From Chloroflexales bacterium ZM16-3 (lineage in GTDB: Bacteria > Chloroflexota > Chloroflexia > Chloroflexales > Chloroflexaceae), in the NCBI GenBank assembly GCA_004138175.2, contig RYFE02000035.1:1-57164 (forward strand): a DNA stretch of 57,164 nt, read 5' to 3'. The notes beneath the pieces are model-generated. The model was not told the DNA's origin. It searched no databases and saw only the letters and a program-made list of their open reading frames with translations. Positions 1-57,164 of this stretch are shown piece after piece; the stretch's first letter is position 1; the number at the start of each line of letters is the position of its first letter. Both the position numbers and the translations under genes were made by a program.

Positions 1-117
1 GGGAGTCGGGAGTCGGGAGTCGGGAGTCGGGAGTCAGCAAGCGAGCGTAGTGAGCCCCCAACCCCCAACCCCCAACCCCCAGCCACTGACTCCCGACTCC
101 TGAGTCCCGACTCCTGG
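1..117. repeat. GGGAGTC heptamer array with inverted arm
   Basis: Five perfect tandem GGGAGTC units (1-35) are followed by a spacer holding four AACCCCC-type heptamers (about 55-80) and then degenerate inverted units (GACTCCC, GACTCCT). The two halves can pair into a long hairpin. The same family recurs at 4009, 31500, 56175 and 57151. The array probably extends left of the window. It ends about 20 bp before the -10 element of the first gene. Confidence 0.95.
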
Positions 118-170
118 GCACGTAACCCGCCGTGGTATAATCCCGGCATCACAACGCTGCGCTCAGAGGA
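115..170 (+). promoter_or_regulatory. Promoter and RBS of the methylmalonyl-CoA mutase subunit gene
   Basis: A perfect TATAAT -10 hexamer lies at 136-141. A weak TGGGCA -35-like hexamer sits at 115-120, with a short 15-nt spacer. An AGAGGAG ribosome binding site ends about 10 nt before the ATG at 180. The -10 is convincing; the -35 is not. The promoter follows directly on the repeat array. Confidence 0.6.
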
Positions 171-179
171 GAACCTGCA

Positions 180-587
180 ATGGAGCGAACCATCCGCGTC
201 CTGGTGGCCAAGCCCGGCCTGGACGGACACGACCGTGGTGCCAAGGTGATCGCCCGCGCCCTGCGCGACGCTGGCATGGAGGTAATCTACACCGGCCTCC
301 AGCAGACCCCACAGATGATCGTCGAGGCGGCCCTCCAGGAGGATGTCGACGTGATCGGCCTGTCGATCCTCTCCGGTGCCCATATGACCCTGCTGCCCAA
401 GCTCGCCCGGCTCCTGCGCGACCAGCAGATGGACGATGTGCTGGTGATCGCCGGCGGGATCATCTCCGACGAAGATGCCGCCACCCTGAAGAGCGAGCAC
501 GGGATCGGCGCAGTGTTCGGCCCCGGCTCGAACACGCACGATATTGTCGCCTACATCCGCGCCAACGCCGGCGTCGCCCGCGACTGA
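180..587 (+). CDS. Methylmalonyl-CoA mutase, B12-binding subunit
   Basis: The 135-residue protein is a stand-alone cobalamin-binding domain, the C-terminal part of methylmalonyl-CoA mutase, which interconverts methylmalonyl-CoA and succinyl-CoA. It shows the DGHDRG signature (residues 15-20) whose His is the lower axial cobalt ligand, then a Ser/Leu-rich SILSGAH stretch and a GGII segment that cradle the nucleotide tail. In single-chain mutases this domain is fused to the catalytic barrel. Here it is separate, as in archaeal and Chloroflexus-type split enzymes, so a large subunit must be encoded elsewhere. The following meaB gene starts 1 nt after this stop, so the two are co-transcribed. In Chloroflexia this enzyme serves propionate use and, in phototrophs, the 3-hydroxypropionate cycle; which applies here cannot be seen. 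Confidence 0.93.
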
Positions 588-588
588 T

Positions 589-1518
589 ATGCGCATACCT
601 GATCTTCTCCCCCGCCTGCTCGCAGGCGACCGACGCGCACTAGCGCGGGCGATCTCGCTGGCGGAGCAGGGCGGCCCGCCCGCCCGCGAGCTGCTCGCCG
701 CCGTCTACCCCCACGCCGGGCGCGCTCACATTGTCGGCATCACGGGGCCGCCCGGCGCTGGCAAGAGCACCCTGGTGAACGCCCTGGCCCTGGAGCTGCG
801 CAGCCTCGGCCGCACTGTTGGGATTGTCGCGGTGGACCCCACCTCGCCCTTCAGCGGCGGGGCTGTGCTGGGCGACCGCATCCGCATGCAGGCCCTCTGC
901 GGGGATCCTGGCGTCTTCATCCGCAGCATGGCCAGCCGGGGCAGGCTGGGCGGCCTCTCGCGGGCCACCGCCGACGCCGTCGCCCTGATCGACGCCGCTG
1001 GCTTCGATATCGCCCTGATCGAGACGGTCGGCGCAGGGCAGGGCGAGGTGGACATCGCCCGCGCCGCACAGACCACAATTGTGGTCGAGGTGCCCGGCAT
1101 GGGCGACGATGTCCAGAGCATTAAGGCCGGAGTGCTGGAGATTGCCGACCTGTTCGTGGTGAACAAGGCCGACCGCGACGGCGCCGACAAGACGGTGCGC
1201 CAGCTGCGATCCATGCTGCACCTGGGAGGCCCGCCCGCCGATGGATGGGAGCCTCCGGTGCTGCCCGCCGTCGCCTCCGCAGGCCAGGGCATCGCCGAGA
1301 TCATCGCGGAGGCCGACCGACACGCAACGCACCTGCGCGCCGGGGACGGGGCCGATGCCCACGCCCGCGCCGCCGCCGAGGGCGATCTGCGCGCCGCCGT
1401 GCAGGAGCTGGCCATTGAGCGGCTGCGCGGCCCGGCATGGGACGCCCTCGTGGCGAAGATCGTCGCCCGTCGGGGCGATCCCTACACCGCCGCCGAGGAG
1501 CTTTTAGGAGCGTTATAG
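589..1518 (+). CDS. meaB: MeaB/ArgK-type G3E GTPase, mutase chaperone
   Basis: The 309-residue P-loop GTPase is the family that loads and protects adenosylcobalamin in methylmalonyl-CoA mutase. The Walker A motif GPPGAGKST lies near residue 50. The switch region AVDPTSPFSGGAVLGDR and the FVVNKADRDGADK base-recognition segment (NKAD) follow in the family order. The length matches MeaB (about 310-330). The frame is also open to an ATG at 544, inside the upstream gene, but the ATG at 589 right after the upstream TGA gives a normal N terminus and the usual coupled arrangement. Older annotations call this family the LAO/AO transport ATPase, which is misleading. The B12-subunit neighbour supports the mutase role. 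Confidence 0.95.
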   Translation: MRIPDLLPRLLAGDRRALARAISLAEQGGPPARELLAAVYPHAGRAHIVGITGPPGAGKSTLVNALALELRSLGRTVGIVAVDPTSPFSGGAVLGDRIRMQALCGDPGVFIRSMASRGRLGGLSRATADAVALIDAAGFDIALIETVGAGQGEVDIARAAQTTIVVEVPGMGDDVQSIKAGVLEIADLFVVNKADRDGADKTVRQLRSMLHLGGPPADGWEPPVLPAVASAGQGIAEIIAEADRHATHLRAGDGADAHARAAAEGDLRAAVQELAIERLRGPAWDALVAKIVARRGDPYTAAEELLGAL

Positions 1519-1621
1519 CGTGGGCGTTGCCCGCTCTATAACTCTCCCCTTGCGCAGCGGCCGGTGAGCGCGTTACACTCTCTATGAGATGCCAGTTACG
1601 CGCAGAATCGGATCAGGGAAT

Positions 1622-3091
1622 ATGTCATTTCGCGCCCGCCTCACCCTCGCCTACACCGGGTTCTTCACCCTGGCACTGTTCCTGCTGGGCTGCGGGATCT
1701 ACTTCTCGGTGCGCCAGTCGCTCTATGGCGGGGTCGAGCGCGACCTGTGGGCGGCCACGCAGCAGGTGCGGGCGATCTTCAACGCCGGTGGCCTGGAGCC
1801 TATCCGCACGCCCAGCGGCGAGATATCGCTCTTCCTCAAGGGCGAGTTCATCCAAATCTTCAACAACCCCAACCTTGGTGCCCAGGTCTTTGGCCCCACC
1901 GGCGACCTGCTCGACAGCACGCCCAACCTCGGCGGGCACGGCCTGACCCTGCCCGAGGGCTCGCTCGCCCTTGGTGCCGACGATATCAACAGCGGGCTCA
2001 CCTCGCTGCGCGAGATCAACGACGTGCGCATCCAATCGCTCGTCACGCCGCTGGTGTTGAAGAGCGGCAAGGTCGTCGGCATCCTCCAGATCTCGCGCCC
2101 GCTCAAGGATGTCGACCTGACCCTCGGCATGCTCACGGTGATCCTGCTCGGCGGCGGCGCGATCGCCCTGATGATGACGGCGGGAGGGGCGGCCCTGCTC
2201 TCGCGCCGCGCGCTGCTGCCGATCGACCTGGTAACGCAGACGGCCCAGGGGATCGTCCGCGCCGAGGACCTGGGCCAGCGCGTGCCGGTGCCGCCCCAGC
2301 AGGACGAACTGCACCGCCTGACCGTCACGATCAACGAGTTGCTCGGTCGCCTGGAGGGGCTCTTCAACACCCAGCAGCGCTTCGTGGCCGATGTCAGCCA
2401 CGAGCTGCGCACGCCCCTCGCCGCCATGCAGGGCAACCTGGAGATCCTCGCGCGCGGGGCGTGTGCGAACCCCGAGATCCTCGAAGAGACGATCGGCGAC
2501 ATGCGACGCGAGACGGCCCGGCTCATCCGCATGGTCAACGACCTGCTGGTGATCGCCCAGAGCGACACCCGCCGCCAGATTCGCAGCGAGCCCGTGGAGC
2601 TCGACACCCTCATGCTTGAGGTCTACCGCGAACTGCGCGCCCTGGCCGGGGCAGTCACCCTGCGCATTGGGGCCGAAGATCAGGTGCTGGTCGCTGGCGA
2701 CCGCGACCGGCTCAAGCAGGCGCTGCTAAACCTGGGGGTGAACGCCATCCAGCACACGGCTGCCGGCGGCTATGTGACATTGGGCCTGGAGCAGCGCAAT
2801 GGCTTCGCCTGCCTGACGGTGGCCGACACCGGCGAGGGCATCTCCGAGGAGGACCTGCCCCACATCTTCGACCGCTTCTTCCGTGCCGACCGCTCCCGCT
2901 CACGGCATAACGGCGGGGCCGGCCTGGGTCTCTCGATTGTTCGCTGGGTCGCCGAGGCCCACAGGGGCACCGTGACCGTTGCAAGTATCCCTGGGCGGGG
3001 CAGCACCTTCGCGATCTGGCTGCCGCTCCCGGATGAGGTTAAGGAGATGCCGCTGGACAATGCTCCAGCGGAATTGCTTGAACCTGCCTAA
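1622..3091 (+). CDS. Membrane sensor histidine kinase
   Basis: The 489-residue protein has an N-terminal membrane helix, an extracytoplasmic region of about 130 residues, a second helix around residues 170-195 and a HAMP linker. A HisKA phosphoacceptor box follows (DVSHELRTPLAA, near residue 260), then an HATPase_c domain with N box NAIQHT, G1 box DTGEGI and GAGLGLSI. It is an EnvZ/BaeS-type kinase that autophosphorylates and passes phosphate to a response regulator. No regulator gene is next to it, so the partner is unknown. An ATG at 1589 is also in frame. The start at 1622 is preferred because the hydrophobic segment then sits at the usual distance from the N terminus and an AGGGA-like site precedes it. 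Confidence 0.9.
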   Translation: MSFRARLTLAYTGFFTLALFLLGCGIYFSVRQSLYGGVERDLWAATQQVRAIFNAGGLEPIRTPSGEISLFLKGEFIQIFNNPNLGAQVFGPTGDLLDSTPNLGGHGLTLPEGSLALGADDINSGLTSLREINDVRIQSLVTPLVLKSGKVVGILQISRPLKDVDLTLGMLTVILLGGGAIALMMTAGGAALLSRRALLPIDLVTQTAQGIVRAEDLGQRVPVPPQQDELHRLTVTINELLGRLEGLFNTQQRFVADVSHELRTPLAAMQGNLEILARGACANPEILEETIGDMRRETARLIRMVNDLLVIAQSDTRRQIRSEPVELDTLMLEVYRELRALAGAVTLRIGAEDQVLVAGDRDRLKQALLNLGVNAIQHTAAGGYVTLGLEQRNGFACLTVADTGEGISEEDLPHIFDRFFRADRSRSRHNGGAGLGLSIVRWVAEAHRGTVTVASIPGRGSTFAIWLPLPDEVKEMPLDNAPAELLEPA

Positions 3092-3120
3092 CAGGTCGCG
3101 ATTTTTGCTGAGGTGTACTA

Positions 3121-3636
3121 ATGGAACATGATCACACGATGGAACGGAATCGCCTGACGGAACAGAACCCCTCGGATCGCTGGCGTCGTATTGGCAGGGG
3201 ATCGGTGCTGGCGCTGCGCTACGGCTTCGGGGCCTTCTTCCTCTACGGCGCGTACCATAAGACAGTCTGCGGCTGGATGACGAGCCCGGTGATGCGCGAG
3301 CACTTCGCGAAGCGTCTGAGCGAGATCGACCCCGAGAGCTTCTCGGCGGCCTACCTGCGCCACTTTGCCATCCCTTGGTATCGCCCGGTCTCGCTGGTGC
3401 TCACCATCGGGCAGATGTTTGTGGCGACCGGGATGCTGCTCGGCGTAGCGGTGCGCCCGACGGCGACGCTCTCGCTCTTTCTGCTGATGAATATCAGCGC
3501 GGGAGCCTTCTTCAACCCGAGTATGCCGCCGTTTCTGGTGGCTGCGGTGCTGTTTATGTCAACCCCCTCCGGGCAGTGGTTCGGCCTCGACAAGCACCTC
3601 CACGCGAAGTACCCCGAATCGCCGCTGTTTAAGTGA
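3121..3636 (+). CDS. DoxX-like membrane protein
   Basis: A 171-residue integral membrane protein with about four hydrophobic segments (roughly residues 33-50, 85-105, 110-130 and 135-150). The pattern, including the GAYHKT turn after the first helix and the GxxxxAVRPTA segment, fits the DoxX/DoxD family. Members are linked to thiosulfate:quinone oxidoreductase small subunits or to uncharacterised redox-related membrane proteins, so no specific reaction can be assigned. A GAGGTG ribosome binding site precedes the ATG. It follows the kinase gene by 29 nt and may be co-transcribed. A hairpin at 3651-3689 lies just after the stop. Confidence 0.7.
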   Translation: MEHDHTMERNRLTEQNPSDRWRRIGRGSVLALRYGFGAFFLYGAYHKTVCGWMTSPVMREHFAKRLSEIDPESFSAAYLRHFAIPWYRPVSLVLTIGQMFVATGMLLGVAVRPTATLSLFLLMNISAGAFFNPSMPPFLVAAVLFMSTPSGQWFGLDKHLHAKYPESPLFK

Positions 3637-3650
3637 CCCCAATGTATATG

Positions 3651-3689
3651 AGCCTTGGTGCTGGCGGCAAAGCCACCAGCACCAAGGCT
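3651..3689. repeat. Constant-loop hairpin (loop GCAAAGC)
   Basis: Arms of 16 bp (15 pairs, one C/A mismatch) flank the loop GCAAAGC at 3667-3673. It lies 14 nt after the DoxX-like gene stop and before the convergent oleC gene, so it may act as a terminator, although no T tract follows. The same loop with entirely different arms recurs at 16596 and 28150. Confidence 0.85.
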
Positions 3690-3786
3690 GTTACGTCCTG
3701 GGGCTACTGCGCCGAGGCTCTCTGGGGGCCAGTTGAGCATCTGGCCGTAGCAGAACTACGCCATCTCCGAGCAGTATGCCCGCCGC

Positions 3787-5577
3787 CTACTGCCTGTCGC
3801 CTGAAGACTCCGCCCACACAGCCAGCTGCTCGCGGAAGATCTTCGCGTTGTGGCGGATGTCCACCGGGAAGGCGGGGTGGATCATGAAGCGGTCGATCCC
3901 CGCCGTCATCGGGTGGGCCGCCCCCAGCGCGCGCAGCTCAGCGAAGAGCCGCTCGCGCGCGGCTGTGTTCTTCGGGGCCATGTCTTTGCGCAGCTCGACG
4001 ATCACCACGGGAGTCGGGAGTCGGGAGTCGGGAGTCGGGAGTCGGGAGTCGGGAGTCGCGAGTCGGGAGTCGGGAGTCGGGAGTCGGGAGTCGGGGGGCC
4101 GACTCCCGACTCCTGACCCCCGACTCCTGACTCCTACAAGAGCCGACCGAAACACCGCCGGGTGCTGGTTAAACACCAGCTCCACCGGCTCGGTGTACAG
4201 CGGGCCAGCGGCCGTCTCCACGCGGTGCGACTTACGGCCGTAGAACCAGAGACGGCCCTGATCATCGAGGTAGCCCAGGTCGCCCATGCGGTGCCAGAGC
4301 GTCTCGCCATCGCGGATCTTGGCCAGTGCTGTGGACTGCGGGCGGTTCACGTATGCCTTCGTCACCGACGGCCCCTTCACGCAGATCTCGCCGACATGGC
4401 CGGGTGGCAGGGCCAGCGAGTCGTCCCATGTGGGAATGGGCTCGTCGGAGATGCGTATGATCTTCAGGGTGGCCTCGGGGACGGTGCGGCCGACGCATGT
4501 TCCGGCGGTCGGGTCATTCCGCTCGGCGAGGGCAGCCAGCACCTCGCGGCCGCTGGCCGAGGCGATTGGCAGCGCTTCGGTGGCCCCATAGGGCGTGTGG
4601 GTGTCGGCCGATGGCGAGAGGATGCGCCGAAAGCGCTCGTGCAGGTGCGGCGGCACTGGCGCGCCAGCCATCAACACGCGCCGGAGCGTGGGCACGGTTA
4701 TGCCCTGCGCCACGCAGTAGGCCGTCACCTTCTCCCAGATCGCAGGCGAGCCGAAGGTCGAGGTGACCTGCTGGTCGCGCATGAACTCGATGACGGCGGC
4801 GGGGTCGCATGAGGCTGGACGAACCGGGTCAATCGGCGGGATGGCCGAGGTGGCGCCGAGGGCCACGTTGAAGAGGGCGAAGAGCGGGAAGGCCGGCATC
4901 TCCACCTCGCCGGGCTCGATGGCGTAGAGCTGGCGCAGCAGGCGGATCTGGGCCTCGAACATGCCGTACTCGTAGAGCACGCCCTTGGGCACGCCGGTGC
5001 TGCCGGTGGTGAAGAGGATGGCGGCCAGCTCATCGGCGGCAACCCGCTCGATCAGGAAGGGCGCGCGGATGGGCGCGCTCAGCGCGGCGAGGTTCACATC
5101 GCCGAGCGGGATGTAGCGCGAGCCGACCATGACGCTGCGGCGGACGCTGCGGAAGGCGTGCGGGAAGGTCAGGCGGGCCAGGTGGCCGCGCGGAACGCCG
5201 ACCATCGCCTCGGGCTGGCACTCCTCGATGCACTGGGCCAGGTTGCGCCGACCCATGGCCGGGTCGATCATGATCGGCACGGCGCCGACCTTGAAGAGGG
5301 CGAAGGTCAGGCTGATCAGCGGCAGGCCGGCGGGAACCAGGAGCAGCACGCGCACGCCCCGGCGGATGCCGACACCGGCGAGGCCCCAGGCGTAGCGGTC
5401 GCTCACCTGATTGAGCTCGGCAAAGCTGAGGCTCCGATAGATCACCTTACCGGCGCGGTTGCGCCCGCCGCCGACCACGACGGCCACCTGGTCGGGCCGC
5501 TCGGCGGCCATCTGTGGCAGGTAGCGGGCGATGTTGGAGCTAGCGACGGTCGGCGGTGCCGATTCAGTGGTGATCAT
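3787..5577 (-). CDS. oleC: OleC-type AMP-dependent synthetase (beta-lactone synthetase)
   Basis: A 596-residue ANL-superfamily enzyme with the P-loop TTGSTGVPKG, the YGATEA motif, the GDLGYLDDQGRLWFYGRK hinge region and a C-terminal lysine in NAKIFR. GRKSHRV in place of the usual GRxKD is typical of OleC, which uses ATP to close beta-hydroxy acids to beta-lactones in long-chain olefin biosynthesis. The neighbouring oleB supports this. The start at 5577 is chosen because GGAG lies 8 nt upstream; ATGs at 5583 and 5631 are in frame. A GGGAGTC array (4009-4136) encodes roughly residues 481-523 in frame, as DSRLPTP-type repeats in a C-terminal-domain loop between ALVGV and VVIVELRKD. That insert is not part of the family. 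No oleA or oleD is visible here. Confidence 0.87.
   Translation of the reverse strand: MITTESAPPTVASSNIARYLPQMAAERPDQVAVVVGGGRNRAGKVIYRSLSFAELNQVSDRYAWGLAGVGIRRGVRVLLLVPAGLPLISLTFALFKVGAVPIMIDPAMGRRNLAQCIEECQPEAMVGVPRGHLARLTFPHAFRSVRRSVMVGSRYIPLGDVNLAALSAPIRAPFLIERVAADELAAILFTTGSTGVPKGVLYEYGMFEAQIRLLRQLYAIEPGEVEMPAFPLFALFNVALGATSAIPPIDPVRPASCDPAAVIEFMRDQQVTSTFGSPAIWEKVTAYCVAQGITVPTLRRVLMAGAPVPPHLHERFRRILSPSADTHTPYGATEALPIASASGREVLAALAERNDPTAGTCVGRTVPEATLKIIRISDEPIPTWDDSLALPPGHVGEICVKGPSVTKAYVNRPQSTALAKIRDGETLWHRMGDLGYLDDQGRLWFYGRKSHRVETAAGPLYTEPVELVFNQHPAVFRSALVGVRSRGSGVGSRPPDSRLPTPDSRLATPDSRLPTPDSRLPTPVVIVELRKDMAPKNTAARERLFAELRALGAAHPMTAGIDRFMIHPAFPVDIRHNAKIFREQLAVWAESSGDRQ
4009..4136. repeat. 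GGGAGTC array inserted in frame in oleC
   Basis: Twelve direct heptamer units, one of them GCGAGTC, are followed by GGGGGGCC and about five inverted units (GACTCCC, GACTCCT, GACCCCC). The block lies inside oleC and adds about 42 codons without breaking the frame. Family-conserved protein sequence resumes on both sides. The two halves can form a hairpin. Confidence 0.95.
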
Positions 5578-5655
5578 GGGCATATCTCCGTATAACACAC
5601 CCGCAGAGGCGAAGCAGTGTGGCTTGCGCATAGCGTAAACGACACTGCCCCGCCC

Positions 5656-6558
5656 CTACGATGACACCTCAAAAAATCGCACCACCCTGGGCACAATCTC
5701 GGCGTGGGCGTCCTCAAGCACATAGTGGCCAGCGTAATCGAAGCGGGCGGCCATGGCCTTGGGGAAGCGCTGGAGCCAGCCAGCCAGGAAGTGGTCGTTG
5801 AAGCACCAGTCCTTGCCGCCCCAGAGAATCTGCATCGGCTTGCCGCGCAGGGCGGCCAGATCGCGGTCGATCCCGTCCACCACCGCCCAGGTGGGGTGCG
5901 AGGGGTGAAGCGGGATGTCCTGCACAAAGCGCAGCTGGGCGATGCGGTTCTGCCAGCTGTTGTAGGGCAGCAGGTAGGCCATGCGCAGGTCGGCGGGCAT
6001 TGGCCGCTCGACCGCCATGAAGGTGGCCGCGCCGGCGAATGCGTTCATCCCGCGCAGGGCGATATCGCCAAGGACAGGCACGCGGCAGACGGCGATGCGC
6101 AGGGGCAGGCGCGGCGAGAGGAATGCGGCGGTGTTGAGCACCACGATCCGGCGCACCAGATCGGGGTGGCGAGTCGCCCATCCCATGCCGATCGCCCCGC
6201 CCCAGTCGTGGACGACCAGATCGACCGGGCCGAGATCGAGGTGGTCGATCAGCCTGGTCAAGTTATCGATGTGGTCGGCCAGACGGTATGGGTAGTCCTG
6301 GGGCTTATCGGAGAGGCCGCAGCCCATATGGTCGGGGACGATCACCCGATGCGAGCCGCGCAGAGCAGCGATCAGGTGGCGGTAGTAGAGCGACCATGTC
6401 GGATTGCCGTGAACCATCACCACCGGCGGGCCAACGCCCTCGTCCACATAGCTGATCGCGCCGCCGGGCACGTCTAGGCGAGCCGTGTTGAACGGATAGA
6501 GGTGGCGGATCGAGGCCAGATCCAGGTCGGCCGACGAATCTTGGGCGGTCGAGGTCAT
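5656..6558 (-). CDS. oleB: OleB-type alpha/beta hydrolase (beta-lactone decarboxylase)
   Basis: A 300-residue haloalkane-dehalogenase-like hydrolase. The oxyanion motif HGNPTW lies near residue 50. The nucleophile elbow HDWGG near residue 117 has Asp instead of Ser. The catalytic His is in AGHYVLEDA near the C terminus. Family knowledge: OleB decarboxylates the cis-beta-lactone made by OleC to give the cis-olefin. It stands upstream of oleC on the same strand with a gap of about 80 nt, so the pair is probably one operon. Without the neighbour a true haloalkane dehalogenase would be the alternative; the oleC link makes OleB more likely. Confidence 0.85.
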   Translation of the reverse strand: MTSTAQDSSADLDLASIRHLYPFNTARLDVPGGAISYVDEGVGPPVVMVHGNPTWSLYYRHLIAALRGSHRVIVPDHMGCGLSDKPQDYPYRLADHIDNLTRLIDHLDLGPVDLVVHDWGGAIGMGWATRHPDLVRRIVVLNTAAFLSPRLPLRIAVCRVPVLGDIALRGMNAFAGAATFMAVERPMPADLRMAYLLPYNSWQNRIAQLRFVQDIPLHPSHPTWAVVDGIDRDLAALRGKPMQILWGGKDWCFNDHFLAGWLQRFPKAMAARFDYAGHYVLEDAHAEIVPRVVRFFEVSS

Positions 6559-6625
6559 AAGGCTCCCTCACAGTGGCGGTTGCGCGGCCAGTATAGCACA
6601 TACCCTGGGCAGATCTCCGCCGTGC

Positions 6626-6631
6626 TACAAT
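6626..6631 (+). promoter_or_regulatory. Candidate -10 element upstream of the LLM oxidoreductase
   Basis: A TACAAT hexamer lies 41 nt before the ATG in the divergent gap between oleB and the oxidoreductase gene. No clear -35 is visible. AAGGAGAT just before the ATG at 6672 is a strong ribosome binding site. Confidence 0.4.
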
Positions 6632-6671
6632 GGGTGTGTCCCCACATGAACCAACAAAACAAGGAGATCCC

Positions 6672-7550
6672 ATGAAGATCGGACTACAGATCCCGAGCTT
6701 CACATGGCCGGGCGGCGACGCTGAGATCGGCGGGCGGCTCGCCGAGATCGGGCGCACCGCCGACGACGCTGGCTTTGATAGCATCTGGGTGATGGACCAC
6801 TTCTTCCAGATCGGGTTCGTCGGCAAGCCCGAGGAGCCGATGCTGGAGGGCTACAGCGCCCTCAGCTACCTTGCCGCTGTGACGAAGCGGGCCAGCCTGG
6901 GCACCCTCGTCTCCGGCGTGATCTACCGCCACCCCGGCATCCTCGCCAAGACGGTGACGACCCTGGATGTGCTATCGGGCGGGCGGGCCTGGCTGGGGAT
7001 CGGCGCGGCATGGAACGAGCAGGAGTCCAAGGGACTGGGCGTGGCCTTCCCGCCGCTGAAGGATCGCTTCGAGCAGCTAGAGGAGGCGCTCCAGATCGTC
7101 CACCAGATGTGGCGTGGCGACGAGAGCCCCTTCACAGGCAAGCACTACCAGCTGGAGCGCCCGCTCAACAGCCCGCAGGCCATCCGCAAGCCCCACCCGC
7201 CGATCATGATCGGCGGCACCGGCGAGCAGAAGACCCTGCGCATGGTGGCGCAGTACGCCGATGCCTGCAACCTCTTCGACCGGCTCGGCCCCGAGGCGCT
7301 GACCCATAAGCTGGATGTGCTCAAGGGCCACTGCGAGAAGCTCGGACGGCCCTTTGAGGAGATCGAGGTCACCACCCTCGGCACGGCCTTCATCCCCGGC
7401 GCGCAGACCGCCGCCGAGATCATCGCCCACTGCAAGGGGCTGGCCGACCTAGGTGTCCAGCACGCGATCTTCAATATGCCCAATGTCTCTGAGCTGAAGC
7501 CGCTTGAGATCTTCGGCCGCGAGATTATCCCCGCCGTCGCGGAGTATTGA
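6672..7550 (+). CDS. LLM-class F420-dependent oxidoreductase
   Basis: The 292-residue protein is a luciferase-like TIM barrel. It starts MKIGLQIPSFTWPGGD and contains the IWVMDHFFQI strand, the SGGRAWLGIGAAWNEQE segment and HPPIMIGGTGEQKTLR, all characteristic of actinobacterial and chloroflexal F420-dependent enzymes of the Rv1855c type. It would reduce or oxidise an unknown substrate with coenzyme F420 or possibly FMN. The ATG at 6672 is chosen because AAGGAG lies 8 nt upstream; an in-frame ATG at 6630 lacks a site. The MFS gene follows 43 nt later on the same strand. Confidence 0.85.
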   Translation: MKIGLQIPSFTWPGGDAEIGGRLAEIGRTADDAGFDSIWVMDHFFQIGFVGKPEEPMLEGYSALSYLAAVTKRASLGTLVSGVIYRHPGILAKTVTTLDVLSGGRAWLGIGAAWNEQESKGLGVAFPPLKDRFEQLEEALQIVHQMWRGDESPFTGKHYQLERPLNSPQAIRKPHPPIMIGGTGEQKTLRMVAQYADACNLFDRLGPEALTHKLDVLKGHCEKLGRPFEEIEVTTLGTAFIPGAQTAAEIIAHCKGLADLGVQHAIFNMPNVSELKPLEIFGREIIPAVAEY

Positions 7551-7593
7551 GTGTCGTCGCTGGTTCCGCGCTTGCCCTCATACAGGAATCCCT

Positions 7594-8793
7594 ATGGCCC
7601 TTCTCCCCGCCGATCGCAGGCGTGATCGCCGCCTGCTGATCGGCCTTATGTTTATCGGCTTCATCAGCCTCGGCCTGCCCGACGGCCTGCTCGGCGTGGC
7701 ATGGCCCTCGATCGCACGGGCGCGCGGGGTCGGCCTGGAGAGCCTGGGCACGCTGCTGATCGCCTTCTCGGTTGGCTATCTCACGGTGAGCGTACTCAGC
7801 GGGCGCATCCTGGCCGCCCTCGGCGTGGGCCGACTGCTGGCGATCTGCGGCAGCATCACCGGCCTGAGCCTAATCGGCATCGCCCTGGTACCCTTCTGGG
7901 GGCTGCTGCTGATCGTCGCCGTGGCGCTCGGCGCGGGCGGCGGGGCGATCGACGCCGGGCTGAATGCCTACGCCGCCGCCCACACCAGCCCGCGTGTGAT
8001 CAACTGGCTCCACGCCTGCTACGGCATCGGGGCCACCCTCGGCCCGGCGATCATGACGGCGGTGATCAGCGGGGGGCTGTCCTGGCAGATGGGCTACCTC
8101 ATCGTCGGCATCGCCCAGCTGAGCCTGGCCGCCGTCTTCGCGCTCACCAGAAAGCGCTGGGATGACGGCAGCATCGCGGCGGCCCCGGCCCCCGGCGAGG
8201 CCCGCCGCCACACCAGCCTGCGCGCCACCTTCAGCCTGCCCGCCGTCTGGCTAAGCATTCTGGTCTTCGCGCTCTACACCGGGCTAGAGGTGAGCGCCGG
8301 CCAGTGGAGCTTCAGCCTATTCACCCTCGGGCGCGGCGTGCCCGCCGCCCTGGCCGGGCAGTGGGTCAGCATCTACTGGGGCAGCCTGACCGCAGGGCGC
8401 GTCCTGATGGGATTCATCGCCGGACGGGTGGCCCCGCGCGCCATGCTCTGGGCAGGCGCCGCCGGGGCGCTTGTCGGCGCCCTGCTGATCTCGCTTGGCG
8501 CGGGCTACCTCGCCGACGTGGCAGGGCTGCTGCTGATGGGCTTCGCGTTGGCCCCGATCTTCCCGCTGCTGATCGCCACCACCGCCGAGCGGGTCGGCCG
8601 CGAGCACGCCGACAATACGATCGGCATGGAGGTGGCGGCGGCCACCGTCGGCGGCGCGCTGGTGCCCTGGCTGATCGGCAAGGCGGTCGGCGTCGCCGAT
8701 GTGGGCGTGGTCGGGCTCGGCATCGTCGTCGCCGCGATCCTCTACATGGCCTGCTACGCCGCGCTCAGCCTGCTGCGGCCACTCGCCTCGTAG
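7594..8793 (+). CDS. Major facilitator superfamily transporter
   Basis: A 399-residue polytopic protein with about twelve hydrophobic segments. The loop between helices 2 and 3 reads LSGRILAALGVGRL, a loose form of the MFS motif, and a GAGGGAIDAGLNAYAA segment resembles the fucose-permease/FucP-like branch. A central cytoplasmic loop around residues 185-205 divides two six-helix halves. The substrate cannot be told from sequence. An AGGAA ribosome binding site precedes the ATG at 7594; the frame extends upstream into the LLM gene but lacks a likely start. It probably shares a transcript with the LLM oxidoreductase. Confidence 0.85.
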   Translation: MALLPADRRRDRRLLIGLMFIGFISLGLPDGLLGVAWPSIARARGVGLESLGTLLIAFSVGYLTVSVLSGRILAALGVGRLLAICGSITGLSLIGIALVPFWGLLLIVAVALGAGGGAIDAGLNAYAAAHTSPRVINWLHACYGIGATLGPAIMTAVISGGLSWQMGYLIVGIAQLSLAAVFALTRKRWDDGSIAAAPAPGEARRHTSLRATFSLPAVWLSILVFALYTGLEVSAGQWSFSLFTLGRGVPAALAGQWVSIYWGSLTAGRVLMGFIAGRVAPRAMLWAGAAGALVGALLISLGAGYLADVAGLLLMGFALAPIFPLLIATTAERVGREHADNTIGMEVAAATVGGALVPWLIGKAVGVADVGVVGLGIVVAAILYMACYAALSLLRPLAS

Positions 8794-8800
8794 CCCGCAG

Positions 8801-8837
8801 GGAGGGCCAGGGAGGGCGTTGTCCTCCCTGGCCCTCC
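8801..8837. terminator. Hairpin between convergent genes
   Basis: Perfect 15-bp arms (GGAGGGCCAGGGAGG and complement) around the 7-nt loop GCGTTGT, 7 nt after the MFS stop and 12 nt before the end of the convergent secreted-protein gene. It can serve both strands. CATATTTCTTT follows on the plus side. The 7-nt loop length matches the constant-loop hairpins elsewhere in the window. Confidence 0.7.
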
Positions 8838-8848
8838 TCCATATTTCT

Positions 8849-10561
8849 TTAGCGGATCCACCCCCTCCCACGCAGCACCTCGCTGCCGAGCAGACCGAGC
8901 AGCACCTCGTAGGGCGTGCCGGCGTTCTCCGGGTGGTGCTCGAAGCGGTTGCGCTCGAAGTACTGCACCGTGTAGCTATGTCCGTCGGCGGCGTTCACCT
9001 CGGTGAAGGGCTCGCTGATCGGGTAGCCGTAGATCGCCAGCCCACCGTGGGCGTCCCAGTAGCCCACAAACTCGGCGGCCATCGTGTGCTGGGTCTCGGG
9101 GAAGTAGCGCGACCCCGGCTGGCCGGTGGGCGCCGCTGGCTGGAAGGCGGCCTCGCTGCGCCCAGCCGTCACCGTGTGGCCGAGCAGGCCGAGCAGCACC
9201 TCGTAGGGCGTGCCGGCGTTCTCGGGGTGGCGCTCGAAGCGGGCCCGCTCGAAGTACTGCACCGTGTAGGTCTGGCCGTCGGTGGCGCTCAGCTCGCGGT
9301 ACTCCTCGGTGAGCGGGTAGCCGAACTGAGCCAGGCCGCCGTGGGCGTCCCAGTAGCTGCGGAAGATCCCGCGCAGGCTGTGGCCGGTCTCGGGGAAGTA
9401 GGCCACCCCCGGCAGGCTCGGGTTCGCCACCGGCGCGGTCGGGCTCTGCTCGCCGTAGCCGTAGCTCACCAGCAGGCCACCGTAGCCCACCAGCAGCGCG
9501 TGGGTCGGGTCGGCCATGAACAGGTCGGCCACCTGCTCCTGGGCGCCGCTCAGGATAGTCTCGTAGCTCCAGGCCCCGTCGCTGTAGCGCAGCCCGAAGA
9601 TCGACGCGCTATCGGGGCCGTAGCTGCCGTCGGCGTGGGGGAAGCGCCGGTTGCCCGCCGCCAGGCCGTTGCGCGCGTCGGTCAGGTAGATCGCGCTCAG
9701 GTACGTCGTGTCGGGGAAGCCGCTGGGGGTGGGCAGGATCGTGTCCAGATTCTCGGCGTAGGCCGCCCGCCAGCCGGTGCCGGCGCGCTCGGCCACGTAC
9801 AGGTGCGAGGTGCAGATCGCACAGATGCCGACCCAGCTGCCCACGGCCAGGGCGCGCTCGCCGTCGATCGCCCGCACGGCGCTGAATCCGCCCGCGCAGC
9901 CGACGCCGCCGCAGAGGGACGGCTTCGGCTCCAGGTGCCAGTCCCCGTCGCGCAGCTGCCAGATGCTGCTGCCCACGGCGTAGCCGCCGCCGCCGCTCAG
10001 GTGTACGCTGGCGACCGTGTCGCCGTCGGGGCCGCTCTCGATGCTGGCGCTGGCCCAGCGCCCGCCGCTATAGCGCAGGGCCACCGGCGTGCTCGGGCCG
10101 CGCCGGGGCTGCTCGCCCAGCGCCCAGCCCTCGCTGCCGTCGCCCAGCATCTGGATGGCGCGCAGGTTCGCGCTGGGCTCAGGGCTCTCAGCCTGGCTCC
10201 AGCCCGTCGAGTCGTAGCGCACGATCAGGCCGTTGGCGCCCACGGCCCAGGCGCTATCGCTCCCCAGAGCCGCCACCGCGTAGAGCGGCTGGGCGAAGCT
10301 GCCGACCAGATCGATCTGCCAGCGGCCATCGATCAGGGCGAGCTGGTAGGCGTAGCCCGCCGTCGCCTGCTGATCGTGGCCGACCGCCCATGCGTGCGCG
10401 GCGTCTACCATAAACACGCTCTCCAGCGTGACATTCGAATCAACCCCGCCCACGCGCGACCAGACCTGTCGGCTAGGCTGGGCCTGAGCGCTCGGCGCGA
10501 GCCCGACGACACATACGATCAGCAGTGCTGGCAACAATAGGCGCAGAAGATGACGGTTCAT
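8849..10561 (-). CDS. Secreted beta-propeller protein with two LGFP-like C-terminal repeats
   Basis: The 570-residue protein begins with a signal peptide (basic MNRHLLR, a leucine-rich core, a cut near AQAQ). Residues about 30-380 repeat the pattern of a YCF48-like propeller, with recurring AWAVG, GWALG and GYAVG strands. The C terminus carries two copies of an approximately 80-residue unit: YFPETGH or YFPETQH, a YWDAHGGLA segment, a GYPL/GYPI turn, and a TVQYFER strand ending in HPENAGTPYEVLLGLLG. These resemble LGFP repeats, thought to bind cell-surface polymers. The ATG at 10561 has GGGAGG 6 nt upstream. No enzyme motif is seen; a cell-surface or extracellular role is inferred. Confidence 0.75.
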   Translation of the reverse strand: MNRHLLRLLLPALLIVCVVGLAPSAQAQPSRQVWSRVGGVDSNVTLESVFMVDAAHAWAVGHDQQATAGYAYQLALIDGRWQIDLVGSFAQPLYAVAALGSDSAWAVGANGLIVRYDSTGWSQAESPEPSANLRAIQMLGDGSEGWALGEQPRRGPSTPVALRYSGGRWASASIESGPDGDTVASVHLSGGGGYAVGSSIWQLRDGDWHLEPKPSLCGGVGCAGGFSAVRAIDGERALAVGSWVGICAICTSHLYVAERAGTGWRAAYAENLDTILPTPSGFPDTTYLSAIYLTDARNGLAAGNRRFPHADGSYGPDSASIFGLRYSDGAWSYETILSGAQEQVADLFMADPTHALLVGYGGLLVSYGYGEQSPTAPVANPSLPGVAYFPETGHSLRGIFRSYWDAHGGLAQFGYPLTEEYRELSATDGQTYTVQYFERARFERHPENAGTPYEVLLGLLGHTVTAGRSEAAFQPAAPTGQPGSRYFPETQHTMAAEFVGYWDAHGGLAIYGYPISEPFTEVNAADGHSYTVQYFERNRFEHHPENAGTPYEVLLGLLGSEVLRGRGWIR

Positions 10562-10736
10562 AGATTCCTCCCGGTTAGAAGGGCACAAGATACAGTGCCA
10601 CAGAGGAAACATCTGGGGACTCTGTTCTGTGCCCTAGATCAGCTACGACTTCAGGATGATCATAGCACCGGGAGTGAGATCGGGAGAATTATGTGGCGGT
10701 GAGCGCGCGCTTAGTACGCCCAACATTCACCATTAT

Positions 10737-11765
10737 CTACAGGTAGCCCATCTGCAAAGCCAGCATGCCCAGGCTGAGGAAGAAGAAGAAGCCGCAGACA
10801 TCGGTGACGGTGGTGACGAAGATGGATGAGGCCAGGGCCGGGTCGATCCGCAGCGCCTTGAGGGCCAGGGGCACGACCACCCCGGCCACCGAGGCCAGGA
10901 TCAGGTTGCCGAGCATGGCCACGCCGACAACGACGCCGAGGGCGGGGATGCCCTTCCAAAGCCAGCCGAGCAGGCCGACGAGCAGGCCGATGCAGAGCCC
11001 GTTACAGATGCCGATGGCGATCTCGCGCAGGAGGATCTGGCGGGCGTTGGCGAAGCGTAGCTCGCCGAGGGCCAGCGAGCGCACGATGAAGGTGAGGGTC
11101 TGGGTGCCGGCGTTGCCGCCCTGACCGGCGACGATCGGCATGAAGGCGGCCAGCACGGCGGCGTGAGCGATCACGTTCTGGAAGCTGCTGACCACCGAGG
11201 CGGCGAGGAATGCCGTGCCCAGGTTGATGATCAGCCAGAAGACCCGGTCGCGGGCGGCGAGGCTGAGCGGTCGCGAGATCTCCTCGTCCTTATGGACGCC
11301 GGCCAGGCGATACATATCCTCAGTGGCCTCCTCCTCGACGGCGTCGAGCAGGTCGCCAGCGTCAAGCGCACCCACGAGGCGACCGAGCCCATCGACCACG
11401 GGCAGGGCCATCAGGCCCGAGTCGCTCAGGATGCGGGCCTGCTCCTCGGCGGGCAGATCTTCAGGCAGGCTGATCAGGCTGGGGCTCATCAGGCTCTCGA
11501 CGCGAGCATCAGGCGAAGCCACCACCAGCTGGTGCAGGCTGAGCGCGCCGATCAGGCGCCCGGCCTCGCCGGTGACAAAGAGGTAGGATGAGCTGGCGGC
11601 GTCGGGCCGCATGTGGCGCAGGGTATCGATCACCTGCTGTGCGGTCGCGTGGCGCGGGAAGCTCAGGGCGGGCGCGTAGATCAGGCCGTCGGCGTCGTGC
11701 GCGGCCGGGCGTACATCCTGGGCGCGCAGGAAGGCGCCCTCGGCGGGGGTGCGGAATGCGATCAT
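10737..11765 (-). CDS. mgtE: MgtE-type Mg2+ transporter lacking the N domain
   Basis: The 342-residue protein has paired CBS domains (residues about 35-150) followed by a five-helix membrane domain. The pore signature is seen as PIVAGQGGNAGTQT (near residue 235), and the last segment FVTTVTDVCGFFFFL is also typical. Full MgtE (about 450 residues) starts with a superhelical N domain that helps close the pore at high Mg2+; that domain is absent here, so gating must rest on the CBS pair alone. The start at 11765 has GGAGGG 6 nt upstream. An upstream in-frame ATG at 11852 falls inside a terminator hairpin and is rejected. A structured leader precedes the gene. Confidence 0.92.
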   Translation of the reverse strand: MIAFRTPAEGAFLRAQDVRPAAHDADGLIYAPALSFPRHATAQQVIDTLRHMRPDAASSSYLFVTGEAGRLIGALSLHQLVVASPDARVESLMSPSLISLPEDLPAEEQARILSDSGLMALPVVDGLGRLVGALDAGDLLDAVEEEATEDMYRLAGVHKDEEISRPLSLAARDRVFWLIINLGTAFLAASVVSSFQNVIAHAAVLAAFMPIVAGQGGNAGTQTLTFIVRSLALGELRFANARQILLREIAIGICNGLCIGLLVGLLGWLWKGIPALGVVVGVAMLGNLILASVAGVVVPLALKALRIDPALASSIFVTTVTDVCGFFFFLSLGMLALQMGYL

Positions 11766-11841
11766 GAGTCCCTCCAGCGAGGTACCGACCGTGGCGGCGG
11801 GGCCACAGACGGCGCGGAGCGACCCGTGCGGCGTGAGGGGC

Positions 11842-11870
11842 AAACAAAACACCCCGGCGTCTGCCGGGGC
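11842..11870 (-). terminator. Intrinsic terminator in the mgtE leader
   Basis: Read on the minus strand: stem CCCCGGC/GCCGGGG with loop AGAC, directly followed by TGTTTTGTTTG. It lies about 77 nt before the mgtE start, so transcription would stop before the gene unless the stem is prevented from forming. This is the layout of an attenuator or riboswitch expression platform. Confidence 0.8.
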
Positions 11871-12130
11871 GGGGAGGGTCAGGGCGCGGCGGGCGCGCCC
11901 TATGGGGGGCGGCCGTCAGCGCAGCATGATCCCACCCGTGGCCAGGCAGCCGCACATCAGACGGCGCATCAGGTCGCGGTGGCTCTGTTGATGACTACCT
12001 TCCATATGCCTTCTGGGTAAGCGCCTAAGGCTCGCGGGGTGGCGGCGCTGCCGTAGTCCCCCTGCATCGACCGCCCGAGCGGCCGCGCCACGGGCGCGTG
12101 AAATGCCGGGCCGGTTCCCCGGCCCGTAAG
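11871..12130 (-). promoter_or_regulatory. Structured mgtE leader, candidate Mg2+-responsive (M-box-like) RNA
   Basis: The 5' leader of mgtE is GC-rich and foldable. Reading the minus strand, it has a GGGCCGG-GGAA-CCGGCCC hairpin (12109-12126), then a G-rich stem region, then ACCCAGAA (about 12011-12018) and UCAACAGAG (about 11983-11991). The spacing of CCCAGAA and CAACAG recalls the conserved core of the ykoK/M-box Mg2+ riboswitch. The 5' half does not match that consensus closely, so the class is uncertain. The terminator at 11842-11870 and the Mg2+ transporter downstream support metal-controlled attenuation. Confidence 0.45.
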
Positions 12131-12194
12131 AAGTATAGATCCGCATCTGTCCGCCTGTCAAGCTGCGGATAACAGGTAGTGCCGTTGCAACGTC

Positions 12195-12293
12195 CTGGGG
12201 CTTCGCCCCAGACCCGGTTTTTTGTTGGGTTGGGCGGCTTCGCCGCCCAACCCAACAAAAAAAATACTGCGGGGGCGGCGAAGCCGCCCCCGC
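12195..12293. repeat. Three consecutive hairpins with loop GCGAAGC or its complement
   Basis: Three adjacent inverted repeats share one 7-nt loop. First: 12195-12211, 5-bp arms around GCTTCGC. Second: 12218-12262, perfect 19-bp arms (TTTTTTG at the outer end) around GCTTCGC. Third: 12269-12293, perfect 9-bp arms around GCGAAGC. They lie in the divergent gap between mgtE and the TetR gene, so they are not simply terminators. The second has T- and A-rich outer ends and could terminate on both strands. Confidence 0.85.
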
Positions 12294-12346
12294 CCCCCCA
12301 CCGGGAGGCGACTCTTCATCAGCCCTGAGGTCAGGGCAGTTACACC

Positions 12347-12375
12347 TTGACAGCAGGCCAAATCGTCGTTAAAAT
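12347..12375 (+). promoter_or_regulatory. Sigma-A promoter of the TetR-ABC operon
   Basis: A consensus TTGACA at 12347-12352, a 17-nt spacer, and TAAAAT at 12370-12375. This is the best promoter in the window. The -10 hexamer overlaps the left end of the palindromic operator at 12372-12402. Confidence 0.85.
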
Positions 12376-12402
12376 AATAAACCGACGGTCGGTTTATTAT
12401 TT
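12372..12402. promoter_or_regulatory. TetR operator, 31-bp perfect palindrome
   Basis: The left arm AAATAATAAACCGA and its exact complement surround CGG. The core ACCGAC/GTCGGT is a common operator type for TetR regulators of drug-efflux genes. It overlaps the -10 element and lies 20 nt before the tetR start, so it fits autorepression and control of the downstream efflux genes. Confidence 0.85.
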
Positions 12403-12422
12403 CCCAGGAACAAGGCAGCGCC

Positions 12423-13121
12423 ATGGCACGCAAGGTCAACGAGCAAGAGTATGCCATCAAGCGCGCCGAGATCCTCGATGTCACCTGGCGGCTTCTCTAC
12501 AGCAAGGGCTACGAACAGATCACGATCAAGGACATTATCGACGAGCTGAAGATCTCGAAGGGGGCCTTCTACCACTACTTCGACTCGAAGCAGGATCTGC
12601 TTGAGGGGCTGCTAGAGCGGCTGCGCACCCAGGGCGAGCAGATCTTCGCCCAGGTGATGCGCGAGCCAGAGACACCAACGATCAGCAGGCTCCAGCGCTT
12701 CTTCGACACGGTCGGCCGCTGGAAGGTGGCCCAGAAGGCCAACATGATCTCGCTGCTGCGCGGCTGGCACGCCGACGAGAACGCGGTGGTGCGCATGCGC
12801 GTGACCGCGTCGATGATCCAGCACGTCGCGCCGCTGCTCGGCCAGCTGATCACGCAAGGTGTGGCCGAGGGCGAGCTGACCACGCCCTTCCCGAATACAG
12901 CCGGCGAGATCGCCCTGACAATGCTCGTGGGCATGGGCGACGCCTTCGCCAAGATGCTGCTGGAGCCCGACCCGGCGATCAATGCGCTCCAGGCAGCCGA
13001 CACGATGGTGGCGGCCTACAACGATGCGCTGGAGCGTGTGCTCGGCGCGCAGCCAGGCTCCCTACATCTGATCGACCCCGAGACGATCCGCGAGTGGTTC
13101 GAGGCTGGAGGTGATCTATGA
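12423..13121 (+). CDS. TetR/AcrR-family transcriptional regulator
   Basis: The 232-residue protein has an N-terminal helix-turn-helix (residues about 15-60; YEQITIKDIIDEL then SKGAFYHYFDSKQDLLE), the hallmark of TetR DNA-binding domains. The C-terminal ligand domain is variable. It is likely a repressor released by a small molecule exported by the transporter encoded downstream. Its stop overlaps the start of the first permease gene by 4 nt (ATGA), showing translational coupling. The promoter and palindrome directly upstream indicate autoregulation. Confidence 0.93.
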   Translation: MARKVNEQEYAIKRAEILDVTWRLLYSKGYEQITIKDIIDELKISKGAFYHYFDSKQDLLEGLLERLRTQGEQIFAQVMREPETPTISRLQRFFDTVGRWKVAQKANMISLLRGWHADENAVVRMRVTASMIQHVAPLLGQLITQGVAEGELTTPFPNTAGEIALTMLVGMGDAFAKMLLEPDPAINALQAADTMVAAYNDALERVLGAQPGSLHLIDPETIREWFEAGGDL

Positions 13122-14347
13122 CCCAATCTCTCAAGCTCGCCTGGCGCAACATGTGGCGCAACTGGCGGCGCACCGCAATCGCCCTGGTGGCGATCATCCT
13201 GGGCGTGATCCTGCTGCTCTTCTTCGACGGGCTGATCAAGGGCTCCGACCAGGCGATCTTCGGCAATGCCATTCGCCTCTACGGCGGCAACCTGCAGGTC
13301 CACGCGCCGGGCTTCCGCGAGAAGGCCACCCGCTACCCGCTGCTGCCCCTGGCGAGCGCCGACACGGTTATCGAGATCGTCAAGGCCCAGCCCGAGGTGC
13401 TGGCCGTCTCCGAGCGGATCAACACCGCCGGGATCGTCAGCAACCACGGCAACACCCTGCGGGTGGCGATCACCGCGCTCAACCCGACGGTCGAGGCGCC
13501 GCTGAGCATCCAGGCCGAGAATATCGTCGCGGGCCGCTTCCTGCTGCCCGATGACCGCGACGCGGTGGTGATCGGCAAGGCCATGGCCGAGTCGCTCCAG
13601 GTCCAGGTGGGCGACACCGTCAACCTGATCGGCCGGCGCAAGAACGAGGCCATGCGCCAGCACACCATGACCATCGTCGGCGTCTACAGCCTGGGCATGC
13701 CCGAGATCGAGAAGGGCGTTGTCTACATGTCGCTCAGCGACGCGCAGACGCTCTATAACCTGCGCGACCAGGCCACCGAGGCGGTGATCTTTCTCCAGGT
13801 GGCCGGCAACGAAGACAGCCTGATGGCCACGCTCCAGGGCGACCTGCCCAGCTACGAGGTGGACACCTGGCGCAGCCTGCGGCCCGAGATCCAGCAGACC
13901 ATGCAGACCAAGCTGGCCGTCACCACCTTCTTCGGGATCGTCATCCTGCTGATCGCCGGGATCGGCATCCTCAACCTGATGCTGATGGCCTCGTTCGAGC
14001 GCACCCGCGAGATGGGCGTGCTGGCCGCGCTGGGCATGAAGGGCCGCCAGATCATGGGCCTCTTTATGCTGGAGGGCGCCATGATCGGCGTGGTGGGCGC
14101 GCTGATCGGCTGCATCCTGGGCGGCCTGCTGATCGCCTGGGTCGGCTCGGTCGGCATCGGCTTCGGCGACGTGTCGGGCATGGGCGAGATCGGCGCCCTC
14201 ATGGGCGACCGGATCTACCCGGCGGTGAGCCTGGGCGACCTGATCAGCCGTGGGGTGCTGGTGGTGCTGATCACCTCGCTGGCCTCGCTCTTCCCGGCCT
14301 GGCAGGCATCGCGCCGCGAACCAGCGCTGGCGCTGCACCATGTGTGA
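13118..14347 (+). CDS. FtsX-like ABC transporter permease 1
   Basis: The 409-residue protein has the MacB/LolC/LolE layout: one N-terminal helix (about residues 20-40), a large extracytoplasmic MacB-core domain (about 45-260), then three helices (about 270-295, 315-345 and 370-395). The EMGVLAALGMKGRQI coupling helix, which contacts the ATPase, is clear. Such systems extrude or transfer lipids, peptides or drugs from the outer face of the membrane and do not move them through a channel. It starts within the tetR stop, with GGAGGTGAT upstream. A repeat block separates it from permease 2. Confidence 0.9.
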   Translation: MTQSLKLAWRNMWRNWRRTAIALVAIILGVILLLFFDGLIKGSDQAIFGNAIRLYGGNLQVHAPGFREKATRYPLLPLASADTVIEIVKAQPEVLAVSERINTAGIVSNHGNTLRVAITALNPTVEAPLSIQAENIVAGRFLLPDDRDAVVIGKAMAESLQVQVGDTVNLIGRRKNEAMRQHTMTIVGVYSLGMPEIEKGVVYMSLSDAQTLYNLRDQATEAVIFLQVAGNEDSLMATLQGDLPSYEVDTWRSLRPEIQQTMQTKLAVTTFFGIVILLIAGIGILNLMLMASFERTREMGVLAALGMKGRQIMGLFMLEGAMIGVVGALIGCILGGLLIAWVGSVGIGFGDVSGMGEIGALMGDRIYPAVSLGDLISRGVLVVLITSLASLFPAWQASRREPALALHHV

Positions 14348-14521
14348 TTGCAGATTGTAGATTGTAGATTGCCCGAGCCAGATAGTGGGTCTATCTCGAA
14401 TGTCACCCTGAGCGAAGCGAAGGGTCCCGACCGAGATTCCTCACTTCGCTCGGAATGACCACCATTCCAAATTGGACCACTACCCCCGAACTAATCTGCA
14501 ATCTGTAATCTGCAATCTCGA
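14347..14521. repeat. AGATTGY heptamer inverted arrays around a TGAGCGAAGCGAAG element
   Basis: Left arm (about 14347-14373): four AGATTGC/AGATTGT units on the plus strand. Right arm (about 14491-14518): the complementary AATCTGC/AATCTGT units. Between them (14400-14460) is an inverted element with TGAGCGAAGCGAAG on the left and CTTCGCTCGGAATGAC on the right. The left array begins on the stop codon of permease 1. The block separates two operon genes by 186 bp. Confidence 0.9.
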
Positions 14522-14533
14522 AGCGAGAAACCT

Positions 14534-15757
14534 ATGCTAAGCAAGCTCTGGGTGCTGGCCTACCGCGACCTCTGGCGCAACAGCCGGCGCACCATCCTGT
14601 CGATGACGGCGGTGGCCCTTGGCCTGGCCCTGCTGATCATTATGAACGGCTACATCGCCGGGGTGATGGACGAGTCGGTTCAGAACAACATCCGCCTGAA
14701 CACCGGGCATATCCAGATTCGGGCCAGCTCGTACAACTCGGACGACATGAGCCTGCAGTGGAAGGATCTGCTGAGCGAGCCCGACCAGATCGCGGCGCGC
14801 GCAGCGGCCCTGCCCGGCGTGCGCGCGGCCGCCCCGGTGCTCTGGGCTGGCGGGATGATCGCCACCATCAACGACTCGACCAGCCTACAGATCAGCGGGA
14901 TCGACACTACCTCGGCCTTCTACGCGCCCATCCGCGACTCGGTTGTCGCCGGTGACTTCCTGGCCGCCGATGACCGCAGCGGCATCCTGGTCGGCGAGCG
15001 CATGGCCAAGAGCATGAACATCGGCGTCGGCCAGGACGTGAGCCTGACGGTGGTGGACTCGGACGGCGAGGCCGACGAGGGTATCTTCACGGTGCGCGGG
15101 CTGTTCAGCACCGGCATCCCCAGCTACGACGAGGGCACCGTGCTGATGCCGCTCTCGAAGGCCCAGGCGTTCGCCCGCGCCGACGGGCGGGCCAGCTCGA
15201 TTATGATCCTGCTCGATAGCCAGGAGGCCACCGACAGCGTCGCCGCCGCGCTCCAGTCCCCGGACACCCAGGTGCTCACCTGGCGCGACCTGAACCAGGC
15301 ATTCCTCCAGACGATGGAGGCCGGCCTGGCCTTCTACTACATCCTCGACGGGATCGTCATCCTGATCGTGGCCGTGATCATCGCCAACACCCTGCTGATG
15401 TCGGTGTTCGAGCGCATCCGCGAGATGGGCATCCTGGCCGCGCTGGGCATGAAGGGCCGCCACCTGACCCAGATGCTGCTGCTAGAGGCGGCCGTCCTCG
15501 GCCTGGTCGGCATCGGCGTCGGCCTAGCCCTCGGCCTGAGCGGGGTGGCCTATCTCACCTATGTGGGCATCTACATCGGCGACATCGCCAGCTCGGCGGG
15601 CAGCGGCGTGGCCCTGGGCAGCACCATCCACGGGCGCTTCGTGCCCGGCACCTTCGCCGGTATCTCGCTGTCCACCCTGGTAATCGTGATGCTCTCGGCG
15701 CTCTACCCGGCCTGGTACGCCGCCCACCTGGAGCCCGTCGCCGCGCTGCGGGGCTGA
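14534..15757 (+). CDS. FtsX-like ABC transporter permease 2
   Basis: The 407-residue paralogue of permease 1 has the same order of one N-terminal helix, MacB-core domain and three C-terminal helices, and a near-identical coupling segment REMGILAALGMKGRH. Two different permeases plus one ATPase suggest a LolCDE-type heterodimeric core. The ribosome binding site is weak (GCGAGA). The repeat block just upstream may have displaced a native one. The ATPase gene follows after another hairpin. Confidence 0.9.
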   Translation: MLSKLWVLAYRDLWRNSRRTILSMTAVALGLALLIIMNGYIAGVMDESVQNNIRLNTGHIQIRASSYNSDDMSLQWKDLLSEPDQIAARAAALPGVRAAAPVLWAGGMIATINDSTSLQISGIDTTSAFYAPIRDSVVAGDFLAADDRSGILVGERMAKSMNIGVGQDVSLTVVDSDGEADEGIFTVRGLFSTGIPSYDEGTVLMPLSKAQAFARADGRASSIMILLDSQEATDSVAAALQSPDTQVLTWRDLNQAFLQTMEAGLAFYYILDGIVILIVAVIIANTLLMSVFERIREMGILAALGMKGRHLTQMLLLEAAVLGLVGIGVGLALGLSGVAYLTYVGIYIGDIASSAGSGVALGSTIHGRFVPGTFAGISLSTLVIVMLSALYPAWYAAHLEPVAALRG

Positions 15758-15759
15758 TA

Positions 15760-15825
15760 CCCTCACCCCCGCCGCTGACGCGGCACCCCCTCTCCCTTTA
15801 AGGGAGAGGGGGAAGGGGGTGAGGG
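15760..15825. repeat. Nested inverted repeat between permease and ATPase genes
   Basis: Outer arms CCCTCACCCCC (15760-15770) and GGGGGTGAGGG (15815-15825) enclose an inner 27-nt palindrome, CCCCCTCTCCCTTTA and its complement (15786-15812). It sits 2 nt after the permease 2 stop and 25 nt before the ATPase start. It is a different family from the hairpins at the other junctions of this operon. Confidence 0.85.
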
Positions 15826-15850
15826 CCAAAGATAACTGTAAGGAATGTAT

Positions 15851-16537
<687 letters not shown>

Positions 16538-16544
16538 GGGAGGG

Positions 16545-16647
16545 TTTGGGAGGGCTGCGCCCTCCCAAAGAATCTTCTGGTGTGAAGGATTGGCAGCAAA
16601 GCTGCCAATCCTTCACACCAGAGCGAGGTCTGGGGCGCAGCCCCCAG
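16545..16647. repeat. Three hairpins with 7-nt GCRMAGC-type loops
   Basis: First: 16545-16569, 9-bp arms TTTGGGAGG around GCTGCGC (complement GCGCAGC). Second: 16576-16622, perfect 20-bp arms around GCAAAGC (16596-16602). Third: about 16627-16647, TCTGGG arms around GCGCAGC with one extra C. They fill the gap between the ATPase and membrane-fusion genes, which are expected to be co-expressed. Confidence 0.88.
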
Positions 16648-16654
16648 AAAGCAT

Positions 16655-18139
16655 ATGTATAAAATCTTGATCATCATCGCCCTGGCGATCCTGGCCAGCG
16701 GCTGCTCGAACACGCCCGCCCCCGCGCCCACCCCGGTCGCCCAGGCGGCCACCGCCCTGCCGCCGGTGGGCGGCTCGCTGCGGGCCGAGGCGCGGGTGGT
16801 GCCGGCCCGGCGCGCGTCGCTGAGCGTTGCGGTGAGCGGGGTGGTGGCCGAGGTGCTGGTGGCCGAGGGCGACGCGGTGCAGGCCGGCCAGCCGCTGCTG
16901 CGGGTCGCCCGTGGCCGCGCCGAGGCCGCCGTGGCCCAGGCCCAGGCCGAGCTCCAGGCCGCCAAGGCGTCCTACGAGCAGCTGCGCGCCGGGGCCAGCC
17001 CCGAGCAGATCGCCGCCGCCGAGGCCAGCGTGGCCCAGGCCCAGGCCCAGCTCCGCCAGACTGAGGGCGGCGTGACGGCGAGCGATGTCGCCGCCGCGCA
17101 GGCCCAGCTCGCCCAGGCCCAGGCCGCCCAGACCCAGCTCGCCCAGGGCCCCGCCGACGCCGACCTGCGCCAGGCCCAGGCCCAGCTCGCCCAGGCCCAG
17201 GCCGCCGCCCAGACTCAGCGCGACGCGCTCTCGGCAGCCAAGCTGCGCGCCCAGTCTCAGCTAGAGCAGGCCGCCAACACCCTGCGCGACGCCCAGGACG
17301 CCTACAGCCGCATCTACTGGGAGAACCGCACGGCCGAGAGCCTGCCGGGCGACCTGCCCCAGGCGAAAAAGGATCAGGAGTCCGCCGCGCTGCGCGCCGT
17401 CCAGAACGCCGAGCAGGCCCAGGCCCAAGCCCAACTCGCCCAAGCCCAAGCCCAGGATGCCGAGGTCTCCGGGGTGGCATCCGCCGAGGCCCAGGTGCGC
17501 GACGCCCAGGCCCGCCTGGATAAGCTCGTGTCCCCAGCGACGGCCGACCAGGTCGCGGCGGCCCGCGCTCAGGTGGCCGCCAGCCAGGCATCGCTGGAGC
17601 GGCTGCGCGGCGACCAGCGCACTGGCGCAATTGATGTAGCCCAGGCGATGATCGACCAGGCCGAGGCGAACCTGGCCCTGGTGAAGGCGGGCACCACAGC
17701 GAATGATCTCGCCGTGGCCCAGGCCCAGGTGCAGCGCGCCGAGGCCGCGCTCAACCTGGCCCAGGTCTCGCTCGACGAGACCGAGCTGCGCGCGCCCTTC
17801 GCCGGCACCGTCGCCTCCATCGCCCCGGAGCCCGGCGAGTACATCACGGTGGGCGCGCCCGCCATCGAGCTGGCAGACCTCGCATCCTGGCAGATCGAGA
17901 CCACCGACCTGACCGAGCAGAACATCGCCCGCGTCCGCGAGGGCGACCGGGCCAGCATCACCCTCGACGCCATCCCCGACCTAGACCTGGCCGGCACCGT
18001 CAGCCACATCCAGACTCTCGGCGAGAGCAAGCAGGGCGACATCGTCTACACGGTGACGCTCACGCTCGACCAGCAGGACCCCCGGCTGCGCTGGAATATG
18101 ACGGCGTCGGTGCGCATCACTGAGGCACAGAGTCGCTGA
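16655..18139 (+). CDS. Membrane-fusion (HlyD/MacA-type) efflux lipoprotein
   Basis: The 494-residue protein starts with a lipoprotein signal ending in LASGC (cysteine near residue 17). A biotinyl-lipoyl half-domain (EVLVAEGDAVQAGQP), a very long Ala/Gln-rich coiled coil (about residues 85-380, repeated AQAQ) and the second lipoyl half LRAPFAGTVASIAPEPGEYI follow, then a beta-barrel region. It links the inner-membrane ABC transporter to the outside. The coiled coil is longer than in most MacA proteins. The last codons (ITEAQSR) run into ACTGAGGCAC-like repeat sequence, so the native 3' end may be altered. No clear ribosome binding site exists, because a hairpin abuts the ATG. Confidence 0.88.
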   Translation: MYKILIIIALAILASGCSNTPAPAPTPVAQAATALPPVGGSLRAEARVVPARRASLSVAVSGVVAEVLVAEGDAVQAGQPLLRVARGRAEAAVAQAQAELQAAKASYEQLRAGASPEQIAAAEASVAQAQAQLRQTEGGVTASDVAAAQAQLAQAQAAQTQLAQGPADADLRQAQAQLAQAQAAAQTQRDALSAAKLRAQSQLEQAANTLRDAQDAYSRIYWENRTAESLPGDLPQAKKDQESAALRAVQNAEQAQAQAQLAQAQAQDAEVSGVASAEAQVRDAQARLDKLVSPATADQVAAARAQVAASQASLERLRGDQRTGAIDVAQAMIDQAEANLALVKAGTTANDLAVAQAQVQRAEAALNLAQVSLDETELRAPFAGTVASIAPEPGEYITVGAPAIELADLASWQIETTDLTEQNIARVREGDRASITLDAIPDLDLAGTVSHIQTLGESKQGDIVYTVTLTLDQQDPRLRWNMTASVRITEAQSR

Positions 18140-18142
18140 AGC

Positions 18143-18498
18143 ACTGAGGCGCTGAGGCATGATTGCCTCAGCGCCTCAATATCTCAGCGCTTCAATATCT
18201 CAGCGCCTCAGTGATCTAGCAGGGCGACATCGTCTACACGAGGCACTGAGGCACGGAATCACTGAGGCACTGAGGCGCTGAGGCATGATTGCCTCAGCGC
18301 CTCAATATCTCAGCGCCTCAATATCTCAGCACCTCAGTGATCTAGCAGGGCGACATCGTCTACACGGTGACGCTCGCGCTCGACCAGCAGGCCCCCCGGC
18401 TGCGCTGGAAGCTGAGGCGCTGAGGCATGATTGCCTCAGCGCCTCAATATCTCAGCGCCTCAGTGCCTCAGCGCCTCAGTGATTCCGCGCCTCAGTGA
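18143..18498. repeat. CTGAGGCR octamer palindromic array, three blocks
   Basis: Three near-identical blocks (starting about 18143, 18241 and 18412) each run: CACTGAGG/CGCTGAGG units, a centre reading ATGATTGCC, then complementary CAGCGCCTCA and ATATCTCA units. Period is 8 bp with a 16-bp super-period. The first two blocks end in CAGTGATCTAGCAGGG, and the third abuts the glutamine synthetase stop with CAGTGATCTAG. Copied fragments of the upstream efflux gene lie between the blocks. This fills the whole convergent gap and holds no gene. Confidence 0.92.
18344..18410 (+). other. Copied 3' fragment of the membrane-fusion gene
   Basis: This 67-bp segment matches 18030-18096 in the upstream gene at all but about 2 positions. 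A shorter 23-bp copy of the same start lies at 18218-18240. Both follow the sequence GATCT and are flanked by octamer arrays. They are not translated as part of any gene. Confidence 0.9.
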
Positions 18499-18499
18499 T

Positions 18500-19927
18500 C
18501 TAGAAGCGGCCCCAGAGGTACTGGTTGGTCACCTCGTGGTGGAACTGCACCTCGGCGCGCTTGATCAGCGTGCCCAGCAGGCGCGGACAGCGGTTCGCCA
18601 CCGCCTCCTTGAGGTCGGCGTACTTCGTCTGGACATCCTCGCCGAGGGTATCCGCCATCAGCTGGCTGGCCCGGAAGTCGCTGATCGCGTCGTAGATGTT
18701 GTCGGGCAGGGTCGTGTCGCCCTGGCGCACGCCGGGGGCCGCATCGACGCCGCTGAGGCCGGCCTGGAGCAGCGCGTAGACCGCCAGGTGCGGGTGGGCG
18801 TCGGGGGCGATTGAGCGAACCTCGACGCGGGCCGTCTTTGCGTTGCCGATCGGGATGCGCACCATGGAGCCACGGTCGATCGGCGACGCCTTGATCTGGT
18901 TCGGCGCCTCGAAGTGCGGGTCGAGCCGGCGGTAGGAATTCACGCTACAGTTCAGCAGCAGGCAGAGGTCCTTGGCGTGGTGCAGGATCCCGTCCACAAA
19001 GTTCCATGCGTAGGAGGAGAGGCCCTCCTCACCGGCGGCGTCGTGGAAGAGGTTGGTGTCGCCGCGCGAGATCGAGAGGTTGGTGTGCATACCGTTGCCG
19101 TTCACACCGGTGACCGGCTTGGGCAGGAAGGAGGCGGTCATGTCGAGGCGGCTGGCCACCTGGCGGCAGATCAGCTTGTAGAGCAGGATCTGGTCGGCCG
19201 CGATCAGCGCCTCGGTGTAGCCATAGTTCATCTCGAACTGGGCAGGGGCCACCTCGGGGTGGTCCTTCTCGTTGGCGAAGCCCATGGCCCGCTGCACCTC
19301 GGCGGCGCTGTCGATAAAGGTGCGCAGCGGGTCGCCGGGCAGCGAGTGGTAGTAGCCCGAGGTGCTGACCATCTTGAACTCGCCCAGCTCGCGGTAGCGC
19401 TGCTCGGCGTTGCGGCCATCAAAGAGGAAGCCCTCGATCTCGTTGGCCAGGTTGACCGTCAGCCCCTCGCGGGCGTAGAGGTCTTCCAGGAATGCCTTCA
19501 GGCGCGAGCGCATGTCGCCGGGGTAGGGCGAGCCGTCGCGCTGGCGCACCTCGCCGAAGACGAGCACCTTGCCGGGGCCGAACACGTCGGACGGCAGCCA
19601 GTAGAAGGCCGCCCAGTCGATGCTCAGGCGCAGGTCGGACTCGACCTGGGCCGAGAAGCCACGGATCGAGGAGCCGTCGAAGGTCAGGTTGTCGTCTGAC
19701 CCGAGCAGAAACTTCTTATCGTAGTCGAGCATGTGCAGGCGGCCCTCAAGGTCGGTGAAGCAGACCGTGACGGCCTTGATGCGCTTCTCGGCTGCGAGGT
19801 AGGCCATGCGCTCCTCGCGCACCTGCGCGGCCGGCACGCGGTCGCGGCGCTGCTGCTTGACGCGAAGGTTAAGCTCTTCCAGCTGGTCGTAGGGGATCTC
19901 TAGAAAGTCGCGGAGCGGTGCGGACAT
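18500..19927 (-). CDS. glnA: Glutamine synthetase
   Basis: The 475-residue enzyme has the GS signatures FDGSSIRGF (near residue 85), NEIEGFLF, the ATP-site stretch FLPKPVTGVNGNGMHTN and the EAPNQIKASPIDR region. It condenses glutamate and ammonia with ATP in the cytoplasm. The length fits bacterial type I enzymes. The canonical Arg-rich segment reads RRLDPHFEAPN, somewhat diverged, so a GlnA-like paralogue is possible. The start at 19927 is supported by GGAGG about 10 nt upstream and by the family N terminus; upstream in-frame codons are untypical. The stop codon lies in the GATCTAG motif that also borders the octamer repeats. Confidence 0.92.
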   Translation of the reverse strand: MSAPLRDFLEIPYDQLEELNLRVKQQRRDRVPAAQVREERMAYLAAEKRIKAVTVCFTDLEGRLHMLDYDKKFLLGSDDNLTFDGSSIRGFSAQVESDLRLSIDWAAFYWLPSDVFGPGKVLVFGEVRQRDGSPYPGDMRSRLKAFLEDLYAREGLTVNLANEIEGFLFDGRNAEQRYRELGEFKMVSTSGYYHSLPGDPLRTFIDSAAEVQRAMGFANEKDHPEVAPAQFEMNYGYTEALIAADQILLYKLICRQVASRLDMTASFLPKPVTGVNGNGMHTNLSISRGDTNLFHDAAGEEGLSSYAWNFVDGILHHAKDLCLLLNCSVNSYRRLDPHFEAPNQIKASPIDRGSMVRIPIGNAKTARVEVRSIAPDAHPHLAVYALLQAGLSGVDAAPGVRQGDTTLPDNIYDAISDFRASQLMADTLGEDVQTKYADLKEAVANRCPRLLGTLIKRAEVQFHHEVTNQYLWGRF

Positions 19928-20044
19928 ACGCCTCTGGCCTCCAATAGGTAGAGCCGCCCGCCTCGTACGGGGGCGGCAACAGATGCCGCGATTGTACCAC
20001 CTTCGGATGCGGGCTGCGCGAACGGGTGTGAGACAAACGCGGGT

Positions 20045-20083
20045 ACAAAGCAGCGGCACCCCGGTGGGGTGCCGCTGCTTTGT
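20045..20083. terminator. Terminator hairpin downstream of the tricorn protease gene
   Basis: Perfect arms of about 18 bp (ACAAAGCAGCGGCACCCC and complement) around GGT. It lies 30 nt beyond the protease stop on the minus strand and before the glutamine synthetase start. The T tract is short. It would separate the two transcription units. Confidence 0.7.
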
Positions 20084-20112
20084 GTCTTCCGCCAATTTCA
20101 CGTCCTTCGCGA

Positions 20113-23100
20113 TCACACCTCGGGCAGGGTCGGCAGGCCCAGCCTCGGCCGCGGGCCGAACTCCGGCAGCTGCGGCGGGCTCTCCGCCATCAGCCGCAGC
20201 GCCTCGGCGATAGCCCGCTCAAGCTGCGGGTCGCGCCCGGCCACATAGTCCTGCGGCGCGATCTCCACCTCGATCGTCGGCTCGGTGCCGTAGTTCTCCA
20301 CGCCCCAGCCCACGTCGGGGAACCAGAACGAGTACTCTGGCTGCGTCGTGGTCGCCCCGTCCGAGAGGCGGTCGATCGGGCTGATCCCGATCACGCCGCC
20401 CCAGGTGCGCTTGCCCACCAGCGGCCCCAGGCCCAGCAGCTTAAACACGTGGCTGAAGATGTCGCCGTCTGAGCCGGCGCCCTCGTTGGTGATCGCCACC
20501 ACCGGCCCGATCAGCGAGTCGGCGGGGTAGGGGTCGGGCTGGCCCCAGCGCGACACGTCGTAGCCCAGGCGGCGGCGGGCCAGCTTCTCGATCAGCAGCT
20601 GCGAGACGTTGCCGCCCCCGTTGTAGCGCACGTCCACCACCATGCCCTCGCGGGTGCTCTCCATCAGGTAGCCCCGGTGAAACTCGGCGAAGCCCCACGG
20701 CCCCATGTTGGGGATGTGCAGGTAGCCCACGCGACCCTCGGTGGCCGCGTGGACGGCGGCGCGGTTCGCCTCGACCCAGGTGCGGTAGCGCAGCAGCCCC
20801 TCGCTGCTCATCGCCTTCACCGTCATCGTGCGCGGCTCGCCGCCGGCGGCGGGGGCGATGGTGAGCAGCAGGTCGGCCCCGGCCTGGTGTACCAGCAGCT
20901 CGCCGGGGCTGTGGCCTTTGCCCAGCCGCCGCCCGTTGATCGCCAGCAGCGTGTCGCCCGCCGACACGCCCAGTCCGGGGCGGGAGAGCGGCGACGAGGC
21001 CCGCTCGTCCCAGACATCGCCGGGCAGAACCCGCGTGATGGTGTAGCTGTCGCTCGCGTCGTCGTAGGCCAGATCGACGCCGAGGAAGCCCTGGCGGTAC
21101 AAGGGCGAGGGCCGGTAGTCGCCGCCCATCTCGTAGGCGTGCGAGGTGCCCAGCTCGCCCTGCATCTCCCAGAGCAGGTCGGAGACTTCGCCACGTGTGG
21201 CCACCCGGTCGATCAGCGGCAGGTAGCGCCGGTAGATCGCCTGCCAGTCCACCCCGGACATATCCTCGCTCCAGAACTGATCGCGCTGGAGGCGCCATGC
21301 CTCGCGGTACATCTGGTGCCACTCCTGGGGCGGAGACAGATCCACCTTGACCCGGCCAAGCTCAACCCAGCCGCTCTTGCGTCCGGGGCCGCCGTTATCC
21401 TTCGGCTTCTCGCCGGCCTTGATCACGCGCAGCCGCCGCCCGCTGCGGTAGGCCAGCGCCCGCGCGTCCTGCGAGAGGATAAAGCTGGAGACGCCGTCGA
21501 TCAGGGTTTCGCAGCTGCGCTCGGCAAAGTCGTAGACCTCCATGCGGCCAAGCTCATCGCTGGGCGAGCTGCTGAGCGCGCCGCGCAGCCCGTAGCTGGT
21601 GAAGATCGCCTTGCCCTTGATCCCAGCCACATTGCCGTAGATTCCCGTCGCCACCGGGAAGGCCACCACCCGGTCGGCGATGCCTTCCAGGTCGATCTGC
21701 ATAGCCTTGTCCTCGGGCTTCTCAGGATTGCCTTCGCCCTCCTTCTTCTCGCCATCATCCTTTTTCGCGCTCTCACCCTCCACATCCGCATCTTTCGGAT
21801 CTTTCGCGTCCGCATCTTTCGGATCTTTTGCGTCCGCGTCCTTCGCGTCCTTCGCTTTTTTTGTAACCCCGCCCGTCTCAAACGGCGAGGGCAGGTCGGC
21901 GCGCAGGGTGATCAGGAAGGGGCGGGCCATACGCGGGAAGGCCCATGCGAACTGAGCCTGGTCGCGCACGGGGTCGAAGTCGCGCTTGCCGATGAAGTAG
22001 AGGTAGTTGCCCTCGGGGTCCCAGGCCGGTGCCGTGTCGTAGAGCAGGGTCTGGGTGACGGTGTGGGTGGCCCCGCTGGCCACCTCACAGAGCCGGATCA
22101 CGCGGGTGCGGCGGGTGTCGGGGTAGCTGTAGGCCAGCCAGCGGCCATCGGGCGACCAGACGGCCCCGCTGATCCGCCCATGGGGGCTGTGGTCGAGGAC
22201 GCGCAGGGTGGCCGCCTCCAGATCGACCAGCAGCAGCTCGTGGCGCTGGTTGGTGATCGCGGCATGGTCGGCCTTTGGCGCGGGGCGCAGGCGCAGGGGA
22301 CGGCCGATATCGAGGCCGTCGAGGCGGCGCGGCGGCGCGGAGCCGTCGAGCGTGTGGATCTCCAGCGCCTCCTCGCCGCCAGAGTCGCTGAGCAGCAGCA
22401 GGCGCTTGCCATCGTGGAGGTAGCGGGCCATGCGCGTGCGGCCAGCCTCCTCGCCGTACTGCACCACGGCCCCGTCCCAGTTGCCCATGGCGAAGGCCCG
22501 GCCGCGCACGGTGAGGGCCAGGGATTTCCCGCTCGGGTGCAGGGCGTAGCTCTCTAGGAAAGGCTCGGCGGAGACAAAGCGGCGCTTGCGCTGGGGCTGC
22601 GGGCTATGCAGCTCCACCGGGATCACGCGGTGCTCGCCGCCTACAGGGTCGAGCAGCCAGAGGTCGGCCCCAGCGTGGTAGACGATCCGCCGACCGTCGC
22701 TAGAGGGGTGGCGCACATAGAAGTCGGCGTGGTCGGTGTGGCGGCGCAGATCCTCGCCGGAGGCCAGGCAGGAGTAGATATTGCCCACACCCTCGTGGTC
22801 GCTCACAAAGAAGATCCGCTCGCCGATCCAGATCGGCGCGGCCAGGTTGCCGCTGAGCCTGATCAATCGCCGCCAGTCCCCGCCGCCGTCCGGGTCCACC
22901 CAGAGGTCGCCGGTGCGACCGCCGCGATAGCGCTTCCAGCGGGCCAGGTCGGTGACATTGCGGGCGATCACCGCGCCGCCCTGGGGGCCGTAGCTGATGC
23001 TGAGGGCCGGGCCGGTGGGCAGGGGGCGCGGGTCGCCGCCGAGGTGCGGCACGGCGAAGAGCCTGGGCATGCCGGCGAAGGGCTGGCCGGCCTCGCTAGA

Positions 23101-23409
23101 GAAGATGATCTCCGCGCCGTCGGGCGACCAGCCGACCACCTGGGTGCGCGCGGCGCCGAGGAAGGTGAGCCGCCGCGACGGCCCGCCGACGGCGGGCATG
23201 ACATACACCTCAGGGCCGCCCTCATCGCGCCCGGTGAAGGCCAGCAGATCGCCGCTGGGCGAGAGCGCCGGGCGCAGCGCCTCGCCGGGGTTGGCCGTGA
23301 GCCGGCGGGCCACACCGCCGCCCGCGTCCACCGTCCAGAGATCGTCCTCGCACACAAACGCCACCGTATCGCCGTGGATGGTTGGAAAGCGGTAGTAGCC
23401 CTGGGTCAT
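20113..23409 (-). CDS. Tricorn protease homologue
   Basis: The 1098-residue protein follows tricorn order: N-terminal six-bladed beta-propeller (YYRFPTIHGDTVAFV onward), a second propeller to about residue 650, a PDZ domain (DTLLAINGRRL, about residue 830) and an S41-type core. The catalytic His lies in TSHAYE (about residue 755) and the Ser in GAGSDGD (about residue 976), matching tricorn H746/S965. Family knowledge: it trims peptides released by the proteasome or other ATP-dependent proteases. A charged linker (about residues 515-560) of KDADAKDP repeats is encoded by a 9-bp tandem array. The start at 23409 is chosen because the first propeller strand begins there; upstream in-frame codons are repeat-derived. 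Confidence 0.9.
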   Translation of the reverse strand: MTQGYYRFPTIHGDTVAFVCEDDLWTVDAGGGVARRLTANPGEALRPALSPSGDLLAFTGRDEGGPEVYVMPAVGGPSRRLTFLGAARTQVVGWSPDGAEIIFSSEAGQPFAGMPRLFAVPHLGGDPRPLPTGPALSISYGPQGGAVIARNVTDLARWKRYRGGRTGDLWVDPDGGGDWRRLIRLSGNLAAPIWIGERIFFVSDHEGVGNIYSCLASGEDLRRHTDHADFYVRHPSSDGRRIVYHAGADLWLLDPVGGEHRVIPVELHSPQPQRKRRFVSAEPFLESYALHPSGKSLALTVRGRAFAMGNWDGAVVQYGEEAGRTRMARYLHDGKRLLLLSDSGGEEALEIHTLDGSAPPRRLDGLDIGRPLRLRPAPKADHAAITNQRHELLLVDLEAATLRVLDHSPHGRISGAVWSPDGRWLAYSYPDTRRTRVIRLCEVASGATHTVTQTLLYDTAPAWDPEGNYLYFIGKRDFDPVRDQAQFAWAFPRMARPFLITLRADLPSPFETGGVTKKAKDAKDADAKDPKDADAKDPKDADVEGESAKKDDGEKKEGEGNPEKPEDKAMQIDLEGIADRVVAFPVATGIYGNVAGIKGKAIFTSYGLRGALSSSPSDELGRMEVYDFAERSCETLIDGVSSFILSQDARALAYRSGRRLRVIKAGEKPKDNGGPGRKSGWVELGRVKVDLSPPQEWHQMYREAWRLQRDQFWSEDMSGVDWQAIYRRYLPLIDRVATRGEVSDLLWEMQGELGTSHAYEMGGDYRPSPLYRQGFLGVDLAYDDASDSYTITRVLPGDVWDERASSPLSRPGLGVSAGDTLLAINGRRLGKGHSPGELLVHQAGADLLLTIAPAAGGEPRTMTVKAMSSEGLLRYRTWVEANRAAVHAATEGRVGYLHIPNMGPWGFAEFHRGYLMESTREGMVVDVRYNGGGNVSQLLIEKLARRRLGYDVSRWGQPDPYPADSLIGPVVAITNEGAGSDGDIFSHVFKLLGLGPLVGKRTWGGVIGISPIDRLSDGATTTQPEYSFWFPDVGWGVENYGTEPTIEVEIAPQDYVAGRDPQLERAIAEALRLMAESPPQLPEFGPRPRLGLPTLPEV
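21781..21860. repeat. AAGGACGCG-type 9-bp array encoding a linker in the tricorn gene
   Basis: On the minus strand the block reads AAGGACGCG twice, then AAAGATCCG/AAAGATGCG/GACGCG variants. The period of 9 keeps frame and gives K-D-A/K-D-P triplets. The identical unit AAGGACGCG occurs in the intergenic hairpin at 37965-38037. Confidence 0.8.
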
Positions 23410-23459
23410 CGTTCTGCTTTCTATGCCCAAGCGGCACGCATAGGGGGATGGAATCTTTT

Positions 23460-23481
23460 CGGAGAGGGCACGCCCTCTCCG
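23460..23481. repeat. Short inverted repeat upstream of the tricorn start
   Basis: CGGAGAGGG and its complement enclose CACG. It lies 50 nt before the tricorn ATG on the minus strand. It could affect that leader, but there is no T tract and the role is unknown. Confidence 0.5.
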
Positions 23482-23549
23482 AGCCTCTCCCATTGTAGCA
23501 TCACGCCGCCGCAGACGGCACGAGAATGTTGTTGAGCGTTTACTAGCCC

Positions 23550-23581
23550 TTAATGAAGATTTAACGTATCGGGCATACAAT
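23550..23581 (+). promoter_or_regulatory. Candidate PhoP-type box and -10 upstream of the PstS-like gene
   Basis: Two half-sites TTAATG (23550-23555) and TTAACG (23561-23566) are spaced 11 bp apart, the TTAACA-N5-TTAACA geometry of Gram-positive PhoP boxes. A TACAAT -10 follows at 23576-23581. The box covers the -35 region, which fits activation. The first gene downstream encodes a phosphate-binding-type lipoprotein. Confidence 0.4.
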
Positions 23582-23692
23582 GGCCAAGGCATTCGTTCCA
23601 CCTTCATAGCGGCCCGCTGTCGATGCAGACAGAACGCCCCCGTCGCCGGGTGCTAGAAGACGGCGGGCTGCCTGTGCGAATTCGGGGTTTAT

Positions 23693-24811
23693 GTGAGACA
23701 CTCGTCGGCCCTCATGATTCTCCTGGCGTGTCTGGTGTTTGCCTCCTGCGCCGCTCAGCCGCCAACCAGCCAGTCCACGGCCGCCACCCAGCCGCCCCCC
23801 CCCGGCCAGTCTACCACCGCAGTCCTCCATCCTACGACACCTGTACGTACGACCGCGACCCTCGTCCCGCCCGCCGGCACACCCGAGCAGCTGAGCGGCT
23901 CGATCATTATTGACGGCTCCAGCACCGTCTTCCCGATCACCGAGGCCGCCAGCATCGCCTTCCGCAGCTTCGCCCCCCAGGTCGAGATCCGCCTCGGCGT
24001 AAGCGGATCAAGCGGCGGATTCAAGAAGTTCTGCGCCGGCGAGACGCTGATCTCCGATGCCTCGCGTCCGATCAGCGCCGACGAGGCCCAGGCATGCGCC
24101 CAGGCTGGCATCAGTTATGTCGAGCTACCAATCGCCTTCGACGGCATCTCGGTGATGGTTCACCCGGATAACACCTGGGCCAACTGCATCACTGTGGCCG
24201 AGCTGAAGGCGCTCTGGGTGCCAGAGGCCGAGGGCGTGGTGACGCGCTGGAGCCAGCTGCGCCAGGGCTGGCCCGACACGCCGATCAGCCTCTACGGGGC
24301 CGGCGGCGACTCGGGCACCTTCGACTACTTCACCCACGCCATCGTCGGCACCGAGCGATCAAGCCGCAAGGACTATGTCGCCAGTGAGGACGACTATCTG
24401 CTCGCCCAGGATCTCGCCGCCGACCCTGCTGGCCTCGGATTCTTTGGCTATGCGTATTATGTCGAGTATGAGGGACGGCTGCGCGCCCTGGAGATCGACG
24501 ATGGCGAGGGCTGCGTGGCCCCCAGCGCCACCAGCATCGCCGACGGCAGCTACCAGCCGCTCTCGCGACCGATCTTCCTCTACGTGCGGGCCGACGCGCT
24601 GGATCGGCCCGAGATGCGCGCCTTCGTGGACTTCTACCTAACCAACGGGCCGGCCCTGGTGCGCCAGGCCCGCTACATTCCGCTGCCCGACAGCACCTAC
24701 CCCCTAGTCGCCCGCCGGGTCGAGCACCGGAGCACCGGCTCGGTCTTCAGCGGCGGGTCGCAGGTCGGCGTCTCGATCGAGGAGATCCTCCAGCTTGAAG
24801 GGGGACAGTAG
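23693..24811 (+). CDS. PstS-like phosphate-binding lipoprotein
   Basis: The 372-residue lipoprotein has a signal ending in FASC (cysteine about residue 19) and a proline/threonine-rich tether to about residue 63. The PstS fold follows: [33 protein letters not shown], and [18 protein letters not shown], the last two being phosphate-contact loops in the family. It probably binds phosphate outside the membrane. No pst permease genes follow. The next genes encode a histidine kinase (3 nt later) and a response regulator, so it may act as a sensor component. The start is taken as GTG at 23693 (ATG at 23714 is the alternative); the ATG at 23691 is out of frame. Confidence 0.85.
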
Positions 24812-24814
24812 GCG

Positions 24815-26481
<1,667 letters not shown>

Positions 26482-26485
<4 letters not shown>

Positions 26486-26850
26486 TAAAGACCATTCTCG
26501 TCGTTGACGATAACCACGACAACCGCACCATCATCGCCCAGATGCTCAAGATCAGCGGCTACCAGACGATCTGCGCCACCGACGGGCTGCACGCCCTAGA
26601 GCTGGCCGCCAGTGAGATGCCAGACCTGATCCTGATGGATCTCGCCATGCCCAAGCTTGATGGCTGGGGCGCCACAGAACGCTTGAAGGCTGACCCCGGC
26701 CTGTCCCACGTGCCGGTGATCGCTGTGACTGGCCACGTCACCCACAACGAGATCTCGCGGGCGATCCGTGTTGGCTGTGCGGACTACCTGGCCAAGCCGA
26801 TCGACTACGAGACGATGATCCTCAAGGTGCGCACCTACATAGCGGCGTAG
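26482..26850 (+). CDS. Single-domain response regulator (receiver only)
   Basis: A 122-residue CheY-like receiver. VVDDNHDN supplies the acidic pocket, the phosphoacceptor Asp is in LILMDLAMPK, the Thr in AVTGH, and the Lys in YLAKPI. There is no output domain, so it must act through protein contacts or a phosphorelay. The ATGA overlap with the kinase gene shows coupling and makes the kinase its likely donor. Confidence 0.95.
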
Positions 26851-26869
26851 GGACGCCAGCGTCCCCCCT

Positions 26870-26920
26870 GAACACGCGGGATTGCGCGAGCGCGATGCGC
26901 TCCTGCAATCCCGCGTGTTC
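26870..26920. repeat. Hairpin between the response regulator and patatin genes
   Basis: Perfect 16-bp arms (GAACACGCGGGATTGC and complement) enclose a 19-nt loop that itself contains GAGCG...CGCTC. It is likely the terminator of the signalling operon, though no T tract is present. Confidence 0.7.
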
Positions 26921-26974
26921 TCTCGTTCAATCCGGTGCGAGGGCGAATGGCGCAACACACGGGGAGGACGAGCC

Positions 26975-28096
26975 ATGGCAGAGCGAAAGAAGGCACTGGT
27001 GCTCTCGGGGGGCGGCGCACGCGGCGCCTACCACATCGGCGTGATCGAGGCGCTGGTAGAGGCCGGCTGGATGCAGGACGGCCAGGGGCCGGACATCATC
27101 GCCGGCACCTCAATCGGCGCGATCAACGCGGCCGCCCTGGCCAGTGGCCTCACGGCAGCCCGTATGCGCCAGCTCTGGATGCAGATGCACACCGAGGAGG
27201 TTCACCGGCTCTCCGACGATCTGCCGCCCCTGGCGCGTCCGCTGGTGCGCTTCCTGCTGCGCAGCGTGCTCACCTCGCAGGCCCACGGCGGCCCGGTCGG
27301 CTACAGCATGCCCGAGTCAGAGCGCGGCCAGAGCGCCCAGGGGCTGCTCGGTCGCATCGGCGAGCTCTTCAAGGCCAGGCCATTCCGCTCGCTGCTCGAC
27401 ACCGCGCCCTGGCGCAACACCCTCGCCGGCTGGATGGACTTTGATCGGATCAACGGGGCCGACGCCCCGGCCCTGCTGATCGCCGCCACCGAACTCCAGA
27501 CCGGCGCGCTGGAGGTGTTCTGCAACCGGCCCCTCGTCGGTCGCCCGGCCGAGCGGATCGGCATAGAGCACCTGATGGCCTCGGCCAGCATCCCGATCGT
27601 CTACCCCTGGACAGAGATCGGCGGCGGGAAGTACTGGGACGGCGCGGTGCTGGCCAACACGCCGCTCGACCCGGTGATCGACCTGGCCGGCGACGATGAT
27701 GTGGACATTATTGTGGTGATGATGACGCCCTGGAACGCCGACCCCAACACGCTGCGCGAGCGGGCCGGGATCATGCCCCAGGATCTCGTGCAGGCGCTGA
27801 CCCTCACCCTCGACTGGACGCTGCTGGCATCCTACCGGGTGGCCTTCGAGAGCCTCCAGCACCGCAACCGCCTGGCCGACGCCCTCGGCCGCCTGGAGCT
27901 GGCCGCCGTCGCCGTGGGCGACAGCAGCATGATGCCGACCGGCGTCATCCCGCGCCCGATCGCCCTGCCCACGGTGATCGCCCCCGAGCAGCTCATGCCC
28001 CTCGACTGGATCGTGGACTACGAGGAGGAGACGCACCTGCGGCTCTTCGCGCAGGGCCGCGCCGACGCCGTGCGCGCGCTCAGCGCACGCGGGTGA
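26975..28096 (+). CDS. Patatin-like phospholipase 1
   Basis: The 373-residue protein has the oxyanion motif SGGGARGAYHIG (near residue 10), the nucleophile elbow GTSIGA (Ser near residue 42) and the dyad Asp in WDGAVLANTPL (near residue 222). It probably hydrolyses acyl esters of lipids in the cytoplasm or at the membrane face. The start at 26975 is preferred over an in-frame ATG at 26882, which lies inside the preceding hairpin. No operon partner. Confidence 0.9.
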   Translation: MAERKKALVLSGGGARGAYHIGVIEALVEAGWMQDGQGPDIIAGTSIGAINAAALASGLTAARMRQLWMQMHTEEVHRLSDDLPPLARPLVRFLLRSVLTSQAHGGPVGYSMPESERGQSAQGLLGRIGELFKARPFRSLLDTAPWRNTLAGWMDFDRINGADAPALLIAATELQTGALEVFCNRPLVGRPAERIGIEHLMASASIPIVYPWTEIGGGKYWDGAVLANTPLDPVIDLAGDDDVDIIVVMMTPWNADPNTLRERAGIMPQDLVQALTLTLDWTLLASYRVAFESLQHRNRLADALGRLELAAVAVGDSSMMPTGVIPRPIALPTVIAPEQLMPLDWIVDYEEETHLRLFAQGRADAVRALSARG

Positions 28097-28125
28097 TCGC
28101 CCTGGGGCGCAGCCCCGATGTTTTT

Positions 28126-28180
28126 GATTGTTTTGCCAAGAATGGGCCAGCAAAGCTGGCCCATTCTTGGCAAAACAATC
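28126..28180. repeat. Constant-loop hairpin (loop GCAAAGC), 24-bp perfect arms
   Basis: Arms starting GATTGTTTTGCCAAG pair without mismatch over 24 bp around GCAAAGC (28150-28156). It sits between the convergent patatin and serine hydrolase genes, and TTTTTGATTGTTTT leads into it. A smaller GGG-GCGCAGC-CCC stem lies just before it (28105-28117). Confidence 0.9.
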
Positions 28181-28194
28181 TGGATAGTAGGCGG

Positions 28195-29457
28195 CTACCC
28201 GCCGAGCAGCATCCCCGCCAGATAGTCAGCCGTCGCCCCCGAGTTCGTATCCTCGTTATTGCTTAGCACAATCACCGTCAGGTCATCGTCGGGGTAGCGC
28301 CCGATATAGGTCACGGCGCCGCTCATCAGGCCGGGGTGGTAGATCACCTGGTGGCCAAAGCGCTGCTCGATCTTCCAGCCGTAGCCGTAGTTAAAGAAGT
28401 TGGGCGTGTACATCTGGCTGAGCAAGTCGGCGGGAAGCAGGCTGCCGTCGCCAAGCGCATTCAGCAGGATGTAGAGGTCGTCCACCGTCGAGAAGATGCC
28501 GCCGGCAGCGAAGAGGTTGCTGGTGTCGATCGGCGTGGCCGACGTGCCGATGCCGATATAGCCGCGTGTGCCGCTGAGAGCCGCGCCGTCGCCACTATCG
28601 TAGCCGGTGTTGGTCATGCCCAAGGGCTGGAAGAGGTGGTCGCGCATATAGTCCGGGTATAACTGGCCCGAGACATCCTCGATCAGCCGACCAAGCAGCA
28701 CATAGTTTGAGTTGGTGTAGTGGTAGGCTGAGCCGGGGGCAAACTCCAGGGGCAGGTCACGGAAGCGGGCGATCACCTCGTCGGGCGTGGCGGGCTTCGT
28801 CTCCACATCGGCGAACGAGAGAAAGTCCGTATAGTTCTGGAGGCCCGAGGTATGGGCCAGCAGGTCGTGAACGGTGATCCCGCCCCAGGTGTTCGGGCAG
28901 TCACGCAAGTAGGTACAAATTGATGTACGCAGGTTAACCTTGCCGGACTGCACGAGCTGCATGACAGCGAGAGCGGTGAGCGGCTTGCTGACCGATGCCA
29001 GGCGGAAGCGTGTCTGCACACCGGCGGGAATATTCAGCTCCTGGTTCGCCAGGCCGTAGCCCTTGCGGATGAGCATCTGCCCCTGGTAGGCCACCAGGGC
29101 CGTGCCGCTAAAGCTGCCCTGCTCGGTAAGCAGGCTCAGGTAAGAGTCCATCTGGGCCGCCACCGGCTGGAGCACAGGGCTAAGCTGGCTCTCCTCGGCC
29201 GAGGTCATGACGGCGGCAAGGGGCGCGGGCGTGGGCGTGTCGGCGGGCGGCGCTCCGGCGAGGGCGGGCAGCGGCGTCACCGTCGGCTGCACCGTCGGCT
29301 GGCCGACGGACGCGGCGGACTGGGCGGGCACAGGTGTGTCTGTGGCAACGAACCCCGAGATGCGTGCAGGGGAGCCTCCCCCGCCGGGGGCGCTACACGT
29401 AGTGAGCAACACAAGGAGACAAAGAGCAAGCCCGATCAGGCGGGCGTCTGAGCGCAT
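28195..29457 (-). CDS. Class C beta-lactamase-family serine hydrolase, lipoprotein
   Basis: The 420-residue protein has a lipoprotein signal ending in LLTTC, then a Pro/Thr-rich tether of about 80 residues. The penicillin-binding fold follows: SVSKPL (SxxK, nucleophile Ser), YTNSN (YxN) and HPGLMSG in place of KTG. The HxG form is typical of esterases and D-aminopeptidase-like members, so it need not be an antibiotic-resistance enzyme. It is anchored outside the membrane. The start at 29457 gives a proper signal peptide; the in-frame extension to 29556 does not. Confidence 0.87.
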   Translation of the reverse strand: MRSDARLIGLALCLLVLLTTCSAPGGGGSPARISGFVATDTPVPAQSAASVGQPTVQPTVTPLPALAGAPPADTPTPAPLAAVMTSAEESQLSPVLQPVAAQMDSYLSLLTEQGSFSGTALVAYQGQMLIRKGYGLANQELNIPAGVQTRFRLASVSKPLTALAVMQLVQSGKVNLRTSICTYLRDCPNTWGGITVHDLLAHTSGLQNYTDFLSFADVETKPATPDEVIARFRDLPLEFAPGSAYHYTNSNYVLLGRLIEDVSGQLYPDYMRDHLFQPLGMTNTGYDSGDGAALSGTRGYIGIGTSATPIDTSNLFAAGGIFSTVDDLYILLNALGDGSLLPADLLSQMYTPNFFNYGYGWKIEQRFGHQVIYHPGLMSGAVTYIGRYPDDDLTVIVLSNNEDTNSGATADYLAGMLLGG

Positions 29458-29650
29458 GAATGCAGATCCTCCACGGGTTCCATCTGACAGAGTGGCCATA
29501 TTGTACCATGTCGCCACCCCGACGCATTTAGGGCTGGCACACTCCAAGGCCCGCATTGTATTGCGGATCAGAGCACACAGCTCTTTCGCTCAGCCAGCGT
29601 GCGGGCGGGGCCAGGGTTCGCTCGCCTGTTGTCCGCAGCCCAAAAACCGG

Positions 29651-29812
29651 GTCTGGGCGAAGCCCCAGAACGCAATACCGCAGAAGTAACCCTGTGAAGT
29701 GTTCTGTCATTCTGAGCGCAGCGAAGAATCCCGGCCGGGACGCTTCGCTGCGCTCAGCGTGACATGGGTGACAGGGTTACTTCTGCGGTATTGCCCCAGA
29801 ACGTTGCAACAG
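29651..29812. repeat. Nested composite repeat with TGAGCGCAGCGAAGAATC core
   Basis: Outer pieces GCAATACCGCAGAAGTAACC (about 29671) and its complement (about 29772) enclose an inverted element with CATTCTGAGCGCAGCGAAG on the left and CTTCGCTGCGCTCAGC on the right. CTGGGCGAAGCCCCAG lies just left of it, and GCCCCAGAACGTTGCAAC just right. The rest of the 508-bp gap (29458-29965) holds nothing else clear beyond a TTGACA at 29834 and an AAGGAG site for the next gene. Confidence 0.85.
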
Positions 29813-29965
29813 CCCTATCCTCGGGCAGCGCATCTTGACAGGCATGATATGATTGCCTTACCGAACAAAAGTTCTCATACAACCCAGAATAAGCTCGGCG
29901 CGTAGATCTCGTGGGCGCGGAATGCCACGCCCACACCGCACCGTACGGAATAAAAAGGAGACAGC

Positions 29966-30739
29966 ATGGCCACCTACTCAGAGGCGAAACCGGCCGGCAG
30001 GCCGACATGGATCGACCTGATGACGCCAGACATCGACGCGGCGCGCGCGTTCTACCACACCGTGTTCGGCTGGGAGTACGACATCGGCAGCCCGGAGTTT
30101 GGCGGCTACACCACGGCTCGCGTGGGCGATCTCGCCGCGGCTGGCCTGGCCGGCCCGCAGCCCGGCACCCCGCCCATGCCAGCGGCGTGGAGCCTCTACT
30201 TCGCCACCGACAACATCGAGGCCGACGTGGCGCGGGCGGTAGAGCTGGGGGCCAAGGTCATGTACCCGGCCATGACCGTGGGCGAGTTTGGCAGCATGGC
30301 GACCTGTGAGGACCCCACCGGCGCGGCGTTCAGCTTCTGGCAGGCCGGGCAGCACGTGGGCACACAGATCACCGACGAGCCGGGCTCGGCGGCCTGGTAT
30401 GAGCTGTATTCACCCGATGCGAAGCGGGCACGCGATTTCTACATGGCGCTGCTTAGGGCTACCGCCGATCCGATGCCGGGAGACATGGAGTACTATGTGC
30501 TCAAGCACGGCGAGACGATGTTCGGCGGCATCATGCAGATCGACCCCGCCTGGGGCGGCTTTGCCCCACAGTGGACGACCTACTTCACGGTGACCAACAC
30601 CGATGCAGCGCTGGCGGCAATAACCGGGAACGGCGGCAAGGCGCTGAGCAACGTCGATGACTCGCCATTTGGCCGTCTGGCCGCTGTGATGGACCCGGGC
30701 GGCGCAACATTCAAGATCATCCAGCCCCCGGCGAGATGA
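29966..30739 (+). CDS. Two-domain VOC (glyoxalase-fold) protein
   Basis: The 257-residue protein has two tandem vicinal-oxygen-chelate domains (about 10-125 and 135-255). Each starts with a typical strand (WIDLMTPDIDAARAFYHTVFG; AWYELYSPDAKRARDFYMAL). It resembles the hydroxylase CFP30B family and other actinobacterial glyoxalase-like proteins of unknown substrate. AAAAGGAGA precedes the ATG. No partner genes. Confidence 0.85.
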   Translation: MATYSEAKPAGRPTWIDLMTPDIDAARAFYHTVFGWEYDIGSPEFGGYTTARVGDLAAAGLAGPQPGTPPMPAAWSLYFATDNIEADVARAVELGAKVMYPAMTVGEFGSMATCEDPTGAAFSFWQAGQHVGTQITDEPGSAAWYELYSPDAKRARDFYMALLRATADPMPGDMEYYVLKHGETMFGGIMQIDPAWGGFAPQWTTYFTVTNTDAALAAITGNGGKALSNVDDSPFGRLAAVMDPGGATFKIIQPPAR

Positions 30740-30820
30740 TCGCGGGCTAGAACAGCCTTTTCGTCGATGGTATCGACCCATGCCGTAAAGCGCGTAGTCG
30801 GTGGCCTGGATGTGATCTGG

Positions 30821-30826
30821 TACAAT
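30821..30826 (+). promoter_or_regulatory. Candidate extended -10 of the metallophosphoesterase gene
   Basis: TGGTACAAT, a TACAAT hexamer with an upstream TGG, lies 38 nt before the ATG at 30864. No convincing -35 is seen. Confidence 0.4.
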
Positions 30827-30863
30827 AGCGAGAACCCTCGCGTACAGAGAAACCAGAGCATCG

Positions 30864-31532
30864 ATGCAGATCCTCACGATCAGCGACGAGATCGTACCGG
30901 CGATCTACAGCCTCAACATTAAGCAGCGCTTTATGGGCGTGGATCTGGTGCTGAGCTGTGGCGATCTGCCGATCTACTACGTCGACTTTGTGATCACGAT
31001 GCTGTCCGCGCCCTGCTTCTACGTCTGGGGCAACCACGATAGCCCGGAGATCCAGGCTGACGGGACAACCCTATACGAGATCCGCGGCGGCACCTGCCTT
31101 GAGGACCGCTGCGTGGAGCACGGGGGGCTGACGATCGCCGGCCTCGGCGGCTCGCTGCGCTACAAGCCGGATGGCGAGCACCAGTACACTGATGTCGAGA
31201 TGATGCGGCGGGTCTGGGGGCTCGCGCCGAGGCTGTTCTTCAACCGGCTACGCTATGGGCGCTACCTCGACATGCTGATCACCCACGCGCCGCCCCTGGG
31301 TATCCACAACGGCCCCGACTACCCGCACCGTGGCTTCCGGGCCTTTCTCTGGCTGATGGATCGCTTCAGCCCGCGCTACCTCATCCACGGCCACATCCAC
31401 CTCTCCTACGGCTATGATGTCACCGTTATGTCCACCTACCGCGACACGACCGTGATCAACACGGCGGGCCACCGGATGATGACGGTCGAGCCGGTGGGCG
31501 GGAGTCGGGAGTCGGGAGTCGGGAGTCAGTAG
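30864..31532 (+). CDS. Calcineurin-like metallophosphoesterase
   Basis: The 222-residue protein has DE near the start (ISDEIV), SCGDLP (metal-binding GD, about residue 33), WGNHDSP (GNHD, about residue 57), THAPP (about 140) and GHIHLSYG (GHxH, about 178). It is a cytoplasmic hydrolase of phosphoester bonds of unknown substrate. The last ten residues or so (GSRESGVGSQ) and the stop are encoded by the GGGAGTC array, so the native C terminus after VEPVG is probably replaced. Confidence 0.87.
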   Translation: MQILTISDEIVPAIYSLNIKQRFMGVDLVLSCGDLPIYYVDFVITMLSAPCFYVWGNHDSPEIQADGTTLYEIRGGTCLEDRCVEHGGLTIAGLGGSLRYKPDGEHQYTDVEMMRRVWGLAPRLFFNRLRYGRYLDMLITHAPPLGIHNGPDYPHRGFRAFLWLMDRFSPRYLIHGHIHLSYGYDVTVMSTYRDTTVINTAGHRMMTVEPVGGSRESGVGSQ

Positions 31533-31575
31533 CACTCCCGACTCCCGACTCCCGACTCCTGCCCCCCAACCCCCA
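31500..31575. repeat. GGGAGTC inverted array at the phosphoesterase 3' end
   Basis: Four direct GGGAGTC units (31500-31527), AGTAGCA, then four inverted GACTCCC/GACTCCT units and an AACCCCC heptamer. The two halves form a near-perfect hairpin that starts inside the coding region. It ends about 6 nt before the convergent SDR gene. Confidence 0.93.
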
Positions 31576-31580
31576 CAGAC

Positions 31581-32291
31581 CTACAGCCGCCCGGCCACAT
31601 GGCCAATCGTCAACTCCTCGACGGTGACGTGGGGCGGGTGGGCCACCAGTGCGGCGATGGCGGCGGCCACATCCTCGGGGCGGAGCATATTCTGACGGCC
31701 CCACTCGCCCGGCACCCCGTCCCACAGCGCCGTGTCGGTTGCGGCGGGGAGCACGCTCGTCACCCGGATTCCCCGTGGCCGCAGCTCCTCGCGGATGGCG
31801 GCGGCGAAGCCGAGCGCGCCATGCTTAGCGGCGCAGTAGGCCGACCAGCCAGGGAATGCCTGGCGGGCCGCCACCGATCCGAGGTTGACGATCAGGCCGC
31901 CCGGCCCCATCCTGGGCGCTACCGCCTGGCACACCAGGAAGAGGCTGGTGAGCTGGCTGCGCAGCGCGCCCTCCCACTCGCCTAGCGTGATCTCCTCGAA
32001 GGGCCGCACCAGGGCCGCGCCGACACTGTGGACAAGCACATCGATCCGCCCCGCCGGGCCAGCCGCCGCCCGCACCATGTCGGCCACGGCCCCCGCGTCG
32101 GTCGCATCGGCCGGCAGAGCAATGGCCTCCGCGCCAAGCGCCTCGGCCTCAGCCCGCACCGCATCCAGCAGGCCAGACGAGCGGGCGGACAGGGCCAGGC
32201 GCACGCCGGGCGCGGCCAGGGCCATGGCCGTGGCCCGACCGATCCCGCGCGAGGCCCCGGTGATCAGGATCGAAAGAGGTTCTGTCATCAT
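31581..32291 (-). CDS. Short-chain dehydrogenase/reductase
   Basis: The 236-residue Rossmann enzyme has TGASRGIG (cofactor loop, near residue 11), NLGSVAA (the NAG-like Ser strand) and YCAAKHG (catalytic YxxxK, near residue 150). The ARSSGL segment after beta 2 suggests NADP. Substrate is unknown. Two ATGs (32291, 32288) and a GTG (32294) follow GGAGGGGAG; 32291 is chosen by spacing. Confidence 0.88.
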   Translation of the reverse strand: MMTEPLSILITGASRGIGRATAMALAAPGVRLALSARSSGLLDAVRAEAEALGAEAIALPADATDAGAVADMVRAAAGPAGRIDVLVHSVGAALVRPFEEITLGEWEGALRSQLTSLFLVCQAVAPRMGPGGLIVNLGSVAARQAFPGWSAYCAAKHGALGFAAAIREELRPRGIRVTSVLPAATDTALWDGVPGEWGRQNMLRPEDVAAAIAALVAHPPHVTVEELTIGHVAGRL

Positions 32292-32324
32292 CACTATCTC
32301 CCCTCCTGCGCCAAGATTACAGAT

Positions 32325-32640
32325 GCTCGCCTTTAGGCGTGAAAGCCTAGCGCGTTTACGCCTAGGATAAAGCGCACCGCTTCATCGATTTTAGCTCATG
32401 TGTTGCATCAGACACTAGCGTGTGGTAGACTCCACATTCGCCTCATGGACGACAGCCAGTATAGAGCAGATCGAGATCGGCACGCTCGCCGCCGAGCTTG
32501 AGAGCGCCGCCGCAGACGGGAAGCCTGCGCTACGGATTGTTAAGCTGGAATCGTCCCTCTGAAACCTTGTCTACTGCCATTTACAGAAATAGCCCGTAAA
32601 GCCCAGGAATTTAGCCCTGGGAGCCGTCATAAACCGTCCA
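32325..32640. mobile_element. Possible decayed IS200/IS605-type element ends
   Basis: The 370-bp gap holds no intact gene. Its left part has GCCTTTAGGCGTGAAAGCC and CCTAG...CTAGG stems. Its right part has CCGTAAAGCCCAGG with TTAGCCCTGGG, a hairpin at 32602-32621 of the kind seen at right ends of TnpB-type elements. Between them is a short open stretch (about 32425-32562) ending in AALRIVKLESSL-like sequence with no recognised family. The resemblance to IS605 ends is from memory of the family, not a match score. Confidence 0.3.
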
Positions 32641-32662
32641 TACGCATGATAGGGCCACGAAC

Positions 32663-35056
<2,394 letters not shown>

Positions 35057-35303
35057 GCGAGTCCGCAGCTTGAGTGCGAATGCGCGCTATGTGCCACAGA
35101 ACACTGAGGTGCCATAGCGCACATTCTTGGGTTGTGGAGTAAGGTGATCACGTCCCATCCTAGTTAGGCGGGCTTCGCAGCACCGTAGCCCACGGATTCA
35201 GCCTCCGGGCGGACGGATTCCTAACGAATATGACCTAGACCGACATGCGGTATCATAATATGTATACTCGGCACAGCGTCGGGGCATGGCGGAGGGAAAG
35301 GCT

Positions 35304-37397
35304 ATGATGGACGCGGGGAGCGGGCTGCTGCACACGGTCGAGGACTGGGAGCTAGAGGAGGGCTCACCTTCGCCGATGGGTGTCACCTGGGTTGACACCC
35401 TCAAGGGCTACAACTTCGCCCTCTACTCGCGCCACGCCACCAGCGTCACCCTGCTGTTCTACCGCGAGGACGATGTCTTCAACCCGCGCTACGAATTCCG
35501 CTTCGACTACCTCAAGCATAAGACGGCGCGGGTCTGGCACTGCTGGGTACGCGGCGACTCCATCCCCGACGCGCGCTACTACGCCTACCGGGTGGATGGG
35601 CCAAACGACTCGATGGCTGGGCACCGCTTCGACCGCTCGAAGATCTTGCTCGACCCCTTCGCCACCGAGGTCTTCTTCCCCGAGGGCTACGACCGGGCGG
35701 CCGCCTGCACGCCCGGCCTGCACACCGACGGGCGCGCGCCCCTGGGCGTGCTGCCGGCGCGCATCCCTGACGGTCCTCTGTCACACTTTGACTGGGGCAC
35801 CTATGTGCGCCCGCGTCACACCTATCAGACGATCGTCTATGAGCTGCACGTGCGGGGCTTCACCGCCCACCCTAGCTCGGGCCTGGCCCCCGAGCGGCGC
35901 GGCACCTTCGTCGGCCTGATCGACAAGATTCCCTACCTCCAGGAGCTTGGCGTCACGGTGGTGGAGCTGCTGCCTGTCCACCAGTTCGACCCCCAGGAGG
36001 GCAACTACTGGGGCTACATGACCCTCAACTTCTTCGCGCCCCACGGCGACTACGCGGCGGGCGAGCCTGCCGCAGAGTTCCGCCAGCTGGTGAAGGCCAT
36101 GCACACGGCGGGCATTGAGGTCTGGCTAGATGTGGTCTATAACCACACCAGCGAGGGCGACCAGGGCGGGCCGACCTACTGCTACCGGGGGATCGACAAC
36201 CGCAGCTACTATCTGCTTCAGAACGACCGGAGCCGCTATATCAACGACACCGGCACTGGCAATACCCTGCGCTGCGCCAACCCCGGCCCGCGCGGCATCA
36301 TCCTGGGTAGCCTCATCCACTGGGCCCAGCACATGCGGGTGGACGGCTTTCGCTTCGACCTGGCCTCCATCCTCACCCGCAACAACGACGGATCGGTGAA
36401 CACCCTCGACCCGGCGGTGGTGGCTGAGATCAGCACCCTGGCCCGCTACAACGACATCAAGCTTGTGGCCGAGGCATGGGATATCGGCTCCTACCAGCTC
36501 GGCCGCACCTTCCCCGGCCAGACATGGTTCCAGTGGAATGGTAAGTTCCGCGACGATGTGCGCAGCTTCGTGAAAGGCGACCAGGGGCTGGTGCCCGCCC
36601 TGATGCGCCGGATCTACGGCAGCGACGACCTCTTCCCCGACTCGCTGCACGACGCCTGTCGGCCCTACCAGAGCGTGAACTTTATCACCGCCCACGACGG
36701 GTTCTGCCTCTACGATCTGACGGCGTACAACGAGAAGCACAACGAGGCCAACGGTCACGACAACACCGATGGCTCGGACAATAACTACACATGGAACTGC
36801 GGCTGGGAGGGCGATGAGGGCGCGCCGCCAGAGACCCTCGCCCTGCGCCGAATCCAGGTGAAGAACCTTTTCAGCATCCTGATGCTCTCCAACGGCACGC
36901 CCATGTTCTGCGCCGGCGACGAGTTCCTCAACACGCAGAACGGCAACAACAACCCCTACAACCAGGACAACGAGATCACCTGGCTGGACTGGGATCGGCT
37001 TGAGCAGAACCGCGACATCTTCCGCTTCTTCCAGAAGATGATCGCCTTCCGTAAATCGCACCCGACGATCATGCGCTCGCGCTACTGGCGCGACGATGTG
37101 CGCTGGTACGGGGTGAGCGGCCCGCCCGACCAGGCCAGCTACTCGCACACCCTGGCCTACTTCCTGCGCGGAGCCAGCATCAGCGACGACGACCTGTATG
37201 TGATGATCAACGCCTACTGGGAGGAGCTGACGTTCCGCATCGCCGAGCGGCCGCCGCGCGGCTGGCTGCGCGTGGTGGACACCAGCCTGCCCAGCCCCGA
37301 CGACATCACCGATCCCGGCGCAGAGGTGGCGCTCGCCGCCCAGAGCTACACCGTCGCCCCGCGCTCGATTGTGGTGCTGCGCAGCCCACGAACGTAA
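35304..37397 (+). CDS. glgX: Glycogen debranching enzyme (GlgX, GH13)
   Basis: The 697-residue protein has an N-terminal CBM48-like domain (YNFALYSRHATSVTLLFY) and a GH13 barrel: VVYNHT, DGFRFDLAS (nucleophile Asp), AEAWD (acid/base Glu) and TAHDGF. The stretch NEANGHDNTDGSDNN is typical of GlgX/isoamylase. It cleaves alpha-1,6 branches of glycogen. The start at 35304 has GGAGGGAAAG upstream; an in-frame ATG at 35286 is less likely. A repeat array starts within 2 nt of the stop. Confidence 0.93.
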   Translation: MMDAGSGLLHTVEDWELEEGSPSPMGVTWVDTLKGYNFALYSRHATSVTLLFYREDDVFNPRYEFRFDYLKHKTARVWHCWVRGDSIPDARYYAYRVDGPNDSMAGHRFDRSKILLDPFATEVFFPEGYDRAAACTPGLHTDGRAPLGVLPARIPDGPLSHFDWGTYVRPRHTYQTIVYELHVRGFTAHPSSGLAPERRGTFVGLIDKIPYLQELGVTVVELLPVHQFDPQEGNYWGYMTLNFFAPHGDYAAGEPAAEFRQLVKAMHTAGIEVWLDVVYNHTSEGDQGGPTYCYRGIDNRSYYLLQNDRSRYINDTGTGNTLRCANPGPRGIILGSLIHWAQHMRVDGFRFDLASILTRNNDGSVNTLDPAVVAEISTLARYNDIKLVAEAWDIGSYQLGRTFPGQTWFQWNGKFRDDVRSFVKGDQGLVPALMRRIYGSDDLFPDSLHDACRPYQSVNFITAHDGFCLYDLTAYNEKHNEANGHDNTDGSDNNYTWNCGWEGDEGAPPETLALRRIQVKNLFSILMLSNGTPMFCAGDEFLNTQNGNNNPYNQDNEITWLDWDRLEQNRDIFRFFQKMIAFRKSHPTIMRSRYWRDDVRWYGVSGPPDQASYSHTLAYFLRGASISDDDLYVMINAYWEELTFRIAERPPRGWLRVVDTSLPSPDDITDPGAEVALAAQSYTVAPRSIVVLRSPRT

Positions 37398-37398
37398 T

Positions 37399-37460
37399 GA
37401 TTGCAGATTGGACAGGATCTCCGACTAATCTGCAATCTACAATCTACAATCTGCAATTCT
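37399..37460. repeat. AGATTGY heptamer inverted array
   Basis: A left arm (TGATTGCAGATTGG, 37399-37412) and a longer right arm of AATCTGC/AATCTAC units (about 37427-37457) belong to the family seen at 14347-14521. The right arm supplies the stop and last seven codons of the gene at 37437. Confidence 0.88.
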
Positions 37461-37916
37461 AGGTGCGGGCGGCGTAACATAGGGCACCACCCTGGCCAGG
37501 TCGCTCGCCCCGCGTGTGATGCGGACAATCGCCCCGTCATCGATCCCATAGCGAGCGATCAGGTCGTCGAGCAGCGCGTCGAGCGCGCGGAGCAGCGGGC
37601 CATCGTAGCCGGCGGTGGGGCGCTTCTGGAGCAGCACGCTCACGGCGAGCGGGTCGATCCGCTGTGCAAAGCCCTGGTAGACGGCATCGCCCAGGCCGCG
37701 CCCGGCGCGGCCCTCGTCCACCAGGCGGCTGATCTTTCCGAGCCTGCCAATATGGTAGTTGGGGAGCAGCGGGGCGGCGGGGACCGTGTAGGCGGCCAGC
37801 GCATCGGCGGGCGGGCGCGATTCATCGCCGAGCACCACCAGCAGCACCTGAGATCGGCCCCGGCCCTTGCCCGCCACGCCTGGATCGCCCACATCCTGAA
37901 TAGCCAGATCGCTCAT
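37437..37916 (-). CDS. Uncharacterised protein related to the N domain of its neighbour
   Basis: The 159-residue protein is not recognised by family. Residues about 50-130 align with the N-terminal domain of the protein encoded at 38040-39959: both have NYHI, a LVDE-x-RAG segment, a basic IDxxAVS(V/I)(M/L)LQ strand, and a ID/LG-DDA-VR ending. The last residues (RIADCRL) and the stop come from the AGATTGY array, so the original gene may have been longer and then truncated. It lies downstream of that neighbour on the same strand with a 34-bp hairpin in between. Cytoplasmic; no signal peptide. Confidence 0.6.
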   Translation of the reverse strand: MSDLAIQDVGDPGVAGKGRGRSQVLLVVLGDESRPPADALAAYTVPAAPLLPNYHIGRLGKISRLVDEGRAGRGLGDAVYQGFAQRIDPLAVSVLLQKRPTAGYDGPLLRALDALLDDLIARYGIDDGAIVRITRGASDLARVVPYVTPPAPRIADCRL

Positions 37917-37964
37917 CGCAGCCTCCGTACAGACAGATCACCCATACGGAGTATCGTAACATAC

Positions 37965-38037
37965 CACGAAGGACGCGAAAGGGACGAAAGACACGAACCT
38001 ATTGTTCGTGTCTTTCGTCCCTTTCGCGTCCTTCGTG
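37965..38037. repeat. Perfect 34-bp inverted repeat built of 9-bp units
   Basis: The left arm runs from 37965 as CACG, AAGGACGCG, AAAGGGACG, AAAGACACG, AAC; the loop is CTATT; the right arm is its exact complement and ends 2 nt from the stop of the M15 gene. It is the strongest stem in the window and could be its terminator, though no T tract follows. Confidence 0.95.
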
Positions 38038-38039
38038 AT

Positions 38040-39959
38040 CTAGCGCGGCACCGCCCACTCGAAGTGCATGCCGTCCGAGGCGCCCTTGCCGTCGTAGTTC
38101 CAGTGGCCGCCCCAGTAGAAGCCGTGGGCGTTGGCCAGCGGCACCAGCTCGCGCACCGAGCCCTTCTGGCCCACAAATGCGGCGATCTTCAGCAGGCCAT
38201 TCCATGGCACGTTAATATCGAAGGCCGTGCCGTAGGCGTGGTTGCTCAGCACGCGCGGGTTGTTACGGATGGTGCGCGGCACGAAGGTGCCAGAGAATCC
38301 GAGCACCAGGTGCAGCAGCCCAGCCGCCTCCCATGCTGCCCACAGCCGCTTGAACGGGTCGGCGGCCACCCTGTGGAAGCGCACGTTGCCGTCCTTGGGG
38401 CCGCCCGGCACCTTGGCGATCTGCGGCACGTTAACGACAATAATGTTGTTTGCGAACTCGTTGGTGATCCGGATGTTGTCGCCAGTGGTGCGCACATACT
38501 CAATGTGGCCCAGCGCCTTCTCACGCGAGCCGCCCTTATCCTTGAGGAAGTCGAAGTCTGGCCGGGGCGGCCAGTTGATGTCATTCGGGCGCGGGGCGCC
38601 GGCGTTCGTCGGCGGAATGACCGGCGGCAGCGGGTTCGGCGGCGTCGGCGGTATGGGCTTCGGCGCGGCTGGTGCCCAGTTCTGCGCCTCTGTGACCATC
38701 GGCAGGTCGCTCATCCGCTTGATCTGGCCGTCTGGCCCAGCGTAGAGCGTATCCAGCGTCCAGACCTGCACCGCGTAGGTCGTTGCTCCGTTGGCCAGCG
38801 TGTAGGTGGCGGTCAGCGGCACGCCGATCCGGCACTCGACGGCCTTCTTATGCCAGGGCGAGTTCGCGTCGAAGGGCACCCCCATGAATCTGTAGGTCTC
38901 GCCCCAGAGCGCATTCGCCCCCGGGAAGGCCGGGTCGGTCAGGTTCAGGCGCTCGCAGCCAGCCTGATCGCTCATCGGGGTGTAGAGCGTGTCCGCACCA
39001 AAGATCTGGAAGGCATAGTCCTGGTCGGCCTTGAAGATGTAGTTATCGCTCAGGGCCGGGCCAAGGTGGCCGTTCTTAGCCACCAGGTGGAAGCGCCAGT
39101 CGGGGCGCAGCACCTTGGTGTGGGTCAGCGCGCCGGTGCGCTTCTCGGTGGTGGAGATCGCGATCTTGTAGGACGCCTCCAGCAGAGTGCGGGCCGTGCC
39201 CTTGGCCGGGATCTCAGCCGCCGCGTCGTCGAACTGCGCATTCATGCTCTGGATGGCGGCGTACTGAGTACCCTCGTAGAAGATCAGGTCGGTGGCGAAG
39301 GTCTGCACGCTGTAGGTATGGCCCTCCACCGCAACCGTCGTCGTCGCATCGTTGGGGCCGACGGGCGCGCCCAGCTTAAACTTGGCGGCGTGGAGCGGCA
39401 TGGCCTGATTGATCTTCAGCGCGCCGCCGCGCGGCTTGTAGGTCTCGCCGTAGAGAAAGAGCCACAGCGCCTGCTCGGGGCTCATCGGCACCGCGCCCAG
39501 CAAGCCGCCTTCAGCCACCACCCCAGGTGCCGGGGGCAACGATGGCGTCACCCGCAGCTTGCCCTTGGCGCCGGGGAGCAGACGTACCAGCGCATCATCG
39601 CCCAGCCCGTGGCGGGCCATAGCGCCAGCGATCAGCTGACTCAGCGCGCTGAGCTGATCGTCGCCGTAATCCATGCCCTCATACCGCTGGAGCATGATGC
39701 TGACAGCGATACGATCAATATTATGTCGTCGACTGTTGTAGATCGCCAGGCCGAGGGCGTCGCCCGCACGATCCTCATCAACCAGCAGGCTAATGCCCCC
39801 CATCGTGTCGATATGATAGTTTGGCGGCGCACCGGACACATCCCCTGCTGCGACAGCGGTGTCCGCAAGCACGATCATTTGAATCGACTTACCCTCGCGA
39901 GTCTCGCCGGCCTTCTCCGGCGTTCCGACCTTCTCAACATCCACGGCATCATCGCTCAT
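38040..39959 (-). CDS. Multidomain protein with C-terminal M15-type peptidase
   Basis: The 639-residue protein has an N-terminal domain (about 1-140) shared with the gene at 37437. Two copies of a beta-rich unit follow (about 150-260 and 300-410; ETYKPRG/ETYRFMG starts, then YSVQTF or YAVQVW). A proline-rich linker (about 420-470) leads to an M15-type D-Ala-D-Ala carboxypeptidase-like domain: SNHAYGTAFDIN (zinc His and Asp) and SDGMHFEW (second zinc His). Such domains cut peptidoglycan peptides. No signal peptide is visible, so export is unexplained; a lytic effector or phage-like enzyme is possible. Confidence 0.75.
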   Translation of the reverse strand: MSDDAVDVEKVGTPEKAGETREGKSIQMIVLADTAVAAGDVSGAPPNYHIDTMGGISLLVDEDRAGDALGLAIYNSRRHNIDRIAVSIMLQRYEGMDYGDDQLSALSQLIAGAMARHGLGDDALVRLLPGAKGKLRVTPSLPPAPGVVAEGGLLGAVPMSPEQALWLFLYGETYKPRGGALKINQAMPLHAAKFKLGAPVGPNDATTTVAVEGHTYSVQTFATDLIFYEGTQYAAIQSMNAQFDDAAAEIPAKGTARTLLEASYKIAISTTEKRTGALTHTKVLRPDWRFHLVAKNGHLGPALSDNYIFKADQDYAFQIFGADTLYTPMSDQAGCERLNLTDPAFPGANALWGETYRFMGVPFDANSPWHKKAVECRIGVPLTATYTLANGATTYAVQVWTLDTLYAGPDGQIKRMSDLPMVTEAQNWAPAAPKPIPPTPPNPLPPVIPPTNAGAPRPNDINWPPRPDFDFLKDKGGSREKALGHIEYVRTTGDNIRITNEFANNIIVVNVPQIAKVPGGPKDGNVRFHRVAADPFKRLWAAWEAAGLLHLVLGFSGTFVPRTIRNNPRVLSNHAYGTAFDINVPWNGLLKIAAFVGQKGSVRELVPLANAHGFYWGGHWNYDGKGASDGMHFEWAVPR

Positions 39960-40040
39960 GAGTGAGTCTCCTTAGGGCAGGATCAGCACTAGTACGCGCA
40001 ATCATCGTAGCACGCAGCAGTAACCGCTTCAAGTGCAGAG

Positions 40041-41633
40041 CTATGTATTCGCAGTCGGCATCCGGCTCATCGCGTACTCGGCCAGCGCCGTGATCGTCAG
40101 ACTCGGATTCACCCCCGGATTCGCCGGCACGGTCGCCCCATCCACCACATACAGACCGGGGTAGCCGTGAACCTGACAGTCCAGGTCGATCACGCCCTCC
40201 TCGGCGCTGAGGCCGAAGGGACAGCCGCCCAGGATGTGCGCCGTCATCGGGATGTTCAACAGCGACTCGTTCACGCTGGCCGAGGGGATACCGTTCGTCT
40301 TCTCGGCGAAGCGCTTGGTCACATAGTGGCCGATCAGGATCTTGCTCGGAATGGGGTTGTTCGGGTCGGCCCGGCTAACCATGCCGCGCCGCCCGAGGGT
40401 GAGCGGGCTGCGGCCCAGGCGCATGCTGATCTGGTTGTCTATGGTCTGCATCACCAGCATAATCGTGGTGCGCCGCGCCCAGCCCGGCACAACGTGGGTG
40501 CGCAGGAAGTCGAGCGGTCGCCTGAAGATGTCGCCTGCCGACTGGAGCAGGCGGCGCGGGATGCTGCCCTCCTCGATCAGCGGGCCGCCGAGGAAGCGGA
40601 TCAGGTCGGAGCCAGCCGGGTAGCGCACCGGCTCCACGGTCGTCACCGGATCGGCGTAGAAGATCGAGGTGATCGCCACCCCCTCGGAGTAGTTGGTCTT
40701 GCGGCTGCGGCTGATCACGCCGAGCAGCGACTCGCTGTTGGTGCGCACAATGTCGCCCAGGCGGCGCGAGATGCGCGGCAGCGAGCGGGTGATGTCGCGG
40801 CAGCGGAACATGAGCCGCAGGGTGCCCACCGTGCCGCCGGAGATGATCACATTGCGGGCGCGCACGCGGCGGGGGCGCTCGGGGAGCCATGCCGTCGGGC
40901 GACGATACAGCACCTCGTAGCGGGCGCCGTCGGGCTGGCCGGGCGGCAGCGGGCGGATGTCGCACACCTCAGCGTCAGGGCGCACCTCGGCCCCCCCCTT
41001 CTCGGCGAAGTAGAGGTAGTTTTTAGGCAGCGTGTTCTTGGCATTGTAGCGGCAGCCCACCATGCAGCCGCCGCAGTGGGTACACCCGGCCCGCGCCGGC
41101 CCGGCCCCGCCGAAGTAAGGGTCAGGCACCGTCACCCCCGGCTCGCCGAAGAAGACGCCAGTCTCGGTAGGGCGGGCGGTGTCGGCCTGGCCCAGCTCCT
41201 CGGCGATCTCGCGCAGCACCGTGTCGGCCGGCCACTGGCGCGGGTTGGTGGCCACGCCCAGCATGCGCTTGGCCGTCTCGTAGTGCGGGGCCAGCAGCGC
41301 CTTCCAGTCCGCCAGCTGGTGCCACGCCGACGCGGCGAACATCTCGTCGCTGGGCACCATCAGCACGTTGGCGTAGACGAGGCTGCCCCCGCCCACCCCG
41401 CTGCCGCGCAGCACCACCACGTCGCGGAAGGGGATGATCTGCATGATGCCGAAGCAGCGCGCCATCGGCAGCCAGAGGTAGCGCCAGATGTTCCAGTTCG
41501 TCTTCGCGTAGTCTTCCTCGCTAAAGCGCCGGCCGCGCTCAAGCACCAGCACGCGGTAGCCCTTCTCGGTCAGCCGCATCGCCGAGACGCTCCCGCCGAA
41601 CCCGGAACCGATGATCACGTAGTCGTAGCACAT
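40041..41633 (-). CDS. GMC-family oxidoreductase (cholesterol-oxidase-like)
   Basis: The 530-residue flavoprotein starts with an FAD Rossmann motif (IIGSGFGGSVSAMRL), has GSGVGGGSLVYANVL, and ends with the GMC C-terminal HILGGCPFG and NPGVNPSLTITALAEYAM segments. The cluster CTHCGGCMVGC near residue 180 is typical of the cholesterol-oxidase-like branch with a cysteine motif. It oxidises an unknown alcohol or sterol. The array upstream gives an in-frame extension (to ATG at 41672) reading IQHSAFNI; the start at 41633 is preferred because the flavin motif begins there. No normal ribosome binding site remains. Confidence 0.88.
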   Translation of the reverse strand: MCYDYVIIGSGFGGSVSAMRLTEKGYRVLVLERGRRFSEEDYAKTNWNIWRYLWLPMARCFGIMQIIPFRDVVVLRGSGVGGGSLVYANVLMVPSDEMFAASAWHQLADWKALLAPHYETAKRMLGVATNPRQWPADTVLREIAEELGQADTARPTETGVFFGEPGVTVPDPYFGGAGPARAGCTHCGGCMVGCRYNAKNTLPKNYLYFAEKGGAEVRPDAEVCDIRPLPPGQPDGARYEVLYRRPTAWLPERPRRVRARNVIISGGTVGTLRLMFRCRDITRSLPRISRRLGDIVRTNSESLLGVISRSRKTNYSEGVAITSIFYADPVTTVEPVRYPAGSDLIRFLGGPLIEEGSIPRRLLQSAGDIFRRPLDFLRTHVVPGWARRTTIMLVMQTIDNQISMRLGRSPLTLGRRGMVSRADPNNPIPSKILIGHYVTKRFAEKTNGIPSASVNESLLNIPMTAHILGGCPFGLSAEEGVIDLDCQVHGYPGLYVVDGATVPANPGVNPSLTITALAEYAMSRMPTANT

Positions 41634-41811
41634 AATGTTGAATGCTGAATGCTGAATGTTGAATTTCAACATAGCTTCGCATCATAAGTTGCCTGCTTAT
41701 TATAGAACTGGGCATCCCTTCTGTGGCGAATGATCGCGTATCCCATTGTGAAGAAGCGGAATCTACGCCAGGGCCGCTTCGTGATACAGTTATCTTCAAC
41801 ACTCAACATTG
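41634..41811. repeat. TTGAATG heptamer array at the GMC gene start
   Basis: AATG, TTGAATG, CTGAATG, CTGAATG, TTGAATT units abut the GMC start codon (41634-41672), and a short TTCAACACTCAACATTG copy lies at 41795-41811, 12 nt before the CoA-transferase ATG. The gap between is otherwise featureless. The same family occurs at 51147 and 52071. Confidence 0.85.
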
Positions 41812-41823
41812 AAAGGATCCTCC

Positions 41824-43017
41824 ATGCCAGGAGCCCTCGACGACATCCTCATCCTCGACCTCAGCCGCGTCCTCGCCGGGCCGTATGGCACGATGGTGCT
41901 GGGCGACTTCGGCGCACGCGTGATCAAGGTCGAGCAGCCCGGCCAGGGCGACGAGACCCGCAGCTGGGGGCCGCCCTTCGCCGCCGACGGCCAGAGCGCC
42001 TACTTCCTCTGCGCCAACCGCAACAAGGAGAGCCTCACGCTCAACCTGCGCCACCCCGAGGGCCGGCAGGTTGTGCGCGAGCTGGCCGCCCGCGCCGACG
42101 TGCTGATCGAGAACTTCAAGGTTGGCACAATGGCCGCCCTTGGCCTGGGCTACGAGTCGCTGCGCGAGCTGAACCCCGGCCTGATCTACTGCGCGATCAC
42201 TGGCTACGGCCAGGATGGTCCATACGCCCGCCGCCCCGGCTACGACACGGTCATCCAGGCCCAGGGCGGGCTGATGAGCATCACCGGGCCAGCCAACGGC
42301 GAGCCATTCAAAGTGGGCGTGGCCGTGGTTGACATCACCGCCGGGCTGTACGCGGCCACGTCCATCCTGGCCGCCCTGCACCACCGCACGCATAGCGGCG
42401 AGGGCCAGATGATCGACATCGCCCTGTTCGACGTGCAGCTGAGCTGGCTGGCCAATGTCGCCTCGGCCTTCCTGGTCTCAGGGCGGCCGCCGACACGCCA
42501 GGGCAACGCCCACGCCACCATCGTGCCCTACCAGCCCTTCGCCGCCGCCGACGGCTATGTGATGGTGGCGGTCGGCAACGACGGCCAGTTCGCCCGGCTC
42601 TGCACAGCCCTGGGCCAACCCGCGTGGGCCGCCGACCCGCGCTTCGCCACCAACCCGGCCCGCGTGGCCAACCGCACCGAGCTGCTGCCCATGATCGCCG
42701 CGATCATGGCCGGGCGCCCGGTGGATGCCTGGGTCGATGATCTGCTAGCCGCCGACGTGCCCTGCGCCCCGGTCAACGACATCCCCACCGCCCTGGCCGA
42801 CCCGCAGGCCACAGCGCGCGGCATGGTGCAGGAGATCCCCGCCGAGGGCGGCCCTCCGGTGCGTATGGTCGGCCCCGCGCCCAAGCTGAGCGCCACGCCG
42901 GCCGCCATCCGCAGCGCGCCGCCGCATCACGGCCAGCACACCGAGGCCGTCCTGGGCGAGCTGCTCGGCTATGATGATGAGAAGATCGCCCGCCTGCACG
43001 ATGAGGGCGCGATCTGA
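41824..43017 (+). CDS. Family III (CaiB/BaiF) CoA transferase
   Basis: The 397-residue protein has the family III N terminus ILDLSRVLAGPYGTMVLGDFGA with catalytic Asp expected in NKESLTLNLRHPEG-DVLIENFK (the ENFK motif, near residue 100), then YCAITGYGQDGPYARRPGYD. It moves CoA between carboxylic acids. In Chloroflexia several such enzymes serve the 3-hydroxypropionate cycle; which substrate this uses is unknown. The start at 41824 has AAGGATCC 8 nt upstream. Confidence 0.93.
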   Translation: MPGALDDILILDLSRVLAGPYGTMVLGDFGARVIKVEQPGQGDETRSWGPPFAADGQSAYFLCANRNKESLTLNLRHPEGRQVVRELAARADVLIENFKVGTMAALGLGYESLRELNPGLIYCAITGYGQDGPYARRPGYDTVIQAQGGLMSITGPANGEPFKVGVAVVDITAGLYAATSILAALHHRTHSGEGQMIDIALFDVQLSWLANVASAFLVSGRPPTRQGNAHATIVPYQPFAAADGYVMVAVGNDGQFARLCTALGQPAWAADPRFATNPARVANRTELLPMIAAIMAGRPVDAWVDDLLAADVPCAPVNDIPTALADPQATARGMVQEIPAEGGPPVRMVGPAPKLSATPAAIRSAPPHHGQHTEAVLGELLGYDDEKIARLHDEGAI

Positions 43018-43037
43018 GAGAGGCGCAAGCCTTCACG

Positions 43038-43145
43038 CGCAATACCGCAAAACTCGCCCTGTCACGCTGAGCGAAGCGAAGCGTCCCGGTGGGCGATAGG
43101 GACGCCGGGACGCTTCGCTTCGCTCAGCGCGACATTTTGTGACAG
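43038..43145. repeat. Inverted repeat with TGAGCGAAGCGAAG core
   Basis: CGCAATACCGCA (43038) is followed by CTGTCACGCTGAGCGAAGCG on the left and CTTCGCTTCGCTCAGCG plus GTGACAGG on the right, around GGTGGGCGATAGGGACGCC. It matches the composite at 29651-29812. It lies between the CoA transferase and the convergent subtilase; no gene is seen in the rest of this 216-bp gap. Confidence 0.88.
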
Positions 43146-43233
43146 GCGGATTGATTGAGCTTGCGAGCAACCAGGTTCATGAAATCAGTGGCCCAGCTGC
43201 TCTGCTCAGTGCTATAAGAGCGCGGAGGAAGCG

Positions 43234-46200
43234 CTATCGGTACACGATGGGCATCCATATCGTGTGCGGAGCGTCGAGCGTCTCCATCCGCACGCTCAGC
43301 GTTGTGCTCAGATTCAGCGGGTCGTTGCTCTGGATGAGAATATCGGCGCTCGCCGGCCAGCTCTCGCTCGTGCGTACCCAGCTCAGCCGAACTGGCAGGC
43401 TCGCCTGCCCGCCGGGGGCGATAGTGCCCGAGGGGGTGGGCAGTGAGGCCCACATGGAAGTGATGGGCTGCTGGCGAAGCTCAATCGTCTGGCCGCTGCT
43501 CAGAGACAGGCTGCTGCCGCATCCTAGTGACTGGACACTCGTGCTGCTCTGCTGCACGCCCGCGCTCGCCAGCCTATTCGGCGAAAGGGCGTCCACGCGC
43601 TTGTAGTTCAGCGTCGCCCGGCCGTCAGGGCGAAGCAGCGCCTGGAAGCTCATGCGCGTGTTCAGATCGCCGAAGAGCGGGACATCCTCCCAGGTTGCCA
43701 GGAAGCCCGCCGCCGTGCTGGCGTAGCTCATCCTCCCCCCTGCCGAGGGGTCGAGGTCAACGTGCAGCGGGACCAGCGCGGCGTCGGGCGTCTCGCTCAG
43801 CGGCAGGCAGCCCGTGATGTAGCTCCCGGTTGTGCTGCCCAACGATGCGAAGCTGATGATCCCATTTGCCCCGAGCGAGGCACTGACATAGCTCTGACTG
43901 AAGAAGGGGAAGGGGAAGCCCAGGCTGATCGGGGCGCTCACCTCATCGTCGGCCAGCGCGAGCGTGACGGCATTCGCGGGCGGGTCGATCCACGCCACCG
44001 CCGGGCCGTCGGCCTGGCCGCTGCGCCAAACGCCATAGCTCGCCGCCGGCAGGCTGGCGCTGTAGGTCAACTCCTTCGTGCCATCATTGCGCAGCGTGAA
44101 GGTAAGGCTCTGTGGCTCCCCTAGCGCGACGGTCGCCGTCAGGAGGCTCGCGTCGGCAGACAGGTGGGCCACGTCAGTGTCAAGGGCGAAGTCGGAAGTT
44201 TGGCTCTCTTTGGCAGCGAGAGTCACGCTGACCGACTGCGGCGCGTAGTCGAAGGAACGCGCCGTGAGCATGTAGCTTGTCGTCGAGGGGGGCAGGATGA
44301 TCGTGTAGGCACCACTCGCATCGGTGCTCACCGTTACGCCACCAGTCACACTCACCGAACCCGCCAGGGGGCTACCATCGGCGGCGCGGGTCAGATGGCC
44401 ACTCACCGTCGCATAGTTCGAGTCGGCGGGCACCGTCAGCGTCACCGGGATGACCAGGGGCGACTGGGTCAGATCGGCGTCGTGGACGAGGATACGAGCC
44501 TGGTAGGTTCCCGGCCCTGGCACGTAGTGCGTGTCGATCATGATATCGACGCTGGCGCTTGCCAAGGTGCCGATTGTGCTCACGCCGGCAGCGGGCAGGC
44601 TGAGCCAGGGCACATCCACGCTGGCCTGAGCCACGGCGGCGTAGGCGTCGAGCTGGCCATAGCCATAGATATTGTTCGGCGCGCTGGTGGCGTGGCAGAG
44701 GCTGTAGAGCGAGCTGTCGAAGCGCGTGTCGCCACTGATCGGCACGGCACTGTCGGCGAGGATCTGGTAGGTGCGGTCATAGTCACCGATCAGGCTGGGG
44801 TTGGCCGACCAGATCAGCGCCACGCTGCCAGCCACGTGCGGAGTCGCCATCGAGGTGCCGCTCACGGCGTTGTAGAGCTGAGTCAAATCGGAGACAGTGG
44901 AGACAATCGAGCTGCCCGGCGCGGTAATATCGGGCTTCAGCCGACCATCCATGCTCGGGCCGATGCTGCTATAGCTGGCGATCTTGTTGGCGCTGTCGAG
45001 CGCGCCCACGCCTACAACCTGGGCGTAGTCGCCGGGCGACTGGATGCTGCTACAGCCGCCGGCGCTGCCGGTGTTGCCCGCAGCGAAGACTGGGAAGATC
45101 CCCGCTGCCCGCCAGGCCGCCACATAGCCGGCGTACCAGGAGTCATTGCTGACGCCCGACGACCAGGAGTTGCTAATAATCTGCGGGCGCAGGTCGGTGC
45201 GCGGGTTCTGGCCGCTCAGGTCAGTCGGGGCAAGCAGCCACTGGGCGGCCTCTATCAGCGTCGTCTCAGCGCAGGCGCTCACATCACAGGCCCGTGCGGC
45301 GATCCAGCGCGCGCCGGGGGCGACGCCCACCGCCGGCGTGATGGCGCTGGCCCCGCCGCTCGCAACCATCGTGCCCATGGTGTGGGTGCCGTGGTAGCCC
45401 GAGTCGGTCGGGGCTGTCGAATTGGCGAAGGGGTCGTACCAGTTATAGATATTGTCGAAGACCCCGCCGCCCTTGTTGCCACGGTACTGGCCCACCAGAT
45501 CCGGGTGGCTATAGTTCACCCCGCTGTCGATATTGGCCACCGTGATCCCGGCACCGCGCACGCCGAAGTTGCTCCAGACCCGGTCGGCCCCGATGCGCAC
45601 GATGTTCCAGCACACATTCGCCGCGTCGGGGTAGCAACTGGTCGTCGCGTCAAGGGAGGCATCCGTGGGCACTGCCTCGTCGAAGGCCATAATACGGTTC
45701 GCCCGCAGCATCGCCACCTCGGGGCGGGCCGCCAGGGCGGCCACATCGGCCGCGTCGCCGTGAACAGCCAGGGCGTTGACGATCCAGAGGGGCGTGTAGG
45801 GGACGCCGCGGGCGTCGAGAAGCGCGCGCAGGCCGACCTGGCTACGCGCGGCTTGGTCACGGAGCGTCTCGTACACATACTGGCCACGCTGATCCCAGTC
45901 GCTGATCGTATAGGCCGCGCTCAGATCGGCCTGGTCGCCCAGGAAGACAAGAAAGTCGGCCGAGCCATCGGGCGCGGCAGCGGTCGCGGCGCTCAACTGG
46001 AGATCGACGCGCTGGGCCTGCTGCGGCAGCGACGCGGCGCGCAGATCGGCAGGCACGGCCGATGCTAGGCTCGCCGCCGGGGCGCTGGCAGCCAACGCCT
46101 CGTAGAGTCGAGGCGTCACCGGCGAGCCGCCACCATTCTGGAGGCTGATTGTCACCTTATCGGTGGTGCCGAGGGCCACGCTGGCGGTGATGGCCGACGG

Positions 46201-46326
46201 CGTGCTGGTGAGCTGCGAGCCTGCGCCAGCAAAAGCGTATTGCGGGGTTGCGGGGGCGGCCAAGCTCGCGACGAGGGTGGTGAGCAGGAGCAGCAGAGAG
46301 GCGATCTTGCGCCGATGGGTTATCAT
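43234..46326 (-). CDS. Secreted subtilisin-family (S8) serine protease
   Basis: The 1030-residue protein has a signal peptide (MITHRRK plus a leucine-rich core, cut near ATPQYAFA), an inhibitor-like I9 region and a subtilase domain with Asp in IDSGVNYSHPD (about residue 275), His in YHGTHTMG (about 323) and Ser in GTSMATPHVAG (about 485). Downstream are a carboxypeptidase-regulatory-like beta domain (SGHLTRAADGSPL, about 665) and beta-sandwich domains to the C terminus. It is probably an extracellular, surface-associated protease. The start at 46326 fits the signal peptide; ATG at 46353 is in frame. No ribosome binding site is clear. Confidence 0.92.
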   Translation of the reverse strand: MITHRRKIASLLLLLTTLVASLAAPATPQYAFAGAGSQLTSTPSAITASVALGTTDKVTISLQNGGGSPVTPRLYEALAASAPAASLASAVPADLRAASLPQQAQRVDLQLSAATAAAPDGSADFLVFLGDQADLSAAYTISDWDQRGQYVYETLRDQAARSQVGLRALLDARGVPYTPLWIVNALAVHGDAADVAALAARPEVAMLRANRIMAFDEAVPTDASLDATTSCYPDAANVCWNIVRIGADRVWSNFGVRGAGITVANIDSGVNYSHPDLVGQYRGNKGGGVFDNIYNWYDPFANSTAPTDSGYHGTHTMGTMVASGGASAITPAVGVAPGARWIAARACDVSACAETTLIEAAQWLLAPTDLSGQNPRTDLRPQIISNSWSSGVSNDSWYAGYVAAWRAAGIFPVFAAGNTGSAGGCSSIQSPGDYAQVVGVGALDSANKIASYSSIGPSMDGRLKPDITAPGSSIVSTVSDLTQLYNAVSGTSMATPHVAGSVALIWSANPSLIGDYDRTYQILADSAVPISGDTRFDSSLYSLCHATSAPNNIYGYGQLDAYAAVAQASVDVPWLSLPAAGVSTIGTLASASVDIMIDTHYVPGPGTYQARILVHDADLTQSPLVIPVTLTVPADSNYATVSGHLTRAADGSPLAGSVSVTGGVTVSTDASGAYTIILPPSTTSYMLTARSFDYAPQSVSVTLAAKESQTSDFALDTDVAHLSADASLLTATVALGEPQSLTFTLRNDGTKELTYSASLPAASYGVWRSGQADGPAVAWIDPPANAVTLALADDEVSAPISLGFPFPFFSQSYVSASLGANGIISFASLGSTTGSYITGCLPLSETPDAALVPLHVDLDPSAGGRMSYASTAAGFLATWEDVPLFGDLNTRMSFQALLRPDGRATLNYKRVDALSPNRLASAGVQQSSTSVQSLGCGSSLSLSSGQTIELRQQPITSMWASLPTPSGTIAPGGQASLPVRLSWVRTSESWPASADILIQSNDPLNLSTTLSVRMETLDAPHTIWMPIVYR

Positions 46327-46664
46327 GGGAGCTTTCAGAAAACTGTATGCCATAAGGCAGATGTAAAGATAGGGTAGCAGCCCCCATCGGTGATGTCAAC
46401 GGGAGCAGCACCGTACCTTTGGGCGATTGTTATGCTCATGCAGCCCGCCATTGCGAGCGGACTGGTACGCAGTTTGCTACAGGGACTACAGCACGCAGTG
46501 GGCGTGACATATCATCTGCCCGCCGTGCCTATACATTAGCAAGGTTTCAGAGCACGTTACCGTCCCTGCCGCCTGAAACCTTGTCTTACCCAGGGAGCAG
46601 CCGACGCACCTGGCAAGCTAAGCCAGCCAGCGCCGCGACATCCCCTCAGATGGAGGATACGATA
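46327..46664. other. Divergent intergenic region with a TGAAACCTTGTC hairpin
   Basis: This 338-bp gap holds no gene. AAGGTTTCAG (46541-46550) and CTGAAACCTT (46573-46582) can pair around a 22-nt loop. The motif TGAAACCTTGTCT occurs twice more, near 32559 and 49799. GGAGG 8 nt before the ATG at 46665 serves the next gene. No clear -10/-35 pair was found. Confidence 0.5.
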
Positions 46665-47129
46665 ATGGTGCAAGCAATCTCAGGGCGCTTTCATACGCGC
46701 GAGGATGCAGAGCAAGCGATGCGCGACCTAGCCGCCAGCGGGATTCGCCGTGAGGCGATCCATCTGACGAGGATCGATGAGGGCGTTAGGCGCACAACGG
46801 CCAGCCCCGCCCGCACCGATATGATCATCGGCGTGATCTTCGGCGGGCTGCTCGGCGGGACGATCGGCGCTTTCGCTGGCGCGCTCTTCATGTCTATCCC
46901 GGTTCTCAGCACGCTGATCCTCAGCGTCATGGCGGGCGTGGGCATAGGAGGCAACTTCGCCAGCATGATCGCCGGTATTGTGGCCGGGCTTATCATCGGC
47001 GGCATCTTCGGAGGGGTCACATGGGATCACATCACCGCAGGCGACGTGGTTGTAACAGCCGAGGTCGAGGATGACGACCGGGATCTCATCACGACGATCT
47101 TCCGGTACGATGGTGCGCTCTCGGCCTGA
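46665..47129 (+). CDS. Small glycine-zipper membrane protein
   Basis: The 154-residue protein starts with a soluble segment (SGRFHTREDAEQAMRDLAASG) resembling the N-terminal domain of general-stress/GsmA-like proteins, followed by a membrane part with two Gly-rich helices (GVIFGGLLGGTIGAFAGALF and GGNFASMIAGIVAGLIIGG). The C terminus (VVVTAEVEDDD) is acidic and likely cytoplasmic. Function is unknown. GGAGG upstream supports the start at 46665; the longer frame from 46419 has no site and poor composition. Confidence 0.75.
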   Translation: MVQAISGRFHTREDAEQAMRDLAASGIRREAIHLTRIDEGVRRTTASPARTDMIIGVIFGGLLGGTIGAFAGALFMSIPVLSTLILSVMAGVGIGGNFASMIAGIVAGLIIGGIFGGVTWDHITAGDVVVTAEVEDDDRDLITTIFRYDGALSA

Positions 47130-47148
47130 TCAGGCGCGCCTCATGCAC

Positions 47149-47199
47149 ATAATGTTGCGGGAATATGTCAGCGAAGCTGGCATATTCCCACAACATTAT
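47149..47199. repeat. Constant-loop hairpin (loop GCGAAGC)
   Basis: Arms of 22 bp (ATAATGTTGCGGGAATATGT outward; 20 pairs, one G-U and one mismatch) around GCGAAGC (47171-47177). It lies 19 nt after the small membrane protein gene and 29 nt before the convergent patatin end. Confidence 0.88.
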
Positions 47200-47227
47200 A
47201 ACGGTTTTCCGGGGGGCAGCGCCGCCC

Positions 47228-48442
47228 TTAGGCACCACTCTCAATCCGTCCGAGTAGCCGGTCGAGCTCGGCGAGCGTGTGAGAGAGCCCGGCGGGGGTG
47301 CGGCTGAGGGCACCGTCGCCCATCATGATCGAGCGGAGCGAATCAATATCATCATCCGCCGCCTCCATGTCGATCAGATCCTGACAAAGCCGTCGGTCGT
47401 CGATTGCAATACCGTGGCGACCGAGCATCGCTTTGTAGCGCGCGAAGTGCTGCGTGAGCTGCGTGGCCACCGTCTCGAAGGCGTGGCGAGCGATGGTCAG
47501 TCGCGTCTGGTAGCGCATCGTGCTGCCGTGGAACATCACGTGATCATCGCGGCTGGGCTCGATCAGAATGATATCGACATTAGGGTGGCGGCGGCGGATC
47601 TGCTTGATGTGGTAGTGTAGGCCAGCGTGGATGAAGGTGCGGAAGACCTGGCTGCCGATCAGGGGGAGTCCCTCGTCGCTGATGGCGTGGCCAGGCGGAT
47701 GGTGCCGGTTGTCGAAGGGCACCATCGGGTTGATGCAGACGATCAGCTCGGCGCCTCCCTCGATCGCCACATCAAGGCTGACGGTGCCACGGATCCCGCC
47801 GTCGATATAGTCGCGCTCGCCGATCCGTACCGGCCGATAGAAGAGCGGGATCGCCGCCGAGGCAGAGACCGCCTGCGAGATCGGGACATGCTCAAGGGGC
47901 GGATGGCCGAAGATCGCCCGCTCGCCGGTGTCGAGGTTGGTGGCGATGATAGACAGCTCGTGATCGAGTTTGGAAAAGTGGTTGGTGCGACCGGGAAGCT
48001 CTAGAGCGGCGCGCAGGTAGTGATCAAGAGCGCTGGCATCGTAGAGGCCACTTGGCAAGCTGGGGGCGAGGTGCTCGGCGAGGTCGAAGAGCGAGGTGCC
48101 CTGCCCGGTGAGCAGATTGCCCACGATTGTGCCGAGGGCGGCGGGCAGATGGCGGACTCGGGCGATGGCGGCGGGCAGGTTGAGCGAGAAGAGGTGCTGC
48201 GGCTCAAGCTGGTCGATCCCGAGGGTCGAGCTGTGGAGGACAGAGAGCAGCGTGCGCGGCGAGATATTGTTGGCCATGCAGGCGCAGACCAGGCCGCCAG
48301 CGCTCGTACCGACATAGCTGTCGAACTCGTTGACCGAGTGCTGATCGAGGATCTGGTCGATCGCGCAGAGGGCACCGATCTCGTAGGCGGCACCAGCGAC
48401 CCCGCCGCCCGCCAGCACAAGGGCAGATTTGCTACGCTGCAT
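47228..48442 (-). CDS. Patatin-like phospholipase 2, in PHA cluster
   Basis: The 404-residue protein has LAGGGVAGAAYEIG near the start, GTSAGG (nucleophile Ser) and DGGIRG (dyad Asp). The oxyanion loop lacks the usual Arg (GGGVAG against GGGxRG), so it is a divergent patatin. It lies downstream of phaR and phasin on the same strand, so a role in PHA granule turnover or lipid coating is possible, as for patatin-type depolymerases; this is an inference. The start at 48442 follows a hairpin (48460-48503); an in-frame ATG at 48490 lies within it. Confidence 0.85.
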   Translation of the reverse strand: MQRSKSALVLAGGGVAGAAYEIGALCAIDQILDQHSVNEFDSYVGTSAGGLVCACMANNISPRTLLSVLHSSTLGIDQLEPQHLFSLNLPAAIARVRHLPAALGTIVGNLLTGQGTSLFDLAEHLAPSLPSGLYDASALDHYLRAALELPGRTNHFSKLDHELSIIATNLDTGERAIFGHPPLEHVPISQAVSASAAIPLFYRPVRIGERDYIDGGIRGTVSLDVAIEGGAELIVCINPMVPFDNRHHPPGHAISDEGLPLIGSQVFRTFIHAGLHYHIKQIRRRHPNVDIILIEPSRDDHVMFHGSTMRYQTRLTIARHAFETVATQLTQHFARYKAMLGRHGIAIDDRRLCQDLIDMEAADDDIDSLRSIMMGDGALSRTPAGLSHTLAELDRLLGRIESGA

Positions 48443-48459
48443 AGCTGCACCATTGGTAG

Positions 48460-48503
48460 GGAAGGGTGACGCGTGAACAAAAACCTTCACGCGTCACCCT
48501 TCC
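48460..48503. repeat. 18-bp inverted repeat between phaR and patatin genes
   Basis: GGAAGGGTGACGCGTGAA and its exact complement enclose CAAAAACC. It separates phaR from the patatin gene and might attenuate the downstream gene. No T tract is seen. Confidence 0.8.
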
Positions 48504-48507
48504 ATTG

Positions 48508-49035
48508 TTATTTCCTGAGGAGCTGTTCGACAATTGAGGACAGCGCATCGACCTGAGCGTGAAGCTGGACAACGTCGTTGCGGCTGGGCATATCGATCTC
48601 TTGGTCGGCGATATGGGATGGCGCGCTGTCTGCGAACTCCTGGCGGAGCAGCAGCAGCCGCCAGCGCACTCCCTCATCGGGCGTGATCTCGCCGCGCTCG
48701 ATCAGAGTGTCGATCCGGCGTCCGATCTCCGTCTCGATCAGCTCCGTGCCACCGAGCGACCCGAAAAGCGTGCGTCGCAGGTTGGTGATCGTATCGCCGC
48801 CCAGCTGGATCATCCCAGTCAGCAGTGTCGTTGACAGCTGCAAACTGCTGCGCCCACGGGCCTGGAGCACAACCTGAGCGAGGATGCTGGAGGTGATATC
48901 ATCGCCGGTCTCATTATCGAGGATCTGGACGGCATCGCCGTTCTGCACGAGCCCGGCAATGCCGTCCAGCGTAATATACTGCTTACGGTTCGTATGGTAG
49001 AGCTTGCGATTGGCGTACTTTTTGATCGTGTGCAT
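48508..49035 (-). CDS. phaR: PHA synthesis regulator PhaR
   Basis: The 175-residue protein carries the PHB_acc_N DNA-binding domain: IKKYANRKLYHTNRKQYITLDGIAGLV, then GDAVQILDNETGDDITSSIL. In family members this domain binds DNA and PHA; PhaR represses phasin genes and leaves them when bound to PHA granules. The C terminus is acidic and coiled-coil-like. Its own upstream region and that of the phasin gene share the motif at 49074 and 49748, as expected for an auto-regulated repressor. The start at 49035 matches the family N terminus. Confidence 0.9.
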   Translation of the reverse strand: MHTIKKYANRKLYHTNRKQYITLDGIAGLVQNGDAVQILDNETGDDITSSILAQVVLQARGRSSLQLSTTLLTGMIQLGGDTITNLRRTLFGSLGGTELIETEIGRRIDTLIERGEITPDEGVRWRLLLLRQEFADSAPSHIADQEIDMPSRNDVVQLHAQVDALSSIVEQLLRK

Positions 49036-49073
49036 ACGCCCTCGGCATTGTGTGGAAAGAGTTTGGCAGGGCC

Positions 49074-49092
49074 AGTATAACACACTGTGTCA
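49074..49092 (-). promoter_or_regulatory. Shared operator/promoter motif upstream of phaR
   Basis: AGTATAACACACTGTGTCA (plus strand). On the minus strand it reads TGACAC...TTATACT, with a TATACT -10-like hexamer. It is 17/19 identical to the site at 49748-49766, and both differences are paired, so the ACRC-T-GYGT palindrome is kept. It lies 39 nt before the phaR start. Confidence 0.6.
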
Positions 49093-49101
49093 GAAGACAG
49101 A

Positions 49102-49133
49102 CGCCCCCGCCCCGATTCATCGGGGCGGGGGCG
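49102..49133 (-). terminator. Hairpin after the phasin gene
   Basis: Perfect 15-bp arms (CGCCCCCGCCCCGAT and complement) around TC. It lies 24 nt downstream of the phasin stop and before phaR on the minus strand; no T tract is present. It probably separates phasin and phaR transcripts. Confidence 0.65.
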
Positions 49134-49156
49134 CTATGGCAAAGGGCAAGCCGCCG

Positions 49157-49633
49157 TTACTCCTCGACCTTAACCTCGCTCTTCGGCGCAGCCTTACCCT
49201 TGGAGGGCGTGTCCTGGGCGCGGCGCAGCTCCTCGACGCGGCCGGCGAGGTGGGCGATCTTCGTGCTCAGCTCGTCGATGTCGCGCTTCGAGGGAATGTT
49301 CAGCCGGTTCAGGAACTGCTCCAGGTTCGTCTCGATCTGGTTGCCAATGGTGGTGACGCCGCTCTGCAGCTGGTTCGTCTGAGGCTGTGCATTCTTGCGA
49401 ATGCCTTCCACCGCCTCGTCGATCAGGTGCTGAGCATCCTTCTGGGCCATCTCGCCACGCTCCACCAGCCGGTTGATGAACTCCTCAGTCTCATCACGGC
49501 TCAGGGCCACGGCACCGACGCCGGCGAGGATGAGCTTGCGCATAATATCGAACATCTGCGCGCTGCCGTTCATCGTCGGCACCGCATCCTCAACCTGGCG
49601 GACATTGACCTCGATCTCTTCAACATTGGTCAT
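49157..49633 (-). CDS. Phasin (PHA granule-associated protein)
   Basis: The 158-residue protein resembles the PhaF/PhaI-type phasins: RKLILAGVGAVALSRDETEEFINRLVERGEMAQKD (a helical amphipathic region), a long alpha-helical body with heptad hydrophobics, and a Lys-rich KGKAAPKSEVKVEE tail. It should coat PHA granules and limit their size. The start at 49633 (ATG, with AAGGAGC 7 nt upstream) is preferred over the longer open frame. Operator-like palindromes lie upstream. Confidence 0.85.
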   Translation of the reverse strand: MTNVEEIEVNVRQVEDAVPTMNGSAQMFDIMRKLILAGVGAVALSRDETEEFINRLVERGEMAQKDAQHLIDEAVEGIRKNAQPQTNQLQSGVTTIGNQIETNLEQFLNRLNIPSKRDIDELSTKIAHLAGRVEELRRAQDTPSKGKAAPKSEVKVEE

Positions 49634-49724
49634 AATCGTGCTCCTTATGGTGCTGTCGCTGTACGATATCGTCGCGGCGCCCCGCAGGCATTGGCATGAT
49701 ACCATAGTCTTATCGGCGTAGGCG

Positions 49725-49766
49725 ATAACGCATTGCGTTATATTTCGAGTATAACACGCTGCGTCA
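49725..49766 (-). promoter_or_regulatory. Two operator-like palindromes upstream of the phasin gene
   Basis: ATAACGCATTGCGTTAT (49725-49741) is a perfect 17-bp palindrome with a central T. AGTATAACACGCTGCGTCA (49748-49766) follows and matches the phaR upstream site. The second contains a TATACT-like -10 on the minus strand. PhaR is the obvious candidate to bind them. Confidence 0.6.
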
Positions 49767-49811
49767 TGCGTGTCAAGACGCGCACAACTGGCCCATCTGA
49801 AACCTTGTCTT

Positions 49812-51146
49812 TCAGCGAAACTCGTGGGCGCCCACATCCTCGCGGTAGGTGCGTCCGGGGAAGCTGATCCGCTCGGCGTTGAGCAGGGCGCGGCCGCGGG
49901 CGCCGTTAAGCGTGGCCCCGAGGCCAACCACCGTGAGCACGTGGCCGCCGGTGAGGGTGATGTCGGGGGCCACGTTGTGCGCGCCCATAATCAGGCTGCT
50001 GAGGATGCCCGGCCCGCCGCGCGCGGCAGGTGTGTAGCGTAGCCCAGCGGGGTTGTGGGTCTGATCATGAAACACAAACACGCCCTCGTCCAGATCGCTC
50101 AGGCCGCGCACGGCCCCGCCAATGGCGAAGTGGTTGGGGTAGCCCTGAGCCACCAGCGTCATACCGACGCTCGCCTCGTCGCGCCAGCGCAGGGGCGGGA
50201 GCTGGTGGAGCCGGCGGCTGATCGCCGCCTCCATCAGCGGCAGCAGGTCGTCCTCTAGGCGCGGCAGCACCACCTGGGCCTCCATATCGCGCAGGCTACA
50301 GCGCAGGTCGGCGATGATCGGCCCCTGCTCGGTGATCACGCAGTCGATGCCGAGAATGCCCCAGTAGGGCAGGCCCTCCTTCGCGACGGCGGCGACGATC
50401 GGGCTGATCAGGTGGCTGTGCAGGTAGTCGCTGAGGCGGTGGGTGTAGCTGGAGTTCCCGGTGATCGCACCCATGCCCGGCGCACGCGGGCTATCGGGCG
50501 AGGCGTCGAGCCGGTCGTAGATCCGCGCCGGAAGGAGCGGTAGCGCCGTGCTTCCATCTACGATCGCCGAAAAGCTCACGCTGATGCCGGGCAGGTACTC
50601 CTCGATCACCACACCGTTGCTGCTGCCCTCGATCGGACGATCAATGAACAGGGTGCGCAGCCCCTCCAGAGCGGCGTAGCGATCATTGTAGATACCGCCA
50701 CCGCCAGCCGGATGGTCGGCCTTGAGCACCACGGGCAGGCTCTGGGATGCCAGAAACTTCTCGGCGGTGGGCAGGCTAGTGAAGGCCCGCCCACGCGCGG
50801 TGGGCAGCCCATAGCGCTGCAGGAACTCTTTGGCATAGCAGCGGCTCCACTCCAGGCGGGTGCTACGCTGCGATGCCCCAAACACCCCGATGTGCATCGA
50901 CACCACCTCGTCCACCATCCCGGCCCACAGGGCGCTGCTCTCGGCGGGAACGATCAGGTCGATCTGCTCAGCGAAGGCCCAGCGCGCAACCTCGGAGGGG
51001 CTGTCCAGATCAAGGTCCACCTGCGGGGCGAGCAGCACCGCACCGCCGTTTCCCGGCGCGCAGAGCACATCGGCGCTAGGGCTGGAGAACAGCTTCCAGA
51101 CCATCGCGTGGGTGCGGCCATCTGATCCAAGGATGAGGATCTTCAT
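49812..51146 (-). CDS. purD: PurD-family phosphoribosylamine-glycine ligase, diverged
   Basis: The 444-residue protein has an ATP-grasp PurD layout: N-terminal GSDGRTHA (usually GSGGREHA), GNGG, GLPTARG, VIEEYLPGISVSFSAIVDG, APGMGAITG and EAQVVLPRLEDDLL. Several core motifs are changed: the ATP-loop reads HPAGGGGIYND in place of DGLAAGKGV, and the metal-binding NxRFGDPE is replaced by LRCSLRDME. It may be an active but divergent enzyme of purine step 2, or a paralogue with another substrate. It is the last gene of the fchA-folD-purD set. The start at 51146 is chosen by the family N terminus; upstream in-frame residues come from a TTGAATG array. Confidence 0.75.
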   Translation of the reverse strand: MKILILGSDGRTHAMVWKLFSSPSADVLCAPGNGGAVLLAPQVDLDLDSPSEVARWAFAEQIDLIVPAESSALWAGMVDEVVSMHIGVFGASQRSTRLEWSRCYAKEFLQRYGLPTARGRAFTSLPTAEKFLASQSLPVVLKADHPAGGGGIYNDRYAALEGLRTLFIDRPIEGSSNGVVIEEYLPGISVSFSAIVDGSTALPLLPARIYDRLDASPDSPRAPGMGAITGNSSYTHRLSDYLHSHLISPIVAAVAKEGLPYWGILGIDCVITEQGPIIADLRCSLRDMEAQVVLPRLEDDLLPLMEAAISRRLHQLPPLRWRDEASVGMTLVAQGYPNHFAIGGAVRGLSDLDEGVFVFHDQTHNPAGLRYTPAARGGPGILSSLIMGAHNVAPDITLTGGHVLTVVGLGATLNGARGRALLNAERISFPGRTYREDVGAHEFR

Positions 51147-51227
51147 CTGAAATGTTGAATGTTGAATGTTGAATGTTGAATACTGAACAAGACCAAACTT
51201 CCATTCAACATTCAGCATTCAACATTA
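51147..51227. repeat. TTGAATG inverted array between folD and purD
   Basis: On the plus strand: AATG, four TTGAATG units and TTGAATACTGAAC (about 51150-51190), then ATTCAACATTCAGCATTCAAC (about 51203-51224), which pairs with it. The array overlaps the folD stop codon and ends just before the purD start. Confidence 0.9.
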
Positions 51228-52070
51228 TTGATGTGCGGCGGCTATCAAGTTGCGGATGAGCATGATGTTCGTCATGGGGCCGGTGCCGCCGGGAACGGGC
51301 GAGATCGACCCGGCCAACTCGGCAACGGTGGTGAAGTCCACGTCGCCCACCAGGCTGCCGTCCGCCGCCACGTTGGTGCCAAAGTCTAGCACCACGGCGC
51401 CAGGGCGGATCATGTCGGCCGTGACCAGGCCGGGCCGACCGGCGGCCACGCAGACGATCTCGCACTCGCGCAGGACGGCCCCGAGGTCGGCGGTGCGCGA
51501 GTGGCAGACGGTAACGGTCGCGTCGGCCTGGATAAGCAACTGAGCCATTGGGCGGCCCACAATGGCCGAGCGACCTATCACAGCGGCGCGCCTGCCACGC
51601 AGCGGGATCTCGTAGTGGCGCAGCAGCTCCATGCCTCCGGCGGGCGTGTTTGGCACAAGGGCCGGCCGGCCCTGGGCCAGCAGACCAGCGCTGATCGGGT
51701 GGACGCCGTCCACATCTTTGCGGTGGTCAATCCGCATAATCGCGGAGTCGGCGTGCAGATGGGCGGGCAGGGGCAGCTGGAGCAGAACTCCATCCGTGGC
51801 CGAGTCTGCGTTCAGCTCGTCGATCGTCACCTCCAGCTGCACCTGGGCGGCGTCGGCGGGCAGGGTGACGAGGCGGAAGCGGGCACCCACGGCGGCGCAG
51901 AGCTTCTCGATGCTGCGCACATAGCGGGTCGAGGCAGCATCGCCAAGCACCTGCACGACGGCGAGCCCCGGAGCGCGGCCAAGCCGCTCGCTCAGGACGG
52001 CGATATCGGACTGGGCAGTGGCACGCAGCTCTTGGGCGAGGGCGCGGCCGTCGAGGATAGTTGCGGTCAT
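51225..52070 (-). CDS. folD: FolD-type methylene-THF dehydrogenase lacking the cyclohydrolase lysine
   Basis: The 281-residue protein matches bacterial FolD without gaps over the active site. Numbering coincides with E. coli FolD: Y50, Q98 and D121 (in KDVDGVHP) are conserved, but K54 is Ile: the segment reads RYVRSIEK where YVxxKxK is expected. Family knowledge: this lysine is needed for cyclohydrolase activity, while the dehydrogenase activity can persist without it. The NADP-binding GRSAIVGRP is intact. So the protein is expected to oxidise 5,10-methylene-THF to 5,10-methenyl-THF and leave hydrolysis to another enzyme, plausibly the FchA encoded just upstream. Confidence 0.93.
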
Positions 52071-52168
52071 AGTTTAATGTTGAATGTTGAATGTTGAATG
52101 CTGAATGCTGATTGCTGAATGCTGAATGTTATGAATGTAGCTCAATTCAACATTCAGCATTCAACACT
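52071..52168. repeat. TTGAATG inverted array between fchA and folD
   Basis: Units on the plus strand: TTAATG, TTGAATG (twice), TTGAATGC, TGAATGC, TGATTGC, TGAATGC, TGAATG (about 52074-52130), then ATTCAACATTCAGCATTCAAC (about 52144-52164). It overlaps the fchA stop. It fills the whole junction between two genes of one pathway. Confidence 0.9.
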
Positions 52169-52805
52169 ACTGATTGATCCGGCTGCGCACGATAGCGAGG
52201 ATTCCATCGGTCTCGTCGCCGAGCCCGATGGCCAGATCCGCGATCTGGGCGCGGGTCTCGCGCACGAAGATCTGATCCTCAAGGCCCGAGAGGTTGATCT
52301 CGATATTGAGGATGGCGCTCTGCACCGTAGCGCGGGCCAGCAGGGCGGCGACGCCAATGTCGCTCACGACGAGGCGCGAGCAGCGGCTGGACAGCGAGGT
52401 GCAGAGCGGGATCAGCGCTGCGGCGGCCAGTGCGGTGCGCAGAGGCACCTCGGCGGCGATGCGGGTGACCTGCTGAATGGCGGCGCGGCGGCTGGCCGCG
52501 TCGGCCTCGGCGGTGCGCGGCAGCTTGTAGGCCGCCGAGAGCCGCCCGAAGACCTCGACATCCTCCTGGGCGAGGGCCTGGAGCTCGCGGCGCAGCCCCT
52601 CGGCGCGATCCTGGATCCCGCGCACCTCGTCCTCGATGTCGGCGAACTGCTTCTTGCCAATAGTCAGGGCACAGACCATACTGATCAGGCCGGAGGCCAT
52701 GGCCCCGCTGATCCCGGCGACGCTGCCGCCACCCGGCGTCGGCGAGCTTGACGCCAGGAGGCCAAGGAATGTGTCGAGCGTCTGCTCGTTCAGGGTGTCT
52801 GTCAT
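52167..52805 (-). CDS. fchA: Methenyl-THF cyclohydrolase, cyclodeaminase family
   Basis: The 212-residue protein is of the FTCD_C/FchA family (TPGGGSVAGISGAMA, near residue 25, then an all-helical body). It should hydrolyse 5,10-methenyl-THF to 10-formyl-THF. A formiminotransferase cyclodeaminase fragment is the alternative; as a stand-alone protein next to folD the cyclohydrolase role is more likely. AAGGAG lies 8 nt upstream of the ATG. A TATAAT -10 on this strand is at 52859-52864. It is the first gene of the fchA-folD-purD set. Confidence 0.9.
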   Translation of the reverse strand: MTDTLNEQTLDTFLGLLASSSPTPGGGSVAGISGAMASGLISMVCALTIGKKQFADIEDEVRGIQDRAEGLRRELQALAQEDVEVFGRLSAAYKLPRTAEADAASRRAAIQQVTRIAAEVPLRTALAAAALIPLCTSLSSRCSRLVVSDIGVAALLARATVQSAILNIEINLSGLEDQIFVRETRAQIADLAIGLGDETDGILAIVRSRINQ

Positions 52806-52858
52806 CTGCGTAACTCCTTCGCTGATGCCGATCCGCGCCCGGCGTGTTCGGCCACCCT

Positions 52859-52864
52859 ATTATA
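52859..52864 (-). promoter_or_regulatory. -10 element of the fchA-folD-purD operon
   Basis: A perfect TATAAT on the minus strand 54 nt upstream of the fchA ATG. No convincing -35 was found. A second GATAAT on the plus strand at 52967-52972 may serve the kinase gene. Confidence 0.5.
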
Positions 52865-53013
52865 GCAGCCCGGTGCAGGGCATGCCGCACGGTTCTGCGC
52901 ACGCCAGCCGCGTCGCGGATCACACAGACCGCAAGGAAAGCGGTTTACTATCCGGTCATGATCTGCGATAATAGCGCCGGTTCCACAAGATCTGGCAAAT
53001 TATCGGAGGCAAT

Positions 53014-54495
53014 GTGGCCGACCGGCTCGTGCTTGGCATCGATCAGGGGGGGAGCGGCAGCCGCGCGGTGCTGTACGACACTGCGGGGCACGTGCGCGGC
53101 TACGGGTATCGGGCGCTGGGTCGGCTGCACCCGCGAGAGGGCTGGGTCGAGCAGCGCCCATCTGCCCTCGCGCGCAGCGTGCGCGAGGCGATCGATGAGG
53201 CGGTGGCCCGCGCCAATGTCAGCCCGTCGGCGATCATCGCCTGCGGGATCACCTCGCAGCGCGATACAGTCTTCGCCTGGGATCGGATCAGCGGCGCGCC
53301 GATCGGTAACGCGATCACCTGGCAGGATCTGCGCACGGTGCCGCTGGTCGAAGAGGTGGGCCGCTGGGCGCACGCCGACGAGCGGCGCGCCCGGCTTGGC
53401 CAGTTCCCCGGCGCCTACTGCGCGGCTATGCATATGGCCTGGCGCATGCGCCACGACGCGGCATTCCGTAAGGCGGCCGAGCGCGGCAGGCTCCAGGCAT
53501 CCCTCGCAGCCGGCTGGATCATCCGCGCCCTCGGTCGCCCCGCCGAGCACACCCTTGACTACTCGCTGCTCCAGGCGATGACGGTCTTCGACCCGCGCCG
53601 ACGCGCGCTCTGGGACGAGTGGGTGGACTACTTAGAGATCCCGCGCGCGGCCCTCCCCACGCCCCGGCCCACCCTCCACCACTTCGGCGACCTGCACATC
53701 GGCGTGGCGCAGGTGCCCGTCACCGCTATGATCGCCGATCAGCAGGCGGCCCTCTTCGGCTACGACTGCCGCGCCCGCGGCCAGGCCAGCGCCACCCACG
53801 GCACCGCATCCTTCATCAATGTGGTCGCTGGCCCCGTCGCCCCGCCCCAGGGCATCTGTAAGACCTACCTGGCCTGGGAGGTCGGCGGCGAGCCGGTCTA
53901 TAGCCTGGAGGCCGACATGACTGTCACCGGGGCGGCGGTGCGCTGGCTGACCCAGATGCGGCTCATCCGCCGGGCCGGCGAGCTGAACTCGCTGGCGGCC
54001 AGCGTGCCCGACAGCGGCGGGGTGGTCTTTGTGCCGGCCTTCACCGGGCTGGGTGTGCCCAGCGAGGATCGCACGGCGCGCGGGAGCATCTTGGGGATGA
54101 CCCTGGGCACCGCGCCGGGCCACCTGGCCCGCGCCTTGCTAGAGTCAATCGGCTGCCAGCTGCGCGATATCCTTGATACGGTGGAGCATGAGGCTGGCCT
54201 GACGATCAGCGAGCTGCGCACCGGCGGCGGGCTGGCCAACAGCGACCTGGCCTGCCAGATCCAGGCCGACATCGCCGGGGTGCGCCTGGTGCGCGCCCGC
54301 GACACCGAGACGAGCGCGCGGGCTGCCGCTCTGCTCGCCGGTATGGGCGCGGGAGTCTGGCCCTCGCTTGATGCGCTGCCGCCGCTGCTCAACGGGACGG
54401 AGCGGATGTTTGAGCCGCAGATGGGCGAGCCACAGCGCAGGGCGATCCTGGAGCGCTGGCGGGATACGCTGCCGAGGGTGCGGGGGTGGATCTAA
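53014..54495 (+). CDS. FGGY-family carbohydrate kinase
   Basis: The 493-residue protein has the FGGY kinase fold: LGIDQGGSGSRAVLYD (ATP-phosphate loop 1), GITSQRDTVFAWD, and GGGLANSDLACQIQADI near the end. It phosphorylates a polyol or sugar; the closest types are glycerol kinase-like, but the substrate is unclear. It starts with GTG at 53014; GGAGG lies 5 nt upstream. A 22-bp palindrome separates it from the following beta-galactosidase gene, and the two may be used together in sugar catabolism. Confidence 0.88.
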   Translation: MADRLVLGIDQGGSGSRAVLYDTAGHVRGYGYRALGRLHPREGWVEQRPSALARSVREAIDEAVARANVSPSAIIACGITSQRDTVFAWDRISGAPIGNAITWQDLRTVPLVEEVGRWAHADERRARLGQFPGAYCAAMHMAWRMRHDAAFRKAAERGRLQASLAAGWIIRALGRPAEHTLDYSLLQAMTVFDPRRRALWDEWVDYLEIPRAALPTPRPTLHHFGDLHIGVAQVPVTAMIADQQAALFGYDCRARGQASATHGTASFINVVAGPVAPPQGICKTYLAWEVGGEPVYSLEADMTVTGAAVRWLTQMRLIRRAGELNSLAASVPDSGGVVFVPAFTGLGVPSEDRTARGSILGMTLGTAPGHLARALLESIGCQLRDILDTVEHEAGLTISELRTGGGLANSDLACQIQADIAGVRLVRARDTETSARAAALLAGMGAGVWPSLDALPPLLNGTERMFEPQMGEPQRRAILERWRDTLPRVRGWI

Positions 54496-54500
54496 TTTTT

Positions 54501-54545
54501 TATATCTTCGCGGGCCGCACCTGAGGTGCGGCCCGCGAAGATATA
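54501..54545. terminator. 45-bp near-perfect palindrome after the kinase gene
   Basis: Arms of 22 bp (TATATCTTCGCGGGCC outward) around a single G (54523). TAATTTTT precedes it. It may be the terminator of the kinase gene, on either strand. Confidence 0.7.
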
Positions 54546-54589
54546 GAGAGTGATGTTTGCGAGAGCGAACAAGCTATATGAGGAGCACT

Positions 54590-57164
54590 ATGACACGCAG
54601 CGTGGCGGTGATGCGCGAGGGGGTCGTGATCGACGGGCGGCCGATCTTCCTGCTCTCGGGCTGCGTCCACTACTTCCGCTGGCCGCGCGCCGAGTGGCGG
54701 CCGCTGCTGGAGCAGGCGCGCTGGGCCGGGCTGAACACGATCGACACGGTGATCCCCTGGAACTTCCACGCGCCGCGACCCGGCGAGCATAACTTTAGCG
54801 GCGACGCCGACCTGGGGGCCTTCCTCGATCTGTGCGCCGAGCTGGGGCTCTACGCGATTGTGCGGCCCGGCCCCTACATCTGCGCCGAGTGGGATAACGG
54901 CGGCCTGCCGGCCTGGCTCACCGCCGGGGGCGACCTGCGCCTGCGCACCGATGACCCCGGCTATATGGCGGCTGTTGCGCGCTGGTTTGACGCGCTGATG
55001 CCGGTGCTGGCGCCGCGCCAGATCACGCGCGGCGGCCCGATCATCCTCTGCCAGATCGAGAATGAGCACTGGGCCTCGGGTGTCTACGCGAGCGACGATC
55101 ACCAGTCCAGCCTGGCCCAGGCCGCCATTGTGCGCGGGATCGATGTGCCGCAGTACACCTGCATGGGCGCGATGAGCGGCTGGCCTGAGTTTCGCAACGG
55201 CTGGAGCGGCATCGCCGAGAAGCTGGTGCAGACGCGGGCGATCTGGCCGGAGAACCCGATGATCGTCAGCGAGCTGTGGAGCGGCTGGTTTGATAACTGG
55301 GGCGCCAGCCTCCAGACCCGCAAGAGTCCGGCTAAGCTCGACATCACCTTACACCAGCTCACCGCTGTAGGGGCCAGCGGCTTCTCGCACTGGATGTGGG
55401 CGGGCGGCACGAACTTCGGCTACTGGGGCGGGCGCACCGTGGGCGGCGACACCATTCACATGACGACCAGCTACGGCTACGACTCGCCCATAACCGAGTA
55501 CGGCGAGCTGACCCCCAAGGCCCTGGTAGCCCGCCGCCACCACCTCTTCCTCCAGTGCTTCGGCGCGGCCCTCGCACCCGTCCTGGCCGACGCCGCGCCG
55601 GGCGGGATGACGGTGATCGCCCCGGCGGCGGTGCGCGGGCGCAGCGAGGGCGGCGCGGCTCCCTACCGCACCGTGCGGGCCGGGCCGAGCGCGCCAGCGG
55701 CGTGGCGCGACTTCTGCTGCACCTACCTGCACAACCCCGGCCTTGAGGGCGCGACCTACCAGGTCTTCCTGCCCAACGGCGGGCCGCACCTGAGCGTCGA
55801 TGTCGAGCCGACCAGCATACGCCCGATCTTCGCCAGCCTGCCCCTGGGCGACACCGGCGCGCAGATCGCCTACCATAGCGGGCGCATCCTGGGCTTCTGG
55901 CCAGCTTCAGAAAATGACGAATCATCTGGCGAGCGTCAAGATACCTTGATCATCTACGGGCAGATGGGCGAGCAGGGCGTGCTGGGCCTGCGCAGCACTG
56001 ACGAGGATCTGGCTATGTACATTGATGCGAGCGACCAGGCCGCGCGCGCACGTATCGATGGCGATACGCTCCATATTCACTACTGGCTGAGCGATTTTGG
56101 CAGTGAGGTCTATGTCCACTTCGGCGAGCGCGTGCTAACCATACAGCTGATGGCTCAGGAGCAGGCGGAGCTTTGGGAGTCGGGAGTCGGGAGTCGGGAG
56201 TCGGGAGTCGGGAGTCGGGAGTCGGGAGTCGGGAGTCGGGAGTCGGGAGTCGGGAGTCGGGAGTCGGGAGTCAGCCTCCCAACCCCCAACCCCCAACCCC
56301 CAGCCCCCACACTCACCCTGCCCATGGAGCGCCTGTCCGCCCTGGAGGTGAGCGACCTCGACGGCTGGCAGGAGATCGCCGCGCCCACGGCGATGGAGCG
56401 GCTGGGCTGTGACTATGGCTACGGCTGGTACCGGGCCGAGCTGGATCTGGACGCGCCCATGAAGACGACGATCATCGCGCCGGATCTCTCCGACCGGGCG
56501 CGGGTGCTGCTGAATGGCGTGGATATTGGCTGGCTCGGCGTGGACATAGACGGGCCGCGCTACACGCTGCCGCTGAGCCTGGGCGCTGGTCGCCACGAGC
56601 TGCGCATCCTGGCGGATAACCTGGGCCGCTTCAACTACGGGGTCAAGCTGGGCGAGCGCAAGGGGCTGCTCGACACGCTCTACCTCGGCGGCGCGCAGGA
56701 GGATATCTCTGGCGGCTGGGTGGCGCTCTGGCAGGAGGTGCAGTTCGCAGGCGAGGCGGTGGCGAACGTCAAGCCCTGGGCCGTTCGCCCCGATGCGGCG
56801 AACGTCCACCTGGGACGCTTCGCCTTCGCCGGGCCGTCGGTCTGGCTGCTGCGCACGGTGCATGCCGAGCCGGGGCGGCGCTACCTCATCCACATCACCG
56901 GCGACCGCAACTCGGGCGGGCTCTTTGTGAACGGCGCGGCGGTGGAGCGATTTAGCCGACACCGCAGCGGCGGCGTGCTGAGGGCCGACATCACCGACCT
57001 GCTGCGCCCCGGCACCAACGTGCTGGCCCTGAACATCCTGGAGTACGCCGGGGCGCCCTGGCGCGCCACGCTGGCCAGCTACGACCCGGCCCGGCCGCTG
57101 GAGGCGCGCTGGAGCTTTCGGGGTGGGGTTTCGGTGGGGGGTGGGGGTCAGGAGTCGGGAGTCG
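54590..57164 (+). CDS. GH35 beta-galactosidase, partial (runs off the window)
   Basis: The visible 858 codons begin MTRSVAVMREGVVIDGRPIF and follow GH35: SGCVHYFRWP, the N-terminal barrel with CQIENEH (acid/base Glu, about residue 157), and SELWSGWFDNWG (nucleophile Glu, about residue 227), then C-terminal beta-sandwich domains. It should cleave terminal beta-galactosides. AGGAG lies 5 nt before the ATG at 54590. A GGGAGTC array of 14 perfect units (56175-56272) plus AACCCCC units is read in frame as about 43 extra residues (GVGSRES repeats and PNPQPP) between MAQEQAELW and TLTLPMERLS, and a second array begins at 57151. The end lies outside the window. Confidence 0.9.
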   Translation, partial: MTRSVAVMREGVVIDGRPIFLLSGCVHYFRWPRAEWRPLLEQARWAGLNTIDTVIPWNFHAPRPGEHNFSGDADLGAFLDLCAELGLYAIVRPGPYICAEWDNGGLPAWLTAGGDLRLRTDDPGYMAAVARWFDALMPVLAPRQITRGGPIILCQIENEHWASGVYASDDHQSSLAQAAIVRGIDVPQYTCMGAMSGWPEFRNGWSGIAEKLVQTRAIWPENPMIVSELWSGWFDNWGASLQTRKSPAKLDITLHQLTAVGASGFSHWMWAGGTNFGYWGGRTVGGDTIHMTTSYGYDSPITEYGELTPKALVARRHHLFLQCFGAALAPVLADAAPGGMTVIAPAAVRGRSEGGAAPYRTVRAGPSAPAAWRDFCCTYLHNPGLEGATYQVFLPNGGPHLSVDVEPTSIRPIFASLPLGDTGAQIAYHSGRILGFWPASENDESSGERQDTLIIYGQMGEQGVLGLRSTDEDLAMYIDASDQAARARIDGDTLHIHYWLSDFGSEVYVHFGERVLTIQLMAQEQAELWESGVGSRESGVGSRESGVGSRESGVGSRESGVSLPTPNPQPPAPTLTLPMERLSALEVSDLDGWQEIAAPTAMERLGCDYGYGWYRAELDLDAPMKTTIIAPDLSDRARVLLNGVDIGWLGVDIDGPRYTLPLSLGAGRHELRILADNLGRFNYGVKLGERKGLLDTLYLGGAQEDISGGWVALWQEVQFAGEAVANVKPWAVRPDAANVHLGRFAFAGPSVWLLRTVHAEPGRRYLIHITGDRNSGGLFVNGAAVERFSRHRSGGVLRADITDLLRPGTNVLALNILEYAGAPWRATLASYDPARPLEARWSFRGGVSVGGGGQESGV
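56175..56305. repeat. 14 perfect GGGAGTC units inside the GH35 gene
   Basis: Positions 56175-56272 hold 14 identical GGGAGTC units, without one substitution, then AGCCTCCC and four AACCCCC heptamers (56281-56305). The block is in frame within the GH35 gene. Perfect identity suggests recent expansion or homogenisation. Confidence 0.95.
57151..57164. repeat. Start of another GGGAGTC array at the window end
   Basis: GGAGTCGGGAGTCG follows a G-rich heptamer-like stretch (GGTGGGGGTCA). It is in the GH35 reading frame and continues beyond the window. Confidence 0.85.

Follow-up and report, generated by a model that had tools for sequence, protein, structure and literature searches.

A FolD lacking catalytic lysine 54 is encoded beside a predicted stand-alone FchA-type cyclohydrolase in a Chloroflexales genome and across much of the sampled Chloroflexota

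Introduction

Textbooks present FolD as bifunctional. The locus described here raises the question of what a FolD does when the lysine of its cyclohydrolase step is gone and a gene for a predicted separate cyclohydrolase lies next to it. The locus belongs to Chloroflexales bacterium ZM16-3, in a stretch of 57,164 nucleotides (contig RYFE02000035.1) that was analyzed as a whole and is called the window throughout. Lys54 (E. coli numbering) has been proposed as the general acid/base of the cyclohydrolase reaction, with Gln98 positioning Lys54 and Asp121 binding the pterin (PMC3338484); papers given by PMC number are cited from excerpts of their text. An original prediction, made from the window alone, held that a FolD without this lysine and a neighboring FchA share the two steps between them. 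We followed this prediction through the ZM16-3 genome, a sample of Chloroflexota and a clostridial sample.

The fchA-folD pair in the window

On the minus strand, fchA is followed by folD and then by a PurD-like gene, with these features:

52167-52805, minus strand: fchA, predicted FTCD_C-family methenyl-THF cyclohydrolase, 212 aa (Pfam FTCD_C)
52071-52166, no strand assigned: fchA-folD intergenic stretch, 96 nt, with TTGAATG heptamers as inverted pairs
51225-52070, minus strand: folD, predicted K54-less methylene-THF dehydrogenase, 281 aa (Pfam THF_DHG_CYH and THF_DHG_CYH_C)
51951-51953, minus strand: codon of FolD residue 40, Gln (position obtained by counting codons from 52070)
51909-51911, minus strand: codon of FolD residue 54, Ile replacing the catalytic Lys (residues 50-54 are YVRSI)
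49812-51146, minus strand: second PurD paralogue, divergent in sequence and lying after folD (Met 25 of the ORF as listed is used as the start)

Both Pfam domains of the FolD score above their gathering scores (THF_DHG_CYH 108 bits, THF_DHG_CYH_C 198 bits). A phmmer match to E. coli FolD (1b0a) covers residues 1-278 in both proteins, and because the two spans are equal, E. coli numbering applies. Residues 50-54 (51909-51923, minus strand) carry Tyr50 and an Ile where a bifunctional FolD has the Lys of YxxxK; Lys56 is present, and Gln98 and Asp121, likewise expected of a bifunctional FolD, are both in place. The residue assignments of the original prediction thus hold. Among NCBIfam models, the best 25 of 30 matching families are all named as bifunctional, and the cut-off is passed for none of them. 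Ile54 is shared by the FchA-adjacent FolD of all eight sampled genomes of the same family (f1), so it is no sequencing error.

The upstream gene was likewise correctly assigned to the FchA/FTCD_C type. Its product matches FTCD_C with 201 bits, above the gathering score, and stands alone, with no formiminotransferase fusion. The closest solved structure is the methenyl-THF cyclohydrolase 7vg4 (E 4.8e-44), with the FTCD structure 1tt9 behind it (E 2.7e-20); against the NCBIfam FchA equivalog NF045657 it scores 206 bits, below the 275-bit cut-off. TTGAATG heptamers recur as inverted pairs in the spacers on either side of folD, at 52072-52169 toward fchA and at 51144-51233 toward the PurD-like gene.

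FolD, FchA and Fhs elsewhere in ZM16-3

The source genome comprises 6.27 Mb in 127 contigs and is listed as 100% complete. The original prediction had named an intact second FolD as evidence against itself; a second FolD does exist, on contig C51, but its motif YVRNLQVSC places Leu at 54 and Val at 56, so it is not intact. Neither FolD match of ZM16-3 therefore has Lys54 (Ile54 and Leu54). A search of the genome for FTCD_C gave the window FchA and no other match, and one for FTCD_N (formiminotransferase) gave none, which makes a histidine-type cyclodeaminase role for FchA unlikely. Fhs and PurH are encoded on two further contigs (C40 and C13, respectively); given the Fhs, FolD and FchA need not be the sole source of 10-formyl-THF. 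Two congeners (99 and 100% complete) each carry two K54-less FolDs and FchA, and searches of both for Fhs gave no match.

The second ZM16-3 folD (982-1863, minus strand, of locus L002; also seen in L170) lies divergent from a helix-turn-helix regulator that looks PocR-type and sensor-like by eye, and a frame resembling a hydrogenase small subunit, also by eye, lies nearby.

Co-occurrence in Chloroflexota

Profile searches for FolD, FTCD_C, Fhs and FTCD_N were run over 151 Chloroflexota genomes, namely 150 drawn at ≥90% completeness and ZM16-3. A FolD match was absent in six of the 151, and FolD sequence was read in the other 145. FTCD proteins were set apart as fused once formiminotransferase and FTCD_C had been confirmed in one frame; genomes with both a fused and a stand-alone FTCD_C (families f2 and f29) were counted as stand-alone. 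A stand-alone FTCD_C was found in 94 of the 98 genomes that have no FolD with both Lys54 and Gln98, and in only 4 of the 47 with at least one such FolD, being absent from 4 and 43, respectively (Fisher p 2e-27 over the 145 genomes, kinship ignored). The predicted co-occurrence of K54 loss with FchA is thereby borne out. When each family is classed by what most of its genomes show, 33 of the 52 that yielded sequence combine a K54-less FolD with a stand-alone FTCD_C.

The exceptions are few. All four intact-FolD genomes with a stand-alone FTCD_C (G013, G094, G070 and G086) also match formiminotransferase, and in G013 and G094 the formiminotransferase gene adjoins the FTCD_C gene, resembling a split histidine-type FTCD. 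The four genomes with neither an intact FolD nor a stand-alone FTCD_C are G119, which has Lys54 with Glu98 in FolD and a fused FTCD, and the three genomes of family f45, whose FolD is very divergent and K54-less and in which neither FTCD_C nor Fhs was matched. A stand-alone FTCD_C gene next to a divergent formiminotransferase gene also occurs in G024, and five K54-less genomes of families f22, f40 and f43 have FTCD_C beside a formiminotransferase gene and not beside folD. Across the 94 genomes with a broken FolD and a stand-alone FTCD_C, formiminotransferase was matched in 40 and not in 54, and an Fhs match is missing in 46. Further FolD matches in five genomes alter no genome's class: K54-less copies in G059 and G131, a second K54 copy in G041, a fragment in G105 and, in G130, a single gene in two pieces.

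Two kinds of additional FolD were seen. In two loci, folD genes stand in tandem, the first with Ile54 and the second with Lys54 (L026, 511-2370, plus strand; L029, 550-2367, plus strand); the genomes concerned (G105 and G049) are small Chloroflexota genomes with no FTCD_C match, and such a pair possibly reflects a labor split between copies or a heterodimer. Second FolD paralogues with neither Lys54 nor Gln98, of an LLLPL type, occur in families f13, f20, f35 and f38; they are not FchA-adjacent in the nine loci noted (L119, L114, L132, L101, L146, L147, L110, L404 and L405) and similar ones.

Gene adjacency and operon layout

In Chloroflexota, a FolD was called adjacent when it lay on the strand of FchA within the roughly 1.5 kb fetched on either side, stretches cut by a contig end being counted as non-adjacent. 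There are 96 FchA-adjacent FolDs, 83 from Chloroflexota and 13 from the clostridial sample described below, and all 96 either lack Lys54 or carry Q98E; Lys54 is missing in every one of the 83 from Chloroflexota. Lys54 and Gln98 occur together in 81 of 129 non-adjacent FolDs and in none of the 96 adjacent ones. For the 81 fchA-folD pairs with a placeable FolD start, starts were chosen by rule and spacings are estimates: the genes of 41 pairs share an estimated 4 nt, and 57 have a gap of at most 20 nt. The gap in the window is 96 nt. Fifteen genomes were selected by eye from coordinates, and all 15 have fhs after folD, on the strand of folD. No reading frame of the examined loci matched both FolD and FchA, as a fusion of the two would.

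Other lineages

An FchA alignment scan of named genomes gave at least 80 loci, 24 fused and 56 stand-alone among those listed. A K54-less FolD lies beside FchA in 9 of the 56 stand-alone loci among the matches listed, and the titles of eight of these nine name Chloroflexi, Chloroflexales, Anaerolineae, Anaerolineales, Dehalococcoidia, Chloroflexus, Herpetosiphon or a Thermogemmatispora-type organism. When 38 of the 56 stand-alone FchA genomes, a set chosen for FchA and without a control, were searched for FolD, it was found in 28. Among the matches listed, 15 of these have K54-less FolDs only, 4 have Lys54 with Glu98, 8 have Lys54 with Gln98, and one (G175) is mixed, with one copy carrying Lys54 and one lacking it. 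The 15 include two Eisenbacteria, a Fimbriimonad, [Clostridium] ultunense, a Calditrichales bacterium and Emergencia timonensis. Two of the eight Lys54 and Gln98 genomes are titled Chloroflexi (loci L185 and L187), with FolD and FchA lying apart in both. The FchA-adjacent FolDs within the 28 all lack Lys54 or carry Glu98 (5/5; L253, L255, L256, L273 and L275).

The clostridial sample was taken from the phylum to which [Clostridium] ultunense belongs and comprised 61 genomes, that of [Clostridium] ultunense being included though chosen for its FchA. FolD was read in 53 of them, from the 30 best-scoring loci, the 20 weakest-match stretches and the FolDs beside FTCD_C. A FolD with Lys54 and Gln98 is present in all 25 genomes without FTCD_C vs 8 of the 28 with it (Fisher p 1.6e-8, kinship ignored). 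The 13 FchA-adjacent FolDs divide into five without Lys54 and eight that keep Lys54 with Q98E. FTCD_C loci were fetched for six of the eight intact-FolD genomes, and two of the six have a formiminotransferase frame alongside. Three further genomes (G203, G242 and G245) carry a K54-less FolD plus an intact copy, with FTCD_C not found, so a K54-less copy is not always a sign of FchA. Extra clostridial FolD copies with Ile, Leu, Ala or Gln at 54 were also seen at six loci (L352, L353, L360, L368, L356 and L357).

Residue patterns in FolD

The 88 FchA-adjacent K54-less FolDs have an aliphatic residue at position 54 (Ile in 51, Leu in 18, Val in 14, Ala in 5). Tyr50 is present in 87 and Asp121 in 83; Gln98 is present in 52 and missing in 36. 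A basic residue at 56 occurs in 84 of the 88 vs 79 of 81 FolDs with Lys54 and Gln98, and Lys56 was rejected as a substitute for Lys54, since a basic residue there is just as common when Lys54 is present. A compensating conserved lysine was sought across the columns of the K54-less FolDs, and none was gained.

The largest basic gain in the K54-less FolDs is at position 40, from none to half of the rows, mostly as Arg. FolDs with Lys54 and Gln98 have Leu40 in 70 of 81 and Gln40 in 2 of 81. Among FchA-adjacent K54-less FolDs, Arg or Gln stands at 40 in 59 of 83 from Chloroflexota, and four of the five from clostridia have Arg. Of the 34 non-adjacent K54-less FolDs from Chloroflexota, only 6 have Arg or Gln there. 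Polar residue 40 thus tracks the FchA-linked lineages and not K54 loss itself. The lysine of human FolD is surrounded by residues including Leu38 and Ile40 (PMC3368264, excerpt), which correspond to positions 36 and 38 in window numbering; residue 40 could therefore face the same pocket. A polar residue there may replace the lysine in holding the pterin, which is a guess.

Phylogenetic independence

In a FolD tree of 150 rows built with column 54 left out, six changes of K54 state are needed and starred branches force two; one side of a branch holds most of the K54 forms. A second tree, which takes in the clostridial sample and has 154 rows, needs seven changes of the Lys54 and Gln98 state. 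Tests on independent pairs had two to three pairs in the first tree and four to seven in the second, too few for significance to be reached; in the second tree, an average of 3.1 of 4 pairs show no difference in FchA adjacency, and in 0.9 it changes in the same direction. Given so few state changes and independent pairs, the correlation is that of one or a few old events faithfully kept, plus a separate clostridial Q98E route. Loss and gain of Lys54 are indistinguishable because the FolD tree is unrooted; in that unrooted tree, the dehydrogenase-only form could be the older one, with Lys54 a later gain that displaced FchA.

Proposed division of labor and alternative explanations

Direct observation covers which residues are present, how the genes are ordered, how they co-occur, and the absence of Lys54 from both ZM16-3 FolDs; the activities of the two proteins, and their direction in the cell, are predicted from sequence. 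The window FolD is very likely a monofunctional methylene-THF dehydrogenase, with FchA as the methenyl-THF cyclohydrolase of the second step. A dehydrogenase-only FolD fits because Lys54 is absent while Tyr50, Asp121 and the NAD(P) domain are kept. Tyr50 and Asp121 for folate, with the NAD(P)-binding domain, would sustain the dehydrogenase step; Ile at the position of the putative acid/base catalyst Lys54 would remove the hydrolysis step from FolD; and FchA would interconvert methenyl-THF and 10-formyl-THF. Sundararajan and MacKenzie in 2002 reportedly found human Q100 and K56 mutants to be without cyclohydrolase activity and to keep the dehydrogenase. The split of FolD's two steps over a K54-less FolD and FchA, as originally predicted, finds support in the co-occurrence and the residues, and it is very likely real across most of the sampled Chloroflexota, in most of whose genomes the fchA-folD pair would be an old arrangement. 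Several findings weigh against it: the few state changes in the FolD trees, the intact FolDs kept by some genomes with FTCD_C, the f45 genomes with a K54-less FolD and no FTCD_C match, and the score of the window FchA below the NCBIfam cut-off. We further favor, with some reserve, the view that Lys54 and Gln98 form a two-residue switch in the FolD family that follows the gene neighborhood, being broken wherever FchA adjoins. By one route, in Chloroflexota and some clostridia, an aliphatic residue would replace Lys54, in most cases together with a change of Leu40 to Arg or Gln; by the other, in other clostridia, Glu would replace Gln98 and Lys54 would be retained.

It is improbable that the K54-less FolD is still bifunctional, with Lys56, Gln98, polar residue 40 or water replacing the lysine and FchA merely speeding the step. 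The claim of the original prediction that loss of the lysine abolishes cyclohydrolase activity in the family is not universal: the K53A mutant of silkworm MTHFD retained that activity, with a kcat/Km of 0.097 vs 0.13, and kept its dehydrogenase activity (PMC6443876, excerpt). A bifunctional reading can also draw on Gln98 in 52 of 88 and a basic residue 56 in 84 of 88 FchA-adjacent K54-less FolDs; however, the latter is equally common in FolDs with Lys54 and Gln98 (79/81), hence no compensation, Gln98 is missing in 36 of the 88, and no column gains a conserved lysine. Redundancy would also leave unexplained why none of the 96 FchA-adjacent FolDs has both Lys54 and Gln98. A role for the neighbor as formimino-THF cyclodeaminase in histidine or purine breakdown, making methenyl-THF that FolD reduces to methylene-THF, is very unlikely. 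The Pfam family is the same and 40 of the 94 broken-FolD genomes with a stand-alone FTCD_C match formiminotransferase, but ZM16-3 and 53 others of the 94 do not, the window protein is far nearer to FchA 7vg4 than to FTCD 1tt9, and no recognized cyclohydrolase would be left, with 46 of the 94 also without an Fhs match.

The dehydrogenase itself might have been lost or changed in K54-less FolDs, leaving another substrate or a regulatory role. The Lys and the Gln are listed as activators of the dehydrogenase step too (PMC13156950, excerpt), so that this activity could also be weakened in a K54-less FolD, and some K54-less FolDs are also without Gln98. Against this stand Tyr50 in 87 and Asp121 in 83 of the 88 FchA-adjacent K54-less FolDs, the complete NAD(P) domain of the window FolD, the lack of any K54 FolD match in ZM16-3 and the dehydrogenase activity retained by silkworm K53A (PMC6443876, excerpt), which together make loss of the dehydrogenase a most unlikely reading.

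The PurD-like neighbor and other features of the window

The original prediction named the gene after folD as purD and tied the pair to purine synthesis. The gene is PurD-like, but it is a divergent paralogue. It scores 80 bits against GARS_N vs 137 for the other PurD of ZM16-3, on contig C35; it has DLRCSLRDMEAQ where that protein has the EYNARFGDPEAQ motif by which PurD membership was judged; and it reaches 277 bits against TIGR00877, whose cut-off is 288. Since the neighbor is a divergent paralogue and a higher-scoring PurD is encoded elsewhere, the tie of folD to purine synthesis is weak. A close relative of the window copy lies downstream of folD at eight other loci, L033, L035, L037, L038, L040 and L041, which represent six other genomes of family f1, together with L171 and L172. 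Seven of the eight sampled f1 genomes thus carry the altered paralogue after folD, and in G077 the contig ends before that position could be read.

PHA-type genes occupy 47228-49927 of the window:

47228-48490: patatin-like protein
48508-49083: PhaR-like regulator
49157-49927: phasin-like protein

Arrays of a GGGAGTC heptamer occur at 1-35, 4008-4095, 31499-31559 and 56175-56272 of the window; one is at the window start, and one lies within the open frame of a protein that is beta-galactosidase-like by eye.

Significance and comparison with known systems

If the two-residue rule is true, residues 54 and 98 would separate bifunctional from dehydrogenase-only FolDs in any genome, and together with one neighboring gene they would show whether an organism runs these folate steps with one protein or two. 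Most Chloroflexota FolDs would then be misnamed as bifunctional, and metabolic models of much of a phylum would be corrected. The rule would also provide natural dehydrogenase-only FolDs for work on mechanism and formate assimilation, and what cells gain from separating (or channeling) both steps would become testable. In the openly licensed literature searched (titles and the starts of abstracts), nothing was found on K54-less FolD in Chloroflexota, on its extent across the phylum or on a K54/Q98 rule.

The division of labor proposed here is the same as that of MtdA and Fch of Methylorubrum extorquens; the original prediction had compared it with MtdA and Fch of methylotrophs. The dehydrogenase there is MtdA, of a family other than FolD, whereas in the window it is a FolD. 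The structure nearest to the window FchA, 7vg4 (titled methenyltetrahydrofolate cyclohydrolase), is presumably an M. extorquens protein. Yeast MTD1 is reported to be without the catalytic lysine, and we know of no FchA partner for it. This eukaryotic protein is FolD-like, NAD-dependent and dehydrogenase only (Wagner 2005 and Barlowe 1990, as cited in an excerpt of PMC11064299). The FolDs of E. coli and human (the DC domain of MTHFD1) are of the same family as the window FolD; they are bifunctional with Lys54 (human K56) in the excerpts of PMC6443876 and PMC3368264, whereas the window FolD has Ile. A bacterial methylene-THF dehydrogenase called monofunctional, that of Peptostreptococcus productus (PMC6443876, excerpt), is likened to it by description only.

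The closest likeness in gene order is to acetogens and clostridia, in which a separate fchA lies beside folD, with fhs (PMC3315566 and PMC10472528, excerpts). The fhs1-fchA-folD cluster of Acetobacterium woodii likewise has its own cyclohydrolase gene, fchA, beside folD and with fhs, and FolD, FchA and Fhs of C. perfringens have been studied in E. coli (Aluri 2016, as cited in an excerpt of PMC7219735). The FolD/FchA split itself is thus already known from these organisms. The residues differ between the two groups, the clostridial comparison covering the 13 FolDs of our sample: 8 of the 13 clostridial FchA-adjacent FolDs keep Lys54 and carry Q98E, whereas all 83 from Chloroflexota are without Lys54.
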